Source of the DNA: an uncultured Bacteroidales bacterium
Lineage (GTDB): Bacteria > Bacteroidota > Bacteroidia > Bacteroidales > Paludibacteraceae
DNA: 52,179 nucleotides
Assembly: GCA_902782665.1 (NCBI GenBank)
Contig: CACZOA010000091.1
Span: 1 to 52,179, forward strand
Direction: 5' to 3'
Position numbers and translations under genes: made by a program. Numbering within the stretch: the first letter of the stretch is position 1; each line of letters begins with the position of its first letter. The notes under the pieces are model-generated. The model worked only from the letters and a program-made list of their open reading frames with translations, searched no databases and was not told the origin of the DNA. This document shows positions 1 to 52,179 of this stretch, in pieces.

Positions 1-119
1 AAGATATCGTCAGCAAGTTCTCTGTCGTGAGTAAGTTGCATAATGTATGCGTATACCTCAGCTTTGCACTGGGCAATCTGCAACTCTCGGTCAGTTGTGA
101 ATTTGATATTTCGAACCAT
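1..119 (-). CDS. ECF-type RNA polymerase sigma factor, N-terminal fragment cut by window edge
   Basis: An open frame reads leftwards from an ATG at 119-117 and leaves the window without a stop, giving about 39 residues. The segment with AYIMQLTHDRELADDI resembles the start of sigma-70 region 2 of extracytoplasmic-function sigma factors (typical pattern: Y-x-x-x-x-L-T-x-(D/N)-R-E-x-A-(D/E)-D-(L/I)), which binds core RNA polymerase and the -10 element. Only this N-terminal part is visible, so region 4 and any anti-sigma partner lie outside. It could also be another helical DNA-binding protein; the region 2 match is by eye. A TAAGTTTG on the minus strand 39 bases upstream may be its -7 element. 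Confidence 0.55.
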   Translation of the reverse strand, partial: MVRNIKFTTDRELQIAQCKAEVYAYIMQLTHDRELADDI

Positions 120-157
120 ATACTACTATTTTTACACCGACGTCGTAATCGGCAAAC

Positions 158-165
158 CAAACTTA
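158..165 (-). promoter_or_regulatory. possible Bacteroidota -7 element for the sigma-factor gene
   Basis: Minus strand reads TAAGTTTG, matching the TAnnTTTG -7 consensus of Bacteroidota sigma-ABfr promoters, 39 bases before the ATG at 119. No good TTTG is present at the expected -33 distance. Confidence 0.35.
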
Positions 166-481
166 AATTAGTGTATATGTTCAATCAATAGGCGTTCTGT
201 TTTAATGTTATACGGCTGCAAATATATAAAAAAATTAATAGTTGGTGCAGAAAAATGAATTTTTTTTGATTTTTTTTCAGGATTTTTTGTTCCCATTGGT
301 GAATACACGCTTTTTTGACAGTGCATAGCAAGCTATGCGACTCTTTCCCCGACAGTAGCATAACAAGTTTTAAAATCCGATAAATGTAGACATCACGACC
401 TACACCTACTACGATGAGTAGGCAATAATCTAACCATATTGCGTAGATTGGAAAACATAGGCAATAATTCCTTTTATAACT

Positions 482-545
482 GCTCGTTCTTACGAACTCG
501 CAGAAGGGAAGAGGGTTAGGGCGTTCCGCTCTTAACAATCTTCAA
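482..545 (+). repeat. dispersed palindromic repeat, copy A
   Basis: Starts with CTCGTTC...GAACTCG (small inverted repeat), then GAGGGTTAGGGCGTTCCGCT and CTTAACAATCTTCAA. The same two-part design recurs inverted at 9392-9455 and in the same orientation at 34540-34602. The core TTAGGGCG-TTC-CGCTCTTAA is an imperfect palindrome. Confidence 0.75.
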
Positions 546-585
546 TAATAAAACAAAACTGCATTTTAGAGCAGAAAAATAAAAC

Positions 586-816
586 GTAATAAAACCAAAG
601 TGTAGGTTTTGGAGGGACATTCCGTTAAAAAAGTGTGGAGTTTGGCGAGATATTCCGTTAAAAAAGTGTAGGTTTTGGAGGGACATTCCGTTAAAAAAGT
701 GTGGAGTTTGGCGAGATATTCCGTTAAAAAAGTGTGGAGTTTGGTTAAATATTCCGTTAAAAAAGTGTAGATTTGCGGTGATTATTCCGTTAAAAAAGTG
801 TAGGACTATGATTAGA
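586..816 (+). repeat. 33-bp tandem array, six good units plus one degenerate
   Basis: Units beginning ATTCCGTTAAAAAAGTGT start at 619, 652, 685, 718, 751 and 784, exactly 33 bases apart; a degenerate unit occupies 586-618. The first 18 bases of each unit are nearly invariant, while the last 15 fall into a few versions (for example GGAGTTTGGCGAGAT and AGGTTTTGGAGGGAC). Because 33 is divisible by three, the array is open on both strands: IPLKKC-type 11-residue repeats on plus, HFFNG-type on minus. The last unit runs directly into the start codon at 808. Confidence 0.9.
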
Positions 817-2115
817 ACTCTATATAATGAATTGAAAAAGTGGCAATTATCTCCAACACGTAAGCCTTTAGTTTTATTAGGGGCAAGGCAGGTTGGAAAA
901 ACTTGGTTGCTTGAGGAGTTTGGCCGTAATGAATATAGCAAGGTCGCATTTGCTAGTTTAGATCGTAATGATGCGGTGGCAGATTTACTTCGTACAGAGA
1001 AGAATGTCGATAGAATATTAAGAGGATTATCTGCATTGTTATCTGTGGATATTACTCCAGGAAACACATTGATTATTTTGGATGAGATCCAAGATTGTCC
1101 TGAAGCACTTGAACGTATGAAGGTGTTTTGTGAGGATGCCCCAGAGTTTCATGTTGCAGTTGCAGGAAGTTTATTGGGCATCAGTCTTCATTCGGGAGTA
1201 TCATATCCCGTGGGTAAGGTGGATGAACTTACTCTTTATCCCATGACATTTGAAGAATTTATCGTAGCAAAGGGCAAGGAAGAGATGTGTAATATTCTCA
1301 AGGCTCACGATTGGAATCTCATAGCCTCTATTAGCGACGAATATATCGACTTGCTACGTCAGTATTATTATGTAGGAGGAATGCCTGCAGCTGTGAAAGC
1401 ATATATAGAAGGAATGGGATTACAAGCCGTAAGAAACGAACAGAAAAAGATCATATTCGACTATGAGAATGACTTTAGTAAACATGCATCTGCACGTATA
1501 GTCCCTCGTATTCGTATGGTTTGGCAGAGTCTTGTTTCCCAATTGGCGAAGGAAAACAAAAAGTTTGTGTATGGAGCTTTGAAGAAAGGTGCGAGAGCGA
1601 ATGATTTTGAAGAGGCTATACAATGGCTTATAGATGCAGGTATTGTCTATAAGGTTCGACGTGTGACTTCAGTCGCCATGCCCTTGAAATTCTATGAAGA
1701 TTTGGATGCTTTCAAACTTTTTATACTTGATGTCGGTCTTATGGGCGCAATGGCAGATGTGCCTGCAGGGTTGGTGCTTGTAGGAAACAACATCTTCAAG
1801 GAATACAAAGGCTCTTTTACAGAAACTTACGTATGCACACAACTGGTTGCTGCAAAAATACCGTTGTATTATCATACAGTAGAGCAGTCTCGCATTGAAC
1901 TTGATTTCGTCATTCAACTTTCGGATAATGTTTATCCGGTTGAAGTTAAAGCTGAAGAAAATGTGAAAGCAAAATCCATGAAAGTGTTTATCGACAGCCA
2001 TCCTCAGTTGTCTGGCATACGTTTATCAATGAAAGATTATATCAAACAATCATGGATTGAGAATATTCCGTTATACGCTTTTCCTTCCTACTTGAATGAG
2101 CGGAGTTTGATGTGA
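808..2115 (+). CDS. AAA ATPase with C-terminal DUF4143 domain
   Basis: A 435-residue P-loop ATPase of the AAA_14/DUF4143 family, common in Bacteroidota and of unknown cellular role. Walker A is GARQVGKT at residues 25-32, Walker B is LIILDE near residue 98, and AVAGSLLG follows as the sensor-1 region. The C-terminal part has the ELDFVI...PVEVKAEE pattern, which fits a PD-(D/E)XK nuclease-like core. The ATG at 808 is preferred over an in-frame ATG at 778, because 778 lies inside the 33-bp array and would add only repeat-encoded residues (IIPLKKCRT). The gene stands alone, convergent with the next one. Family members often sit near mobile or repeat DNA; here the array directly upstream is the only such sign. 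Confidence 0.9.
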   Translation: MIRTLYNELKKWQLSPTRKPLVLLGARQVGKTWLLEEFGRNEYSKVAFASLDRNDAVADLLRTEKNVDRILRGLSALLSVDITPGNTLIILDEIQDCPEALERMKVFCEDAPEFHVAVAGSLLGISLHSGVSYPVGKVDELTLYPMTFEEFIVAKGKEEMCNILKAHDWNLIASISDEYIDLLRQYYYVGGMPAAVKAYIEGMGLQAVRNEQKKIIFDYENDFSKHASARIVPRIRMVWQSLVSQLAKENKKFVYGALKKGARANDFEEAIQWLIDAGIVYKVRRVTSVAMPLKFYEDLDAFKLFILDVGLMGAMADVPAGLVLVGNNIFKEYKGSFTETYVCTQLVAAKIPLYYHTVEQSRIELDFVIQLSDNVYPVEVKAEENVKAKSMKVFIDSHPQLSGIRLSMKDYIKQSWIENIPLYAFPSYLNERSLM

Positions 2116-2197
2116 ATAGATATGGAAAGTGATATCCGTGTCTCTTAGGTTATACTTAACAGATTGTCTTTTGCGAAGCATGATAGATATCAAAGAC

Positions 2198-3508
2198 TTA
2201 TAACTCTACTTTATATTCGTTTCGAAATTTATAAGACTTGCATCCACTAAATGCACGATAACTGTCTATTTCTATATTGATTTCTGAATTGTCTATAATA
2301 ATATCGAGATTTTTACAGCCATAAAAAGCATAGTCTTCAATACTTGTTACACTGTTGGGTATAGTTATATTTTTTAGACTTGTGCACTGATAAAATGCAT
2401 CTTCCCCAATTTTTGTTAAGGTGGATGGAAGTTTTATCGTGCTTATCCAGGAACATTCCCTGAAAGCTCTTTTATCGATTGTTTTCAATCCTTCATGTAG
2501 TGTTACTGTTATAAGATATTTGCAGCCATAAAAAGTGTATTTTCTGATGCTTGTCACATTCGATGGAATATCTATTTTTGTCAAACATATACAGCCAAGG
2601 AATGCACTTTCTCCAATTCTTGTTACAGAGGATGGAATATCAATTTTTGATAAATGACTACAATTATAAAATGCGTAATTTCCAATTCTTGTCACTGTTG
2701 AAGGAATTTCTATTGTTTCCAATCCACCACAACCGCAAAATGAAGTGTCACCAATGTTTGTGACTCCATAATGAATTTTTATTTCTTTTAGGTTTTCGCA
2801 TCCTCCAAATGCATAACTTCCAATGCTGTCTACTTTTGATGGAATTTCGATTTTTGCCAAATCTGTGCCTACGAATGCTTCTTTTTCTATGATTGTCAAA
2901 CTTTCCGGTAGCTCTGCGACTTTCAATTTATGACAATATTCGAAAGTCTTTTGTCTGATAATTGTTACTCCTTCAGGAATCTTTATGGATGTTAATTCTT
3001 CACAAAGCTTAAATGCATGACTCCCAATACTTTTTATGTTTTCTGACATGTCAATTGTTGTCAATTGAGTACAGTTTAAGAATGCACCTTCTCCGATGTT
3101 TGTGACTGTTGAAGGTATCTTTATATGTTTTAATTTTTCGCAGTTATAAAAAGCGAATTTCCCAATGCTTGTTACTGTGTAGCATTTTCTTCCGATTATA
3201 ACTTTGGATGGAATTGTGAAGTTTTCTGATTCCCAATCGAGGGCATGATTTGTTATTTCTACTGAATTGTTGTCCAATTCTCTATACTTAAGCACAGAAT
3301 TAGACGCAATATCTGCATTCAAGAAATAGCCTAATACTTGTTCATGCCATCCATTGCTAATAGGTATTAGTACGATTAAGGCAACGATTATAATAAGCAA
3401 TTTCTTTTTAGATAGTTTAGATAAATGTAAAAAGAAATTATTCTTTTGGTTATTCTGTTTATTGTCGGTTTTGTTTTCTTTTATTGAAATCTTGTTGTTC
3501 TCGTCCAT
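2198..3508 (-). CDS. BspA-like leucine-rich repeat protein (LRR_5), membrane-anchored
   Basis: A 436-residue protein with a charged, Asn/Lys-rich N-terminus (about 34 residues), one hydrophobic segment (KKLLIIIVALIVLIPI, about residues 34-52) and then roughly a dozen LRR_5 repeats of about 23 residues with the pattern I(P/D)-S-x-V-T-x-I-G-x-x-A-F-x-x-C-x-x-L. This is the Treponema pallidum/BspA-type LRR used for surface binding and adhesion in Bacteroidales. The topology implied is type II (signal anchor) with the repeats outside the cytoplasm, rather than the usual cleaved signal or lipoprotein. Repeats end at the C-terminus with no visible sorting domain. A minus-strand TAATTTTG at 3569-3562 is a likely -7 element. 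Confidence 0.85.
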   Translation of the reverse strand: MDENNKISIKENKTDNKQNNQKNNFFLHLSKLSKKKLLIIIVALIVLIPISNGWHEQVLGYFLNADIASNSVLKYRELDNNSVEITNHALDWESENFTIPSKVIIGRKCYTVTSIGKFAFYNCEKLKHIKIPSTVTNIGEGAFLNCTQLTTIDMSENIKSIGSHAFKLCEELTSIKIPEGVTIIRQKTFEYCHKLKVAELPESLTIIEKEAFVGTDLAKIEIPSKVDSIGSYAFGGCENLKEIKIHYGVTNIGDTSFCGCGGLETIEIPSTVTRIGNYAFYNCSHLSKIDIPSSVTRIGESAFLGCICLTKIDIPSNVTSIRKYTFYGCKYLITVTLHEGLKTIDKRAFRECSWISTIKLPSTLTKIGEDAFYQCTSLKNITIPNSVTSIEDYAFYGCKNLDIIIDNSEINIEIDSYRAFSGCKSYKFRNEYKVEL

Positions 3509-3561
3509 ATCTTATTGCTTGTGGAAACATAAACTTTTTATGTTGCGACGTAACATAATTG

Positions 3562-3569
3562 CAAAATTA
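3562..3569 (-). promoter_or_regulatory. putative -7 element of the LRR gene
   Basis: Minus strand reads TAATTTTG (TAnnTTTG consensus) 54 bases upstream of the LRR start codon. No clear -33 TTTG at 19-21 bases. Confidence 0.5.
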
Positions 3570-3693
3570 AAAAAAAAGATAAAAATGGCAGTCTATCTAA
3601 ACTTAATATGGATTGATTATGATCAGATGGCAGCTGTATGTGACATCTTAACGGTTTTCATTAATTTTCTGCATTTTTTTCCCTTAATTTTTA

Positions 3694-3701
3694 TACCTTT
3701 G
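3694..3701 (+). promoter_or_regulatory. putative -7 element of the OmpH-like gene
   Basis: TACCTTTG matches TAnnTTTG, 30 bases before the ATG at 3731; the region upstream at -33 is T-rich but has no exact TTTG. Confidence 0.55.
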
Positions 3702-3730
3702 AAAGCAAATTATTAAAATACGTATTTAAA

Positions 3731-4402
3731 ATGAAATTCTTAAAACCTGTATTGGTATCTTCTGTGATAGCAAGCATGGCATTCCTTTGCTCTTGTAATA
3801 AGTCTGCTGACAAAAAGTCGGCTTCTGACGTGTCTAACGATTCTACTGCTGTTGAGGCTGTTGAAGCTGTGCCTTCCGTCGCTCCTTCTAAAACTTTGGA
3901 GGTCGTTTACATGGATGTCGACACTGTGCTACAAAACTATACTTTGGCTAAGGAACTTACTGCCCAGCTTACTAAAAAGCAGGAGACTAGTGCTAACTCT
4001 TTGCAGAGCAAGCAGACTAAACTTCAGCAGGATATGGCTCAGTACCAGAAAGAGGCTGCTCAGTTTCAGCAGGATTACCAGAACGGTAAATTCTTGACTC
4101 AGGCTTCTATCCAGGAGGTTCAGCAGAAACTTTTGAAGAGAGAACAGGAACTTATGAAGCAGGATCAGGATCTTCAGGCTCTCAACCAGAAACTTACTAA
4201 GGAGATGCTTGAGGAGCAGGAGAAGATGAACACTCGTCTTCGCGACAGCTTGGATTCTGTGCTTAAACAATACCAAAAGGAGAATCGTTATAAGTTGATC
4301 TTGAGCAACAATGGCCGTGACAATGTGATCTGGGGCGACACTAGCCTTAATATCACTAAGGTCGTGACTAACGACTTGAATGCTCGCTATCAGAAAAAAT
4401 AA
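3731..4402 (+). CDS. OmpH/Skp-family periplasmic lipoprotein
   Basis: A 223-residue protein with a signal peptide ending FLCSC-N, consistent with a lipobox Cys near residue 22, followed by a Ser/Ala-rich linker and then the OmpH (Skp) fold: a beta strand LEVVYMDVDTVLQNY, a long Gln/Lys-rich coiled coil (about residues 75-180) and a terminal strand YKLILSNNGRDNVIWG. Skp-like proteins chaperone unfolded outer-membrane proteins in the periplasm. Bacteroidota often encode OmpH paralogues as lipoproteins, so outer-membrane anchoring is plausible. The next gene, pepD, starts 24 bases after the stop and may be co-transcribed, though no functional link is obvious. Confidence 0.85.
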   Translation: MKFLKPVLVSSVIASMAFLCSCNKSADKKSASDVSNDSTAVEAVEAVPSVAPSKTLEVVYMDVDTVLQNYTLAKELTAQLTKKQETSANSLQSKQTKLQQDMAQYQKEAAQFQQDYQNGKFLTQASIQEVQQKLLKREQELMKQDQDLQALNQKLTKEMLEEQEKMNTRLRDSLDSVLKQYQKENRYKLILSNNGRDNVIWGDTSLNITKVVTNDLNARYQKK

Positions 4403-4425
4403 TCAGGACTCAATATTAAACTGAG

Positions 4426-5883
4426 ATGAGCGAAATATCTAATCTTAATCCTAAAGCGGTCTGGCAGTTTTTCGACGAGATTTGCTCCATCCCGCATCCA
4501 TCGCATAAGGAGGGTAAGCTCAGCAAACACCTTCAGGAGTTTGGAAAAAAACTTGGTCTCGAGACTTTGGTCGATGAGTATGGCAATGTGCTTATCCGTA
4601 AACCTGCGTCGGCTGGATATGAGAAGTGCGAGAGTCTGCTTTTCCAATCGCATATAGATATGGTGTGCGAGAAGAATTCCGACGTTGATTTTGACTTTGA
4701 TAATGACGGAATCCAACCATATATTGATGGGGAATGGGTGAAGGCTAAGGGCACTACGCTTGGCGCTGACGACGGTATTGGTGTGGCATACCAGATGGCT
4801 ATCCTTGCCGACAATTCGTTCAAGCATGGTCCGATCGAATGTCTTTTCACTGTTGATGAGGAGGTCGGTTTGCTTGGTGCTCATGTCTTGAAAGAGGATT
4901 GGATTAAGTCGACGATGCTCGTCAACCTTGATTCTGAAGACCAAGGTGAATTCTGCATCGGTTGTGCAGGCGGTGTGAACACTGTGGCTAAGTATAATCA
5001 GAGTTTGCAGAGCCCAGCCAAGGATTATCTGTTTATGCAGATTAAGGTGGGCGGTCTGATCGGTGGCCATTCAGGTGTGGATATTGATAAGAACCGTGGC
5101 AATGCGATCAAGATCCTTGCGGAGTTGATCAATAGGATTTCCGCTGAGGGCGACGTGGTTATCGCCTCAATCGATGGTGGTAATCTTCACAACGCTATTC
5201 CAAGAGAGGCATCCGCTACAATCGGTGTCGAATATAAGATAAAAGAGACTGCTCGTGTCATCACTAATGTGTTTATCGCAGAAAAACAGAGTGAACTATC
5301 CTCTGATGAAAAACTTGACATTGAGTTGTCTACAACAGACAAAGCGGAGTCTGTGTTTGCTCCAGCTGTGTCTAAGTCATTGATAAAAGGTTTGTTGGCT
5401 TGCCCTCACGGCGTGTTGAAAATGAGTGAGGATATTCCTGGTTTGGTTGAGACAAGCACAAATCTGGCATCGGTGAAGATGATCGGAAATGAGATCGTTA
5501 TCGAGACAAGCCAAAGAAGCAGCGTCTCAGCAGAAAAGGAGAATATCAGAAAGATGGTATACGACGCATTCGCTTCCAACGGAGCGTCTTCAGTCGAGTC
5601 GGACGAGGGTTATCCGGGCTGGAAACCAAACGTCAACTCCAAAATTAAGAACATTGCCGTCGATACATATGAAAAATTGTTCAACGTCACTCCAAATGTA
5701 GGTGCTATCCATGCAGGTTTGGAGTGTGGACTGATCATCGAGAAATATCCTGAATTGGATATGATTTCCATCGGCCCTACAATCATTGGCAACCATTCTC
5801 CTGCAGAGAAAGTGTCGATCCCGACTGTGGAGATGACATGGAGACATGTGTTGGCGATAATTGACACTGTATGCAATTCGTAA
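4426..5883 (+). CDS. pepD: aminoacyl-histidine dipeptidase (PepD, M20 family)
   Basis: A 485-residue M20-family metallodipeptidase, the usual length for PepD, which hydrolyses Xaa-His and other dipeptides in the cytoplasm. Visible metal-site motifs are SHIDMVCEKNSD (first His/Asp), LGADDGIGVAY (bridging Asp) and TVDEEVGLLGA (catalytic Glu pair), followed by LDSEDQGEFCIGCAGG and the dimerisation lid beginning GGLIGGHSGVDI. The C-terminal HAGLECGL carries the last conserved His region. The start ATG at 4426 is 24 bases after the OmpH-like gene and gives the expected N-terminus (NPKAVWQFFDEICSIPHPS). A long minus-strand frame over the first part is an antisense shadow. Confidence 0.95.
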   Translation: MSEISNLNPKAVWQFFDEICSIPHPSHKEGKLSKHLQEFGKKLGLETLVDEYGNVLIRKPASAGYEKCESLLFQSHIDMVCEKNSDVDFDFDNDGIQPYIDGEWVKAKGTTLGADDGIGVAYQMAILADNSFKHGPIECLFTVDEEVGLLGAHVLKEDWIKSTMLVNLDSEDQGEFCIGCAGGVNTVAKYNQSLQSPAKDYLFMQIKVGGLIGGHSGVDIDKNRGNAIKILAELINRISAEGDVVIASIDGGNLHNAIPREASATIGVEYKIKETARVITNVFIAEKQSELSSDEKLDIELSTTDKAESVFAPAVSKSLIKGLLACPHGVLKMSEDIPGLVETSTNLASVKMIGNEIVIETSQRSSVSAEKENIRKMVYDAFASNGASSVESDEGYPGWKPNVNSKIKNIAVDTYEKLFNVTPNVGAIHAGLECGLIIEKYPELDMISIGPTIIGNHSPAEKVSIPTVEMTWRHVLAIIDTVCNS

Positions 5884-5973
5884 TTCATAATGCATAATTC
5901 GTAATTAAGGTTGGGGGAGACTCCAACTCTTAATTCTCATTTTTAAATTCTTAATTTTGAAAAATTAAGGCTT
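5884..5973. repeat. short AT-rich dispersed repeats (AATTCATAAT/AATTCGTAATT family)
   Basis: The spacer between pepD and nadB consists largely of AATTCATAATGCATAATTCG-type words and TCTTAATTCTCAT. Similar words recur after the genes ending at 12926, 18563 and 24824, and near 49725. They are self-complementary and look like a mobile short-repeat family rather than a gene or promoter. Confidence 0.65.
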
Positions 5974-7581
5974 ATGGTAAAAAAATATGATTTTCTCGTT
6001 ATCGGTTCAGGTATAGCCGGAATGAGTTTTGCACTAAAAGTGGCATCAAAGGGCAAAGTGGCATTGCTTTGTAAAACGGATATGATAGAAGCGAACACGA
6101 ATTTTGCCCAGGGTGGAATCTGCTGTGTCATGAAAGAGGACGACAAGTTTGAGAACCACATCAAGGACACTCTTATTGCAGGAGACGGAATTTGCGATTA
6201 TAATGTAGTGAAGAAGGTTGTTGAGGGAGCACCTGAGCAGATCAAGGAATTGGTGAAGTGGGGTGTTGATTTCGACAAGAACGAGGATGGCAAGTATGAC
6301 CTTCACAAAGAGGGAGGCCATGACAATTTCCGTATCCTTCATCATAAAGACAACACTGGAGCTGAGATTCAGGAGAGTCTTGTGGAGACGGTGAAGAAGC
6401 ATCCAAATATCGATGTGATGGAGAACCATTTCGCAATCGAGCTCCTTACACAGCATCATTTGGGCATGTTGGTTAAGCATACCACTCCAAACATTGATTG
6501 CTACGGAGCTTATGTGCTTGATATAAAGAAAAACTGTGTGGATACATATTTGGCAAAGATAACAATGGTCTGCACAGGTGGTATCGGAAATATCTACCAG
6601 ACAACAACAAACCCACCAGTAGCTACAGGTGACGGAATATCAATGGTTTACCGTGCCAAGGGTTTGGTTGAGGATATGGAATTTGTCCAGTTCCACCCGA
6701 CAAGTCTTTACCATCCTGGAGATCGTCCATCCTACTTGATCACAGAGGCTATGCGTGGTTATGGTGGAATCTTGCGTAATAAGAAAGGTGAGGATTTCAT
6801 GCTTCGTTACGACTCAAGAGGAAGTCTTGCCCCACGTGACATAGTGGCGCGAAGCATCGACACAGAGATGAAGTTGACGGGAGTGGATCACGTCTACCTT
6901 GACGTCACACACAAGGATCCAGAGGAGACAAAGAAGCATTTCCCAAATATCTACCAGAAGTGTTTGAGTATCGGTATCGACATCACAAAGGAGTATATCC
7001 CTGTATGTCCGGCATCACACTATCTATGTGGAGGAATCAAGGTTGACGAGAATGCACGCACTACAATCAACCATCTGTATGCAGCTGGAGAGTGTACACG
7101 TACAGGTTTGCACGGTGGTAACCGATTGGCATCCAACTCGTTGCTTGAGGCAATCGTTTATGCTGATGCTGCAGCCAAACATTCGCTTCCGTTGATCGAC
7201 AATATCAACTGGTGTGATGAGATTCCTGAGTGGAATGACGAAGGCACAACACTAAATGAGGAGATGGTGCTTATCACACAGAGTGAGAAGGAGGTTAACC
7301 AGATCATGCAGGCATACGTAGGTATCGTCCGTTCTAACCTTCGTCTAAAGAGAGCGTTCGACAGATTGGAGTTGATCTACAAAGAGACAGAAAGTTTGTT
7401 CCAGCGTTCTGTAGTGTCAAAAGAGATCTGTGAGCTTCGTAACATCGTCAACACAGCATATTTGGTGATCAAGTCTGCAATGCAGAGAAAAGAGAGCCGT
7501 GGTTTGCATTACACAATTGATTATCCTAAGAAAAACGAGCATATCAGTTTGTATGACGTTGAGGAGTTGAAGAAATTGTAA
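5974..7581 (+). CDS. nadB: L-aspartate oxidase (NadB)
   Basis: A 535-residue flavoprotein of the succinate dehydrogenase/fumarate reductase flavoprotein group. NadB oxidises L-aspartate to iminoaspartate, the first step of de novo NAD synthesis. The FAD-binding GSGIAGM motif is at residues 11-17, followed by the NTNFAQGGICCV substrate/FAD loop. EFVQFHPTSLY, APRDIVARSID, ASHYLCGGIKVDE and GLHGGNRLASNSLLEAIV are the conserved active-site and FAD-contact segments. It is distinguished from succinate dehydrogenase subunit A by its length and by the aspartate-oxidase-like N-terminus and C-terminal helices. NadA and NadC are not in this window. A hairpin terminator follows immediately. Confidence 0.93.
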   Translation: MVKKYDFLVIGSGIAGMSFALKVASKGKVALLCKTDMIEANTNFAQGGICCVMKEDDKFENHIKDTLIAGDGICDYNVVKKVVEGAPEQIKELVKWGVDFDKNEDGKYDLHKEGGHDNFRILHHKDNTGAEIQESLVETVKKHPNIDVMENHFAIELLTQHHLGMLVKHTTPNIDCYGAYVLDIKKNCVDTYLAKITMVCTGGIGNIYQTTTNPPVATGDGISMVYRAKGLVEDMEFVQFHPTSLYHPGDRPSYLITEAMRGYGGILRNKKGEDFMLRYDSRGSLAPRDIVARSIDTEMKLTGVDHVYLDVTHKDPEETKKHFPNIYQKCLSIGIDITKEYIPVCPASHYLCGGIKVDENARTTINHLYAAGECTRTGLHGGNRLASNSLLEAIVYADAAAKHSLPLIDNINWCDEIPEWNDEGTTLNEEMVLITQSEKEVNQIMQAYVGIVRSNLRLKRAFDRLELIYKETESLFQRSVVSKEICELRNIVNTAYLVIKSAMQRKESRGLHYTIDYPKKNEHISLYDVEELKKL

Positions 7582-7588
7582 TTTATAA

Positions 7589-7622
7589 ATGCGAAATGCT
7601 AAATTATCGTTTCGCATTTTTG
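7589..7622 (+). terminator. terminator after nadB
   Basis: ATGCGAAA and TTTCGCAT pair around a 13-base loop and are followed by TTTTTG. The loop contains TGCTAAATTAT, a word that also fills the loop of the terminator at 33681. Confidence 0.7.
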
Positions 7623-7648
7623 TAGAGACGCACGGTCGTGCGTCTAAC
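7622..7648 (+). repeat. GTAGAGACG-type inverted repeat
   Basis: GTAGAGACGCAC and GTGCGTCTAAC face each other across GGTC. This belongs to the class of dispersed hairpins beginning GTAGAGACG found in many Bacteroidota and cyanobacteria. A 24-base near-identical copy (22/24) lies inside the next coding region at 8073-8096. Confidence 0.8.
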
Positions 7649-7692
7649 AACCGACGTGTGCAACCAATGGTCGTGCATAACCATAAAGAATC

Positions 7693-7722
7693 GTAGAGAC
7701 GGGGTTTGTCCCCGTCTTTATT
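7693..7722 (+). repeat. second GTAGAGACG-type hairpin, terminator-like
   Basis: GTAGAGACGGGG-TTTG-TCCCCGTCTTTATTTT: a strong GC stem followed by a T-rich tail, so it may also stop transcription between nadB and the oxidoreductase. Confidence 0.65.
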
Positions 7723-7787
7723 TTAATAAAAACACAGAGAAGAAGAGAATCACGGAGATCTGTGTCTCTGTGGTAAAAATATTCAAA

Positions 7788-9344
7788 ATGAAGAGAGTGT
7801 GTATAATTGGATCGGGTGTGGCTGGTATGACGTGTGGAATCCATTTGCAGAAAAGTGGTTTTCAGACAGTCATCTATGAGAGTGGCATGACGCCTGGTGG
7901 ATTATGCACAGGGTGGAGCAGAGGCGGATATTCGTTCAACGGCTGTATGCATTGGCTGTTGGGGGCAGAGAAAGGCATATCATTCAATACGATGTGGAAT
8001 GAAATTGTTGATCTGTCGCAGATTGAATTTGTTGATCATAAAGAACGTGTCCAATTTGAGGTTAAATCCCACGTAGAGACGCACGTCCGTGCGTCTGACA
8101 TGACCGACAAATATGGCTCCAACATTTTCCATTTTTATAACAAAACCGACGATTTTGAAAAATATCTGTTGGACATTGCTCCCGAGGATGCCACGCTGAT
8201 AAAGAAATGGATGGCGTGTGTGAGAGGATTGAATAAGTTTCAAGAAATATTGCCTCCTGTGATTGCAGACGACGCGAGTGTTTGGCAGAAAATCAAGTTT
8301 TGGGGTGGCAAGATGACTGTCAGGATGCATCAGTTGGGATTTCATTTTATGAGATACCGTCTGGCTGGCATTATGAAAGGCACTACCCACACGTTTGCAG
8401 AGCGTTTCAAATCTCCGTTTTTACGTGAGGCGATACGTAATCTTTATGAAAAAGAGATGTCGATGAATCTGCTCTGTTTTGTGCAGAGTTACGCTGATTT
8501 AGGAGTGGCGCAATATCCCAAGGGTGGATCGGAGGCGTTTGCCAAATTGTTGGCTGATAGCTATTTGAAATCGGGAGGAACGATCAAATATAATTCCAGA
8601 GTAGATAAAATTATTGTAGACGACGGTGCTCATAAAGCTAAAGGTATCCAGCTGAAGAATGGAGAATTTTGTGAGGCTGATTATGTGGTGTCTGCAGCCG
8701 ATTGGCATTGGACGATGTTTGATGCACTCGGTGAGAGATATATCCCGTCGGACATGATGAAATACAGGAATATTGCGGATAGCGACGTCTACTATTCTTA
8801 TTGCATACTTTATTTGGGAGTGAAAGATGGAATGAAGCAACATCCTCATTTCCTTCGTTTCTACACTGATCCGTATTCATTGCCGGATGGAACACAGTTT
8901 GACAAAATGGAGGTCCATATCTACAACTATGATGAGACTCTTGCCGGTGACGACAAGTGTACAATCGCAGTCTATTTCCAGACGCAAAACGGTGGCTATT
9001 GGATAGATAAACGAGAGAATGACAGAAGTGGCTATGATGCTGTAAAGAAGCAGTTTACTGCTTTGGCAATCGAGAAACTGGTGGAACATTTTGGTGAGGA
9101 TTTCAGGGATAAAATAGAGGTTTCTGATCTTACAACACCTGCCTCATACCATCGTTATACCAATAATTACAATGGCTCGTCGCAGGGATGGATGCCAATG
9201 GTCGGCCGACGAAGTTTCGGAAAAGTGCGTAATGTGAGCAACGTCTTCCTTTGCGGACATTGGACGATTCCAGGCGGAGGGTTACCGATTGCGTTGAAGA
9301 GTGGAAGAGACGTGGCAAGAAAAATTAAAAACAATACGTGTTGA
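7788..9344 (+). CDS. FAD-dependent oxidoreductase, phytoene-desaturase (CrtI)-like
   Basis: A 518-residue two-dinucleotide-binding-domain flavoprotein. The N-terminal RVCIIGSGVAGMTCG is the FAD Rossmann motif, GGLCTGWSRGGYSFNGC continues the CrtI/carotenoid-isomerase-like pattern, YPKGGSEAFAKLL lies mid-protein, and LCGHWTIPGGGLPIALKSGRDVA is the typical C-terminal FAD-contacting segment. The substrate cannot be read; Bacteroidales members of this family are generally uncharacterised, and carotenoid genes are absent here. The ATG at 7788 is chosen because the frame upstream (from 7638) runs through hairpin repeats and has no family resemblance. Codons 96-103 (VETHVRAS) are encoded by an in-frame 24-base hairpin repeat, see findings. 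Confidence 0.82.
   Translation: MKRVCIIGSGVAGMTCGIHLQKSGFQTVIYESGMTPGGLCTGWSRGGYSFNGCMHWLLGAEKGISFNTMWNEIVDLSQIEFVDHKERVQFEVKSHVETHVRASDMTDKYGSNIFHFYNKTDDFEKYLLDIAPEDATLIKKWMACVRGLNKFQEILPPVIADDASVWQKIKFWGGKMTVRMHQLGFHFMRYRLAGIMKGTTHTFAERFKSPFLREAIRNLYEKEMSMNLLCFVQSYADLGVAQYPKGGSEAFAKLLADSYLKSGGTIKYNSRVDKIIVDDGAHKAKGIQLKNGEFCEADYVVSAADWHWTMFDALGERYIPSDMMKYRNIADSDVYYSYCILYLGVKDGMKQHPHFLRFYTDPYSLPDGTQFDKMEVHIYNYDETLAGDDKCTIAVYFQTQNGGYWIDKRENDRSGYDAVKKQFTALAIEKLVEHFGEDFRDKIEVSDLTTPASYHRYTNNYNGSSQGWMPMVGRRSFGKVRNVSNVFLCGHWTIPGGGLPIALKSGRDVARKIKNNTC
8073..8096 (+). repeat. GTAGAGACG-type repeat inside a coding sequence
   Basis: Twenty-four bases, GTAGAGACGCAC followed by GTCCGTGCGTCT, match the intergenic copy at 7622-7645 at 22 of 24 positions. 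It is exactly eight codons and preserves the reading frame of the oxidoreductase. Confidence 0.85.
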
Positions 9345-9348
9345 ATTA

Positions 9349-9509
9349 AGAAACTGTTTGAATTTAATTAATAGATTAGGTTACACTGAAAAGAGGATTG
9401 TTAAGGGCGGAACGCCCTAACCCCTTTCCCCCAATACGAGTCCGTAAGGACGAGCATTATATTATGTGATGGTATTCAATTGTTAGAGTATAAAAATTAA
9501 ACAGTTTCT
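9349..9509. mobile_element. MITE-like element with inverted ends, upstream of menE
   Basis: AGAAACTGTTTGAATTT at 9349-9365 faces AAATTAAACAGTTTCT at 9494-9509, whose reverse complement is AGAAACTGTTTAATTT: an inverted terminal repeat of about 16 bases with one indel. The 161-bp element has no coding capacity and carries internal palindromic repeat copy B (9392-9455). It fills nearly the whole space between the oxidoreductase stop (9344) and the menE start (9516). A degenerate relative may span 34387-34638. No target-site duplication was clear. Confidence 0.55.
9392..9455 (-). repeat. dispersed palindromic repeat, copy B (inverted)
   Basis: GAGGATTGTTAAGGGCGGAA then CGCCCTAACCCC and CGAGTCC-GTAA-GGACGAG; the reverse complement matches copies A (482-545) and C (34540-34602). 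The core TTAAGGGCG-GAA-CGCCCTAA is a near-perfect palindrome. Confidence 0.8.
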
Positions 9510-9515
9510 GATTTT

Positions 9516-10571
9516 ATGACTGATATTATAATCGACGGCAATAGATATACACGTGAGAATCTGAACGAAATTGAAAACGAAAGCGTCAGAGATTTTCTCA
9601 TTGAGTGGTTCTCAGATTCACCGACGGTCAATCTGCATACATCCGGCTCAACAGGTAAGCCCAAACTGATAGTCACCGAGAAATCACGTATGATTGCCAG
9701 TGCCAGGATGACATTGGATTATCTGAAATTGAAGAACGGAGACACTGCATTGCTTTGTCTGTCAGTCAATTACATCGCTGGAAAAATGATGATTGTGCGA
9801 GCTATTGTGGGTGGATTGAATCTTCTTATTGGTGATGTGTCGAGTAATCCGTTGCAAAATGAGGATCGACATGTTGATTTTGCGGCAATGGTTCCGTTGC
9901 AGGTCTACAATTCATACAGAGATAAAAGCGGCAGGTTTTCAAAAATAGGTAAGGTTATTATAGGTGGCGGAGCGATTGATAAAAATGAAGAGGCCGCCTA
10001 CAGTTCTTTGCCCAATGAGATATATGCCACTTATGGAATGACAGAGACTCTTTCTCATATTGCGATGCGTAGGATCAACGGTGAGAGTCGCAGCACTTAT
10101 TTTACTCCGATGAATGGGGTAGAGTTGAGTCTGAAGGACGGTGAAGAAAACGAAGGCAAATGTGTTGGCACACTGGTTATCAAAGCACCGATGTTGTGTG
10201 CGGAGACACTATACACCAATGACAATGTGGAGATGAGGCCCGACGGTACGTTCCGCATCTTAGGACGTAAAGACAATGTGGTTTGTTCGGGAGGAATCAA
10301 ATTGCAGATCGAGGAGATAGAAGCCAAATTGGTCGATTATATACCGTATGATTTTGCTATATCGTCAGTGCAGGATGAAAAACTAGGTGAAAAATTGGTT
10401 TTGGTGGTGGAATGTGTAGAGTCTGATTCCTCAATCACCATCAGCGATTTATCACAGCATCTAGAAAAATATGAAGTGCCAAAACAAATCTTTTTCACAT
10501 CTTGTTTGCCAAGGACAGAAAGTGGAAAGATTGCGAGAGCTAAGCTTAAACAAATGATTTCGGCAAAATAA
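9516..10571 (+). CDS. menE: o-succinylbenzoate--CoA ligase (MenE-like AMP-binding protein)
   Basis: A 351-residue adenylate-forming enzyme, the short form seen in Bacteroidota. MenE activates o-succinylbenzoate to its CoA ester in menaquinone synthesis. The P-loop-like motif LHTSGSTGKPKLIV begins near residue 40, ATYGMTETLSHIA is the A5 motif, DGTFRILGRKDNVVCSGGIKLQIEEIE contains the A7/A8 region, and PRTESGKIARAKL carries the catalytic A10 Lys. The other men genes are not in the window, so the assignment rests on size and motifs; another short acyl-CoA ligase is possible. The start ATG lies 6 bases after the right inverted end of the MITE-like element, so its leader is element-derived. Confidence 0.8.
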   Translation: MTDIIIDGNRYTRENLNEIENESVRDFLIEWFSDSPTVNLHTSGSTGKPKLIVTEKSRMIASARMTLDYLKLKNGDTALLCLSVNYIAGKMMIVRAIVGGLNLLIGDVSSNPLQNEDRHVDFAAMVPLQVYNSYRDKSGRFSKIGKVIIGGGAIDKNEEAAYSSLPNEIYATYGMTETLSHIAMRRINGESRSTYFTPMNGVELSLKDGEENEGKCVGTLVIKAPMLCAETLYTNDNVEMRPDGTFRILGRKDNVVCSGGIKLQIEEIEAKLVDYIPYDFAISSVQDEKLGEKLVLVVECVESDSSITISDLSQHLEKYEVPKQIFFTSCLPRTESGKIARAKLKQMISAK

Positions 10572-10590
10572 ATAAAGAATATAATGACAC

Positions 10591-10626
10591 AAAAAAGACG
10601 ACCCATATGAATGAGTCGTCTTTTTA
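10591..10626. terminator. bidirectional terminator between menE and the NlpC/P60-like gene
   Basis: AAAAAAGACGACCCAT and ATGAGTCGTCTTTTTA form a long stem with one mismatch and A/T flanks on both sides, serving both converging genes. Confidence 0.88.
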
Positions 10627-10644
10627 TATTTAAGAATCAGATTC

Positions 10645-11325
10645 TTACTTAGCGACGTCGTTAAGCTTCTGCTCTGCCTTCTCAGCTTTAGCTGCTGCCT
10701 TAGCGGCCTCTTTGTTAGCTTTGTCGATTTTCTCCTGAGCCTTCTGAGCCTCTTTTTCAGCTTTGATTCTTTCCTTCTCAGCCTTTTCTGCTGCCTTAGC
10801 AGCTTCAGCCTGAGCTTTAGCGTGCTGCTCCTGAGCCTTAGCGATAGCCTTCTGCTCTTTCTCGTATGTCTTGCGAAGAGTAGCTAGTTCCTTGTCAGAA
10901 GTGATGTGAGTACCACACTTGTAACCAAGACTTTCTGAGCTTGAGATCATCACCTGTCCGTTAACAACGTGAAGGAAGCTTAGAGAATTGTCTCCTCCGA
11001 TTTTGTATACGATACCAGCCTGGCCATCGTTGAAGAAAATCAAATCTCCAACTGCCAATTTAGCCATTTTCTTTACTGCTTTACCCTCTTTGGCAAGACT
11101 TGATATGTTATCAGACAACTCATAACCGACCTGAGAGAATGCGTACTGGATCAACTTACCGTTGTCGTACTCTGCGGCTGCACCAGGAAGATTATTAAGC
11201 TGTAGTGCTGTGTTTAGCATACCGTCAATTGTTTTCTGAGGTGCTTTGGCAACCTTCTCTTTGTCTACTGCGAATGACGACAATGCAATCATTGCCGACA
11301 CTGCTATCATGAAAAGTTTTTTCAT
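10645..11325 (-). CDS. secreted NlpC/P60-like protein without catalytic residues, Ala/Lys/Glu-rich tail
   Basis: A 226-residue exported protein: signal peptide residues 1-19 (ending SFA), an NlpC/P60-like domain at about 35-140, and a low-complexity Ala/Lys/Glu/Gln coiled-coil tail at 150-226. NlpC/P60 enzymes cut peptidoglycan peptides with a Cys in the motif DCSGLV and a His in HVGIY. Here the equivalent stretches read YDNGKLIQYAF (residues 53-63, Asn at the Cys position) and GQAGIVYKIGG (Gln at the His position), while GDLIFF is kept. The fold therefore seems preserved but the enzyme inactive. The tail resembles linkers such as those of TolA. It may bind cell wall or regulate a true hydrolase; that is inference. 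Confidence 0.72.
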   Translation of the reverse strand: MKKLFMIAVSAMIALSSFAVDKEKVAKAPQKTIDGMLNTALQLNNLPGAAAEYDNGKLIQYAFSQVGYELSDNISSLAKEGKAVKKMAKLAVGDLIFFNDGQAGIVYKIGGDNSLSFLHVVNGQVMISSSESLGYKCGTHITSDKELATLRKTYEKEQKAIAKAQEQHAKAQAEAAKAAEKAEKERIKAEKEAQKAQEKIDKANKEAAKAAAKAEKAEQKLNDVAK

Positions 11326-11361
11326 TTTAAAACCCCTGTTTATGTTTTATGTTTGTGACTG

Positions 11362-11394
11362 CAAAATTATCAAAAAAGCATGTAATTATGCAAA
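11362..11394 (-). promoter_or_regulatory. promoter of the NlpC/P60-like gene
   Basis: On the minus strand TTTG (11394-11391), 21 bases, then TAATTTTG (11369-11362): a full match to the Bacteroidota -33/-7 promoter. The -7 element is 36 bases upstream of the ATG at 11325. Confidence 0.8.
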
Positions 11395-11654
11395 AAATTA
11401 CGTGATTGTTGGATTGATTTAAGCTTTTTTACACATTTATGTCTAAATGAGTTTGTTTGCAGAATAAAAGGGTATATTTATACGTGGACGGATTTGTGCC
11501 TATATTCAGCCATATAGTGGAGCGCGTTCTTAAATATTTTGGATTTTTATGTGGAACTTTTATCTTTGCCGAAGAAAAATAATTAAAAGAAGGATTTTCC
11601 AGTGGATAATCTATTTTTAGGACAACTATTTATTAATCATAAAAAAATACTTTC
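11395..11654. other. AT-rich divergent intergenic region
   Basis: Apart from the minus-strand promoter at its left edge, only T-rich and A-rich stretches are seen. TATATTTATAC near 11471 might be a weak -7 element for the rightward gene, but it lies about 180 bases from the ATG. No RNA gene or repeat was recognised. Confidence 0.5.
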
Positions 11655-12926
11655 ATGAAAAAATACACGAAAGAGAATGTGTTCAATGTAAAGACGGAAG
11701 GAACTCCTGAAGATTTCAGAACTTATTTGCAGGAAACGTTCGGCGAATATCTTAAATCATCCTACAGACATTATTTCGAAACTTATAAAATAAGAAATAT
11801 TCTTGAGATTATTGCTGTAATAGCTCTTCCTGTTTTGGTTTTCTATTTCGGACAAACAAGACATTGGCTGAAAATCGCTATCTTTATACTTATGGTCATT
11901 GGTATGAAGACATACTTGATCAAAAACTTCTACAAGCTATATAAAACACTAAAGGGAGGTGTATACTACAGATTCGACAAACACGGTATATCAATGATGG
12001 TGGATTCTGATTGTCAGGTTCGTTATGATACAGATAGTTGGGATCTTGTGGAGTCTGTTTATGAATATGACGACAGCATCGTCGTCAATCTGTCTGATAA
12101 GGCAGAACTTGCTGAGGAAATACATATAATTGGCGGGGATAAAGAGAAGAACCTCAAGAATCTTTTGGGCTTCTGGCAGATGTCGTTGAACTTCACATTG
12201 AATGGAAAAAATCCCGATGATATGCCTGATTATTATTCAGCTGAGGAAATGGAGGAGGTCCAGAATTTTATAGAGGAACAATTCGGAGAGATTGACTGCA
12301 TCGCACATGAGAAGGAATCCGCTTTGGGTCTGCATGTCGATCTTGCCATAATCAAACCTACTGAAGAGAGACCATACTACACTGTTTGTACCCTTGGCGT
12401 CGGCGCTTATCGAATGACTATGAATGACGAGGATAGAGTGGAAAACCATACTCCGGAATATAATGAGTTTTTGATTCACCTTCCTGCCGATTGGGTTGTG
12501 ATGCCAGAAGAAGGATACGAGAAAGAGGAGAATTGGTGGCCAATCCGACTTTTGAAAACAGTTGCGGTAGAGCCTAAAGATTCACATGAGTGCTTCAAAT
12601 TCAATGAGATTGTAAGTTACAAGAGAAGCGATGAATCACAAAAGTCGACCAGCGTCTATATCGATTTTCCTTTGCCTGATCCGAATTATATTACACGATT
12701 CAGCACAAGCACTGGCAGAACCATCCAGTTCTTGCAATTAATTCCGTTGACGGAAGAGGAGGCCAACCATTTTGATGTCGATCGTATTGTAGACTATTAT
12801 GAAAAGTCTTCGTATTATTATGACATGGATACTGAGTCTACACAGGAGATGGATGAAGAAGACCGAATTGACCTCTACACAGAGCATATTCTCAACCATT
12901 TCAAGAAAATCGCCAACAATTCGTAA
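11655..12926 (+). CDS. membrane protein with YcxB-like and suppressor-of-fused (SUFU) domains
   Basis: A 423-residue protein. Two transmembrane helices lie at about 48-66 and 70-88. They are followed by a YcxB-like segment (GVYYRFDKHGISM...YDTDSWDLVESVYEYDDSIVV, residues 102-175). From about residue 215 the pattern matches the suppressor-of-fused domain: LHVDLAIIKPTEERPYYTVCTLGVGAYRM, then EFLIHLPADWVV and WWPIRLLKTVA. Bacterial SUFU proteins are frequently immunity proteins in polymorphic toxin systems or of unknown role; no toxin gene is seen next door. The membrane part followed by a SUFU part looks like one continuous frame. Function is unknown; assignments are by motif memory. Confidence 0.72.
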   Translation: MKKYTKENVFNVKTEGTPEDFRTYLQETFGEYLKSSYRHYFETYKIRNILEIIAVIALPVLVFYFGQTRHWLKIAIFILMVIGMKTYLIKNFYKLYKTLKGGVYYRFDKHGISMMVDSDCQVRYDTDSWDLVESVYEYDDSIVVNLSDKAELAEEIHIIGGDKEKNLKNLLGFWQMSLNFTLNGKNPDDMPDYYSAEEMEEVQNFIEEQFGEIDCIAHEKESALGLHVDLAIIKPTEERPYYTVCTLGVGAYRMTMNDEDRVENHTPEYNEFLIHLPADWVVMPEEGYEKEENWWPIRLLKTVAVEPKDSHECFKFNEIVSYKRSDESQKSTSVYIDFPLPDPNYITRFSTSTGRTIQFLQLIPLTEEEANHFDVDRIVDYYEKSSYYYDMDTESTQEMDEEDRIDLYTEHILNHFKKIANNS

Positions 12927-13189
12927 TTCATAATTCACAATTCATAATTGTTGGGAAATCCATCTGTGGAATTGGATTTTGTCTGTAGGGGCGAACCCTT
13001 GTGGTCGCCCAGACATGCGTATAAAAATAGAGACGTCGCATTGCGGCGTCTCTTTGTTATTTTATATTGCATTGCATTGCGATGTTCCCGTAGATGAATC
13101 CCCGATTATGCCGTTAGTCGTTAAAAAAATTGGTGGCAAATATTTAGACGGATTCATCTTTTTACCCCGTTAGTGGTTATACCTAATGA
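12927..13189. repeat. composite repeat region, copy 1
   Basis: Contains, in order: AATTCATAATTCACAATTC words, GGAAATCCATCTGTGGAATT, a GTAGGGGCG hairpin at 12985-13010, an AGAGACGTCGC hairpin at 13029-13053, and a roughly 73-bp block at 13101-13173 (CCGATTATGCCGTTAG ... GGATTCATC ... CCCCGTTAG). The same series, without the AGAGACG hairpin, occurs at 24838-24999. A 64-codon plus-strand frame here is repeat sequence, not a gene. Confidence 0.8.
13029..13053 (+). terminator. AGAGACG hairpin, possible terminator of the SUFU gene
   Basis: AGAGACGTCGCA-TT-GCGGCGTCTCT with a nearly perfect stem, followed by TTGTTATTTTAT. It is one of the dispersed GAGACG hairpins and may act as terminator about 100 bases after the stop at 12926. 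Confidence 0.5.
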
Positions 13190-13918
13190 TCATTCTATAG
13201 GAGTCAGATAATTTGTATCATCATTTCCAAATTTTTCATCTTCATCGCCATTTCGCCTTTTTTTCCAATCCTTATATTTTTTCTCCAACCATACCACCAA
13301 CTTTTTTGTGTAGAAAGAAGACAAGTACGCAAATATTAATGCCAATATGAAAGGCCATAGCAAAACCTCCGTTATGCTGCGTGACAACTCACTGTCTTTA
13401 TTGATTAAGAATTCTTCTGCTCCTATAATCTTCTCTTTGATACAATACTCAGGCAATTCAAGATTCTCAAACAAACTGTCTTTTCTGACAATCCCGTCTT
13501 CTATATTAAGAGAAAAATATGAGTCAGACGCATGACCATAAAGATAATTTTGACTCTCCGCCAGACTATCAACGTAATCTAGAGTAAACCGTTTTCCTTC
13601 AATGTAAAATGGAAAATTATCAATAGATATGAGTGTATATTTGTCGTTAATCTTAACATATCTTGTATCTCCTAAGTAGACATTTGAATCACTACTGCCA
13701 CAAAAAAATATGCTAAAGCAAGAAAAAATGAAGAACAAAAAGAAGAATATGGCTGAACCTACGGAGAACGATATTATGTGAGACAAACGATTCTCCTTTT
13801 TGGAAACAAATAATATTACTATTATCGCGAGAATTTCAGATAGGCAAAAGAAAACACCTATAATAATGATTGCAAAAAACAACATGGCGGTCAAACCTAT
13901 CAAACCAATTAAATCCAT
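13190..13918 (-). CDS. multi-pass membrane protein of unknown function
   Basis: A 242-residue protein with no family recognised. Three hydrophobic segments occupy about residues 5-75 (LIGLTAMLFFAIIIIGVFF, ILAIIVILFVS, IISFSVGSAIFFFLFFIFS). An extracytoplasmic stretch of about 100 polar residues follows with little Cys, then one more helix near 185-205 (VLLWPFILALIFAYLSSFY). The tail is strongly basic then acidic (KKYKDWKKRRNGDEDE). It lies alone on the minus strand between the SUFU gene and metF. A minus-strand TAATTTTG at 13948-13941, 23 bases before the ATG, may be the -7 element. Confidence 0.65.
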   Translation of the reverse strand: MDLIGLIGLTAMLFFAIIIIGVFFCLSEILAIIVILFVSKKENRLSHIISFSVGSAIFFFLFFIFSCFSIFFCGSSDSNVYLGDTRYVKINDKYTLISIDNFPFYIEGKRFTLDYVDSLAESQNYLYGHASDSYFSLNIEDGIVRKDSLFENLELPEYCIKEKIIGAEEFLINKDSELSRSITEVLLWPFILALIFAYLSSFYTKKLVVWLEKKYKDWKKRRNGDEDEKFGNDDTNYLTPIE

Positions 13919-13940
13919 ATAATAAGATTTTTTTTGTTTT

Positions 13941-13948
13941 CAAAATTA
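13941..13948 (-). promoter_or_regulatory. possible -7 element of the membrane-protein gene
   Basis: Minus strand reads TAATTTTG, 23 bases before the start codon; the -33 region has TTTG but at a short spacing of about 13 bases. Confidence 0.4.
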
Positions 13949-14070
13949 TTAAAATTCACCGCAAATGCGGAAAAATCATTCTGCTTTTCTGGTCATTTTT
14001 ATTCAGTTTCAAAAAAATATTCTTCATAATCCTAATATGTATTCATTATTTTTTTTGTTTACTTCATATA

Positions 14071-14102
14071 TTTGCAAAATTATTCTTTTGTGCCTAATTT
14101 TG
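14071..14102 (+). promoter_or_regulatory. promoter of metF-metH
   Basis: TTTG at 14071-14074, 20 bases, then TAATTTTG at 14095-14102: a consensus Bacteroidota promoter. Transcription would start near 14109, leaving a leader of about 42 bases, too short for a SAM or cobalamin riboswitch. Confidence 0.8.
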
Positions 14103-14150
14103 CACCGTCAAAAAGAATAACAAACGAAACAGCGAAACATTATATAAAAT

Positions 14151-15104
14151 ATGACAGTTCAGAATTTCATCACTAATTCACAGAAAACTGTGTTCTCATT
14201 TGAAATCCTACCTCCTCTAAAGGGAAACGGTATCGATAGAATATATAAGATTGTAGATAAACTTCGTGAATTTGATCCTAAATATATAAATATCACATCT
14301 CACCATAGTGAGGCTATCTATCGTCCTCAGGCTGACGGTCTGTTGCGCAGAAGCATGGTATTGCGTCGCCCCGGCACTGTGGCTATCGCCGCTGCAATCC
14401 AGAATAAATATGGCATTCAGGCGGTTCCTCATATCATCTGCAAGGGATTCACTAAGGAGGAGACGGAATACGCCCTTCTCGACCTTAATTTCCTTGGCAT
14501 ACACAATCTTCTTCTTCTTCGTGGTGACAGCAAGAATGTGTCGGTACCAGCAGGACAGGAAAATCAATACAATGATTATGCTACTGATCTGCAGAAACAG
14601 GTGAATGATTTCAATAAAGGACTCGATATATACGGTGATAAAATAGAGGGTGTGGACGTTCCTTTCTCTTACGGAATGGCTTGCTATCCAGAGAAACATG
14701 AGGAGGCTCCAAACCTAAATTCTGACCTTCGTATCGCTGTTGAGAAGGTGAAGAATGGTGCTCAATACCTTGTCACTCAGATGTTTTTTGATAATCAGAA
14801 ATATTATGATTTCGTGGCGAAGGCACGTGAGGCTGGAATCACAGTTCCTATCATCCCAGGTATCAAACCAGTGGTGCTGCGCAATCAGTTGAATGTCCTT
14901 CCTAAGGTGTTCCACACAGATATTCCAGAGGCTTTTGCCAATGAACTGGCTAAATGTAAAACAGATGAGGAGGCTAAGGAAGTTGGTGTTGAATGGTGTT
15001 TGGCTCAATGTCGTGATCTTATGGCCCACGGTGTCAACAACCTTCATTTCTATACTCTTATGGCTTCTGATTCAGTGGCTCGCGTCGCAAAAGAAATATT
15101 TTAA
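14151..15104 (+). CDS. metF: 5,10-methylenetetrahydrofolate reductase (MetF)
   Basis: A 317-residue FAD-dependent TIM-barrel enzyme reducing 5,10-methylene-THF to 5-methyl-THF, the methyl donor for MetH encoded next. Family marks are VFSFEILPP with the catalytic Glu near residue 18, YINITSHHSE, IPHIICKGFTKEE, LLLRGD in the folate/FAD region, DLRIAVEKVKNGAQYLVTQMFFDNQKYYDF, and PIIPGIKPV. Length fits bacterial MetF (about 295-320). The start at 14151 gives the expected N-terminus and lies about 42 bases from the predicted transcription start. metH follows after 63 bases containing a strong hairpin. Confidence 0.95.
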   Translation: MTVQNFITNSQKTVFSFEILPPLKGNGIDRIYKIVDKLREFDPKYINITSHHSEAIYRPQADGLLRRSMVLRRPGTVAIAAAIQNKYGIQAVPHIICKGFTKEETEYALLDLNFLGIHNLLLLRGDSKNVSVPAGQENQYNDYATDLQKQVNDFNKGLDIYGDKIEGVDVPFSYGMACYPEKHEEAPNLNSDLRIAVEKVKNGAQYLVTQMFFDNQKYYDFVAKAREAGITVPIIPGIKPVVLRNQLNVLPKVFHTDIPEAFANELAKCKTDEEAKEVGVEWCLAQCRDLMAHGVNNLHFYTLMASDSVARVAKEIF

Positions 15105-15120
15105 TAAATATAGTATGTTG

Positions 15121-15153
15121 AGACGCAGGATTCCGATAAGGGATCTTGCGTCT
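15121..15153 (+). promoter_or_regulatory. intercistronic hairpin between metF and metH
   Basis: AGACGCAGGATTCC (15121-15134) pairs with GGGATCTTGCGTCT (15140-15153) over 14 pairs, two of them G-T, around the loop GATAA. It is followed by TGTTTCGTTTGT. The metH ATG is 15 bases after the stem. It could act as attenuator, partial terminator or RNA-stability element. Confidence 0.65.
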
Positions 15154-15167
15154 TGTTTCGTTTGTAT

Positions 15168-18100
15168 ATGATGAGAAAACAACTCCAAAATAGAATACTT
15201 ATCCTCGACGGTGGATATGGCACAATGATTCAGGCATGCGGAATCCAGGGCAATAATGATGCTTTGCCTATGGAAAATCCCGATGTGATCGCAAAAATTC
15301 ACCGTGGTTATCTTGAAGCTGGCGCAGATATCGTCTCTACTTGTTCGTTTGGCGCTCAACGCATCTCGCAGGCTGAATATGGCATGCAGGATAAGATCAG
15401 GGAGATGAATATTGCCGCTGCCAAGTTGGCACGTGCGGAGGCTGATAGGATGATGGCTATCACTCCTGATCGTCCACGTTTCGTGGCAGGAAGTGTCGGC
15501 CCGACTGGCAAGATGTTGTCGATGTCGGAAAATGCGGATGATCCTGCCGCTCGCTCTGTCTCTTTTGATGAGATCACAGACGCATATGAAGAGCAGATGT
15601 CAGCCTTGATCGAGGGTGGAGTAGACGCTTTTCTTATCGAGACTATTTTCGATACTCTTAATTCCAAGGCCGCTCTTGTGGCTGCGGAAAGAGCAATGAA
15701 AAAGATGGGGCGACGTGTGGAGCTTATGCTTTCTCTTACCATCAGCGACAACAGCGGTCGTTCGTTGTCCGGCCAGACAATTGAAGCCTTCATTGCGAGT
15801 GTCTCCCATGCTCCGTTGTTGAGCATCGGTCTCAACTGTGGACTTGGAGCAGAGGCATTGTTGCCATATCTTCGCCGTATATGTGAGGCGTCTCCATTCT
15901 ACGTGAGCTGCCATCCTAACGCTGGTTTGCCAAACGCTCTCGGAAAATATGTCGACACTCCGTTCAAGATGCGAAGTGAGCTGGCTCCGTTCTTCGACGA
16001 AGGTTTGCTTAACATTGTCGGTGGATGCTGTGGTACGACTCCTGAACATATCGCAGCTATCAATGAAGTTGTTGAGAAAGGACATGCCAAGATACATAAA
16101 GTCAAGACGTTAGATCCTCATAATCTTTTGCTTTCTGGTCTTGAACCTCTATCTGTCGCCGCACTGCCTGAAGGAGACAAATTCCTGAAGATCGGTGAAC
16201 GATGCAATGTGGCTGGCTCACGCAAGTTCCTGAAACTGATCAATGAAAAATGCTATGACGAAGCTCTTGAGATTGCACGTAAGCAGGTGGAGGGCGGTGC
16301 AAACGTCATAGATATAAATATGGACGACGGTCTGCTTGACGCCAAGGTTGAGATGGCTCATTTTGTGCGACTGATCGCGTCTGATCCGGAGATAGCCAAA
16401 CTTCCTTTGATGTTGGATTCATCTCGTTTTGAAGTGATTGAAGAGGCGTTGAAATGGACACAGGGAAAATGTATTGTTAACTCAATATCATTGAAGGAAG
16501 GTGAAGAGAAATTCCTCGATCATGCCCGTGTTATCCGACAATTCGGTGCGGCTGTCATTGTGATGGCTTTCGACGAAGAAGGTCAGGCTACCACGTACGA
16601 CAGAAAGATCGAGATATGTGGAAGAGCCTACCGTCTACTTAGAGAAAACCTTGATTTTCCTCCTGGAGATATCATTTTCGACCCTAATGTGCTTACCGTT
16701 GCGACGGGAATGGCGGAACATTTTGATTATGGAATCGATTTTGTGCGTGCGGCTGAATGGATACATGCAAATCTGCCTGGAGCAAGAGTGTCTGGCGGAT
16801 TGAGCAACCTTTCTTTCGCGTTCCGTGGCAACAACTACGTGCGTGAGACCATGCACACCGTCTTCCTTGACGATGCTATTCCACGCGGAATGGATATGGC
16901 AATCTTGAATCCGTCTGCGATGATTCCTAGCGAGAGTGTGCCGGAAGCATTGCGTCTCGCTATACGTGGTGTCCTTTTCACACGACGTGATGAGGAGGCA
17001 ACTGAGTTGCTGATCGCTCTTGCGGAGGAAATCAGATTGAGAAAAGAGGCAGAGAAGGCAAATAAAAATGGTGCTCCTCAATCAAATGGGCAAACACAAA
17101 GCGTTGCTCCAACGCAAGCTCCTGCAACATGCGAGGAGCGTCTTCGTCAGGCATTGATCACAGGAAACGGATCCACATTGAAGCCTGATCTTGAGGAGGC
17201 GATGGCTAAATATGGTTCAGCTCTGAAGATCATCGAAGGACCGTTGATGGAAGGAATGAATGAGGTGGGTCAACGATTCGGTGAAGGAAAGATGTTTTTG
17301 CCACAGGTGGTGAAAACAGCCCGCACGATGAAACAGGCCGTGTCGATCCTGAATCCATACATCACAAAATCCGATGGAGACGCCCATTCTGCAGGTAAAC
17401 TTGTGATTGCCACAGTGAAGGGAGATGTCCATGATATCGGAAAGAATATCGTGGCTGTGGTGCTTACTTGCAACGGATATAGCGTTACAGATTTGGGCGT
17501 TATGGTGCCACCGGATGATATAATCAAGACTGCGATTGAAGAGAAAAGTGACGTCGTATGCTTGAGCGGACTTATCACACCATCGCTTGAAGAGATGTGT
17601 ACGGTGGCAAAGATGATGCAGGAAGCTGGTCTCAGCATCCCACTTATCGTGGGTGGAGCGACGACTTCCGATCTACATACAGCGTTGAAAATGGCACCGT
17701 TGTATCCGAATGGAGTGGTGATCAGAGCATCAGATGCGGCACAAAACCCTGTGGTTGTCTCACGTCTACTGTCTGATTCCAGAGATGCGTACATCGCCGA
17801 AATCAAGGAGTATCAGCAACGTCTACGCGATGAATATAATAATGGAGGCTCAGAAGAGAAATCTCCAGCAGAGGCACATTCGATTCCGGCTCCAGAGAAA
17901 AAAGAGGTGGAGAAGAGTGTCGAACCACCATATAATGGCGAGAAAATACACGAATTGATCGCACTTTCTGAGGTCAGACCGCTTATCGACTGGAGATATT
18001 TCTACCACGTATGGAGAGTGAAAGATGGCAGCGACGAAGCAAAATCCTTGCATGCGGATGCTGAAGAACTGTTAAACAGACTACAGCAGATGCCAGGATT

Positions 18101-18563
18101 CGGAATCAACTCGTTGGAATCATTCTATCCAGCCTTTGTAGACGCGGATGGATTGAAGATAAAGAAAGATGACGAGACATTGCAGTTGTGCGACGCATGG
18201 GCACCGATCTGCTGTCATATAAAAACGGATGGAGATATCCTCGGATTCTTCGCAGCCACAATTTCAGAACCATTCATCAAGCATATAGAAGAGCTGAAAA
18301 AAGGCGACGACAACTATGAGGCATTGCTTGCCCAATCACTTGCCGACCGACTTGTGGAGGCTGGAAACCAATATCTTGCAAAGAACCTGAGCAAGTTTGG
18401 ATGGACAGGCATCCGTCCTGCTGTAGGATATCCGATGTGGCCAGAGCAGAGCGACATCTTCAAACTGGCGAAAGTAGTCCCATTCGACAAAGTCGGAATC
18501 TCATTGACAGAAAACGGAGCCATGTATCCGCAGGCATCCGTAGCAGGAGCGATACTTAAATAA
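15168..18563 (+). CDS. metH: cobalamin-dependent methionine synthase (MetH)
   Basis: A 1131-residue, four-module enzyme that transfers the methyl of 5-methyl-THF to homocysteine through cobalamin. Modules in order: homocysteine-binding barrel with zinc Cys residues in GLNCGLG and GGCCGTT (about 1-310), pterin-binding barrel (GERCNVAGSRKF onward, about 335-600), cap plus B12-binding Rossmann domain with DVHDIGKN (His755 as axial cobalt ligand), and the SAM-binding reactivation domain with IRPAVGYPMWP and the ENGAMYPQASVAG tail. Two low-complexity linkers, around residues 625-645 (Gln/Pro/Thr-rich) and 890-920 (Glu/Pro-rich), separate modules. The ATG at 15168 (or 15171) is preferred over an upstream TTG inside the hairpin. 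Slightly shorter than the E. coli protein. Confidence 0.96.
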   Translation: MMRKQLQNRILILDGGYGTMIQACGIQGNNDALPMENPDVIAKIHRGYLEAGADIVSTCSFGAQRISQAEYGMQDKIREMNIAAAKLARAEADRMMAITPDRPRFVAGSVGPTGKMLSMSENADDPAARSVSFDEITDAYEEQMSALIEGGVDAFLIETIFDTLNSKAALVAAERAMKKMGRRVELMLSLTISDNSGRSLSGQTIEAFIASVSHAPLLSIGLNCGLGAEALLPYLRRICEASPFYVSCHPNAGLPNALGKYVDTPFKMRSELAPFFDEGLLNIVGGCCGTTPEHIAAINEVVEKGHAKIHKVKTLDPHNLLLSGLEPLSVAALPEGDKFLKIGERCNVAGSRKFLKLINEKCYDEALEIARKQVEGGANVIDINMDDGLLDAKVEMAHFVRLIASDPEIAKLPLMLDSSRFEVIEEALKWTQGKCIVNSISLKEGEEKFLDHARVIRQFGAAVIVMAFDEEGQATTYDRKIEICGRAYRLLRENLDFPPGDIIFDPNVLTVATGMAEHFDYGIDFVRAAEWIHANLPGARVSGGLSNLSFAFRGNNYVRETMHTVFLDDAIPRGMDMAILNPSAMIPSESVPEALRLAIRGVLFTRRDEEATELLIALAEEIRLRKEAEKANKNGAPQSNGQTQSVAPTQAPATCEERLRQALITGNGSTLKPDLEEAMAKYGSALKIIEGPLMEGMNEVGQRFGEGKMFLPQVVKTARTMKQAVSILNPYITKSDGDAHSAGKLVIATVKGDVHDIGKNIVAVVLTCNGYSVTDLGVMVPPDDIIKTAIEEKSDVVCLSGLITPSLEEMCTVAKMMQEAGLSIPLIVGGATTSDLHTALKMAPLYPNGVVIRASDAAQNPVVVSRLLSDSRDAYIAEIKEYQQRLRDEYNNGGSEEKSPAEAHSIPAPEKKEVEKSVEPPYNGEKIHELIALSEVRPLIDWRYFYHVWRVKDGSDEAKSLHADAEELLNRLQQMPGFGINSLESFYPAFVDADGLKIKKDDETLQLCDAWAPICCHIKTDGDILGFFAATISEPFIKHIEELKKGDDNYEALLAQSLADRLVEAGNQYLAKNLSKFGWTGIRPAVGYPMWPEQSDIFKLAKVVPFDKVGISLTENGAMYPQASVAGAILK

Positions 18564-18702
18564 TGCGTAATTCACAATTCATAATGCATAATTGTTGGTG
18601 CATTCCAACGACAATTGTGGATGGAAATAAATGCTAAATGAGGAATGTGTTCAAAATACATTCCTCAGATGTATTTTCCCACAATTGTGAATTATTAATT
18701 CT
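18564..18702. repeat. short-repeat spacer with a terminator-like hairpin
   Basis: Begins with GCGTAATTCACAATTCATAA words of the same family as at 5884 and 12927. A perfect 10-bp stem, TGAGGAATGT (18639-18648) with ACATTCCTCA (18658-18667), may end metH transcription, though the T-run after it is weak. Confidence 0.6.
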
Positions 18703-20346
18703 ATGTTTTTTACTACAGTATTCCATAAAAAGCAGTTTGCTAATTTGCCAGAGAAACTGGGAGATCCGTTTTCGTATCTTCCATCAGACGCTGTGCTTGA
18801 TGCTTTCAAGGATTTCCTTTCTATCCTTGATTCCGACGACGTGTTGAAACCGGAATTGCAGAAGGGTAAGATGATTGGGGTGCTTGTGGTGAAGAATATG
18901 GCTGGAGAAACAGGTTATCTTTTGTCTTTTTCCGGACAGTTGTTTGGCAAAAATGAATATCCTGGTTTTGTGCCACCTGTGTTTGATATTCTTACTCCTG
19001 ATTCATATTACAAATGTGGGGAACGGGAGATCTCTGCCATGGGTAGGGAAATAAAAGATTTGGAAAGTGTATTGAGACTTGAAACAGCTATGGTGAATGA
19101 AAATGCCATAGTGAAGGAGTGTGAATCACGTCTTGCTGAATATCAGGAGTTTGCAAAACAACAGAAATCTTTGCGTGACTCCATGCGTAGTTCCGCCACA
19201 CCTGAAGATATACGCAGGATGAACAATGAAAGTTCTACACAGAAAAACCAGATAAAGCGACTAAAGCAGGAGGTGGAAGCGGCTAAAATGGCTGCGAATA
19301 TTCCCGTCGACAGATTGAAAAAACAGATTGAGGATCTGAAGAGTGAGCGAGAAAAAAAGTCGAGGGATTTGCAACGTCGAATATTCAGAGATTTCCGTTT
19401 CCATAATACCAAAGGAGACGAGAAAACGTTGCTCGACATCTTCAGCGACGAAGTAATGCCACCGTCTGGGGCGGGAGAGTGTGCAGCCCCACGTCTGCTT
19501 GAATATGCATATCGCAATGATTTTCAACCAATCAGTATGGTTGAGTTTTGGATCGGAAAGTCTCCATCAGGAAGAGTTCGCCATTCCGGAACTTATTATC
19601 ACGCATGCCGATCAAAATGTCTGCCGATAATGAATTTCATGCTTGATGGAGTGGAATTGGAGACGAATAAACTAGATTTTGATTGTGAAAATGAGGAGAT
19701 AAAAACACTCTACAGGGATGATGACATCCTTGTGATTTCCAAACCGTCTGGATTGTTGAGTGTAAGAGGAAAAGAGTGTCAAACAAGTGTTGAAACTTGG
19801 GTGGAAGGAATATGTCGTGATTATTCAGGACCTAAAATAGTGCATCGTCTTGATCAGGACACGTCTGGAATAATGGTGATCGCATTGAATCTGAATGCTT
19901 ATCATAATCTTCAGAAACAGTTTGAGACTCATTCAATCCAGAAAAAATATGTCGCCATGACGGAAAAAATCCCGTCTATAAAAGAGCAGACCATCATTTT
20001 GCCACTTGCTCCAGACGTCACAAACAGACCTATGCAGATGATTAGTAAAGAATTTGGCCTTTATGCTGAGACATATTATGAAGTGGTTGACGAAAAAGAT
20101 GGCAAAGCATTGATTGATGTTTATCCACGTACAGGAAGGACTCACCAGATACGCATGCATCTTTCGAGTGAGGAAGGTGCCAATGCTCCGATTCTTGGTG
20201 ATAGATTATATGGTAGCAAATCAATGGTTTGCAGACTCATGCTTCATGCGGAAAAGATTACTTTTGTGCATCCGTCTACAAATAAAGAGATGACATTTAT
20301 AGACAAGGCTCAGTTCGATTTGGACACTGTTGTCAATGATAATTGA
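18703..20346 (+). CDS. RluA-family pseudouridine synthase with long N-terminal coiled-coil region
   Basis: A 547-residue protein. The C-terminal 210 residues are an RluA-type RNA pseudouridine synthase: ILVISKPSGLLSVRG, then the catalytic-Asp motif HRLDQDTSGIMV (about residue 380), KKYVAMTE, and YPRTGRTHQIRMHLSS. The N-terminal 340 residues are not shared with E. coli RluA. They include a stretch rich in Glu/Lys/Gln predicted as coiled coil (about 110-225) and a segment with FRDFRFHNTKGDEKTLLDIF. Such long-form synthases are seen in Bacteroides relatives. The target uridine in rRNA or tRNA cannot be read. The ATG at 18703 sits just after AATTCT-type spacer; the downstream operon begins about 100 bases after its stop. 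Confidence 0.88.
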   Translation: MFFTTVFHKKQFANLPEKLGDPFSYLPSDAVLDAFKDFLSILDSDDVLKPELQKGKMIGVLVVKNMAGETGYLLSFSGQLFGKNEYPGFVPPVFDILTPDSYYKCGEREISAMGREIKDLESVLRLETAMVNENAIVKECESRLAEYQEFAKQQKSLRDSMRSSATPEDIRRMNNESSTQKNQIKRLKQEVEAAKMAANIPVDRLKKQIEDLKSEREKKSRDLQRRIFRDFRFHNTKGDEKTLLDIFSDEVMPPSGAGECAAPRLLEYAYRNDFQPISMVEFWIGKSPSGRVRHSGTYYHACRSKCLPIMNFMLDGVELETNKLDFDCENEEIKTLYRDDDILVISKPSGLLSVRGKECQTSVETWVEGICRDYSGPKIVHRLDQDTSGIMVIALNLNAYHNLQKQFETHSIQKKYVAMTEKIPSIKEQTIILPLAPDVTNRPMQMISKEFGLYAETYYEVVDEKDGKALIDVYPRTGRTHQIRMHLSSEEGANAPILGDRLYGSKSMVCRLMLHAEKITFVHPSTNKEMTFIDKAQFDLDTVVNDN

Positions 20347-20424
20347 TATATAAGAGAGATGGATAAGACATTAAATGTAATCATATTTTCTTATCGTATA
20401 CAATTATTATTTAAATGTTTTCAA

Positions 20425-20432
20425 TATATTTG
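20425..20432 (+). promoter_or_regulatory. putative -7 element of the envelope operon
   Basis: TATATTTG matches TAnnTTTG but is only 16 bases before the ATG at 20449, implying a very short leader. No -33 TTTG at the right spacing. Confidence 0.4.
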
Positions 20433-20448
20433 TGGATATTTTACTAGT

Positions 20449-21066
20449 ATGAGGAAAACTATATTTATAATATCAACATTGCTGTTATACGTGGCATCTG
20501 TATTCGCACAAGATGCGGAGTATGATGACGACGATTACAATATTTCTGTTGATTCTCTTTCAAACGATATAATCTCAGTGGTGGATATCGATGCCAAACA
20601 TGTATACGCCTTGGGAGAGTTTGGCTTGACTTCATATTGTGATCCAACTTTCGGTATTACAATCGCTTATATGGAGACATGGGGAGGGTATGTCACCGCA
20701 CATACAAATTTCAATTTCGATAAGCCACTTGAGTATCATATAGATAAAAACGGATTCGATAAGAATGGCAAACAAGCTTTCTTGTCTGGCAATTCAGAAG
20801 TTTCAAGATTGAGTCTGGTGGGAGGCGCAACATATAAGATACTTCCAAAACTTTGTGTGTACGCAGGAGGTGGATATTCATGGCGTCGCCTTATGTTTGA
20901 GACAGTTGATGGTGAATTGCTTGTTGTAGACGACAATAGTACAGAAGGTTGGACCTTTGATTTTGGAGGAATCGCCAATTTTGACAAACTGCTTGTCAAA
21001 TTAGGATTGAACACAACCAAGTTCAAACTTGCGGATTTCAGAGTAGGATTGGGATATAGATTTTAA
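20449..21066 (+). CDS. small outer-membrane beta-barrel-like protein
   Basis: A 205-residue exported protein. The signal peptide RKTIFIISTLLLYVASVFA ends near residue 20 and is followed by an acidic Asp/Tyr patch (DAEYDDDDYN). The rest alternates polar and hydrophobic residues with repeated aromatic/Gly turns (GGATYKILPKLCVYAGGGYSW, FRVGLGYRF) and ends in Phe, as outer-membrane barrels do. An 8-10-strand barrel is likely. The ATG at 20449 is preferred over a frame start at 20359, because it opens directly into a signal peptide. The next gene starts 3 bases after the stop, so it is translated as part of a four-gene operon. Confidence 0.75.
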   Translation: MRKTIFIISTLLLYVASVFAQDAEYDDDDYNISVDSLSNDIISVVDIDAKHVYALGEFGLTSYCDPTFGITIAYMETWGGYVTAHTNFNFDKPLEYHIDKNGFDKNGKQAFLSGNSEVSRLSLVGGATYKILPKLCVYAGGGYSWRRLMFETVDGELLVVDDNSTEGWTFDFGGIANFDKLLVKLGLNTTKFKLADFRVGLGYRF

Positions 21067-21069
21067 GGT

Positions 21070-22359
21070 ATGAGGAAAAGATTGACTGAATATATATTGT
21101 TTCTGTTGACGGTGCTCGCTTTTTCTGCGTGTAACGATGATTCAGAACCTGCCATACATAATGTAGATGTAAACACTCAGATTATCGGCGCCGACACGTT
21201 GACCGGAGTCACAATTCGAGCTGTGGTAGAGTGTGATGTAGACAAATCAAGTATCGATTTTGTGACATTGAAGATTTCTGAGACCATTGATATGTCTCAG
21301 TCGACAGAAATAAAAGCAAACAATATAGGAGCATCGAACGACACGTTCATTTGTGTGATTCCTGGGTTGAAGCCAGAAACAAAATATTTCTACTCATATA
21401 AGATTGGAAACTATATGAGTTACGTGACGACTCAGACAAAGTCATTCAGCATTGATAAAAATTTCAACCTTACCAATGTATGGTCGCAAGTGGCTCCATT
21501 CTCAGGAGGATTGCGAAGTGGAGGAGTCGCTTTCTCTCTAAAAGATAAAGGTTATTATGGACTTGGTAAAAGTTCATTAAGAGGAGAAGACGTATATTAC
21601 AGTGACTTATGGCAATATGATCCTACGACTGATAAATGGAGCCGATTGAGTGACTTCCCGTCGACTGGATTGGATATGGCAATTAGTTTTGTTATCGACG
21701 ACGTTGCTTATGTCGCTTTGGGCAGATATTATGATCAGTCTATAAATGGTTATAACATAACGACATACGCCTATGAGGTCGCTAATGACAATTGGAAGGA
21801 GATGCAACAATTCCCTGGAATCGGAAGAACTGGTTCTGTGTCTTTTGTGGCAAATGGTAAAGGTTATGTTGTAGGCGGATATAAAGAAAAAGAGGCATAT
21901 ACAGATGAAATCTGGTGTTATGATCCACAAAACAATTCATGGACACAGAAAAATGATTTCCCTTTGGCTTTGACAGGCTGCTTCACATTCACACTGAACG
22001 GAATCGTTTATGTCGGTGGAGGTTACAATCTTAATGACAATATAAGAAACACGACTCTATATAAGTATGATATAGCCTCAGATTCATGGAGCGTCGCTTA
22101 TACAGACTGCGAAGTGTTGATTTATTCAACAGGCTTTTCATCTGGAGACAAATGCTATGTGGCAGGAGGAGAAGGAGAGCTTGGAAAAGAATCATTGTTC
22201 ATGTCTTTTGACGGTAAGGAGTGGAGCACAATGGGTTCGTTTGGTGAAATTCGTAAGAAGTCGTCTTCGTTCGTGCTGAATGGTTCTTTTTATTTGGTAT
22301 GTGGAGAGAATGACGTTAATACGCCACAGAAAAGCGTCTTAAAATATTCGATCAAGTGA
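21070..22359 (+). CDS. kelch-repeat lipoprotein
   Basis: A 429-residue lipoprotein with lipobox AFSAC (Cys near residue 21). Residues about 30-130 look like an Fn3/Ig-like strand domain (KPETKYFYSYKI). From about 150 on, five or so kelch motifs follow, for example DLWQYDPTTDKWSRLSDFP, YEVANDNWKEMQQFPG, IWCYDPQNNSWTQKNDFP and YKYDIASDSWSV, with intervening GYVVGGY/VYVGGGY strands, making a beta propeller. Such proteins usually bind carbohydrate or protein ligands at the surface. It is the second gene of the operon, 3 bases after the barrel gene and overlapping the next gene. The ligand cannot be read. Confidence 0.85.
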   Translation: MRKRLTEYILFLLTVLAFSACNDDSEPAIHNVDVNTQIIGADTLTGVTIRAVVECDVDKSSIDFVTLKISETIDMSQSTEIKANNIGASNDTFICVIPGLKPETKYFYSYKIGNYMSYVTTQTKSFSIDKNFNLTNVWSQVAPFSGGLRSGGVAFSLKDKGYYGLGKSSLRGEDVYYSDLWQYDPTTDKWSRLSDFPSTGLDMAISFVIDDVAYVALGRYYDQSINGYNITTYAYEVANDNWKEMQQFPGIGRTGSVSFVANGKGYVVGGYKEKEAYTDEIWCYDPQNNSWTQKNDFPLALTGCFTFTLNGIVYVGGGYNLNDNIRNTTLYKYDIASDSWSVAYTDCEVLIYSTGFSSGDKCYVAGGEGELGKESLFMSFDGKEWSTMGSFGEIRKKSSSFVLNGSFYLVCGENDVNTPQKSVLKYSIK

Positions 22360-23783
22360 AAAAAATAGTATTTTGCATATTTCTGATGTTTGTTGCCTTT
22401 GCATCATGCAAGGATGACGAGATTACTACAGATCCACAGTATAAACTTGAATATTCTGTAGATACGGTAAGTTTTGATACTATATTGGGAGGTGTATTAG
22501 CCCCTTATCAGACCCTTAAAGTATTCAATAGATCAGGCGAGAAGATAAAGATCGCGTCAATCCATTATGCGTCTTCCAATGAATATTTCATGGTCAATAT
22601 TAATGGAAGAAATTCGCATAATGTCTCTAATATTGAGATTGCCGACGGTGACAGTATGTTTATTTTTGTCCAGACTAATGGAGATTGCAGAGGCTTAGAA
22701 CTTCCTTTTGCATTGCTTGATTCAATCTCATTCTCATACAATGGAAATGTGGATTATGTTTATTTGTCAGCATTCAGCGAGACTCCGATCATTCTCGATC
22801 ATTTCGTTGTTTCATCAGACACTACGCTTTCTGGTACACAGCCATATTTGGTGAAGGATACACTGAAAGTCGAGGAGGGTGCAACTCTCAATATCGACGC
22901 TGGTGTACGCCTATATTTCTACAATGGCGCAAGTTTGTATGTTGATGGTTCATTGAATTGCAATGGTGAGGTCGACAAACAGATTGAGATGAGATATTTA
23001 CGAAATGACAATGTGTTGAGAGATACCAAATATTATCTGGCTCCAGGCAATTGGAAGGGAGTCTGGTTGTCGCAGAAGTCTGGCGACTGCAAGATTATGT
23101 CTACGAATATTGTTGGCGCCTATCAGTGTTTGGTGGTCGACTCTGCATTTGCTGACAGAAAAGTCGTTGTCGGTAACTCACAGATATACAATGCACGACA
23201 GGGAACTCTGATTTCTGAATCATCACAGATTTATGCTTATAATACACTATTTGCAAATGGAGGATATTACAATGTTTACCTTCAAGATGGCAAATATCTG
23301 TTTAATCATTGTACAATAGCCTCTTATTTGAGTTTTAGTTTGTCGGAAACTAAACCAGCATTGTATTTGAATAAGAAGGATTCGTTATCCGTTGACATTA
23401 ATAATTCAATTGTGTGTGGTAACAATAGGACTAAAAAGGAAGAAAAAAGAATAGATCTTGATAACGTCGCATCTAATTTGAACGATAGCGTTGATGGAAA
23501 GAACTTCCGTCTTAATATAGTTTGTTCCGCTATCGGCAGAACTGATTCGTTGACAGGAGGAAATAATCATGGTAATATCTGGGATTTTAATGGTGATTTT
23601 TATCGTCCTAAATCAAATTTTATAGATAAATTTTATGTCGATTTCCAAACCGATTCTATGAGTCCATACCGTACAATCGGTTCGGATGCCATATTGAAGA
23701 TGTATCCAGAGTGTGCGACAGATATATTTGGAAAGAATCGCGTCGACGACGAATTCCCTGATGCTGGAGCATTCGAATATTGA
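22356..23783 (+). CDS. right-handed beta-helix lipoprotein
   Basis: A 475-residue lipoprotein starting with GTG at 22356, overlapping the previous stop by 4 bases (GTGA), so translation is coupled. The signal peptide ends AFASC (Cys near residue 18). Residues 30-140 form an N-terminal strand domain (SVDTVSFDTILGG...APYQTLKVFNRSGEKIKI), and residues about 150-400 have the spaced pattern of a parallel beta helix (LKVEEGATLNIDAGVRLYFYNGASLYVDGSLNCNG, with WKGVWLSQKSGDCKIMSTNI). The C-terminus reads DIFGKNRVDDEFPDAGAFEY, the usual last turn in Bacteroidota beta-helix lipoproteins. No enzymatic pocket was recognised. Likely displayed with its kelch and barrel neighbours. Confidence 0.82.
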   Translation: MKKIVFCIFLMFVAFASCKDDEITTDPQYKLEYSVDTVSFDTILGGVLAPYQTLKVFNRSGEKIKIASIHYASSNEYFMVNINGRNSHNVSNIEIADGDSMFIFVQTNGDCRGLELPFALLDSISFSYNGNVDYVYLSAFSETPIILDHFVVSSDTTLSGTQPYLVKDTLKVEEGATLNIDAGVRLYFYNGASLYVDGSLNCNGEVDKQIEMRYLRNDNVLRDTKYYLAPGNWKGVWLSQKSGDCKIMSTNIVGAYQCLVVDSAFADRKVVVGNSQIYNARQGTLISESSQIYAYNTLFANGGYYNVYLQDGKYLFNHCTIASYLSFSLSETKPALYLNKKDSLSVDINNSIVCGNNRTKKEEKRIDLDNVASNLNDSVDGKNFRLNIVCSAIGRTDSLTGGNNHGNIWDFNGDFYRPKSNFIDKFYVDFQTDSMSPYRTIGSDAILKMYPECATDIFGKNRVDDEFPDAGAFEY

Positions 23784-23807
23784 TATGGCTTAATTTAAGT
23801 TATAAAC

Positions 23808-24824
23808 ATGAGAATTTATGTGTTATTGATGTCATTATTGTTTATGTCTACCTCATTGTCTGCTGCCGACAGTACAAGATATTTGCGGATAATGTCGTAT
23901 AATTGTGAGAATCTGTTTGATTATGAGCATGATGAAGGGAAAGAAGATTATGAGTACACGGAATTCAGTGCCAAACACTGGACCAAATCCAAATATTTTG
24001 GAAAACTTCATCGTACAGCAAGTGTGATTGCGAGATGTGGAGAGTGGGGCGACGTGGGAATCGTTTGTCTGCTTGAGATTGAAAATGAAAGAGTCTTGAG
24101 AGATCTTACTCAGAACACACAGCTGAAGAAAGCAGGGTATTCATATCTTCACAAAGAGAGTGATGATCAGCGTGGAGTAGACGTTGCTCTTTTATACCAA
24201 CCAGAGAAATTCACTCCGCTGAAAACTGAGTATATAAAACTTCATTTTGAGAATTCCCGTCCGACACGTGACATCCTGTTTACTATTGGAGTTTTGCCAA
24301 GTGGAGACACATTGTCTGTGTTTGTCAATCATTGGCCATCAAGGTATGGTGGGGAGGTTGAATCGGAATTCAAACGAATAGAAGCAGCGAATGCAGTGCG
24401 ACGTAAGATAGACAGCTTGTTCGTATCACAAAAAGAATCAAATATCATTGTTGTCGGAGATTTCAACGACTATTTTGACAATAAAAGTTTGAATCAGGCA
24501 CTTGGAGCCACTGTTGATTTGACTGCACCATACGAAGGAAAAAAGCTCTATAATCTGATGACAAAGTATAATGGACGTGATGATATAGGCACACACAAGT
24601 TTCAAGGACACTGGGGAGTTTTGGATCACGTGATAGTGTCAGGCTCACTTCTTGATGGCAAAAGGTTGGAAGTCACGGAAGAAGGTGCGCAGATTGGATT
24701 CTGGGATTTCTTGTTGGAGAAGGATAAAACAGGTGTCGCCCCAAAACGATCATTCAAAGGTGATTGCACAACCAATGGATTCAGTGATCATTTGCCTGTG
24801 TATTTGGATTTGGAGATAAAATAA
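23808..24824 (+). CDS. secreted endonuclease/exonuclease/phosphatase-family protein
   Basis: A 338-residue exported protein of the EEP fold (DNase I, inositol phosphatase, sphingomyelinase). The signal peptide is residues 1-20 (ending SLSAA). Catalytic motifs are visible: RIMSYNCENLFD (metal-binding Asn), VCLLEIEN (Glu), VFVNHWPSRYGG (His), IIVVGDFNDYF (Asp/Asn pair) and GFSDHLPVYLDLEI (terminal Asp-His). Export makes a phosphatase or extracellular nuclease role likely. It is the last gene of the four-gene operon, 24 bases after the beta-helix gene. Confidence 0.9.
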   Translation: MRIYVLLMSLLFMSTSLSAADSTRYLRIMSYNCENLFDYEHDEGKEDYEYTEFSAKHWTKSKYFGKLHRTASVIARCGEWGDVGIVCLLEIENERVLRDLTQNTQLKKAGYSYLHKESDDQRGVDVALLYQPEKFTPLKTEYIKLHFENSRPTRDILFTIGVLPSGDTLSVFVNHWPSRYGGEVESEFKRIEAANAVRRKIDSLFVSQKESNIIVVGDFNDYFDNKSLNQALGATVDLTAPYEGKKLYNLMTKYNGRDDIGTHKFQGHWGVLDHVIVSGSLLDGKRLEVTEEGAQIGFWDFLLEKDKTGVAPKRSFKGDCTTNGFSDHLPVYLDLEIK

Positions 24825-24837
24825 AACCCTACCGTAG

Positions 24838-24999
24838 CCTTTAATTCATAATGCGTAATTGTCTGGAAATACATCTTCGGTGTTTTCTATATGGGCGATT
24901 CATTGTGGTTGCCCATATCTGAATATTCCCCCATTACGCCGTTAGACGTTTAACATTGGTAGCAAATATTTAGACGGATTCCTCTCTTTACCTCGTTAG
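24838..24999. repeat. composite repeat region, copy 2
   Basis: Series of AATTCATAATGCGTAATT words, GGAAATACATCTTCGG, an ATATGGGCG hairpin at 24889-24918 and a 72-bp block at 24928-24999 (CCATTACGCCGTTAG ... GCAAATATTTAGACGGATTC ... CCTCGTTAG). Colinear with 12927-13173 but lacking the AGAGACG hairpin insert. The remaining bases to 25078 show nothing further. Confidence 0.8.
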
Positions 25000-25078
25000 A
25001 TCTTATAAATACAATTTGAATTTTGATACACCATCATTAAAGTTATGTGCTAAATCCAAATTTACTGCCTGATAGTTC

Positions 25079-25852
25079 TTATCTTGCCAGTCTGAACCCT
25101 AGGTTTGAATCCCTGTAATCAATTACATCGCGTCCTCTATACGATGTGATACATCTTGGCAATCTGTTCCAACCTCCACCTCTGTCTATTTTATATTGAG
25201 ATGGAATTCTTCCTACTGGATTACGGGTGGCTTTTTTATCAAATTCATAAAACCAGTCGTCACACCATTCCCAAACATTTCCGCTCATATCATATATGCC
25301 TAATTCGTTTGGTGATTTAGTCGCAACTTTATGACTTGTTTTATTGCTATTGTTGATATTCCATGCAACCTCATTGAGGTCATCACTTCCAGCATATTTA
25401 TAGTGCTTACTTTTTCTCCCTCCTCGTGCGGCGAATTCCCATTCTGCTTCTGTAGGCAGTCTGAAATTACAATTTGTTATGTCATTTAGTTTTTGTATGA
25501 ATATAATGCAATCTGTCCAAGACACATTTTCAACAGGTTTGTCATCATCTATAAAAGTAGAGGGATTGTAGCCCATAACTGCCGTCCAAAGTTTTTGTGT
25601 CACTTCGGTTTTACCTATTTGAAACCCATCAAGAGTCACATTATGAACTGGATAGTCCACATCGTGTGATTCAGAACTCTGATTGTCTGCTGCCCCCATA
25701 TCGAATGAGCCGCCCTTTACTTTAACCATATCAAATGACACTCCATTTACTGTATACGTTTTTGTAGTGCTACATGAACATATACAAACCAAAAGTCCAA
25801 TTATAAAGAGGCTTTTAATGTAAGAAAGTGGTTTTATTGTTTGCTCAAACAT
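25079..25852 (-). CDS. SUMF1/formylglycine-generating-enzyme-like lipoprotein
   Basis: A 257-residue lipoprotein (lipobox ICSC, about residue 27) carrying one SUMF1 domain: FDMVKVKGGSFDMG, HNVTLDGFQIGKTEVTQKLW, PVENVSWTDC, RLPTEAEWEFAARGG, YDMSGNVWEWCDDW and a final RGGGWNRLPRCITSYRG...LGFRLAR. In true formylglycine-generating enzymes two Cys flank this last segment; here only one is present, so sulfatase activation is unlikely. Such domains in Bacteroidota envelope proteins often have structural or binding roles, as in GldK-type lipoproteins. Downstream gene order suggests it is transcribed after the lipoprotein at 25924, but a hairpin separates them. Confidence 0.85.
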   Translation of the reverse strand: MFEQTIKPLSYIKSLFIIGLLVCICSCSTTKTYTVNGVSFDMVKVKGGSFDMGAADNQSSESHDVDYPVHNVTLDGFQIGKTEVTQKLWTAVMGYNPSTFIDDDKPVENVSWTDCIIFIQKLNDITNCNFRLPTEAEWEFAARGGRKSKHYKYAGSDDLNEVAWNINNSNKTSHKVATKSPNELGIYDMSGNVWEWCDDWFYEFDKKATRNPVGRIPSQYKIDRGGGWNRLPRCITSYRGRDVIDYRDSNLGFRLAR

Positions 25853-25862
25853 AATCTTTATA

Positions 25863-25899
25863 AAAAAAATATGAAAGGTTTTATGCCTTTCATATTTTT
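25863..25899 (-). terminator. terminator after the small lipoprotein gene
   Basis: ATATGAAAGG and CCTTTCATAT form a 10-bp stem with loop TTTTATG, flanked by A8 on the left and T5 on the right; on the minus strand the T-run follows the stem. Confidence 0.75.
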
Positions 25900-25923
25900 A
25901 ATGTTATATACTTAAATTCGATT

Positions 25924-26448
25924 TTACTGCTTGATAGCTCTGATCTTACCATCAATTGTAAGTGCCGCTCTAGACAAAGTTGAGTCGTTAGCCATTTTAT
26001 ATCCTTTGCAAAGGACATCAAATAGAACAGTTTTATTGTCTACGTCTTTCCACTCGATGATTGATGATGTTATAGCGTATTTGTCAGTGACAAAAGAGCT
26101 GTCTGCTTGCATAGAGCGGTATTTGACATATCCAATAGATGTCAAAGGATCTCCAGCTTCCAATTTGTATTTCTTAATACCTGCATTTGCTCCTTCCATA
26201 AACAAAGTCACATCAAACACATTGTTTCCAACAGTCACTTGTGAGTTGATTGTTGAATATGTTCCTAGTGAATCTGATATTATGTCAACTGTAGATGCGA
26301 CCATTTGTATACCATCACTGGAAATGACAGAGTCTCCCTTGATGCTAATGAAATCGTAATTGTCGTAAAGTACAGCTTCATCGCTATCTGAACATGAGAA
26401 CATCAAAAGACCAGCGACAAAAACAAGCGCATATTTTATCTTGTTCAT
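25924..26448 (-). CDS. small lipoprotein of unknown function
   Basis: A 174-residue protein with lipobox LMFSC (Cys near residue 19) after MNKIKYALVFVAG, then an acidic start (SDSDEA). The rest alternates strands and turns (YSTINSQVTVGNNVFDVTLFMEGANAGIKKY, SIIEWKDVDNKTVLFDVLCKGYKM) and suggests a beta-sandwich of the DUF-type lipoproteins common in Bacteroidales; no family was recognised. The ATG at 26448 is preferred over a TTG 18 bases upstream, since it follows an A-rich AAAAAGAA region. A terminator follows. Confidence 0.72.
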   Translation of the reverse strand: MNKIKYALVFVAGLLMFSCSDSDEAVLYDNYDFISIKGDSVISSDGIQMVASTVDIISDSLGTYSTINSQVTVGNNVFDVTLFMEGANAGIKKYKLEAGDPLTSIGYVKYRSMQADSSFVTDKYAITSSIIEWKDVDNKTVLFDVLCKGYKMANDSTLSRAALTIDGKIRAIKQ

Positions 26449-26637
26449 AATTCTATTCTTTTTCAAGTTATTGCATATTTTCTACAAATATAAATACTTT
26501 TTTCTCTATTACATCAAATTTATTTGATTTTTTGCATACTGGAGTTTATAAAATAGGGGATTTATATGGGAAGTTGGGACATATTAATCTGTATGGTTCA
26601 AGCGGAATTGGGAACTCTCTTGCCCCTAAGCAAAATA

Positions 26638-26667
26638 AAAAAGACGGTGTTTGTACACCGTCTTTTT
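26638..26667 (-). terminator. terminator after the thioredoxin-fold gene
   Basis: AAAAAGACGGTG-TTTGTA-CACCGTCTTTTT, a 12-bp perfect stem just after the stop codon at 26670. It is symmetrical, so it could also stop rightward transcription. Confidence 0.85.
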
Positions 26668-26669
26668 AA

Positions 26670-27098
26670 TCAGTTGATCTCTAATAGATAACCGTTTTCG
26701 TCGATCAAGAAACTCTTGAATTCACCGTTAAACTTAAAATCAGCCAACACCTTGCTGTCTTTATCAACACGCAAACTTTTAGTTGCTACGTTGTTGGCAT
26801 CGATTTTAGTTAGAGCATCTTCGTAAATTGACTGATAATCATCAAGTGAAACGAGGATTACTTCTGCATCTTTACTCTCCTTAATAACACGCTGACAATT
26901 CTTGACAGACTCTGCATCGTATGATGCCCAGAATGTAACAATCGTCTTCTGTTGATCATCCTTTTTCATAATCTCTGTTTCAACTTTCTGCCCCAACATC
27001 AGTTGGTTTGTACCAGAAAAGTCAACGTTTGACAATGTTGTAAGTCCAATTAAACCAAAAAATGCAATAGCGTTAATGTTCTTTTTATTAAGTACCAT
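26670..27098 (-). CDS. thioredoxin-fold protein lacking the CXXC motif
   Basis: A 142-residue protein with an N-terminal hydrophobic segment (INAIAFFGLIGLTTLSNV), likely signal or anchor, then a TlpA/thioredoxin-like region: KTIVTFWASYDAESVKNCQRVI, DAEVILVSLDD, DFKFNGEFKSFLIDENG. In TlpA-type proteins the strand VTFWAS is followed by WCxxC; here it is YDAES, so no redox Cys pair exists. The C-terminal SFLIDENG fits the cis-Pro-strand region without the Pro. It is probably a periplasmic thioredoxin-like protein with a non-redox role. The ATG at 27098 is chosen over one at 27131, which would lie inside the promoter's transcription-start zone. Confidence 0.65.
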   Translation of the reverse strand: MVLNKKNINAIAFFGLIGLTTLSNVDFSGTNQLMLGQKVETEIMKKDDQQKTIVTFWASYDAESVKNCQRVIKESKDAEVILVSLDDYQSIYEDALTKIDANNVATKSLRVDKDSKVLADFKFNGEFKSFLIDENGYLLEIN

Positions 27099-27128
27099 AA
27101 CGTTTAGTGTGTTTATTAAATCCGGGTG

Positions 27129-27136
27129 CAAATGTA
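27129..27136 (-). promoter_or_regulatory. putative -7 element of the thioredoxin-fold gene
   Basis: Minus strand TACATTTG (TAnnTTTG), 31 bases before the ATG at 27098; a TTTTG lies about 23 bases further upstream. Confidence 0.6.
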
Positions 27137-27381
27137 ACCCGTTTTTTCAACTATCCTAACAAAATTGCTGAAAAATTATGTTTTATAGGCATGTTTTTAA
27201 CACTTTTTGGCTGGAATCGGCAATTTTTTTAAGTTTTTTTTACAGTTTTCATGTCGCATAATACGTGATTTACACGTTTTGAGATACATGTTCAACAATA
27301 TGATCTAGACACATATTCAGGTAGACACATGTCAAGAGGCTCATGTCCGTGTCTCTACGTGCAGGTATGAAATGTTTGGAT
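27137..27381. other. intergenic stretch with one GTAGACAC/GTGTCTCTAC inverted repeat
   Basis: At 27321-27358 GTAGACACATG and CATGTCCGTGTCTCTAC face each other, a diverged member of the GTAGAGACG hairpin class. The rest is T-rich with no gene or RNA recognised. Confidence 0.5.
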
Positions 27382-27417
27382 AAAAAAAAGGGAGACGATG
27401 CGAAAAGCACCGTCTCC
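27382..27417 (-). terminator. terminator after mscS
   Basis: GGAGACGATGC-GAAAA-GCACCGTCTCC, preceded on the plus strand by A8, which is the T-run on the minus strand. Located 27 bases after the mscS stop. Confidence 0.75.
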
Positions 27418-27443
27418 ATACATACAATATAATAATATGGCTA

Positions 27444-28355
27444 TTATTTTGTGATATGCACATCCATCTGAGGGAAAGGAATGTTGATGCCTTTCTCTGT
27501 GAATGTCTTGTATACTTTCTCGTTCATATTGAAATAAACATCCCAATAATCAGCAGACTCACACCATACACGTACTGTCAAATCCACCGAACTGTCACCA
27601 AGGTTCACCAATCCAATAAACGGTGCTGGATCCTTAAGGATTTTTGGATTAGCATTGATAAGATCCATGATGACATTTTTAGCGTTGTCGTAGCTCTCTC
27701 CGTAAGCGATTCCGAATGTGAAGTCGACGCGACGCATTGGCTGCTTAGAGTAGTTTGTTGTAATACCTGTTGATAGACCTCCGTTTGGAACGATGATTGT
27801 CTTATTGTCGGCTGTAGAGATAATAGTGTTGAATATCTGAATCTCTTTGACAACTCCTGTCTGACCTTGAGCCTCAATGAAATCACCGATTTTGAATGGC
27901 TTGAAAATCAAAATCATCACTCCTCCTGCAAAATTCTGCAATGTTCCGCTCAATGCCATACCGATGGCAACACCAGCAGACGCGAACAATGCTACAAATG
28001 ATGATGTCTCAAGTCCAAGAATGCCAATAATCGCAATGATAAGTATGAACATCAATACCACTTTAGTCAGACTCTTAACGAATGAAGCTAAAGATGGCTC
28101 GACATCCTTCTTCTCCAACAGTTTTGCGATACCTTTGTTTATTTTACCGATAACCCATTTACCAATAGTGAAGACCAAGATAGCGATAACAATCTTGACG
28201 GCAAAGTTGATTGCCATTTCTGTTCCTTCTCTAACTAAAATCTGCAATGCTTCATCGTACTGCGACTTACTCAATCCTTCTGTGGCAAGTACATTTGCTG
28301 CCTGTGCTGCTTCCGACAGTGTGTCGGCAACTGTTGTTGCTAATGAATCGTTCAT
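27444..28355 (-). CDS. small-conductance mechanosensitive channel (MscS family)
   Basis: A 303-residue channel protein. The N-terminus has an amphipathic Ala/Glu-rich stretch, then three transmembrane helices (about 50-75, 85-112 and the pore helix 115-140, with ASAGVAIGMALSGTLQNFAGGVMILIFKPFKIGDFI). The beta domain follows (GQTGVVKEIQIFNTIISTADNKTIIVPNGGLS), then the alpha-beta C-terminal domain ending FPQMDVHI. MscS relieves turgor on hypo-osmotic shock; the length and pore motif match E. coli MscS (286). It has a consensus promoter and its own terminator, so it is monocistronic. Confidence 0.93.
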   Translation of the reverse strand: MNDSLATTVADTLSEAAQAANVLATEGLSKSQYDEALQILVREGTEMAINFAVKIVIAILVFTIGKWVIGKINKGIAKLLEKKDVEPSLASFVKSLTKVVLMFILIIAIIGILGLETSSFVALFASAGVAIGMALSGTLQNFAGGVMILIFKPFKIGDFIEAQGQTGVVKEIQIFNTIISTADNKTIIVPNGGLSTGITTNYSKQPMRRVDFTFGIAYGESYDNAKNVIMDLINANPKILKDPAPFIGLVNLGDSSVDLTVRVWCESADYWDVYFNMNEKVYKTFTEKGINIPFPQMDVHITK

Positions 28356-28390
28356 CTTTTCTATCTTTTTTTGTTTGTTTTACTTGAATA

Positions 28391-28420
28391 CAAAAATATA
28401 AAAATTATGCTGAATGGCAA
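28391..28420 (-). promoter_or_regulatory. promoter of mscS
   Basis: Minus strand TTG (28420-28418), 19 bases, then TATTTTTG (28398-28391), matching the Bacteroidota consensus. The -7 element is 35 bases before the ATG. Confidence 0.75.
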
Positions 28421-28600
28421 CTTTTCTTGATGGCAAACACTGTATTTTCAGCGATGTCTTTGTTTTTTGCCTGGTTTTGAATGTCATAATTTATGGCTGG
28501 GTGAAATACATAAGCAACACTTGATGGATTTTTGTCATTCCATCCCTCCTTTTTTTATTAATATATACATATGTGGGTCTACGTTTCTGATTATTTTTTT

Positions 28601-28608
28601 TATTTTTG
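28601..28608 (+). promoter_or_regulatory. possible -7 element of the membrane protein/sacsin-like ATPase pair
   Basis: TATTTTTG, 23 bases before the ATG at 28632; the surrounding T-run makes the match easy by chance. Confidence 0.4.
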
Positions 28609-28631
28609 CTATAAATAAATTATTGAGTAAT

Positions 28632-29291
28632 ATGTCAACGGAAATGAATTGTGAAAAAGAGTTGATGAAACATCAGCGAAAAATGTTGGGTATTTTGTGT
28701 GGACTTTTGGCTCCGCTTGCTATTTTGTTTGGAATGTTCGGTGATAATCCGAATGAATGGTGGTATTCGATTTCCGCTACATACTATTGTAACTCAAAAA
28801 TTTTGATGGTTGGACTTCTGTTTACAACTTTTGTCTATTTTGTGTCGTATCGAGGCTATGACCTTCGCGATAATATTCTTACTACAATTTCAGGCATCGC
28901 TTCTCTTGGAGTGATTGCGTTTCCTACTAAAACATCATTTGTCAGTGACGATACTCTTGTTGGTTTGTTTTATCTGCCAGTGAGAATCAGCAATATTGTT
29001 CATTGTGTGAGCGCATCAGCTCTTTTTGTCAGTTTTGCGATTATGATTCTGTTCCAGTTCACACAGTCGGATGGTGAGATGTCTTCAAATAAGAAGAAGC
29101 GAAACATTCTTTACAAGATATGTGGAATAACGATCATCTCATTTATGGCGTTTCAGATAATCACTGTCGCATTTAGTGATATTTTCCCAAAATGGTGTAC
29201 AATGATCAACGAGGCTACAATGCTGACTGCTTTTGCTGTGGCTTGGCTTTGTAAGGCAGAATGTTTTTCGAAGTTGAATGATAATAAATAA
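28632..29291 (+). CDS. multi-pass membrane protein paired with a sacsin-like ATPase
   Basis: A 219-residue protein with about six hydrophobic segments (MLGILCGLLAPLAILFGMF, ILMVGLLFTTFVYFV, LTTISGIASLGVIAF, SNIVHCVSASALFVSFAIMILF, ICGITIISFMAFQIITVAF, EATMLTAFAVAWLC). The loop GDNPNEWWYSISATYYCNSK is the only striking motif. I do not recognise a family. The ATG at 28632 is preferred over a frame start at 28467, since the extra residues look random and the -7 element lies between. Its last 14 bases overlap the start of the next gene, so the two products are probably made together. Confidence 0.72.
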   Translation: MSTEMNCEKELMKHQRKMLGILCGLLAPLAILFGMFGDNPNEWWYSISATYYCNSKILMVGLLFTTFVYFVSYRGYDLRDNILTTISGIASLGVIAFPTKTSFVSDDTLVGLFYLPVRISNIVHCVSASALFVSFAIMILFQFTQSDGEMSSNKKKRNILYKICGITIISFMAFQIITVAFSDIFPKWCTMINEATMLTAFAVAWLCKAECFSKLNDNK

Positions 29292-31860
29292 TCTTTTCTC
29301 CAAACTCACTGAGAGCCGACGCAAGGTTGCTGAGACACTTGCTAATCCGGCGACAATCGGTCTGTGGAATCTGATTGTCGACAAGTATAGTGGCAAGGCT
29401 CATTTTGTGTATGAGCTGCTTCAGAATGCTGACGACGCTGGTGCCAGGAATGTCCGTTTAGTGCTTGATGGTGACAGATTCTCTTTCTTCCACGATGGCT
29501 CAAAACATTTTTCTGTGTCTGATGTGGATAGAGAGGATACGGATGAAAAGATTGGTGACGTCAATGCCATCACTTCCATTGGTCATAGCACTAAGATTGG
29601 TGAGAACAAGATAGGTAAGTTTGGTATCGGTTTCAAATCGATATTCGCATATTGTGATGTACCTCATGTTGAAGACGACAATTTCAGTTTTGACATTCAG
29701 AATTTCATAGTTCCGGTCGAATCAGCGAGATTGGAGGAGTTGGGTAGACGTGGGGGTGAAACGCTATTCAGTGGAAAAGTAAAAAGTTTGGCTAAGGCGG
29801 AAGAGATCGCGGCGATGATAGATTCGTTGGATTATCCGCTCAACTATCTTAATAATGTTGTGACGCTCGATTGCAGCGTCGACGGGAAAATTTACAAATT
29901 CAAGAAAACAGTCTCCTCTTCAAAAATAATTGAGGAGGGAGAAAGAAAAATCCTTTTTCATTCATTGGTCGCAGGAAAGACGGTGTGGCAATCTTCCATG
30001 TCGCAGAAATTCAGTTGCGCGACGGAGTCTTTTTTGTTTGGATCACAACAGATGAGTGCCACTTTGTCGATGCCGATCGACGGAGATGGAAATGCAATTT
30101 TGTGTGACTCTTCAGCATTGAATTGTTTTTTCCCTTTGCTTGAACAGAGTACGCTCCCATTCATCATCCATGGAACGTTTTTATTGAGCGATAATCGTGA
30201 GAATACGCTTCAAAATGAAGAAAACAATGCCCTTCGACAGCAAATTGCGTCGCTTTCTGTTGTTTTCCTGAAATACCTGAAATCTTGGGAAACTGTGGAA
30301 AGAGTCCTCGAAATGAAGGAGAAATGCAAGTATGAAAACGTTAATTCCATCAACCGATTATGCAGTGAACGGTTGTTTCAAACTATTGTGTCGGAATCGT
30401 CGTCTGCTCCATTTTTCCAAAATACGGAAGGACATTTTTTGCCGATGTCTGGATTGAATTTTTGTGTTGAGAATGTGGGGAAAGTTTTGGATGATGATGA
30501 CATTGCGACTCTGGCAGAAGGAAATGTCAACAAGGATTTTGATAAAGTTGATCTGACTAAATATCCTATCCTAAGTAAGATTCTAGGATCCCGATTATGG
30601 GGTGTGGAAGCAATGCTTTTGTCTCTTGACGAGAATTTCATGAAGCAGAAATCAGATGGGTGGCTGATGAATTTCTACAGGTATCTGTATGGAGAACGAA
30701 AAGTGTTGTCGAAACTTCTGCGTGGAAAAAGTGAAGCTTTCACAAAGAGTTGGATCAAGTGTGCGGATGGACAATTCAGAAGCTTACGACTGAATGCCAA
30801 CTATCAGACAGCGTCGGTATATTTAAGTGAAGACGTGATCCATTCCGTCTACCCAGAAATGCTTAGTGATAAAGAGATATTTTTGCTATTCGCAGACGTG
30901 TTGCATCTCGAGCATTTTTCAGAACAATCGTTGACGGTGGATTTTGTGGCTCAGCAGTTTCATGAGCAGATGGTTGAGCCGCTCGACTATGATACGTTGG
31001 CAAAGTACATAATGGTAGCAGCAAATGAATATGTAGGAGCCGGTTTTGATTTTGAACGGAAGAAGAGTATTGTGGAGCAATTCTCCAACCTTCAGTTTTT
31101 GCCGACAAACAAATACACATTGTCATTACCAAGATTGGTGTTGGCGGAAACTTCGTCGCAACGAATATTCTTTGCGGATAATGCGGACTCTGTATTTCTT
31201 CCGAATGATTTTATAGAGCGATATATTTCTCCGTCAGACCGTCAGACATTCTATACATTCATCAGTGCTTGTGGCGTTTGTTTCGACGTGAGGATAGACA
31301 GTGATACGTTGCGTCATCCGATTGACTATAAGGAGTTTGGAATCTCAGAAGAAGAGATGCCATCACCGTCGAAATTAAAAGAGACTGAGATAGAAGACAG
31401 GAAAATAGCTGGATTTGACCATTTTTTGCATCATCCGTCGTTAGACAAATCATTAGCTTTTTGCAGGATGTTGCAGAACTTGTTTGAAAAAGAGGTCTCT
31501 ACAGAAGTGATGAAGAAAATCACAGGAAAATATCGCTACACACCTAAAGGGAAACGTAATCCTGTAGAAACATCATTGAAAAATACTACAGCCTACAGAC
31601 AACTATTCCAGTCACGATGGCTGATGAAATCAAACGGAGAATATGCGTCTGCTGCAGAAATCCCGTCTACAGATATGCTCATGCCTACATATGATGAGAT
31701 ACCATATTCCGTCTTCTCATTCCTTGGAATTGCATTGAAAAAACGAGATGAGGATGCTGAGGCACGTGAGGCATTGCATCTGATCAGAGAATTAGAGAGA
31801 GTGGGGATTACGAAGGAAAAACTGTATGAAATGCTGAATGCAAAAAAAGCGGGTTTGTAA
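29278..31860 (+). CDS. sacsin-like GHKL (HSP90-type) ATPase, large unknown C-terminal region
   Basis: An 860-residue protein. Residues about 1-260 form a Bergerat-fold ATPase of the sacsin N-terminal type: N-box YELLQNADDAGA (45-56) with the Mg-binding Asn and Asp, FFHDGSKHFSVSDV (70-83) in place of the G1 box, ITSIGHSTK, and G2 box KIGKFGIGFKSIFAYC (111-126). The remaining 600 residues are not recognised; no nuclease or DUF3883 motif was seen. Proteins of this type occur in eukaryotic chaperones and, as large single proteins, in bacterial defence islands. Here it overlaps a membrane-protein gene by 14 bases; no other defence gene is adjacent. Function unknown. Confidence 0.85.
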   Translation: MIINNLFSKLTESRRKVAETLANPATIGLWNLIVDKYSGKAHFVYELLQNADDAGARNVRLVLDGDRFSFFHDGSKHFSVSDVDREDTDEKIGDVNAITSIGHSTKIGENKIGKFGIGFKSIFAYCDVPHVEDDNFSFDIQNFIVPVESARLEELGRRGGETLFSGKVKSLAKAEEIAAMIDSLDYPLNYLNNVVTLDCSVDGKIYKFKKTVSSSKIIEEGERKILFHSLVAGKTVWQSSMSQKFSCATESFLFGSQQMSATLSMPIDGDGNAILCDSSALNCFFPLLEQSTLPFIIHGTFLLSDNRENTLQNEENNALRQQIASLSVVFLKYLKSWETVERVLEMKEKCKYENVNSINRLCSERLFQTIVSESSSAPFFQNTEGHFLPMSGLNFCVENVGKVLDDDDIATLAEGNVNKDFDKVDLTKYPILSKILGSRLWGVEAMLLSLDENFMKQKSDGWLMNFYRYLYGERKVLSKLLRGKSEAFTKSWIKCADGQFRSLRLNANYQTASVYLSEDVIHSVYPEMLSDKEIFLLFADVLHLEHFSEQSLTVDFVAQQFHEQMVEPLDYDTLAKYIMVAANEYVGAGFDFERKKSIVEQFSNLQFLPTNKYTLSLPRLVLAETSSQRIFFADNADSVFLPNDFIERYISPSDRQTFYTFISACGVCFDVRIDSDTLRHPIDYKEFGISEEEMPSPSKLKETEIEDRKIAGFDHFLHHPSLDKSLAFCRMLQNLFEKEVSTEVMKKITGKYRYTPKGKRNPVETSLKNTTAYRQLFQSRWLMKSNGEYASAAEIPSTDMLMPTYDEIPYSVFSFLGIALKKRDEDAEAREALHLIRELERVGITKEKLYEMLNAKKAGL

Positions 31861-31966
31861 GAACGAATAGTTATAAAAATAACTCCTATTAGATAAACTA
31901 AACTTAAACCGTTTCATAATTTTTAAAATTTCTCTGTATGTTGTATAACATATAAATTAAAATATC

Positions 31967-31974
31967 TATATTTG
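31967..31974 (+). promoter_or_regulatory. putative -7 element of the AspT/YidE-type transporter gene
   Basis: TATATTTG followed by C, 35 bases before the ATG at 32009; a TTG at 31941-31943 lies 23 bases upstream. Confidence 0.6.
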
Positions 31975-32008
31975 CATTCAGGAAATAAATAAGTAAATAA
32001 TTCACGTT

Positions 32009-33661
32009 ATGGAGTGGTTTTTTAAATTGCTTTCAAGTGGTTCGGTAGCATACTCGTTGATGCTGCTTTCATTCACGATTGTGACTGGTCTGGCAATCGG
32101 TAATTTCAAAGTAAAAGGTTTTACTCTGGGTGTTACATGGATATTATTCGTGGGTATCTTCGTTGGTAATTTCTACCAGATTGATCCGCATATATTGCAT
32201 TTTGTCAAAGAATTTGGACTTATCCTGTTTGTGTACTCTATTGGTATGCAGGTAGGACCAAGTTTTTTCTCGACATTCCGTAGTGGAGGAATCAATTTGA
32301 ACCTTATGGCAGTAGGTTTGGTATTTCTAAATGTGATGGCAGCCTACGTTATATATTGCATCACAGGTGAGGATTTGAAGAATATGGTTGGAATCCTATC
32401 TGGAGCGGTCACAAACACTCCTGGTCTTGGAGCTGCGCAGCAGGCTTATTCGGATGCCACTGGTAACGCGAATGATTTTCTTGCCGCAGGTTATGCGATC
32501 GCTTATCCTATGGGTGTTGTTGGAATTATCATCATACTTGCTGTTGTCAATTTCCTATGGGGTAAGGAGGCCTCCGCTCAAACAGAGGAGCATGATAAGA
32601 GTTCTGTCGAGATCTACACAGTGCAGATCACAAACAAGGCTATCGACGGTATGACACTCGGCAAGTTGAAGCAGACAATCGGAAAGAATTTCGTCGTAAC
32701 GCGTCTTCATAAAGCTGCAGTCGACGAGGTGAAAGTTCCAAACGACGACACTGTACTTTCCTTCAACGATAAGATGTATGTGATCTCTAACCAGAACGAC
32801 AGCGAGGCCGTAAAGGTTTGTGTAGGAACACGTTTGGAGATGGATATGGCTCTTTGGGATAAGTTGGATGGCGGACAGTTGGTAAGCAAGAGACTTGTTG
32901 TTACCAAGTCTGAGATGAATGGTAAGACATTCGCTCAACTTAAGATTCAGGAGATTTTCGGCGTCAACATTTCTCGCGTCATCCGTACTGGTATCGACCT
33001 TGTGCCAAGCCCTACATTGCAGCTTCAGGTTGGAGACTCTGTCATCGCTGTGGGTGATGAGACATCAGTCAATAAACTTGGATTGTTTGTAGGAAACTCA
33101 AACACACAGCTCGACCATCCACATTTGATTCAGGTGTTCTTGGGAATCACACTTGGTGTGCTTCTTGGTTCAATTCCGTTTGATATCCCTGGAATACCTC
33201 AGCCAGTGAAACTTGGTTTGGCTGGTGGACCGTTGATCGTGTCGATCTTGATCGCAAAGTTCGGAATCAAATTCAATCTGGTCACATACACAAGATTCTC
33301 AGCAAAGAAGATGCTTCAGGAGATTGGAATCATGTTGTTCTTGGCAGCGGTTGGTTTGGGAGCAGGAAAGAGTTTTGTCTCTACATTCCAGGAAGTCGGA
33401 TTGTCGTGGTTCTTCTATGGTATCATAATTACCATGGTGCCAATGATAATAATTCTTTTGATTGGACGATTCGTTTTGAAACTGAGTGCAGCCCAACTGA
33501 TGGGATTCGCAAGTGGATCAACAACGAACCCTCCTGCGTTGGCATTCTCCAACACAGCTGACGCGACAGGAAAAGCTTCACTTTCGTATGCTACCGTCTA
33601 CCCATTGACGATGTTCTTGCGAGTTATGAGTGCTCAATTCCTTGTGTTGATGGCGTTATAA
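32009..33661 (+). CDS. AspT/YidE-family transporter with two RCK_C domains
   Basis: A 550-residue integral membrane protein. The N-terminal half has about five helices and the repeat motif SGAVTNTPGLGAAQQA (around residue 130). Two RCK_C (TrkA_C) domains follow at about 205-370 (TIGKNFVVTRLHK...NDDTVLSFNDKMYVI; EIFGVNISRVIRTG...LQLQVGDSVIAVG). A second set of helices ends with the matching motif ASGSTTNPPALAFS. This architecture is the aspartate:alanine antiporter superfamily (AspT, E. coli YidE/YbjL). The substrate cannot be read. Monocistronic, with its own promoter and terminator. Confidence 0.9.
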   Translation: MEWFFKLLSSGSVAYSLMLLSFTIVTGLAIGNFKVKGFTLGVTWILFVGIFVGNFYQIDPHILHFVKEFGLILFVYSIGMQVGPSFFSTFRSGGINLNLMAVGLVFLNVMAAYVIYCITGEDLKNMVGILSGAVTNTPGLGAAQQAYSDATGNANDFLAAGYAIAYPMGVVGIIIILAVVNFLWGKEASAQTEEHDKSSVEIYTVQITNKAIDGMTLGKLKQTIGKNFVVTRLHKAAVDEVKVPNDDTVLSFNDKMYVISNQNDSEAVKVCVGTRLEMDMALWDKLDGGQLVSKRLVVTKSEMNGKTFAQLKIQEIFGVNISRVIRTGIDLVPSPTLQLQVGDSVIAVGDETSVNKLGLFVGNSNTQLDHPHLIQVFLGITLGVLLGSIPFDIPGIPQPVKLGLAGGPLIVSILIAKFGIKFNLVTYTRFSAKKMLQEIGIMLFLAAVGLGAGKSFVSTFQEVGLSWFFYGIIITMVPMIIILLIGRFVLKLSAAQLMGFASGSTTNPPALAFSNTADATGKASLSYATVYPLTMFLRVMSAQFLVLMAL

Positions 33662-33680
33662 TAAATTAGAAATTATAAAT

Positions 33681-33717
33681 GCGGAATGCTAAATTATTTT
33701 AGTGTTCCGCTTTTTTT
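33681..33717 (+). terminator. terminator after the transporter gene
   Basis: GCGGAA...CTAAA...TTTAG...TTCCGC followed by T7. The loop word TGCTAAATTAT is shared with the nadB terminator at 7589. Confidence 0.8.
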
Positions 33718-33740
33718 GTTTGATGAAGGACGAGATGTTT

Positions 33741-34010
33741 TTAATCAAATAGGAGGAGTGCGAGTAAAATTGTCACGAAACTGATTATCCAAGTGATTAT
33801 AAGTAATTCTATGGAATTTAGAAGCGGGTCTGATTCTTCAGTGCGTTTATAGTAAAATTTGTATATCAGGAAATAAAGTATAGCTATGACAGCAGAGATT
33901 AGTAAGAAAGCGTATTCAAAATCCAACATGGAAAATACATGTAAAGCAATGATGTTTAGAGTCAATGCGATAAATGTAAAATAAAATATGGCAGTTTTGA
34001 ATTTTTTCAT
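33741..34010 (-). CDS. small three-helix membrane protein, paralogue 2
   Basis: An 89-residue protein with three hydrophobic helices (about 8-27, 31-50 and 68-88). The loop KFYYKRTEESDPLLNSIELLIITWIIS matches the next gene upstream (34040-34342) at most positions (K-x-YY-x-RTEES-x-x-L-x-x-SI-x-x-x-ITW-x-IS). No known family was recognised. Both lie on the minus strand 29 bases apart and are probably co-transcribed. Confidence 0.65.
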   Translation of the reverse strand: MKKFKTAIFYFTFIALTLNIIALHVFSMLDFEYAFLLISAVIAILYFLIYKFYYKRTEESDPLLNSIELLIITWIISFVTILLALLLFD

Positions 34011-34039
34011 AAATGTAGAACCATAAATAAAATGCTAAA

Positions 34040-34342
34040 TTATTTTAGTTCTCCGCAACTAACTAACCATACTATGAAAAAGAACCCAGATATTGCTGCA
34101 GTGATAATACTAATCAACCATGTTATGACAAATAGTATTATTGAACGAATGAGTTTGTTGGACTCTTCTGTGCGATCGTAATAATATTTATCGATTATAT
34201 AATATAGTATAACTATGCTCAAAAGTGCATTTATAATTAGAAAATCTTCTTTAGATAAAGCTGCAGAAAAGGGTAAAATTATTAATGCTATCACGATAGC
34301 TATGAAAGTTAGCAGTGGTAGAGCTGTCCAGAAATTTTTCAT
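34040..34342 (-). CDS. small three-helix membrane protein, paralogue 1
   Basis: A 100-residue protein with the same three-helix layout and the shared motif DKYYYDRTEESNKLIRSIILFVITWLIS. It extends about ten residues further at the C-terminus (FFIVWLVSCGELK). It is the upstream member of the tandem pair, and shares an MKxF start with its neighbour. No function can be assigned. Confidence 0.65.
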   Translation of the reverse strand: MKNFWTALPLLTFIAIVIALIILPFSAALSKEDFLIINALLSIVILYYIIDKYYYDRTEESNKLIRSIILFVITWLISIITAAISGFFFIVWLVSCGELK

Positions 34343-34744
34343 ATAAGAATAGAATTTAGTTATATAGCAAATTTATATAAAATTTAAGAAGCTGTTCAAA
34401 TTTGTTAAAATATTTTGCTATAGGTTTCATTCATCGTCACATCATTCTGAGACTTCGTCACGGGTTGCTCTCGCTTTGCTCGGTAACGTCTTTCAGACGA
34501 AAAATGATGGAAATGTCAGTCATGATATTTATATTATGTGCTCGCCTTCGGCTCGCATTAGAGAGAAGGGGTTAGGGCGTTCCGCCCTTAACAATCCTCA
34601 ATTCTATAATCAAATATTTAATTAGACATAAACAATTTTCTTGATGAAATATGAAAATCAAGATGGTTTTGTGGAAAAAATGGATAAAAAATGTGGAAAA
34701 TCGGATAATTTGTATAATTTAGCGAACGTATCGTTAAAGAATTT
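34343..34744. other. intergenic region with a degenerate repeat element
   Basis: AGAAGCTGTTCAAATTT at 34387-34403 resembles the left end of the MITE-like element at 9349 (14 of 17 positions). AAACAATTTTCTT near 34630 may be the degraded right end. Inside lie a CGTCT-TTC-AGACG hairpin near 34489 and palindromic repeat copy C. No coding sequence is seen. Confidence 0.5.
34540..34602 (+). repeat. dispersed palindromic repeat, copy C
   Basis: GCTCGCCTTCGGCTCGC (small hairpin) then AAGGGGTTAGGGCGTTCCG and CCCTTAACAATCCTCAA; same order and orientation as copy A at 482-545 and inverse of copy B at 9392-9455. Confidence 0.8.
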
Positions 34745-35689
34745 ATGGTAAAACGAATTTTTTCGACACTATTATTGGCACCGGCACTTGTCGGAATGGC
34801 TCAGCTGAAAGTCACTCAGCTGAAGTATTCTGATTTCGACAGTTGGCAGGTGAGGAATATAAAGGAAAGTTTTCTGATTGGTGGAAATGTCAAGCAAATC
34901 TACGAAATCGGAAAACCAGACACTATTAATGAAACTGGTCCACGTAAGAGAACTGATTCCCCATGGGAAACATCCAGCAGTTTGATCCATGCTGCAAGTA
35001 TAGATAAGGCGAGCGTTACCGTCTACCCAGAAAAAAGAGGCGACGGCTATTGCTTGAGGATTGAGAGCAAACTGGAGGAGGTGAAAGTGCTTGGCATGGT
35101 AAATTTGACATGTATGGCATCTGGCAGCGTCTTCACGGGCTTTCTTATTGAACCGATTGAGAGTTCAGACAATCCGATGCAGTATATGATGCAGGGTGTG
35201 CCTTACACAGCCAAGCCAAGAGCTATAAAGTTTGACTATAAGGCCAAGGTGGGTGGAAAAAGACAATACAAGTCTGTTTCTAAATCCATGGATCTTGAAG
35301 GAAAGAATGAAGCTGAAGTGTCTGTTGTGTTACAAAGACGTTGGGAAGACGCTAGTGGCAAACTTCACGCGAAGAGAGTGGCTACAGCCTACATGAGAAT
35401 CAAAGAGAGCGTGAATGATTGGCAAAACGGATTTGAACTACCTCTTCAGTACGGAGATATTACCAATGAACCTGGTTATCAGGATTATATGGGTGTGAAT
35501 TACAAGAATTATCCATATTGGGGCATCAACAGTAAAGGGGTAAGGATGCAGATTTCAGAGAAGGAATATGCAGATCCAGACGAGATGCCAACGCATATTA
35601 TCATCCGTTTTTCAAGTGGATATGGAGGTGCCTTCTGTGGCGCTATAGGCGATAAACTATGGGTGGACAATCTAAAAATAATAGAATAA
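34745..35689 (+). CDS. secreted PCMD-domain (putative carbohydrate metabolism domain) protein
   Basis: A 314-residue exported protein with a signal peptide ending VGMA-Q near residue 19. The body matches the PCMD family of Bacteroidota: a variable N-terminal part, TCMASGSVFTGFLIEP, VPYTAKPRAIKFDYKAKVGGKRQYKS, a strand-rich part with an EVSVVLQRRWED turn, WQNGFELPLQYGD, and the terminal IIIRFSSGYGGAFCGAIGDKLWVDNLKIIE. Related proteins often accompany glycan-utilisation loci as lipoproteins or secreted proteins, but no SusC/SusD pair or hydrolase is nearby and no lipobox Cys is present. The binding target is unknown. Confidence 0.78.
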   Translation: MVKRIFSTLLLAPALVGMAQLKVTQLKYSDFDSWQVRNIKESFLIGGNVKQIYEIGKPDTINETGPRKRTDSPWETSSSLIHAASIDKASVTVYPEKRGDGYCLRIESKLEEVKVLGMVNLTCMASGSVFTGFLIEPIESSDNPMQYMMQGVPYTAKPRAIKFDYKAKVGGKRQYKSVSKSMDLEGKNEAEVSVVLQRRWEDASGKLHAKRVATAYMRIKESVNDWQNGFELPLQYGDITNEPGYQDYMGVNYKNYPYWGINSKGVRMQISEKEYADPDEMPTHIIIRFSSGYGGAFCGAIGDKLWVDNLKIIE

Positions 35690-35713
35690 ACTAACTATTT
35701 AGTCGGTATATTC

Positions 35714-35744
35714 TTTGTGTAGAAAAAAAATATACCTACATTTG
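35714..35744 (+). promoter_or_regulatory. promoter of the glycosyltransferase gene
   Basis: TTTG at 35714-35717, 19 bases, then TACATTTG at 35737-35744, a full Bacteroidota consensus. Transcription would begin near 35751. Confidence 0.8.
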
Positions 35745-35802
35745 CTCAAAAATTTGTTGGTAGCAACTTGTTGAAATGAACAGCCAACATCACTTAAAGA
35801 TA

Positions 35803-36930
35803 ATGAAAGTTCTGCAAATATCAAATTACTATTATCCTTTGGTTGGAGGTACGCAGGCCACTTGCCAATATTTGTCGGAAGGCATAAAGGACGAATATGA
35901 TGTGCATGTAGTGGCATTCAGCGAAGATAAAGAGGATAAGGAAGAAGAACATAATGGGGTAAAGGTAAGCAAAGCCGGAGTTTTTTTGATGTTGCTTCGT
36001 CAGAGTTTATCATTTTCATACTATAAATTACTCAAGAAGTATATCTTAGAGTGGAAGCCTGATATTATTCATTTCCATCATCCCAATCCGTTTGTGATGG
36101 CGTTGATGTTGAGGCTTATTCCAGATGATGTAAAGCTTTATGTCCATTACCATCTAGACGTCACAGCACAGAAAGTCATGTATCAGTTTATCAAAGGCAT
36201 TGAGAGAAAGATGCTTGAGAGAGCTGATATGATTGCCACTACTTCAGAAAACTATAAGAAGTCGTCTCCTGTGTTGAAGGATTTCCAGGACAAGACGGTG
36301 GTGCTTGCGAGTGCGATTGACATTGCTAAGTATGATTTGCAGCCTGGTGAGCAGGAAAAAGTTGAAAAAATCAAGTTGGCGGCATGTGGAAAGAAGATCG
36401 TTTTCCATGCGGGAAGACACGTCCGTCATAAAGGCTTGGAAGATCTGATTGAAGCAGAGAAACTGATCAAATCAGATTGTGTGATATATGTTGGAGGTGA
36501 TGGTCCGACGACGGATGAGATGATGCAGTTGGCTAAATTCTCCGATAGAATACGATTCTTAGGTAGAATGAATGATTCTGACTTGCGTTGTTATTACCAT
36601 GCAGCGGATGTGTTTGCGTTCCCATCATACACTAAAGCCGAAGGTTTCGGACTTACTCTTGCTGAGGCTATGTATTGCGGTACTCCTGCTGTGACATATA
36701 CAATCGAGGGAAGTGGAGTTAACTGGGTATGTCCGAATGGAGAGACAGGACTTGAAGTGCCAAACAGAGATGTTGAGGCATATGCGGCTGCAATAGATAG
36801 ATTGCTTCAGGATGACGAGTTGCGCAAGCAGTTGTCGGAGAACGCAAGAAGCCGTGTCGTCACATTGTTCACAATCCAGAAGGAGGTTGAGACATTGAAA
36901 GAGCAATATGCGATGTTGCTAAATAAATGA
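35803..36930 (+). CDS. GT4-family glycosyltransferase
   Basis: A 375-residue GT-B fold retaining glycosyltransferase. The N-terminal MKVLQISNYYYPLVGGTQATCQYL has the glycine-rich acceptor loop, IIHFHHPNP and VHYHLDVTAQK are typical, and the donor-side motif ADVFAFPSYTKAEGFGLTLAEAMYCGTPAVTY contains the E-x7-E nucleotide-sugar site. No transmembrane helix is present, so it is cytosolic or peripheral. Substrates are probably cell-surface glycan or lipid intermediates; there is no polysaccharide cluster around it. The ATG at 35803 is chosen because it follows AAAGATA and gives the canonical first strand; an in-frame ATG at 35776 is possible. A strong terminator follows. Confidence 0.88.
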   Translation: MKVLQISNYYYPLVGGTQATCQYLSEGIKDEYDVHVVAFSEDKEDKEEEHNGVKVSKAGVFLMLLRQSLSFSYYKLLKKYILEWKPDIIHFHHPNPFVMALMLRLIPDDVKLYVHYHLDVTAQKVMYQFIKGIERKMLERADMIATTSENYKKSSPVLKDFQDKTVVLASAIDIAKYDLQPGEQEKVEKIKLAACGKKIVFHAGRHVRHKGLEDLIEAEKLIKSDCVIYVGGDGPTTDEMMQLAKFSDRIRFLGRMNDSDLRCYYHAADVFAFPSYTKAEGFGLTLAEAMYCGTPAVTYTIEGSGVNWVCPNGETGLEVPNRDVEAYAAAIDRLLQDDELRKQLSENARSRVVTLFTIQKEVETLKEQYAMLLNK

Positions 36931-36991
36931 TAATTGCTAAATTCGAAATGCTAAATTGATTTTTCATTTTGCATTTGTAATTTATAATTCT

Positions 36992-37025
36992 AAAAAGACG
37001 GGGATTTGTCCCTGTCTTTTTTTTG
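36992..37025 (+). terminator. terminator after the glycosyltransferase gene
   Basis: AAAAAGACGGGGA-TTTG-TCCCTGTCTTTTTTTT, a 13-pair stem with one G-T pair and a T8 tail. Confidence 0.88.
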
Positions 37026-37065
37026 TTTTAAGGATTTACATATTTAGAAATCCAGAACTAATTGT

Positions 37066-37073
37066 TAGATTTG
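37066..37073 (+). promoter_or_regulatory. putative -7 element of the half-kinase operon
   Basis: TAGATTTG, 42 bases before the ATG at 37116, matches TAnnTTTG. A clear -33 TTTG is not seen. Confidence 0.5.
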
Positions 37074-37115
37074 TAAGAAATTAAATCGATACAATCGAAA
37101 TTAAAAACATTTGTT

Positions 37116-37934
37116 ATGAACATGCAGGCTCTACAACAAGATACGCTTCTAAAAGGCGGTGCATATAGAATTGAGAAAATCATAGGTCGGAGTGATTTTG
37201 AAATCACTTATCTTTCTGATAAATACGGAAGTGACAAGAACGTGGTGATTACAGAGTTTTTTATGAGGGATCTCTGTGGACGTGACGGAAACAAAATGAC
37301 TTATGGCACGGATGTTAGTAATGATGTCATTCAGGCACGAGATAAGTTCAAAAAGGAAGCCGAAAATCTGAAATCACAAGCGTCACAACGTGTCTTTGAT
37401 GTTTTTGAGGAGAATGATACCGTATACTATGTAAAGGAATATGAAGGCGACGGTGCGATTGATACCGTACATGATGATTTTAGCAAATCTGATGGCTCTG
37501 AACATGGGGAAAAAGAAACTGCCAAGTCATCATTGTTGAGTAAACTCAAATGGCCATTTATCTTTATAGCTGTTTTTGGCGTGGCATATTATTTTATGAC
37601 ATCTGAGCCAATTTCTAAGACAGAAAATACTGTTCATTCAGAAAAGTCTGAAAAGAAGGTAGAACAGAGAAAGGAAGAGAAGATGGTGGTGAAAGAGAAG
37701 GCAGTCAAAGTGGAGAAGGAGAGTGCTGCGTTTGCCTCGCTTATGGAGAAGATGAGCAAGGTAAAGAAAGATGCATTGTCAATCCCTGGGGTCAGTCAAC
37801 ATAAGGTTTTAACTGAACTTTCTAATGTTAAGGATGAATTTGAGAAGACCAAGTCAAAGTTGTCTGCCGACGAGCAGGAGAGATTCCACAAAGCTTTTCA
37901 GGAAGTGATAGAAATAGTTAAGAAACGATCTTGA
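37116..37934 (+). CDS. membrane protein with a kinase N-lobe-only (pseudokinase) domain
   Basis: A 272-residue protein. Residues 10-115 follow the N-lobe of Bacteroidota Ser/Thr kinases: LLKGGAYRIEKIIGRSDFEITYLS, then VVITEFFMRDLCGRDGNK, KFKKEAENL and VFDVFEENDTVYYVKEYEGDG (the hinge). The glycine-rich loop has lost most glycines (GRSDFE for GQGGFG), and the ATP-anchoring Lys of the VAIKEFF motif is Thr46. After the hinge there is no catalytic loop or DFG. Instead come a linker, one transmembrane helix (about 146-162) and a Lys/Glu-rich coiled-coil domain outside the cytoplasm (165-272). It cannot be an active kinase. It is the first gene of a two-gene operon with a related protein 12 bases downstream. 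Confidence 0.75.
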   Translation: MNMQALQQDTLLKGGAYRIEKIIGRSDFEITYLSDKYGSDKNVVITEFFMRDLCGRDGNKMTYGTDVSNDVIQARDKFKKEAENLKSQASQRVFDVFEENDTVYYVKEYEGDGAIDTVHDDFSKSDGSEHGEKETAKSSLLSKLKWPFIFIAVFGVAYYFMTSEPISKTENTVHSEKSEKKVEQRKEEKMVVKEKAVKVEKESAAFASLMEKMSKVKKDALSIPGVSQHKVLTELSNVKDEFEKTKSKLSADEQERFHKAFQEVIEIVKKRS

Positions 37935-37946
37935 TATTTGTTGATT

Positions 37947-38975
37947 ATGTATGCGTTACAAGCCAATACAATCCTGGCTCAAGGAAAATATAGAATATTA
38001 AGAGTCATAGAAGAAGGCAGTTTAGAAATAACGTATCTGGCTGTATATAACGCTGGGTTAAATTATAATAATGCATATAATAAGGTTGTCATTAAGGAGT
38101 TTTTCATAAAGGATTTGTGCGGTCGCAGCCGAAGGACGAATGATGTCATATTTACGGCAAATGATGTCCGTGCTGATTTTAATCAGATGCGCAATACGTT
38201 TTTGTATGACGCGAACAAAAATAAGGATGTTATAGACACGTTTAAAGAGAATGGTACAGCATATTATGTGAAGAAGTATATTGAGAATGAGGTATTTGAC
38301 ACGTTTGGCAATCAAACGCAAAGTGATGCTAATGGTTCTGAATTAATGAAGAAGGATTTGGAATCATCCTTCTCTAACAATGAAGGAAAGACTCAGTATT
38401 TCACGTCGGAGAAGATTAAGACGATTGCCAAATTTGGTATGATTGCATTTCTTGTCATTTTTGTGGTGCATTATTGGGTTGGTCAAGATGATGATAAGCT
38501 TGATGACGACTACACATTTCAGTCTAAAAACAGCAATGATATCAGTAGGAATATCAAAAGTGATGATGGCGGAGATGTGACAGTTGATAGTGTTGACGTT
38601 TTTGAAAAAAATGTGACGAAAGTCGTAATGTCAGATGACGTCTCATTTGTTGTAAAGGCAGATAGTATTGTGACATTAGGAAATAAATTCAGATTGACGT
38701 ATACTCTCAACAATGCAGAGTCTGACAATTTACAGCTGCCTATTGAGTCGATGCCGTCAGACTTAACTATAGCGCATGGCCCATATGTCTCGACCGGTAA
38801 ATCAATTTCGATCAAAGACGGAGTTGAACATAGATCGTCATCTGTTACTTATGGTTATATGTTGGTTCCGAAAAAAGAAGGATTAATCATAATACCGTCA
38901 GCAAAGGCTGTTTTGAATGATGGTAAGGTATTGCAATCAAATACGTTGGAGATAAATGTGGTTAAGGGAGATTGA
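37947..38975 (+). CDS. kinase N-lobe / transmembrane / BatD-like domain fusion protein
   Basis: A 342-residue protein. Residues 5-115 again match a kinase N-lobe (ILAQGKYRILRVIEEGSLEITYLA, VVIKEFFIKDLCGR, FKENGTAYYVKKYI). Here the VAIK Lys is kept (Lys50), but the Gly loop is degenerate and no C-lobe exists. A helix at 161-177 crosses the membrane. Residues about 228-340 resemble the first repeat of BatD (oxygen-tolerance domain): VVMSDDVSFVVKADSIVTLGNKFRLTYTLNN, GPYVSTGKSISIKDG, SSVTYGYMLVPKKEGLIIIPSAKA, LQSNTLEINVVKG. BatD is normally part of the batA-E aerotolerance operon, which is not here. The ATG at 37947 is preferred over a TTG at 37938. Confidence 0.75.
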   Translation: MYALQANTILAQGKYRILRVIEEGSLEITYLAVYNAGLNYNNAYNKVVIKEFFIKDLCGRSRRTNDVIFTANDVRADFNQMRNTFLYDANKNKDVIDTFKENGTAYYVKKYIENEVFDTFGNQTQSDANGSELMKKDLESSFSNNEGKTQYFTSEKIKTIAKFGMIAFLVIFVVHYWVGQDDDKLDDDYTFQSKNSNDISRNIKSDDGGDVTVDSVDVFEKNVTKVVMSDDVSFVVKADSIVTLGNKFRLTYTLNNAESDNLQLPIESMPSDLTIAHGPYVSTGKSISIKDGVEHRSSSVTYGYMLVPKKEGLIIIPSAKAVLNDGKVLQSNTLEINVVKGD

Positions 38976-39029
38976 TAAGAAGTTAAATTTAGCATTTATC
39001 ATTTCTCATTTATAATTTCATTCATATTT

Positions 39030-39067
39030 CCCCTCTGTCGGATTTTGGATTCTCCACCGACAGGGGG
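39030..39067. repeat. inverted repeat upstream of gyrA
   Basis: CCCCTCTGTCGG and CCGACAGGGGG pair with one bulged T around a 15-base loop. It lies about 55 bases after the half-kinase operon and may stop its transcript, although no T-run follows. Confidence 0.55.
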
Positions 39068-39098
39068 TGGATTTTTATCCTTGCGTTGAAAATAGGCG

Positions 39099-39106
39099 TA
39101 TTTTTG
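39099..39106 (+). promoter_or_regulatory. possible -7 element of gyrA
   Basis: TATTTTTG followed by TGCG, 123 bases before the ATG; a TTG at 39081 is closer than the usual -33 spacing. A CGTGC...GCACG inverted repeat at 39162-39181 would sit in the leader. Confidence 0.4.
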
Positions 39107-39228
39107 TGCGAAAAATTGCGTATGTTGGTAAAAAATGCTATTTTTACAATATTATTTTGACCGTGCGTCTGTGGATGCACGTCTCTTGTGATAGAAAATA
39201 ACAAAAAAAATAAATACAACAAAGAATT

Positions 39229-41844
39229 ATGGCAGACGGTAGAATAATCCCAGTCAATATTGACGACGAAATGCGTACGTCGTATATTGACTATGCTATG
39301 TCCGTTATTGTGGCTCGTGCCTTGCCAGATGTGCGTGACGGTTTCAAACCGGTTCACCGCCGTGTTATGTACGGTATGAACGAGCTTAACATTACACATG
39401 ACAAACCGACAAAGAAGTGTGCACGTATCGTGGGAGAGGTAATGGGTAAGTACCACCCTCATGGTGACAGTTCTGTGTATGGAGCGCTTGTAAGAATGGC
39501 TCAGGAGTGGAATATGCGTTACACTCTTGTGGACAAACAAGGAAACTTTGGTAGTGTCGACGGTGATGGACCAGCCGCAATGCGTTACACTGAGGCTCGT
39601 CTAGACAAGATCTCCGACACTATGCTTGTGGATATAGAGAAGGATACAGTCGATTTTGTAGACAATTTCGACGGTGAGTATCAGGAACCTACAGTTCTGC
39701 CTACTCGTATTCCTAATTTGATTATCAACGGTGCTTCTGGTATCGCGGTAGGTATGGCTACAAATATGCCTACACACAACTTGAGCGATACTCTTGATGC
39801 TGTTGTCGCTTATGTGGAAAATCCAGACATCGATCCTGAAGACTTGATCAAGATCATCAAGGCTCCAGATTTCCCAACAGGTGGTATCATCTGTGGATAT
39901 GATGGTGTTAAGGATGCGTACTTGACTGGTCGTGGACGTATCGTCATCAAGTCGCGTACAGAGATTGAGACAGAAGACAACCGTGAGAAGATCGTCGTTA
40001 CAGAGATCCCTTACCAGGTGAATAAGCGTGAGTTGATTGAGCAGATCGCTGATTTGGTGAAGGATGGCAAGATAGAAGGAATCTCAAACATCAATGATGA
40101 GTCGGATGGTGAGGTCGGTACACGTATCGTTATCGACATCAAGAGAGACGCTAACTCAAATGTGGTGCTCAACAAGTTGATGAAGATGAGCCAGCTTCAG
40201 AGCTCATTCAGCGTGAACAGCATCGCATTGGTTAATGGACGCCCTCGTCTGCTTACATTGAAGGATCAGATAGCAGAGTTTGCAAAGTTCAGAATGGAGG
40301 TCGTCACACGTCGTACTCAATTTGAACTTAAGGAGGCTCAGAAGAGAGCTCACATCTTGAAGGGTAGAATCATCGCCGTCGACAATATCGAGCAGGTGAT
40401 CAGTATTATCCGAAGCAGTGAGACTGCAGCTATCGCAATCCAAAGATTACAGGTTGAGCTTCCAGAGCCACTTGATGAGATCCAGGCAAAGGATATCGTT
40501 GAGATGCGATTGAGAGCGTTGACAGGTTTGGAAATCGACAAGTTGAAGGCTGAGTTTGATGAGGTTATGAAGTTGATCGCACATTTGGAGGCCGTTTTGG
40601 CAAGTGAAGAGATGCGTCGCGACATCATCAAGGCTGAGCTTCTTGAGATCAAGGAGAAGTATGGCGACGAGAGACGTACAGAGATCGATTATGCCGGTGC
40701 TTCATTCAATCCTGAGGATTTCTATGCCGACGACGAGATGGTCATCACAATCTCACATCTTGGTTACGTTAAGTCTACTCCGCTTGCTGAGTACAAGACT
40801 CAGGGAAGAGGAGGTGTCGGATCAAAGGCCAGCAACTCAAGAGATGAGGATTTCATCGAATATATCTATCAGGCTTCAATGCACGACACATTGCTATTGT
40901 TCTCTCAGAAAGGACGCTGCTATTGGCTTCGTGTATACGAGATACAGCCAGGTGCCAAGAACTCTAAGGGTAGAGCATTGCAGAACCTTATCCAGCTTGA
41001 TTCCGACGACAGAATCAACGCATTCGTTAAGGTGCGTGGCTTGAACGACAAGGAATATGTTAACTCTCACTATTTGATCTTCTGTACAAAGCAGGGAGTT
41101 GTGAAGAGAACATTGCTTGAGCAGTATTCTCGTCCTCGTACAAATGGAGTCAATGCAATCACTATCCGTGAAGACGACGAGGTAATCAATGTATCGTTGA
41201 CAGACGGAAAGAGTGATGTTATCATCGCCAGCCGTAACGGTCGTGCGGTTCGTTTCAGAGAGGATTCTGGTGATCTACGTCCACTTGGTAGAACAGCTAC
41301 AGGAGTACGTGGAATGACGCTTGATGAGGATGATCCAACAGATAGAGTAGTAGGTATGGTATGTGTTGAGAAGAATTCGCCAGAGACATTGCTTGTTGTT
41401 TCAGAGAATGGATTCGGAAAACGTTCATACCTAGACGACCGTGATGAGAACGGCAATATTATCATGGATGAAGACGGTAATCCAGCTACATTGTACCGTA
41501 TCACTAAGCGAGGAGCTAAGGGAGTACGTACATTGAATGTGACAGAGAAGACAGGTAAACTAGTTGCAATCCAAGCTGTTACTGATGATAACGACTTGAT
41601 GATCATCAATACATCTGGTATCGCAATCAGATTGAAGATATCTGATACTAGAGTTCTTGGTCGTGCTGCTCAGGGAGTCCGCTTGATCAACTTGACAAAG
41701 AAAAACGATGTTATTGCTTCTGTATGTAAGGTTTCTGCTGAGGAAGAAGAGGAAGAGAATCCTGAAATGGAAGGTGAAACATCAAATGTTGAGGGTGGAG
41801 AAGTAGTAGATAACGGTGCTGTTGAGGCTACAACAGAGGAATAA
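39229..41844 (+). CDS. gyrA: DNA gyrase subunit A
   Basis: An 871-residue type IIA topoisomerase subunit that cuts and rejoins DNA. The N-terminal [45 protein letters not shown] is canonical, the catalytic Tyr is residue 120 in [10 protein letters not shown], and the quinolone-resistance region reads [15 protein letters not shown] (Ser81 and Gly85 at E. coli positions 83 and 87). The C-terminal beta-pinwheel contains the GyrA-box-like QGRGGVG motif, which supports gyrase rather than topoisomerase IV ParC. The last 35 residues are a strongly acidic tail ([13 protein letters not shown]...). gyrB is not adjacent, as is usual in this phylum. Confidence 0.96.
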
Positions 41845-41848
41845 ATTT

Positions 41849-41876
41849 GTAGGGGCAGGTTTTATGCCTGCCCCCC
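41849..41876 (+). terminator. GTAGGGGC-type hairpin after gyrA
   Basis: GGGGCAGG-TTTTATG-CCTGCCCC just 5 bases after the stop. It belongs to the dispersed GTAGGGGCG hairpin class also at 12985 and could end the gyrA transcript, although no T-run follows. Confidence 0.5.
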
Positions 41877-41942
41877 ATATTACAATTTTGATTTGTTGCC
41901 AAACAACATTAAAATAATTTATGCAAAGTCGCAAAATTGCGA

Positions 41943-41950
41943 TAACTTTG
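41943..41950 (+). promoter_or_regulatory. putative -7 element of the TPR gene
   Basis: TAACTTTG followed by C, 32 bases before the ATG at 41982. Confidence 0.6.
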
Positions 41951-41981
41951 CAGCGTTTTAATTGAACAAAATAATATAAAA

Positions 41982-43190
41982 ATGAGAAAATATTCAGTTG
42001 CTGTAGCGATGGTAGCTCTATCAATGAGCGCATTCGCACAAAAAGCAAACCTAAAAGCGACAGAGAACGCTTTGTATGAGCCAATGGATTTGGCAGAGGC
42101 TAAAAAGAACATTGAGCCAGCAATGACAAACCCTGAAACAGCAAATCAGGCAAAGACATTCAACTTGGCAGGTAAGACATATTTCTTATCTTATGAGGAC
42201 ATTGCTAAGAACGGCAAGAAAGATCCTGAAGGTGTAAAGGACAATTTGCTAAAGGCAACAGACGCTTATTTCAAAGCTTGGACTTTGGATCAGGCACCAA
42301 ATGAGAAAGGAAAGGTTAAGCCAGCATACACAAAGGAAATCAAGAACAAGCTTAGTAAACTACAGGAATACTTGATCGGAGAGGGTAACAACTGTTATAC
42401 TTCACAGGATTACAAGGGAGCTGTAGCATTGTGGACAAAATACTTGGAGATTCCTAACTCACCTGCAATGGAAGGTGCTCCAAAGGATACTATCTACAAC
42501 GATATCTATTTCTATGCTATCAACGCAGCTTTGCTTGACGATGATTTGAAGAAGAAAGAGGCCATCACAATGATGGAGAATTTCAAGAACGTAGATCACA
42601 AGGACGCTTCAAAGATGTATGATTGGTTGTATCAGTCTTATATCGGTGCTGGAGACACTGTAAAGGCTGTCAACACATTGAAGGAGGGTATTGCAAAGGA
42701 TCCTAACAACAAGTTCTTGTTTGGTTCTCTTATCAACTACTACATCTCTTCTAAGAAGGTAGACGAAGCAGTCAAGTATCTTGATGAGGCTATCGCTAAG
42801 AATCCAAAGGAGGTTCAGTATCATATTGTAAAGGGTAACTCTTTGATGCAGGTTAAGGAGTATGACAAGGCAATTTCTGCTTTCAACTCTGCTATTTCTA
42901 TTGATGCCAACAACTTCGAGGCTTATTCTGGTATCGGTGCTGTTTACATGATGAAGGGTCAGGATCTTTACAATGAGGCTGGCAAGATTCCTGTAAAGCA
43001 GAAAGCTAAATATGACGCAGCTGTAAAGACAGCTAAGGCTGAGTTTGAAAAGGCGATTGTTCCACTAGAGAAGGCTCATTCAATCGATCCTAAGAATTTC
43101 AACAATTTGCAGATGCTTCGTAGCGCTTATATGCAGCTAAATCAGGGAGCTAAGGCTGATGCTATTCAGAAAGAGATCAGCAACCTATAA
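41982..43190 (+). CDS. exported tetratricopeptide-repeat protein
   Basis: A 402-residue protein with a cleavable signal peptide (RKYSVAVAMVALSMSAFA-Q, about residue 19) and then helical repeats. TPR consensus units are clear from about residue 120: NNCYTSQDYKGAVALWTKYLEI, LYQSYIGAGDTVKAVNTLKEGIAKDPNNKFLFGSLINYYISSKKVDEAVKYLDEAIAKNPKEVQYHIVKGNSLMQVKEYDKAISAFNSAISIDANNFEAYSGIGAVYMMKG, and a final YMQLNQGAKAD. It is probably a periplasmic or outer-membrane scaffold, a type abundant in Bacteroidales; partners are unknown. A hairpin built from a dispersed repeat serves as terminator. Confidence 0.88.
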   Translation: MRKYSVAVAMVALSMSAFAQKANLKATENALYEPMDLAEAKKNIEPAMTNPETANQAKTFNLAGKTYFLSYEDIAKNGKKDPEGVKDNLLKATDAYFKAWTLDQAPNEKGKVKPAYTKEIKNKLSKLQEYLIGEGNNCYTSQDYKGAVALWTKYLEIPNSPAMEGAPKDTIYNDIYFYAINAALLDDDLKKKEAITMMENFKNVDHKDASKMYDWLYQSYIGAGDTVKAVNTLKEGIAKDPNNKFLFGSLINYYISSKKVDEAVKYLDEAIAKNPKEVQYHIVKGNSLMQVKEYDKAISAFNSAISIDANNFEAYSGIGAVYMMKGQDLYNEAGKIPVKQKAKYDAAVKTAKAEFEKAIVPLEKAHSIDPKNFNNLQMLRSAYMQLNQGAKADAIQKEISNL

Positions 43191-43211
43191 TATAGGTTAA
43201 ATTATAAATTT

Positions 43212-43247
43212 GAGGAGACGTTGCATCGCAACGTCTCCTCTTGTTTT
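43212..43247 (+). terminator. terminator after the TPR gene, formed by a GAGACG-type repeat
   Basis: GAGGAGACGTTGC-ATC-GCAACGTCTCCTC is a perfect 13-bp stem, followed by TTGTTTTT. Confidence 0.85.
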
Positions 43248-43307
43248 TATGGGTGGTCAGTATTCCTGAAATCCATCATTTTATATGTTATTTAATGATT
43301 TTATGAC

Positions 43308-43339
43308 AAAAAAAGGAGAACCTTCTCAGATTCTCCTTG
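43308..43339 (-). terminator. terminator of tRNA-Pro
   Basis: Minus strand AGGAGAA-TCTGAGAAGG-TTCTCCT followed by TTTTTTT, directly after the tRNA 3' end. Confidence 0.85.
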
Positions 43340-43341
43340 AG

Positions 43342-43416
43342 TCGAGATGAAGGGATTCGAACCCCCGACCCTCTGGTCCCAAACCAGATGCGCTAACCGG
43401 ACTGCGCTACATCTCG
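43342..43416 (-). tRNA. tRNA-Pro, anticodon TGG
   Basis: A 75-base cloverleaf on the minus strand: acceptor CGAGATG/CATCTCG, D stem GCGC/GCGC with loop AGTCCGGTTA, anticodon stem TCTGG/CCAGA with loop TTTGGGA giving anticodon TGG (reads CCA and, with modification, other Pro codons). The T arm is GGGGG-TTCGAAT-CCCTT, and the discriminator base is A. The 3' CCA is not encoded and must be added by tRNA nucleotidyltransferase. Confidence 0.97.
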
Positions 43417-43550
43417 ATTGCAATATTTCTCATTTGCGATTGCAAAATTAGTGCTTTTTGTTGATGTGACAACATAAAATCGGATTTTTTTTTGAAAAAG
43501 TGTAGATTTTGTTGATTGATAATTTTTTAAGTAGAATGACCAAACATAAA

Positions 43551-43577
43551 TAAAAGCCCAGTGGTATCACTGGGCTC
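43551..43577 (-). terminator. terminator after the lipoprotein gene
   Basis: AGCCCAGTG-ATA-CCACTGGGCT on the minus strand, a GC-rich stem followed by TTTATTTATG, 19 bases after the stop. Confidence 0.85.
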
Positions 43578-43595
43578 TTGTACTTTAAGTTTAGA

Positions 43596-44441
43596 CTACT
43601 CCCAAATAAATCCTTGGGTTCTTCCTATTTTTGACGGCTTCCCATCTGTAAAATAATACAATTCGGCTTTGATTGGATATCCATCACTATCCAATGTCCA
43701 TGCTATCCTATGTTCTGTACCACTATCTCCATTAAAGATTGATACGGGAAGATTCTTACATGGTACTCCATATCTGTTGCAGTTGTTCAACATATGCTCA
43801 CAGCTGTAGTAAGTAAATAGGATGTCTGCCTTGTTTTCAATTGGAGTTGTCACTTCATCGTTTGTGTATTTATACTGCCAGTTTATTTCATAACTGTAGT
43901 CTTTCCCAATCCTATTGATAGGTGAAGATTTGAAATTGGTGATGTTGCCATCTTCCCATATCCACTCGTATGTCTCTTTTGGCTTTTCTTCGTTTGAAGC
44001 ATTGTATTCAGAATAAACAAGATGACCATTCTCGTCATATCTGAAAATTCTACTTGATGTACTTGTAATGGCGTTATCTGACACATTCTTCCAAATTATA
44101 GAGTCTGTAGCGATTGAGCCATCGGAGTTGAATTCTGTGACGTAAAATACGATGCTCTCTTTATGCCCTAATGTTATTGTGTCGGAAACATTGAAACAAT
44201 CAACCTCTTTTCCATCGTTATAGAGGGACGTTTTTATCAGTTTGCCGGTGGAATCGTATATATACGTTGTGTTTGTGGTCTCGTCTGTCGTATAAAACGT
44301 TGAAGATACAAGATGCTTTTGCTTTACAGTTTCTTGTATGCCATTGTCGATTCCCTCATCTTCTTTGTCTTTGTCACACGAGGAAAACAAAACTGCCGAT
44401 AGGACAAAAGATATGCCCCAAATAAAAATGTTTTTTTTCAT
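43596..44441 (-). CDS. lipoprotein with YD-repeat-like/DUF4595-like strands
   Basis: A 281-residue lipoprotein: signal peptide ending LFSSC (Cys about residue 22), an acidic linker (DKDKEDEGID), then alternating strands with YD-like turns such as TYIYDSTGKLIKTSLYNDGKE, RIFRYDENGHLVYSEY, YEWIWEDGNITNFKSS and WTLDSDGYPIKAELYYF. This pattern is seen in the DUF4595-type lipoproteins of Bacteroidales, whose role is unknown. Four Cys in SCEHMLNNCNRYGVPC and nearby may form disulfides. Single gene between tRNA-Pro and mfd on the same strand. Confidence 0.65.
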   Translation of the reverse strand: MKKNIFIWGISFVLSAVLFSSCDKDKEDEGIDNGIQETVKQKHLVSSTFYTTDETTNTTYIYDSTGKLIKTSLYNDGKEVDCFNVSDTITLGHKESIVFYVTEFNSDGSIATDSIIWKNVSDNAITSTSSRIFRYDENGHLVYSEYNASNEEKPKETYEWIWEDGNITNFKSSPINRIGKDYSYEINWQYKYTNDEVTTPIENKADILFTYYSCEHMLNNCNRYGVPCKNLPVSIFNGDSGTEHRIAWTLDSDGYPIKAELYYFTDGKPSKIGRTQGFIWE

Positions 44442-44819
44442 AGTTTTTCGCTTGTCCGTTGCAATCCAATACAGACATTATTTTAATTAATAATTTGAAA
44501 GTGTGGATTGCGTGGCAGAGATGTTTGTCAGAATTTATAACTATAATAGGATAGTGACGCGTCTATTATAATTGAACCCTATTTTGTTTTATACCCTCTT
44601 GAAAACTAACTCGCACAACACTTTCAATAAAGTGTAATTTTTCTCCATAGAATCTATTTTTGTTTCTTTTCATCAAATAAAACGAGGATTGTTTGATTTT
44701 ATTGTTTGACATAAAGAAAAAGTTGCAACCCTTGATTGCAACTTTTTATATTTTTGGGGCACACCGAAGCTATTTGAATAGGTATTTGCAAAGAAATTAT
44801 AGATGCTAAAAGATGGCAT
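44442..44819. other. intergenic region between mfd and the lipoprotein gene
   Basis: Holds the mfd terminator (44717-44747) and AT-rich sequence. An AATTATAATAGACGCG-like stretch near 44550 and a CTATAATAGGATAG/CTATTATAATTG pair form a weak inverted repeat. No gene was recognised; the lipoprotein promoter was not identified. Confidence 0.5.
44717..44747 (-). terminator. terminator after mfd
   Basis: AAAAAGTTGCAA-CCCTTGA-TTGCAACTTTTT, a perfect 12-bp stem with A/T flanks on both sides, 72 bases after the mfd stop. Confidence 0.8.
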
Positions 44820-47800
44820 TCAGCATTTATAATTTATGATTTCTTTCAGCAGTTGTTTTGTTTCTGCCAATGAGTTGACGTCGAATATCTCGAATGCTGG
44901 TTTTCCTTTCTTTTCTCCCAATTTGCATCTCTCTACATGTGATTGCAGGTATGCGAGTATTTTGCCGAAGATTTCACTTTGGAAATATTGGTCGGTCTTG
45001 TCTGTTGTGAAATATGCGCAGACGTGATTGTTCTTGAATGTAAGTCGTTCAAAACCAAGATTGTTGGCTATGAATCTGATGCTCACGATTTCCATCAGAC
45101 GTTGTGCTTGCTCTGGTATATCACCGAATCGGTCTTTAAGATTCTTGGCAAACTTAGTCAGATCCTCTTCAGTCTGCAATGAATCCAGCTCACGGTATAG
45201 TGATAGTCTTTCACTGACATTCTCCACATAATCGTCTGGAATCAGCGCGGATAAATCAGTTTCTATGCTACAGTCTGTGCGTAGGATTTCGTTGGCATTG
45301 TTTGCGTTAGGATCATCTGCGAAAATCTCGTGGAATTCGTTCTGACGCAATTCTTCCACTGCGCTTGCAAGAATCTTTTTGTATGTTTCGTAACCCAAGT
45401 CGGCGATGAATCCGCTCTGTTCTTTGCCAAGCAGATTGCCTGCTCCACGTATGTCAAGGTCACGCATGGCGATATTGAGTCCGCTTCCAAGCTCAGTATA
45501 GGTAGTGATGGCTTCCAATCGTTTGCGGCTCTCATCGCTCAAAGCCTCCATAGGTGGAGCCATCAGGTAGCAGTAGGCCTGTATGTCCGAGCGTCCCACA
45601 CGTCCACGCAACTGATGAAGATCACTCAAACCGAAATTCTGTGCGTTATTGATTATGATTGTGTTACAGTTTGAAATGTCGATTCCGCTTTCGATGATGG
45701 ATGTGCTTAGAAGCACGTCGTATTCATGCTGTACAAAGTCGAGCATGGCACTTTCAATCTCCTCTCCGCTCATTTTTCCGTGGGCGATGATCACTCGTGC
45801 TGTAGGCACTCCGCTGATTATGAAATGCTTTATATTGTCGAGATCTTTGATGTTGTTGTTGACGAAAAGCACCTGTCCTCCACGGTTCAATTCCGCTTCA
45901 ATCGCTTTTGATACGATGGCCTTGTCGAATCGGCAAAGATGAGTTTCGACGGGATAACGTCCTGCTGGAGGTGTGTTGATGACGCTCAGGTCGCGCGCTC
46001 CAAGCAGAGAGAACTGTAGTGTACGTGGAATAGGTGTGGCAGTCAATGTGAGTGTATCCACGTTGACTTTCATCTCCTTTATTTTTTCCTTTGCAGTCAC
46101 TCCGAATTTCTGTTCCTCGTCGATGATAAGCAAACCTAAATCGTGGAATTTGACACTTTTGCCAATCAACTTATGTGTGCCGATGACAATATTTACATTT
46201 CCGTTTTCAAGATTTTTCAAAACTTCTTTCGTCTCGGAAGATGATCGTGTACGGCTGAGATAATCCACTTTTATCGGCAGATCTTTCAATCTGCGAGAGA
46301 ATGTTTTGTAGTGTTGGAAAGCCAAAACGGTTGTCGGCACCAGCACTGCCACCTGTTTGTTGTCGCACGCTGCTTTCAATGCGGCTCTGACAGCGATCTC
46401 CGTCTTTCCGAATCCCACGTCTCCACAAACAAGACGGTCCATCGGACGTGAACTCTCCATGTCTCGTTTCACGTCGGCTGTGGCTTTCGCTTGGTCTGGA
46501 GTGTCCTGGAATTCAAAGTTGGATTCAAGTTCTGCCTGCATGAAGGAATCTGGACTGAAACTGTAGCCTTGTTCCTTCTTTCGCATAGCGTAAAGCAGGA
46601 TAAGGTCGCGTGCGATATCCTTCAGCTTTTCTTTAGTCTTGTATTTTATATTGTTCCAAGTCGCACCGCCAAGTTTGCTGATCTTTACATTTTCAGAATC
46701 AGCTCCACGGTATTTGGAAACCTTATGCAGTGAGTTAAGACTCACCATTATTAGTCCGCCATCCTTATAGTTGATGCGTACCATTTCCTGCTCAACATTG
46801 CCATTACGTTGCATTACAAGACCTCCGAACACACCGATTCCGAAATCGTCATGCACCACGAAGTCGCCGATGGAAAGATTCTTCAGCTCTTTAAGTGTGA
46901 GAGCCTCTTTTCCACGTCTGCTATCCTTATTGGTAAGCTGATAACGGTGGTAACGGCCGAATATTTCATGTTCGACAAGCAATGTGACGTTTTCGAAAGA
47001 AAAGCCAGAATGAAGGGTTCCTGTGATAAATTCATAGCCGTCTTCAATCTTAAGGTCGGAAAGAATCGTTTCTAGTCTTTCACGTTGACGGGCGTTTTCC
47101 GTTGCTATCAGTACGGATCCACAAACTTCCTTCTGTTTCTTGATATAATCAGCAAGAAGATTGTAGTTTTTGGCAAAGACGGGGCTAAGATTAGCGTCGG
47201 CAATGATTCCATTTCTTTTTTCACCGTGGATGTTGAAGCATCTCATTTTTTCAATTTTGGCGACAGCGGTTTCTGCTCCACGGTTGGCAAGAGTGCCAAG
47301 AATATATTCATCGTTGTCCATCATCACGATGGTGTCTTTAGGCAGATAGTCCACCAAAGTATGCTTCTTCTCAGTGTTTTCTGCGTTAAGCACATTGCCC
47401 ACGATCGTACACTCATCAATAGTGTCAACTGAAAGCTGGTTTGTGGTGTCGAATGTGCGGATGGATTCAACTTCGTCGCCGAAAAAATCGATACGGTAAG
47501 GCAGTTCTGAAGAATATGAGAAGACGTCGATGATGCAGCCACGGATGGCAAACTGCCCCGGCTGGTATACAAATTCCTCACGGGTGAGACCAAGTTTGAA
47601 GAATTTTTCAGACAGAGTGTTCATGTCATACTCGTTGCCTTTCTTGATGGAGAGAGTCTCACTTTTCAGTTTGGTCGGGCTCACCACAGAAGCGGAAAGC
47701 GATTCCGGGTAGGCTATGATCATCAGGTTGTGAACCTTTTCAATAGCCTCCAAAGCGCGGGTACGCATGATAGTGCGGCCGTCGTCGTCTAGTTGCTTCC

Positions 47801-48083
47801 CGTCTAAAGAAGGAAAGAAAACGATGGAATCATCTGCTTTTTCCGCATTGGTGTTTATCAGATTTCGCGCGTCCTGATAAAGGTATCCAGCGGCATCTTC
47901 ATTCTGGCAGATTCGCAGGCATACGCTTGTGTGTTGGGCCACGAATAACGATACTGCAGCACGCAGTGAACAGTTTGGCAGATAGATGTCTGTCTTCGTT
48001 TTATTCCCATCTATGAAAGCCTTGATCTCAGCGGCTAGTTTAGATGATTCGACTATTGACGAAATTTTAGATATTTTCTCCAT
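44820..48083 (-). CDS. mfd: transcription-repair coupling factor (Mfd)
   Basis: A 1087-residue DNA translocase that removes RNA polymerase stalled at lesions and recruits UvrA. Domains in order: UvrB-homology region (about 1-330), RNA polymerase-interacting CarD/TRCF module (IGDFVVHDDFGIGVFGG, about 400), superfamily 2 helicase with Walker A GDVGFGKTEIAVRAA, the DEEQ box LLIIDEEQKFGV and TLTATPIPRTLQ, then motif VI LRGRVGRSDIQAYCYL, and the TRCF C-terminal domain. The ATG at 48083 gives MEKISKISSIVESSK; an upstream TTG would add 11 residues. Size is slightly below E. coli Mfd (1148). Confidence 0.96.
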   Translation of the reverse strand: MEKISKISSIVESSKLAAEIKAFIDGNKTKTDIYLPNCSLRAAVSLFVAQHTSVCLRICQNEDAAGYLYQDARNLINTNAEKADDSIVFFPSLDGKQLDDDGRTIMRTRALEAIEKVHNLMIIAYPESLSASVVSPTKLKSETLSIKKGNEYDMNTLSEKFFKLGLTREEFVYQPGQFAIRGCIIDVFSYSSELPYRIDFFGDEVESIRTFDTTNQLSVDTIDECTIVGNVLNAENTEKKHTLVDYLPKDTIVMMDNDEYILGTLANRGAETAVAKIEKMRCFNIHGEKRNGIIADANLSPVFAKNYNLLADYIKKQKEVCGSVLIATENARQRERLETILSDLKIEDGYEFITGTLHSGFSFENVTLLVEHEIFGRYHRYQLTNKDSRRGKEALTLKELKNLSIGDFVVHDDFGIGVFGGLVMQRNGNVEQEMVRINYKDGGLIMVSLNSLHKVSKYRGADSENVKISKLGGATWNNIKYKTKEKLKDIARDLILLYAMRKKEQGYSFSPDSFMQAELESNFEFQDTPDQAKATADVKRDMESSRPMDRLVCGDVGFGKTEIAVRAALKAACDNKQVAVLVPTTVLAFQHYKTFSRRLKDLPIKVDYLSRTRSSSETKEVLKNLENGNVNIVIGTHKLIGKSVKFHDLGLLIIDEEQKFGVTAKEKIKEMKVNVDTLTLTATPIPRTLQFSLLGARDLSVINTPPAGRYPVETHLCRFDKAIVSKAIEAELNRGGQVLFVNNNIKDLDNIKHFIISGVPTARVIIAHGKMSGEEIESAMLDFVQHEYDVLLSTSIIESGIDISNCNTIIINNAQNFGLSDLHQLRGRVGRSDIQAYCYLMAPPMEALSDESRKRLEAITTYTELGSGLNIAMRDLDIRGAGNLLGKEQSGFIADLGYETYKKILASAVEELRQNEFHEIFADDPNANNANEILRTDCSIETDLSALIPDDYVENVSERLSLYRELDSLQTEEDLTKFAKNLKDRFGDIPEQAQRLMEIVSIRFIANNLGFERLTFKNNHVCAYFTTDKTDQYFQSEIFGKILAYLQSHVERCKLGEKKGKPAFEIFDVNSLAETKQLLKEIINYKC

Positions 48084-48090
48084 GATTCTA

Positions 48091-48098
48091 CAAAAATA
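48091..48098 (-). promoter_or_regulatory. possible -7 element close to the mfd start
   Basis: Minus strand TATTTTTG only 7 bases before the ATG at 48083, which would make the transcript nearly leaderless; a TTG lies 15 bases further upstream. Chance match possible. Confidence 0.35.
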
Positions 48099-48373
48099 CG
48101 AATTTTTGAGAGCCAATTCTTACATTTATAAGAAATTGTTAGATAATTGTTTTTGCTGTTTTTGTAAAGACCGGTTATGTTTTGTCTCAATGAGCGATCC
48201 CTTTAGTTATAACCTATGCTTAATCCGTTCATAGGAATCAATTTTTTGTATAAAATCTTGTTAATTTGTTTTGATGCAGTCGTTTGAAGAAAATTTATGA
48301 TAAAAAAATGGCTGGAAAGAATATTTGCATTAAATTTTGTTTAATTTCGCATCCGTAAATAAAAGGATAATTT

Positions 48374-49738
48374 ATGACTAATCATTTACGCAGATGCCAT
48401 GCGAAAGCTGAGGTTGATAGAGTTAGAGTAGGCATACAACTGACATCAGACGTCAGAGTTAGATTTTCTGGCGTGTATGTTTGCAATATCTACCGAGGAG
48501 ATGAAGTTATTGAGGAATCAACAGTTACTTCAAAGGAATGTTCGATTACTGTCGCTGATTTGAAAAACGGAGACAGGATTGAGTTTGTGCCTGAAGATGA
48601 AAAGAACTGTTATTTCGAACTTCAGAATGTGGAGATCGGAACAGATTTCCATTGGCAGGAGCAACACACTTTATCTTATCGTGGCATACTTGTGATTCAA
48701 GCTAAGGAGGATGGAAAATTACAGGTCATCAACAACTTGGATATAGAAGAATACATCCGTTCTGTAATTGGATCAGAGATGGCTCCTACCTGTCCGCTTG
48801 AGCTATTGAAGGCTCATGCGATAATCTCGCGTACATGGCTTGTGTCACAGCTTCAAAGAAAAGCTAGAAGTCAGCATCCTATTTATAAAAAAGCTAAATT
48901 GAAAGTCTACGACGATGAGATGATCCAGATATGGGATGTCATGGGACACAGCGATTTTGATGTCTGTTCGGATGACCATTGTCAGCGTTATCAAGGACTT
49001 AATCCGGATAATAATGTCGACGAAGCTATAAATGAGACAGCAGGAATGATCCTTAAGAGTGGAGGAGAGGTGTGTGACGCCCGTTTCTCAAAATGCTGCG
49101 GAGGTATTTCTGAGAAGTTCTCAACTTGTTGGACGGACGAGGATTACGCTTATCTTTCTCCTGTAAGATGTAATGTCGACAAGGCTAAAGACATCAATTA
49201 TACTGGTGATGCGATGAGTCTGAAAGAGTGGGTGAAGAATCCACCGACAGATGTCTATTGTGCTACGAAAGACTATTCAATCTTAAGCCGTGTGTTGAAG
49301 GCTTATGACCAGCGTACCACAGAGGATATGTTCCGTTGGAGTGTGAAGTACACACGAGAGGAACTTACTCAATTGATCAAAGAGAAGATCGGTGTAGAGG
49401 TAGGAAAGGTTGTGGATCTGCGTCCTGTTGAAATGGGAAAATCGGGCAGAATTTCTCGCCTTGACATTATCGGCACTCTTGGACACAAGGTGATAGGCAA
49501 GGAACTTCTGATTAGAAAGGCATTGTCAAAGACTCATTTGTTGAGTTCCGCATTCTATGTAGAGAAGAGTTTTGATGGACAAACTGAATATTTCACACTC
49601 TACGGTGCTGGTTGGGGCCATGGCGTTGGTTTATGCCAGGTTGGAGCTGCTGTGATGGCGGAGAAAGGTTTCTCTTTTACTGAGATTCTGAACCACTATT
49701 ATCCTAATTCGGAAATTAAATTAATTCGTAATTCGTGA
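48374..49738 (+). CDS. SpoIID/LytB-domain protein
   Basis: A 454-residue protein with the SpoIID (stage II sporulation D-like) catalytic domain, a peptidoglycan lytic transglycosylase fold in Firmicutes. Motifs: IEEYIRSVIGSEMAPTCPLELLKAHAIISRTWLVSQL (about residues 130-165, catalytic Glu in GSEM), VCDARFSKCCGGISE, SPVRCNVD, and the C-terminal YGAGWGHGVGLCQVGAAVMAEKGFSFTEILNHYY. The N-terminal 120 residues are strand-rich (SDVRVRFSGVYVCNIY). No signal peptide or hydrophobic anchor is visible from the ATG at 48374, which is odd for a wall enzyme. A shared terminator follows. In non-sporulating Bacteroidota its substrate is unknown. Confidence 0.88.
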   Translation: MTNHLRRCHAKAEVDRVRVGIQLTSDVRVRFSGVYVCNIYRGDEVIEESTVTSKECSITVADLKNGDRIEFVPEDEKNCYFELQNVEIGTDFHWQEQHTLSYRGILVIQAKEDGKLQVINNLDIEEYIRSVIGSEMAPTCPLELLKAHAIISRTWLVSQLQRKARSQHPIYKKAKLKVYDDEMIQIWDVMGHSDFDVCSDDHCQRYQGLNPDNNVDEAINETAGMILKSGGEVCDARFSKCCGGISEKFSTCWTDEDYAYLSPVRCNVDKAKDINYTGDAMSLKEWVKNPPTDVYCATKDYSILSRVLKAYDQRTTEDMFRWSVKYTREELTQLIKEKIGVEVGKVVDLRPVEMGKSGRISRLDIIGTLGHKVIGKELLIRKALSKTHLLSSAFYVEKSFDGQTEYFTLYGAGWGHGVGLCQVGAAVMAEKGFSFTEILNHYYPNSEIKLIRNS

Positions 49739-49763
49739 TTTACGATGATTATTTGAAGATATT

Positions 49764-49794
49764 AAAAAAGACGGATTTTATTCCGTCTTTTTTT
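49764..49794. terminator. bidirectional terminator
   Basis: AAAAAAGACGGAA-TTTTA-TTCCGTCTTTTTTT between the converging SpoIID-like and DUF6055 genes. Confidence 0.85.
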
Positions 49795-49805
49795 GTTAAA
49801 TAGAA

Positions 49806-49852
49806 ACGGATTTTACAGACATTTGGAAATTCAACATATCTGTAAAATCCGT
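49806..49852. repeat. perfect 14-bp inverted repeat
   Basis: ACGGATTTTACAGA (49806-49819) and TCTGTAAAATCCGT (49839-49852), loop of 19 bases, just after the DUF6055 gene stop on the minus strand. No T-run; could be a transcript-end stabiliser. Confidence 0.6.
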
Positions 49853-49865
49853 GCTCGAAAAAGAG

Positions 49866-51962
49866 TTATGGTTTTTGGATTATTTTTCTAAAGCTGCCAT
49901 CACTCATTTTTACGATGTTTACACCGCTTTGTGGCGATGGAATGAGTGATCCTGAGATAGAGTAGTATGCGACGGGATAAATGGCTTCTGACGCTGTTTC
50001 TGTCGCATCTGTGTTTCCTCCGTTATTTATTTCATAGCCAGTACGTGAGGATGTGATATGTATGTTGAATACGAATGTCGCAACAGCAGTCTCATTTCCT
50101 TTTTTGTATTTTATTGCCTGACGGATCGTGTAGTTGTCTCCGTCTTTTGTCTTGCCGGGATACTGTCCGACAGAGAAAGACATGGATTTGTCGTCAAACT
50201 CGCTGAAAACGAATCCGGACGCATATGCACAGCGGTTTCCTGATGTGTCAAACCAATGTCCGTATCCATTTGCGGTGGATGATGCGTTGTTGATCTCACC
50301 ATTGCTGTCCACTGCGTAGAACATAGCCTTTCCGTCTGCTGGACCTGCACTGTTCCATGTCGTCATCAGATCGCTTACCGACGCTGCCTGCATTTGGAAT
50401 GCTGTACCAAGTGATGACGCTGCTGCACCGTCTACTTTGATCGTTGTTCCTACATACACATTGGATGAAGCAGGAAAATATACGTCATAGTTTATAGTGA
50501 CATCACTGATTGGACCATTGTTGATGTTTGCCGTGCCGTATATGTTTGTGTTGGTGAATTCTACAGTGTATGGCCATTGATCATCATTTGTTATTTCTTG
50601 ATCCCATTTGTGCTGTATATATTCTGATGGAGCAGGAGATACGACCAAGAATAGACGTTTGGTGTTTTCTGGCACCACACACCCGATTTCACAACTGATC
50701 TCTGAATTAGAGTCAGAACCTGTACAATAAATATCCTCATCATAAAAATATTGTCGTGAGCCGTCGTTCATCAAAGCCACATATCCAAGATGGAATCCTC
50801 GTTTTGTATAGTTGGCGACGGAATTGTATGAGCTTGTGTTGACGGAAGTGAACTTTTCTCCGTCGAAGAATTGTTTCTTATCTTTTTGAGCGAGTGAAGC
50901 ACCATTGGATAATGAAGTGAATTCCGTGGTTATTTTTGTTCCAGGAGTAGGCACATTAAGTGGAATTATGTTGAACCCTGTCGATTGAGGACAACTGCTG
51001 TATGCCACTTGATACTTGGTTCCGCCAAGAGAAATGTAGTCAAAACGAAGAGCGTTGAAGTAATTGTCTGCATCTTCACGTGCCACGTCAAGATCTACAG
51101 TCGCCATCTTCATTGCATAGTGGAAATACTCAAGATAAAGAGCATTCGCGTCGATGCCTTGCATATCCATGTAGACTTGATTTGGGTCAAGTCCCTTGCC
51201 TGGATTGTGTCTCCACAGTTTTCCAATGAAGTCAATTCCATGTTTTTCAGTCAGATAATAGTGCCACCAATATGATTGGTATCTGTGCCACTCATGTGTC
51301 ATCGCATAATTGTGAGTGTTTTTGAACAGGTTCCAACTCTGCTCCCACATCAAGTCTGGATATGATTGGTTGGCTTGCCATTGTGCGGTTTGTTCCCAGA
51401 ATGTGGAGCCTGTTCCGATAGCGGTGCGGAATCCAGCGTACCCTTTTAGATCCGCGTAAACTTGATATTGGAAAGAGTGACCGACTTCATGTGCCACCGA
51501 ATGTCCGACTGGTTTACTAGTGCTTGGGCTTAACCATAAAGCACCGATAATATCGTCGTAACCGCCTCCGTAGCATATCCAGTCAGTAGTATGGTTAAGA
51601 AGTATCATCATCTTGTATTTTGATACATTTGAGTGGCCTTCATCGCAAAAAGCGAGAGTTCCGATGTTCATTTGATAGAAACCTTCAGCCTTGTTAAGCA
51701 GGTCGTCAATATCTACTCTGTAAGTAGACGCGGCGTTTGATGGGTTGGTGTTGCCGTACTTGTTATCCCAATATACGATGAAATTCTCACTCTCTTTTGA
51801 ACGTGATTTTGACCAAGTGTATTGGTTGTTTGTGTCATTTTCTTTGTATATGAGAGTGTCTGTGCGATTTTGCCATTCACGAGGAATATAAATATTCTTT
51901 TCAGCAAACGAACTTATTGAGGTCGTGAATAATGCTAAAAGTGTTAGATAAAGAGTTTTCAT
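49866..51962 (-). CDS. secreted DUF6055/DUF4859 protein with HEXXH site
   Basis: A 698-residue exported protein. Signal peptide residues 1-20 (ending SSFA). The N-terminal domain (about 30-310) matches DUF6055: SENFIVYWDNKYG, KMMILLNHTTDWICYGGGY, and VGHSVAHEVGHSFQYQ, in which HEVGH at 158-162 is a zinc-peptidase signature with a possible third ligand in FWEQTAQWQ. Residues about 475-655 match DUF4859: INYDVYFPASSNVYVGTTIKV, MFYAVDSNGEINNASSTANGYGHWFDTSGN, SFSVGQYPGKTKDGDNYTIRQAIKYK. The end VAYYSISGSLIPSPQSGVNIVKMSDGSFRKI resembles the short C-terminal domain found on many secreted Bacteroidales proteins (type IX secretion or surface). Target of any protease activity is unknown. Confidence 0.82.
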   Translation of the reverse strand: MKTLYLTLLALFTTSISSFAEKNIYIPREWQNRTDTLIYKENDTNNQYTWSKSRSKESENFIVYWDNKYGNTNPSNAASTYRVDIDDLLNKAEGFYQMNIGTLAFCDEGHSNVSKYKMMILLNHTTDWICYGGGYDDIIGALWLSPSTSKPVGHSVAHEVGHSFQYQVYADLKGYAGFRTAIGTGSTFWEQTAQWQANQSYPDLMWEQSWNLFKNTHNYAMTHEWHRYQSYWWHYYLTEKHGIDFIGKLWRHNPGKGLDPNQVYMDMQGIDANALYLEYFHYAMKMATVDLDVAREDADNYFNALRFDYISLGGTKYQVAYSSCPQSTGFNIIPLNVPTPGTKITTEFTSLSNGASLAQKDKKQFFDGEKFTSVNTSSYNSVANYTKRGFHLGYVALMNDGSRQYFYDEDIYCTGSDSNSEISCEIGCVVPENTKRLFLVVSPAPSEYIQHKWDQEITNDDQWPYTVEFTNTNIYGTANINNGPISDVTINYDVYFPASSNVYVGTTIKVDGAAASSLGTAFQMQAASVSDLMTTWNSAGPADGKAMFYAVDSNGEINNASSTANGYGHWFDTSGNRCAYASGFVFSEFDDKSMSFSVGQYPGKTKDGDNYTIRQAIKYKKGNETAVATFVFNIHITSSRTGYEINNGGNTDATETASEAIYPVAYYSISGSLIPSPQSGVNIVKMSDGSFRKIIQKP

Positions 51963-51989
51963 GGTGGTAAATATTTATAACTTACGTTG

Positions 51990-51997
51990 CAAAATTA
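51990..51997 (-). promoter_or_regulatory. putative -7 element of the DUF6055 gene
   Basis: Minus strand TAATTTTG, 27 bases before the ATG at 51962; the -33 position lacks TTTG. Confidence 0.5.
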
Positions 51998-52097
51998 AGA
52001 AACAATCTTTCATTTTGTCAGTTAAAATCAATGATTTAGCATTTATTACATGTAGTTTGGTATTTTTGTCCATTATTTTGTTTTAGAGTACGTGCTG

Positions 52098-52179
52098 GAA
52101 TATAGCCAAAAACGGCTATAAATGTCGAATATAGCCAAAAACGGCTATAAATGTCGAATATAGCCAAAAACGGCTATAA
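52098..52179. repeat. 29-bp tandem array with internal palindrome, runs off right edge
   Basis: Units starting GAATATAGCC begin at 52098, 52127 and 52156. Each contains the perfect inverted repeat TATAGCC-AAAAAC-GGCTATA and the spacer AATGTCGAA. The copies are identical as far as they go, the last being cut by the window end. There are no variable spacers, so it is not CRISPR. Confidence 0.9.

Follow-up and report, generated by a model that had tools for sequence, protein, structure and literature searches.

The window (the whole stretch of DNA analysed, 52,179 nucleotides) carries two adjacent genes on the forward strand, here termed A and B, which are flanked by a glycosyltransferase gene upstream and gyrA downstream. 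Both open reading frames lie at the positions given in the original prediction. Each encodes a protein in which a kinase N-lobe-like domain is followed by a hydrophobic segment and a C-terminal domain of its own type (Table 1). Two starts are available for protein B, a TTG at 37938 giving 345 aa and an ATG at 37947 giving 342 aa; the ATG aligns with the Met at residue 3 of A in an alignment of the A and B N-lobes, and the TTG lies behind a gap of 3 bases after the stop codon of A. Four terminator-like sites were found in the region 36900-39300 against a mean of 1.1 in shuffled sequences, and the hairpins on either side of A and B suggest that the two genes form a separate transcription unit. 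The sequence TAGATTTG at 37066-37073, a match to the Bacteroidota promoter motif, was rejected as a candidate promoter since matches of its kind occur at chance level.

Table 1. Features of the A/B locus, with positions counted from the first nucleotide of the window.
Feature	Position	Strand	Description
Terminator-like hairpin	36992..37021	+	between the upstream glycosyltransferase gene and A
Protein A	37116..37934	+	272 aa, ATG at 37116; kinase domain reduced to the N-lobe, then a single hydrophobic segment and a helical C-terminal domain
A, kinase N-lobe-like domain	37125..37445	+	residues 4-110, beta1 to hinge; beta3 Lys replaced by Thr, gatekeeper Met replaced by Lys
A, hydrophobic (putative TM) segment	37554..37613	+	about residues 147-166; best 19-residue mean 1.53, modest
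A, C-terminal helical domain	37641..37925	+	residues 176-270; related to the small lipoprotein-like protein G000:C29
Protein B	37938..38975	+	kinase domain reduced to the N-lobe, then a single TM segment and a BatD domain
B, kinase N-lobe-like domain	37953..38291	+	residues 3-115, counted from the ATG; beta3 Lys retained, Asp in place of the alphaC Glu, Lys as gatekeeper
B, TM segment	38424..38480	+	about residues 160-178 of the ATG form; best 19-residue mean 2.02, strong
B, BatD Ig-like domain (PF13584)	38661..38960	+	E 4e-16; 59.9 bits against a cut-off of 24.1
Terminator-like hairpin	39053..39071	+	after B, before gyrA

Homology to the kinase N-lobe was assessed using an HMM built from 40 kinase N-lobes, with neither A nor B included. 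The HMM gave 80.6 bits (E 6.8e-24) for the window's A and 69.4 bits (E 2e-20) for B, bearing out the original prediction that both proteins carry kinase N-lobe motifs, and it also matched the A proteins of other genomes of the genus at E 2.4e-23 (G008), 7.9e-18 (G005) and 2.5e-16 (G001). Chance similarity to kinases was rejected on the basis of 1200 shuffled sequences, which reached E 0.082 at best; among the window's other stop-to-stop frames of at least 60 aa, the top score was 3.8 bits. This was further confirmed in searches in the opposite direction, with residues 1-121 of A matching two-lobed kinases from two other genera of the family (E 2.9e-6 to 1.9e-10) and a profile of five A/B N-lobes matching kinases of the order with E-values down to 9.9e-27. 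A profile-profile comparison of the half-kinase set with five kinases gave a probability of 99.9 over columns 2-111, its E-value of 3.8e-31 referring to a single pair and not being equal to a database E-value. In both A and B the alignment to kinases covers about 110 residues, spanning beta1 to the hinge and ending there. No kinase family was matched by A or B up to E 10 in Pfam and NCBIfam, and PADLOC kinase models gave weak matches to A and B (1.2e-4 and 1.2e-3). Neither of two PDB sequence searches returned a kinase-domain match, the best entry being an antibody chain (E 0.46) in one and the best entries (E 1.1) in the other being of focal adhesion kinase, aligned to the BatD part of B. As judged from these sequence comparisons, the homology of A and B is visible against near kinases and not against general models, the weak PADLOC matches excepted. 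A phylogeny of 46 N-lobes placed A and B on one branch that excluded all 40 kinases, with support values of 93/86 that fall just below the 95 mark of the tree tool. We regard a kinase N-lobe ancestry of both A and B as nearly certain.

The similarity to kinases is restricted to this lobe. Neither open reading frame has a C-lobe, HRD or DFG segment after the hinge, as had been claimed, and no separate C-lobe gene was found in the window's own genome (87.7% complete). Residues of the N-lobe were compared in a joint alignment of seven A, two B and 40 kinases. The beta3 Lys, present in 40/40 kinases, is Thr in 7/7 A and kept in 2/2 B, and the third Gly of the loop, a Gly in 34/40 kinases, is Glu in all nine A and B sequences. 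The alphaC Glu is kept in the A proteins of G000 and G008 (2/7) and is Asp in the other five as well as in B, and the gatekeeper, which is Met in 39/40 kinases, is Lys in every A (7/7) and B (2/2). The HPNIV-like stretch leading from helix C to beta4 is shortened or absent in both proteins, as seen in the HMM alignment. The claim that both Gly loops had been lost holds for the GxGxxG pattern, which is gone in A and B, but not for each residue of it, since the first Gly persists in the window's A and the second in B; the full set of GxGxxG loop, beta3 Lys and alphaC Glu is present in neither. Most of the ATP-site residues are lost in A, and since B retains the beta3 Lys, loss of nucleotide binding is less certain for B. 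In kinases, both the HPNIV-like stretch and the gatekeeper residue point towards the C-lobe or the ATP site, so that their changes look like an adaptation to life without a C-lobe, and the gatekeeper and alphaC-beta4 changes together fit a lobe living alone. It is very likely that A and B are not kinases, and as they lack the two-lobed build of kinases and pseudokinases, they are filed outside both families, as half-pseudokinases.

The membrane segments were called from hydropathy (Table 1), in accordance with the transmembrane helix that had been predicted behind each N-lobe. As the place of a BatD domain is outside the cytosol, the two proteins probably have their N-terminus inside and their C-terminus outside; the flanking charges agree with this topology for B, where a Lys precedes and an Asp follows the TM segment, and hardly discriminate for A, being hardly asymmetric around its hydrophobic segment. 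The BatD domain of B is 56% identical to domain 1 of the BatD encoded in the same genome, a protein of 613 aa without any kinase part, which is encoded on contig C23 after VWA-like and TPR-like genes (both by eye). The identity of B to the first BatD domain was 55-57% in seven of eight genomes of the genus and 45% in G006, the most divergent. B does not show the full BatD architecture within a Bat operon and has a single BatD domain behind a TM anchor. Bat proteins have been proposed to form a membrane complex, the function of which is unsettled (PMC3557215). The C-terminal domain of A is related to a protein of 122-125 aa encoded in the same genomes, lipoprotein-like by eye. This similarity is weak at the level of single sequences (29% identity, E 1.9e-4), and an HMM of seven lipoprotein-like proteins reached 1e-7 to 1.3e-6 for three A proteins, the best of 900 shuffled sequences giving 0.017. 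The BatD domain of B, the lipoprotein-like C-terminal domain of A and the beta3 Lys of B had all been overlooked in the original prediction.

Among nine genomes of the genus (the window's own, G000, and G001 to G008), A was found in seven (G000-G005 and G008) and was not found in G006 (91% complete) or G007 (78%). B was found in three (G000, G001 and G008, there as two contig-end pieces), so the two-gene pair, recurrence of which had been proposed as a check, is not obligatory. Two additional records, L041 and L042, bring no further evidence, since they probably duplicate the assemblies G001 and G008. The dN/dS of the A N-lobe, computed for seven of the 21 possible pairs, was 0.05, 0.09 and 0.16 for the closely related pairs G000-G008, G001-G003 and G001-G002, and 0.14-0.20 in four pairs with dS 1.0-1.5, where the ratios are rough since such values are near saturation. 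The N-lobe of A is under purifying selection, and ratios this low speak against a pseudogene for A. Its linkers evolve fast, with values of 0.51 for linker plus TM segment (G000-G008) and 0.47 for the outer linker (G000-G005). For B, the sole pair computed was nearly identical (dS 0.01), making its ratio of 0.78 uninformative on selection. A frameshift in this strain or an assembly split of a normal full-length kinase, the objection that had been raised against the half-kinase interpretation from the start, was ruled out, as A has no inner stop in any of the seven genomes, its N-lobe is selected, and the listed frames of the region hold no C-lobe.

The surroundings of A vary between genomes. 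The glycosyltransferase gene upstream and gyrA downstream were both seen in G000, G001, G003 and G004. In G005, gyrA lies downstream of A with a different gene upstream, and in G002 and G008 the glycosyltransferase gene lies upstream, with the contig of G008 ending and that of G002 continuing through unrelated frames for about 5 kb after A, gyrA not being reached. This places gyrA in view beside the A locus in five of the seven A-bearing genomes. A different gene, a 168-aa frame, adjoins A in place of B in G002, G003 and G004; its G003 copy had no match in Pfam or PADLOC. Between G000 and G001, dS was 0.44 for gyrA, 0.68 for the glycosyltransferase gene, 0.01 for B and 1.2 for A. The DNA identity of the two genomes, about 0.64-0.80 in A and 0.99-1.0 in B, shows steps near 37850 and 39050 and drops after the latter. 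Given the dS contrast and the identity steps, B seems to have been recently exchanged between species and A to exist as divergent alleles. These features could speak for a variable spot under conflict, where species swap alleles and the N-lobe acts against a kinase toxin or phage kinase, either as a decoy or as an immunity component; A and B also match the PADLOC kinase PD-T4-6 weakly. This match could, however, be obtained from any kinase N-lobe, there was no other PADLOC match among the four proteins scanned and no PHROGs match better than 0.08 among the three proteins scanned, and the selection acting on the N-lobe of A is purifying, not diversifying, so that we consider an origin in conflict unlikely.

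The original prediction first suggested that A and B sense or inhibit as half-kinases by docking on a real kinase or phosphatase, here taken as a Hanks kinase or PP2C. A conserved full kinase nearby had been proposed as a check; in the window, the genes next to A and B are the glycosyltransferase gene and gyrA, and neither is a kinase gene. The kinases available for docking were surveyed with PF00069, which in a control matched 12 of 14 known genomes and exceeded its cut-off in eight of them. No protein exceeded the cut-off in four of the seven A-bearing genomes, namely G000 (87.7% complete), G001 (99%), G002 (97%) and G008 (64%); considering the completeness, this absence is soft for G000 and firmer for G001 and G002. 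In G000, the only PF00069 match covers 34 positions (E 0.13) of a 258-aa protein that is presumably a Kdo-kinase-like enzyme. The three remaining A-bearing genomes (G003, G004 and G005) and G006 do hold a protein over the cut-off, those of G003-G005 looking by eye to be of other types, unlike the A/B N-lobe, and searches of the nine genomes of the genus with the N-lobe matched A and B only. Although docking can point to HipS, which matches N-subdomain 1 of HipA and inhibits the HipT kinase (PMC10627512), the idea that A and B act on a real kinase is weakened by the four A-bearing genomes in which no Hanks kinase exceeded the cut-off, and docking of this kind appears quite improbable.

Decay of a receptor kinase after loss of its C-lobe could account for the degraded catalytic positions and for the presence of B in few genomes. 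It would leave unexplained the seven A copies free of inner stops and the two paralogues with different outer domains, and the N-lobe dN/dS of 0.05-0.20 in seven pairs largely refutes it for A, which makes a pair of remnants very doubtful. Most improbable is a split kinase whose fold is completed by a C-lobe made elsewhere, as in the composite HipA of Legionella, where lpg2379/lpg2380 (PMC9758233) provides a precedent, given that A is without the beta3 Lys and that the own genome (87.7% complete) offers no more than the short, weak PF00069 match mentioned above.

Closest in sequence to A and B are Bacteroidota Hanks-type Ser/Thr kinases with a VAIKEFF N-lobe (such as L059, L060 and L061), which are alike in N-lobe sequence (best E 9.9e-27 with the profile of A/B N-lobes). 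Some of these also carry a hydrophobic segment behind the kinase domain (by eye), as A and B do, but they have a C-lobe, a Gly loop and the beta3 Lys, whereas A and B end at the hinge. Reuse of half a kinase is also known from the KIND domain (PMC3934834, PMC11231147), which is a C-lobe alone and so the reverse of the A/B case. KIND is likewise employed non-catalytically; it occurs in animal proteins such as Spire, while A and B are bacterial and have the N-lobe. EssB/YukC and MviN resemble A and B in that a membrane-spanning protein carries, as a scaffold, a kinase domain with degraded catalytic features, and the Gly loop of EssB is degraded as in A and B; they are, however, described as whole pseudokinase domains (PMC12599244), and neither A nor B gave a YukC/EssB or MviN family match up to E 10 (Pfam, and for YukC/EssB also NCBIfam). 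HipS and lpg2379, the latter called a kinase N-lobe, are N-terminal-half kinase pieces made as proteins of their own, like A and B (PMC10627512, PMC9758233). HipBST and the split HipA are of the HipA type with the rest of the kinase encoded next door, a neighbour that A and B are without, and HipS is an additional subdomain and not a Hanks N-lobe (PMC10627512). Among the titles and abstract openings listed from the open-licence PubMed Central literature, which is without most subscription journals, no Hanks-type N-lobe-only bacterial protein was found, the nearest case being the HipA-type N-lobe gene lpg2379.

The best remaining reading is the second possibility contained in the original prediction, reuse of the N-lobe as an interaction fold, of which the ancestry stands by homology and the fold and the partner are what we infer. 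On the sequence evidence as a whole, single-pass envelope proteins would have retained the N-lobe as a module for binding, perhaps for dimerisation, and not for catalysis, and we assign this explanation a probability of about 0.5. A and B would be single-pass inner-membrane proteins with the N-terminus inside, and their cytosolic part would represent a Bacteroidota Hanks kinase N-lobe after loss of the entire C-lobe, a loss expected to remove kinase activity. The N-lobe would be retained as a folded protein-binding module, and that it is selected as such seems somewhat probable. Its likeliest use may be self-association or association of A with B, by analogy with the back-to-back pairing of other kinase domains. 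In PknB the back-to-back dimer is made by the N-lobe. Back-to-back dimers are described for the receptor kinase PknB (PMC6333020) and for the MviN pseudokinase, whose family constraints cluster in the N-lobe, at the dimer interface (PMC12599244). Pairing through a retained N-lobe would not require the C-lobe, although dimerisation specifically is a tentative assignment resting on this analogy. The outer parts, related to BatD in B and to the lipoprotein-like protein in A, may place the cytosolic module at the machinery they bind or couple it to that machinery, and pairing of A and B would then bring together whatever the BatD-like and lipoprotein-like domains bind.

In a more general form, the Hanks N-lobe may exist in bacteria as a domain on its own, mirroring KIND, that has been remodelled and serves as the cytosolic coupling module of single-pass envelope proteins with outer parts akin to resident envelope genes such as BatD, a proposal we put just short of even odds. 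The remodelling in a stand-alone N-lobe of this kind would comprise the gatekeeper change from Met to Lys, the cut alphaC-beta4 stretch and the erased ATP site. The two lobes of kinases are usually regarded as one folding and functional unit. A selected lone N-lobe would, if confirmed, mean that the small lobe can fold and bind by itself, just as KIND demonstrates for the large lobe, and the N-lobe's own contribution could then be tested directly with a small natural protein. A and B would also show how envelope proteins can be assembled, with a cytosolic module paired with relatives of resident periplasmic domains.

The occurrence of such proteins beyond the genus was surveyed in samples of genomes from the family, order and phylum that overlap one another. 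In the family sample 13 of 358 genomes matched; seven are the A-bearing genomes of the genus, five encode two-lobed kinases, and the last, G187, has a 59-aa frame. The order sample gave matches in 20 of 393 genomes: the window's own, G534, G282 (taken as spurious) and 17 whose kinase or pseudokinase has both lobes. Matches in the phylum sample (19 of 395 genomes) fell at 39 places outside the own genome; the 27 places inspected all have a C-lobe, degenerate in some, and L105 and 11 others lie in frames of at least 417 aa. Whole pseudokinases, as judged by eye, were present among the matches (L069, L108, L112 and L120). Several short frames were considered as further half-kinases and rejected as they contain a C-lobe, namely L145 (352 aa), L137 (424 aa), L061 (408 aa), L123 (424 aa) and a 312-aa frame of G022 (L056 and L057). 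L082 (81 aa) was set aside because its frame runs off the contig end, and L077 (284 aa), in which an N-lobe was not recognisable by eye, was taken as spurious. The short matches include L140, a 59-aa frame.

One further N-lobe-only protein was found in these samples, in G534, a genome from another family. It has 324 aa and starts with an N-lobe; a linker and, by eye, several hydrophobic segments come next, and there is no C-lobe. It was matched at 7.2e-15 by the A/B N-lobe profile and at 1.5e-20 by the kinase N-lobe HMM; its beta3 Lys is replaced by Ile, but it retains the alphaC Glu and two Gly of the loop. It was found in one of five genomes of its family, on an 8.2-kb contig of a genome that is 71% complete. 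In the tree of 46 N-lobes it stood apart from A and B, with 0 of 200 bootstrap trees placing it one change away from them. Its branch is very long and its placement unsure, and the stand-alone N-lobe may have arisen once or more than once, in the genus of the window and in G534.

A phage origin of the N-lobe was not found in a scan of viral contigs with the N-lobe profile, which confirmed 0 of 131 pattern matches, and B matched two of 50,697 phage records, both through its BatD part only. With A as query, 18 of 72,556 plasmid records matched, 14 of which are annotated as Ser/Thr or protein kinases. Three plasmid matches considered as half-kinases (H3, H8 and H13, two labelled beta-helix and one unannotated) proved to be two-lobed kinases, and a fourth (H12, from Deinococcus) is a kinase broken into several short frames.

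The spot that holds A, the first of the window's two adjacent N-lobe-only membrane proteins, seems to be variable between genomes. A 168-aa frame lies next to A in three genomes of the genus (G002-G004), with at least three longer, unrelated frames beyond it in G002. A relative of A's outer part, a 122-aa lipoprotein-like protein, is conserved within the genus; its comparison with Pfam gave no convincing family (best 0.0073, below cut-off).

Features by locus.
Feature	Location	Strand	Remark
168-aa frame after A	L030 2316-2819 (G003)		likewise L029, L031; L150 for G002
122-aa lipoprotein-like protein	L003 (G000:C29), frame end at 1785
Second N-lobe-only protein, 324 aa	L094 (G534:C75) 6940-7914	-
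Tandem pair of small membrane proteins (89 aa, 100 aa)	Window 33741-34342	-	by eye
Kinase array	G572:C24		L061, L079, L083
Kinase array	G022:C22		L052, L056
Kinase array	G1001:C43		L135, L142, L145, L147
Kinase over several short frames	L127 1504-1983		Deinococcus psychrotolerans plasmid

The second N-lobe-only protein comes from a different family within the same order as the window and, by eye, has several C-terminal hydrophobic segments rather than one. The two tandem small membrane proteins of the window resemble each other, also by eye.

Elsewhere in the Bacteroidales, the contigs of the kinase arrays in the table each carry a row of three or four Hanks kinases, and in G022 a PP2C-like gene was also seen there by eye. 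Full-length pseudokinases, judged by eye from their two-lobe length and degraded HRD and DFG motifs, were found in distant members of the phylum (loci L108, L112, L115, L116, L117 and L120). On Deinococcus plasmids, the short kinase frames of L127 are annotated as hypothetical proteins; in L128 and L148, proteins annotated solely as beta-helix repeat proteins begin with a complete two-lobed kinase domain, and a PP2C gene adjoins.
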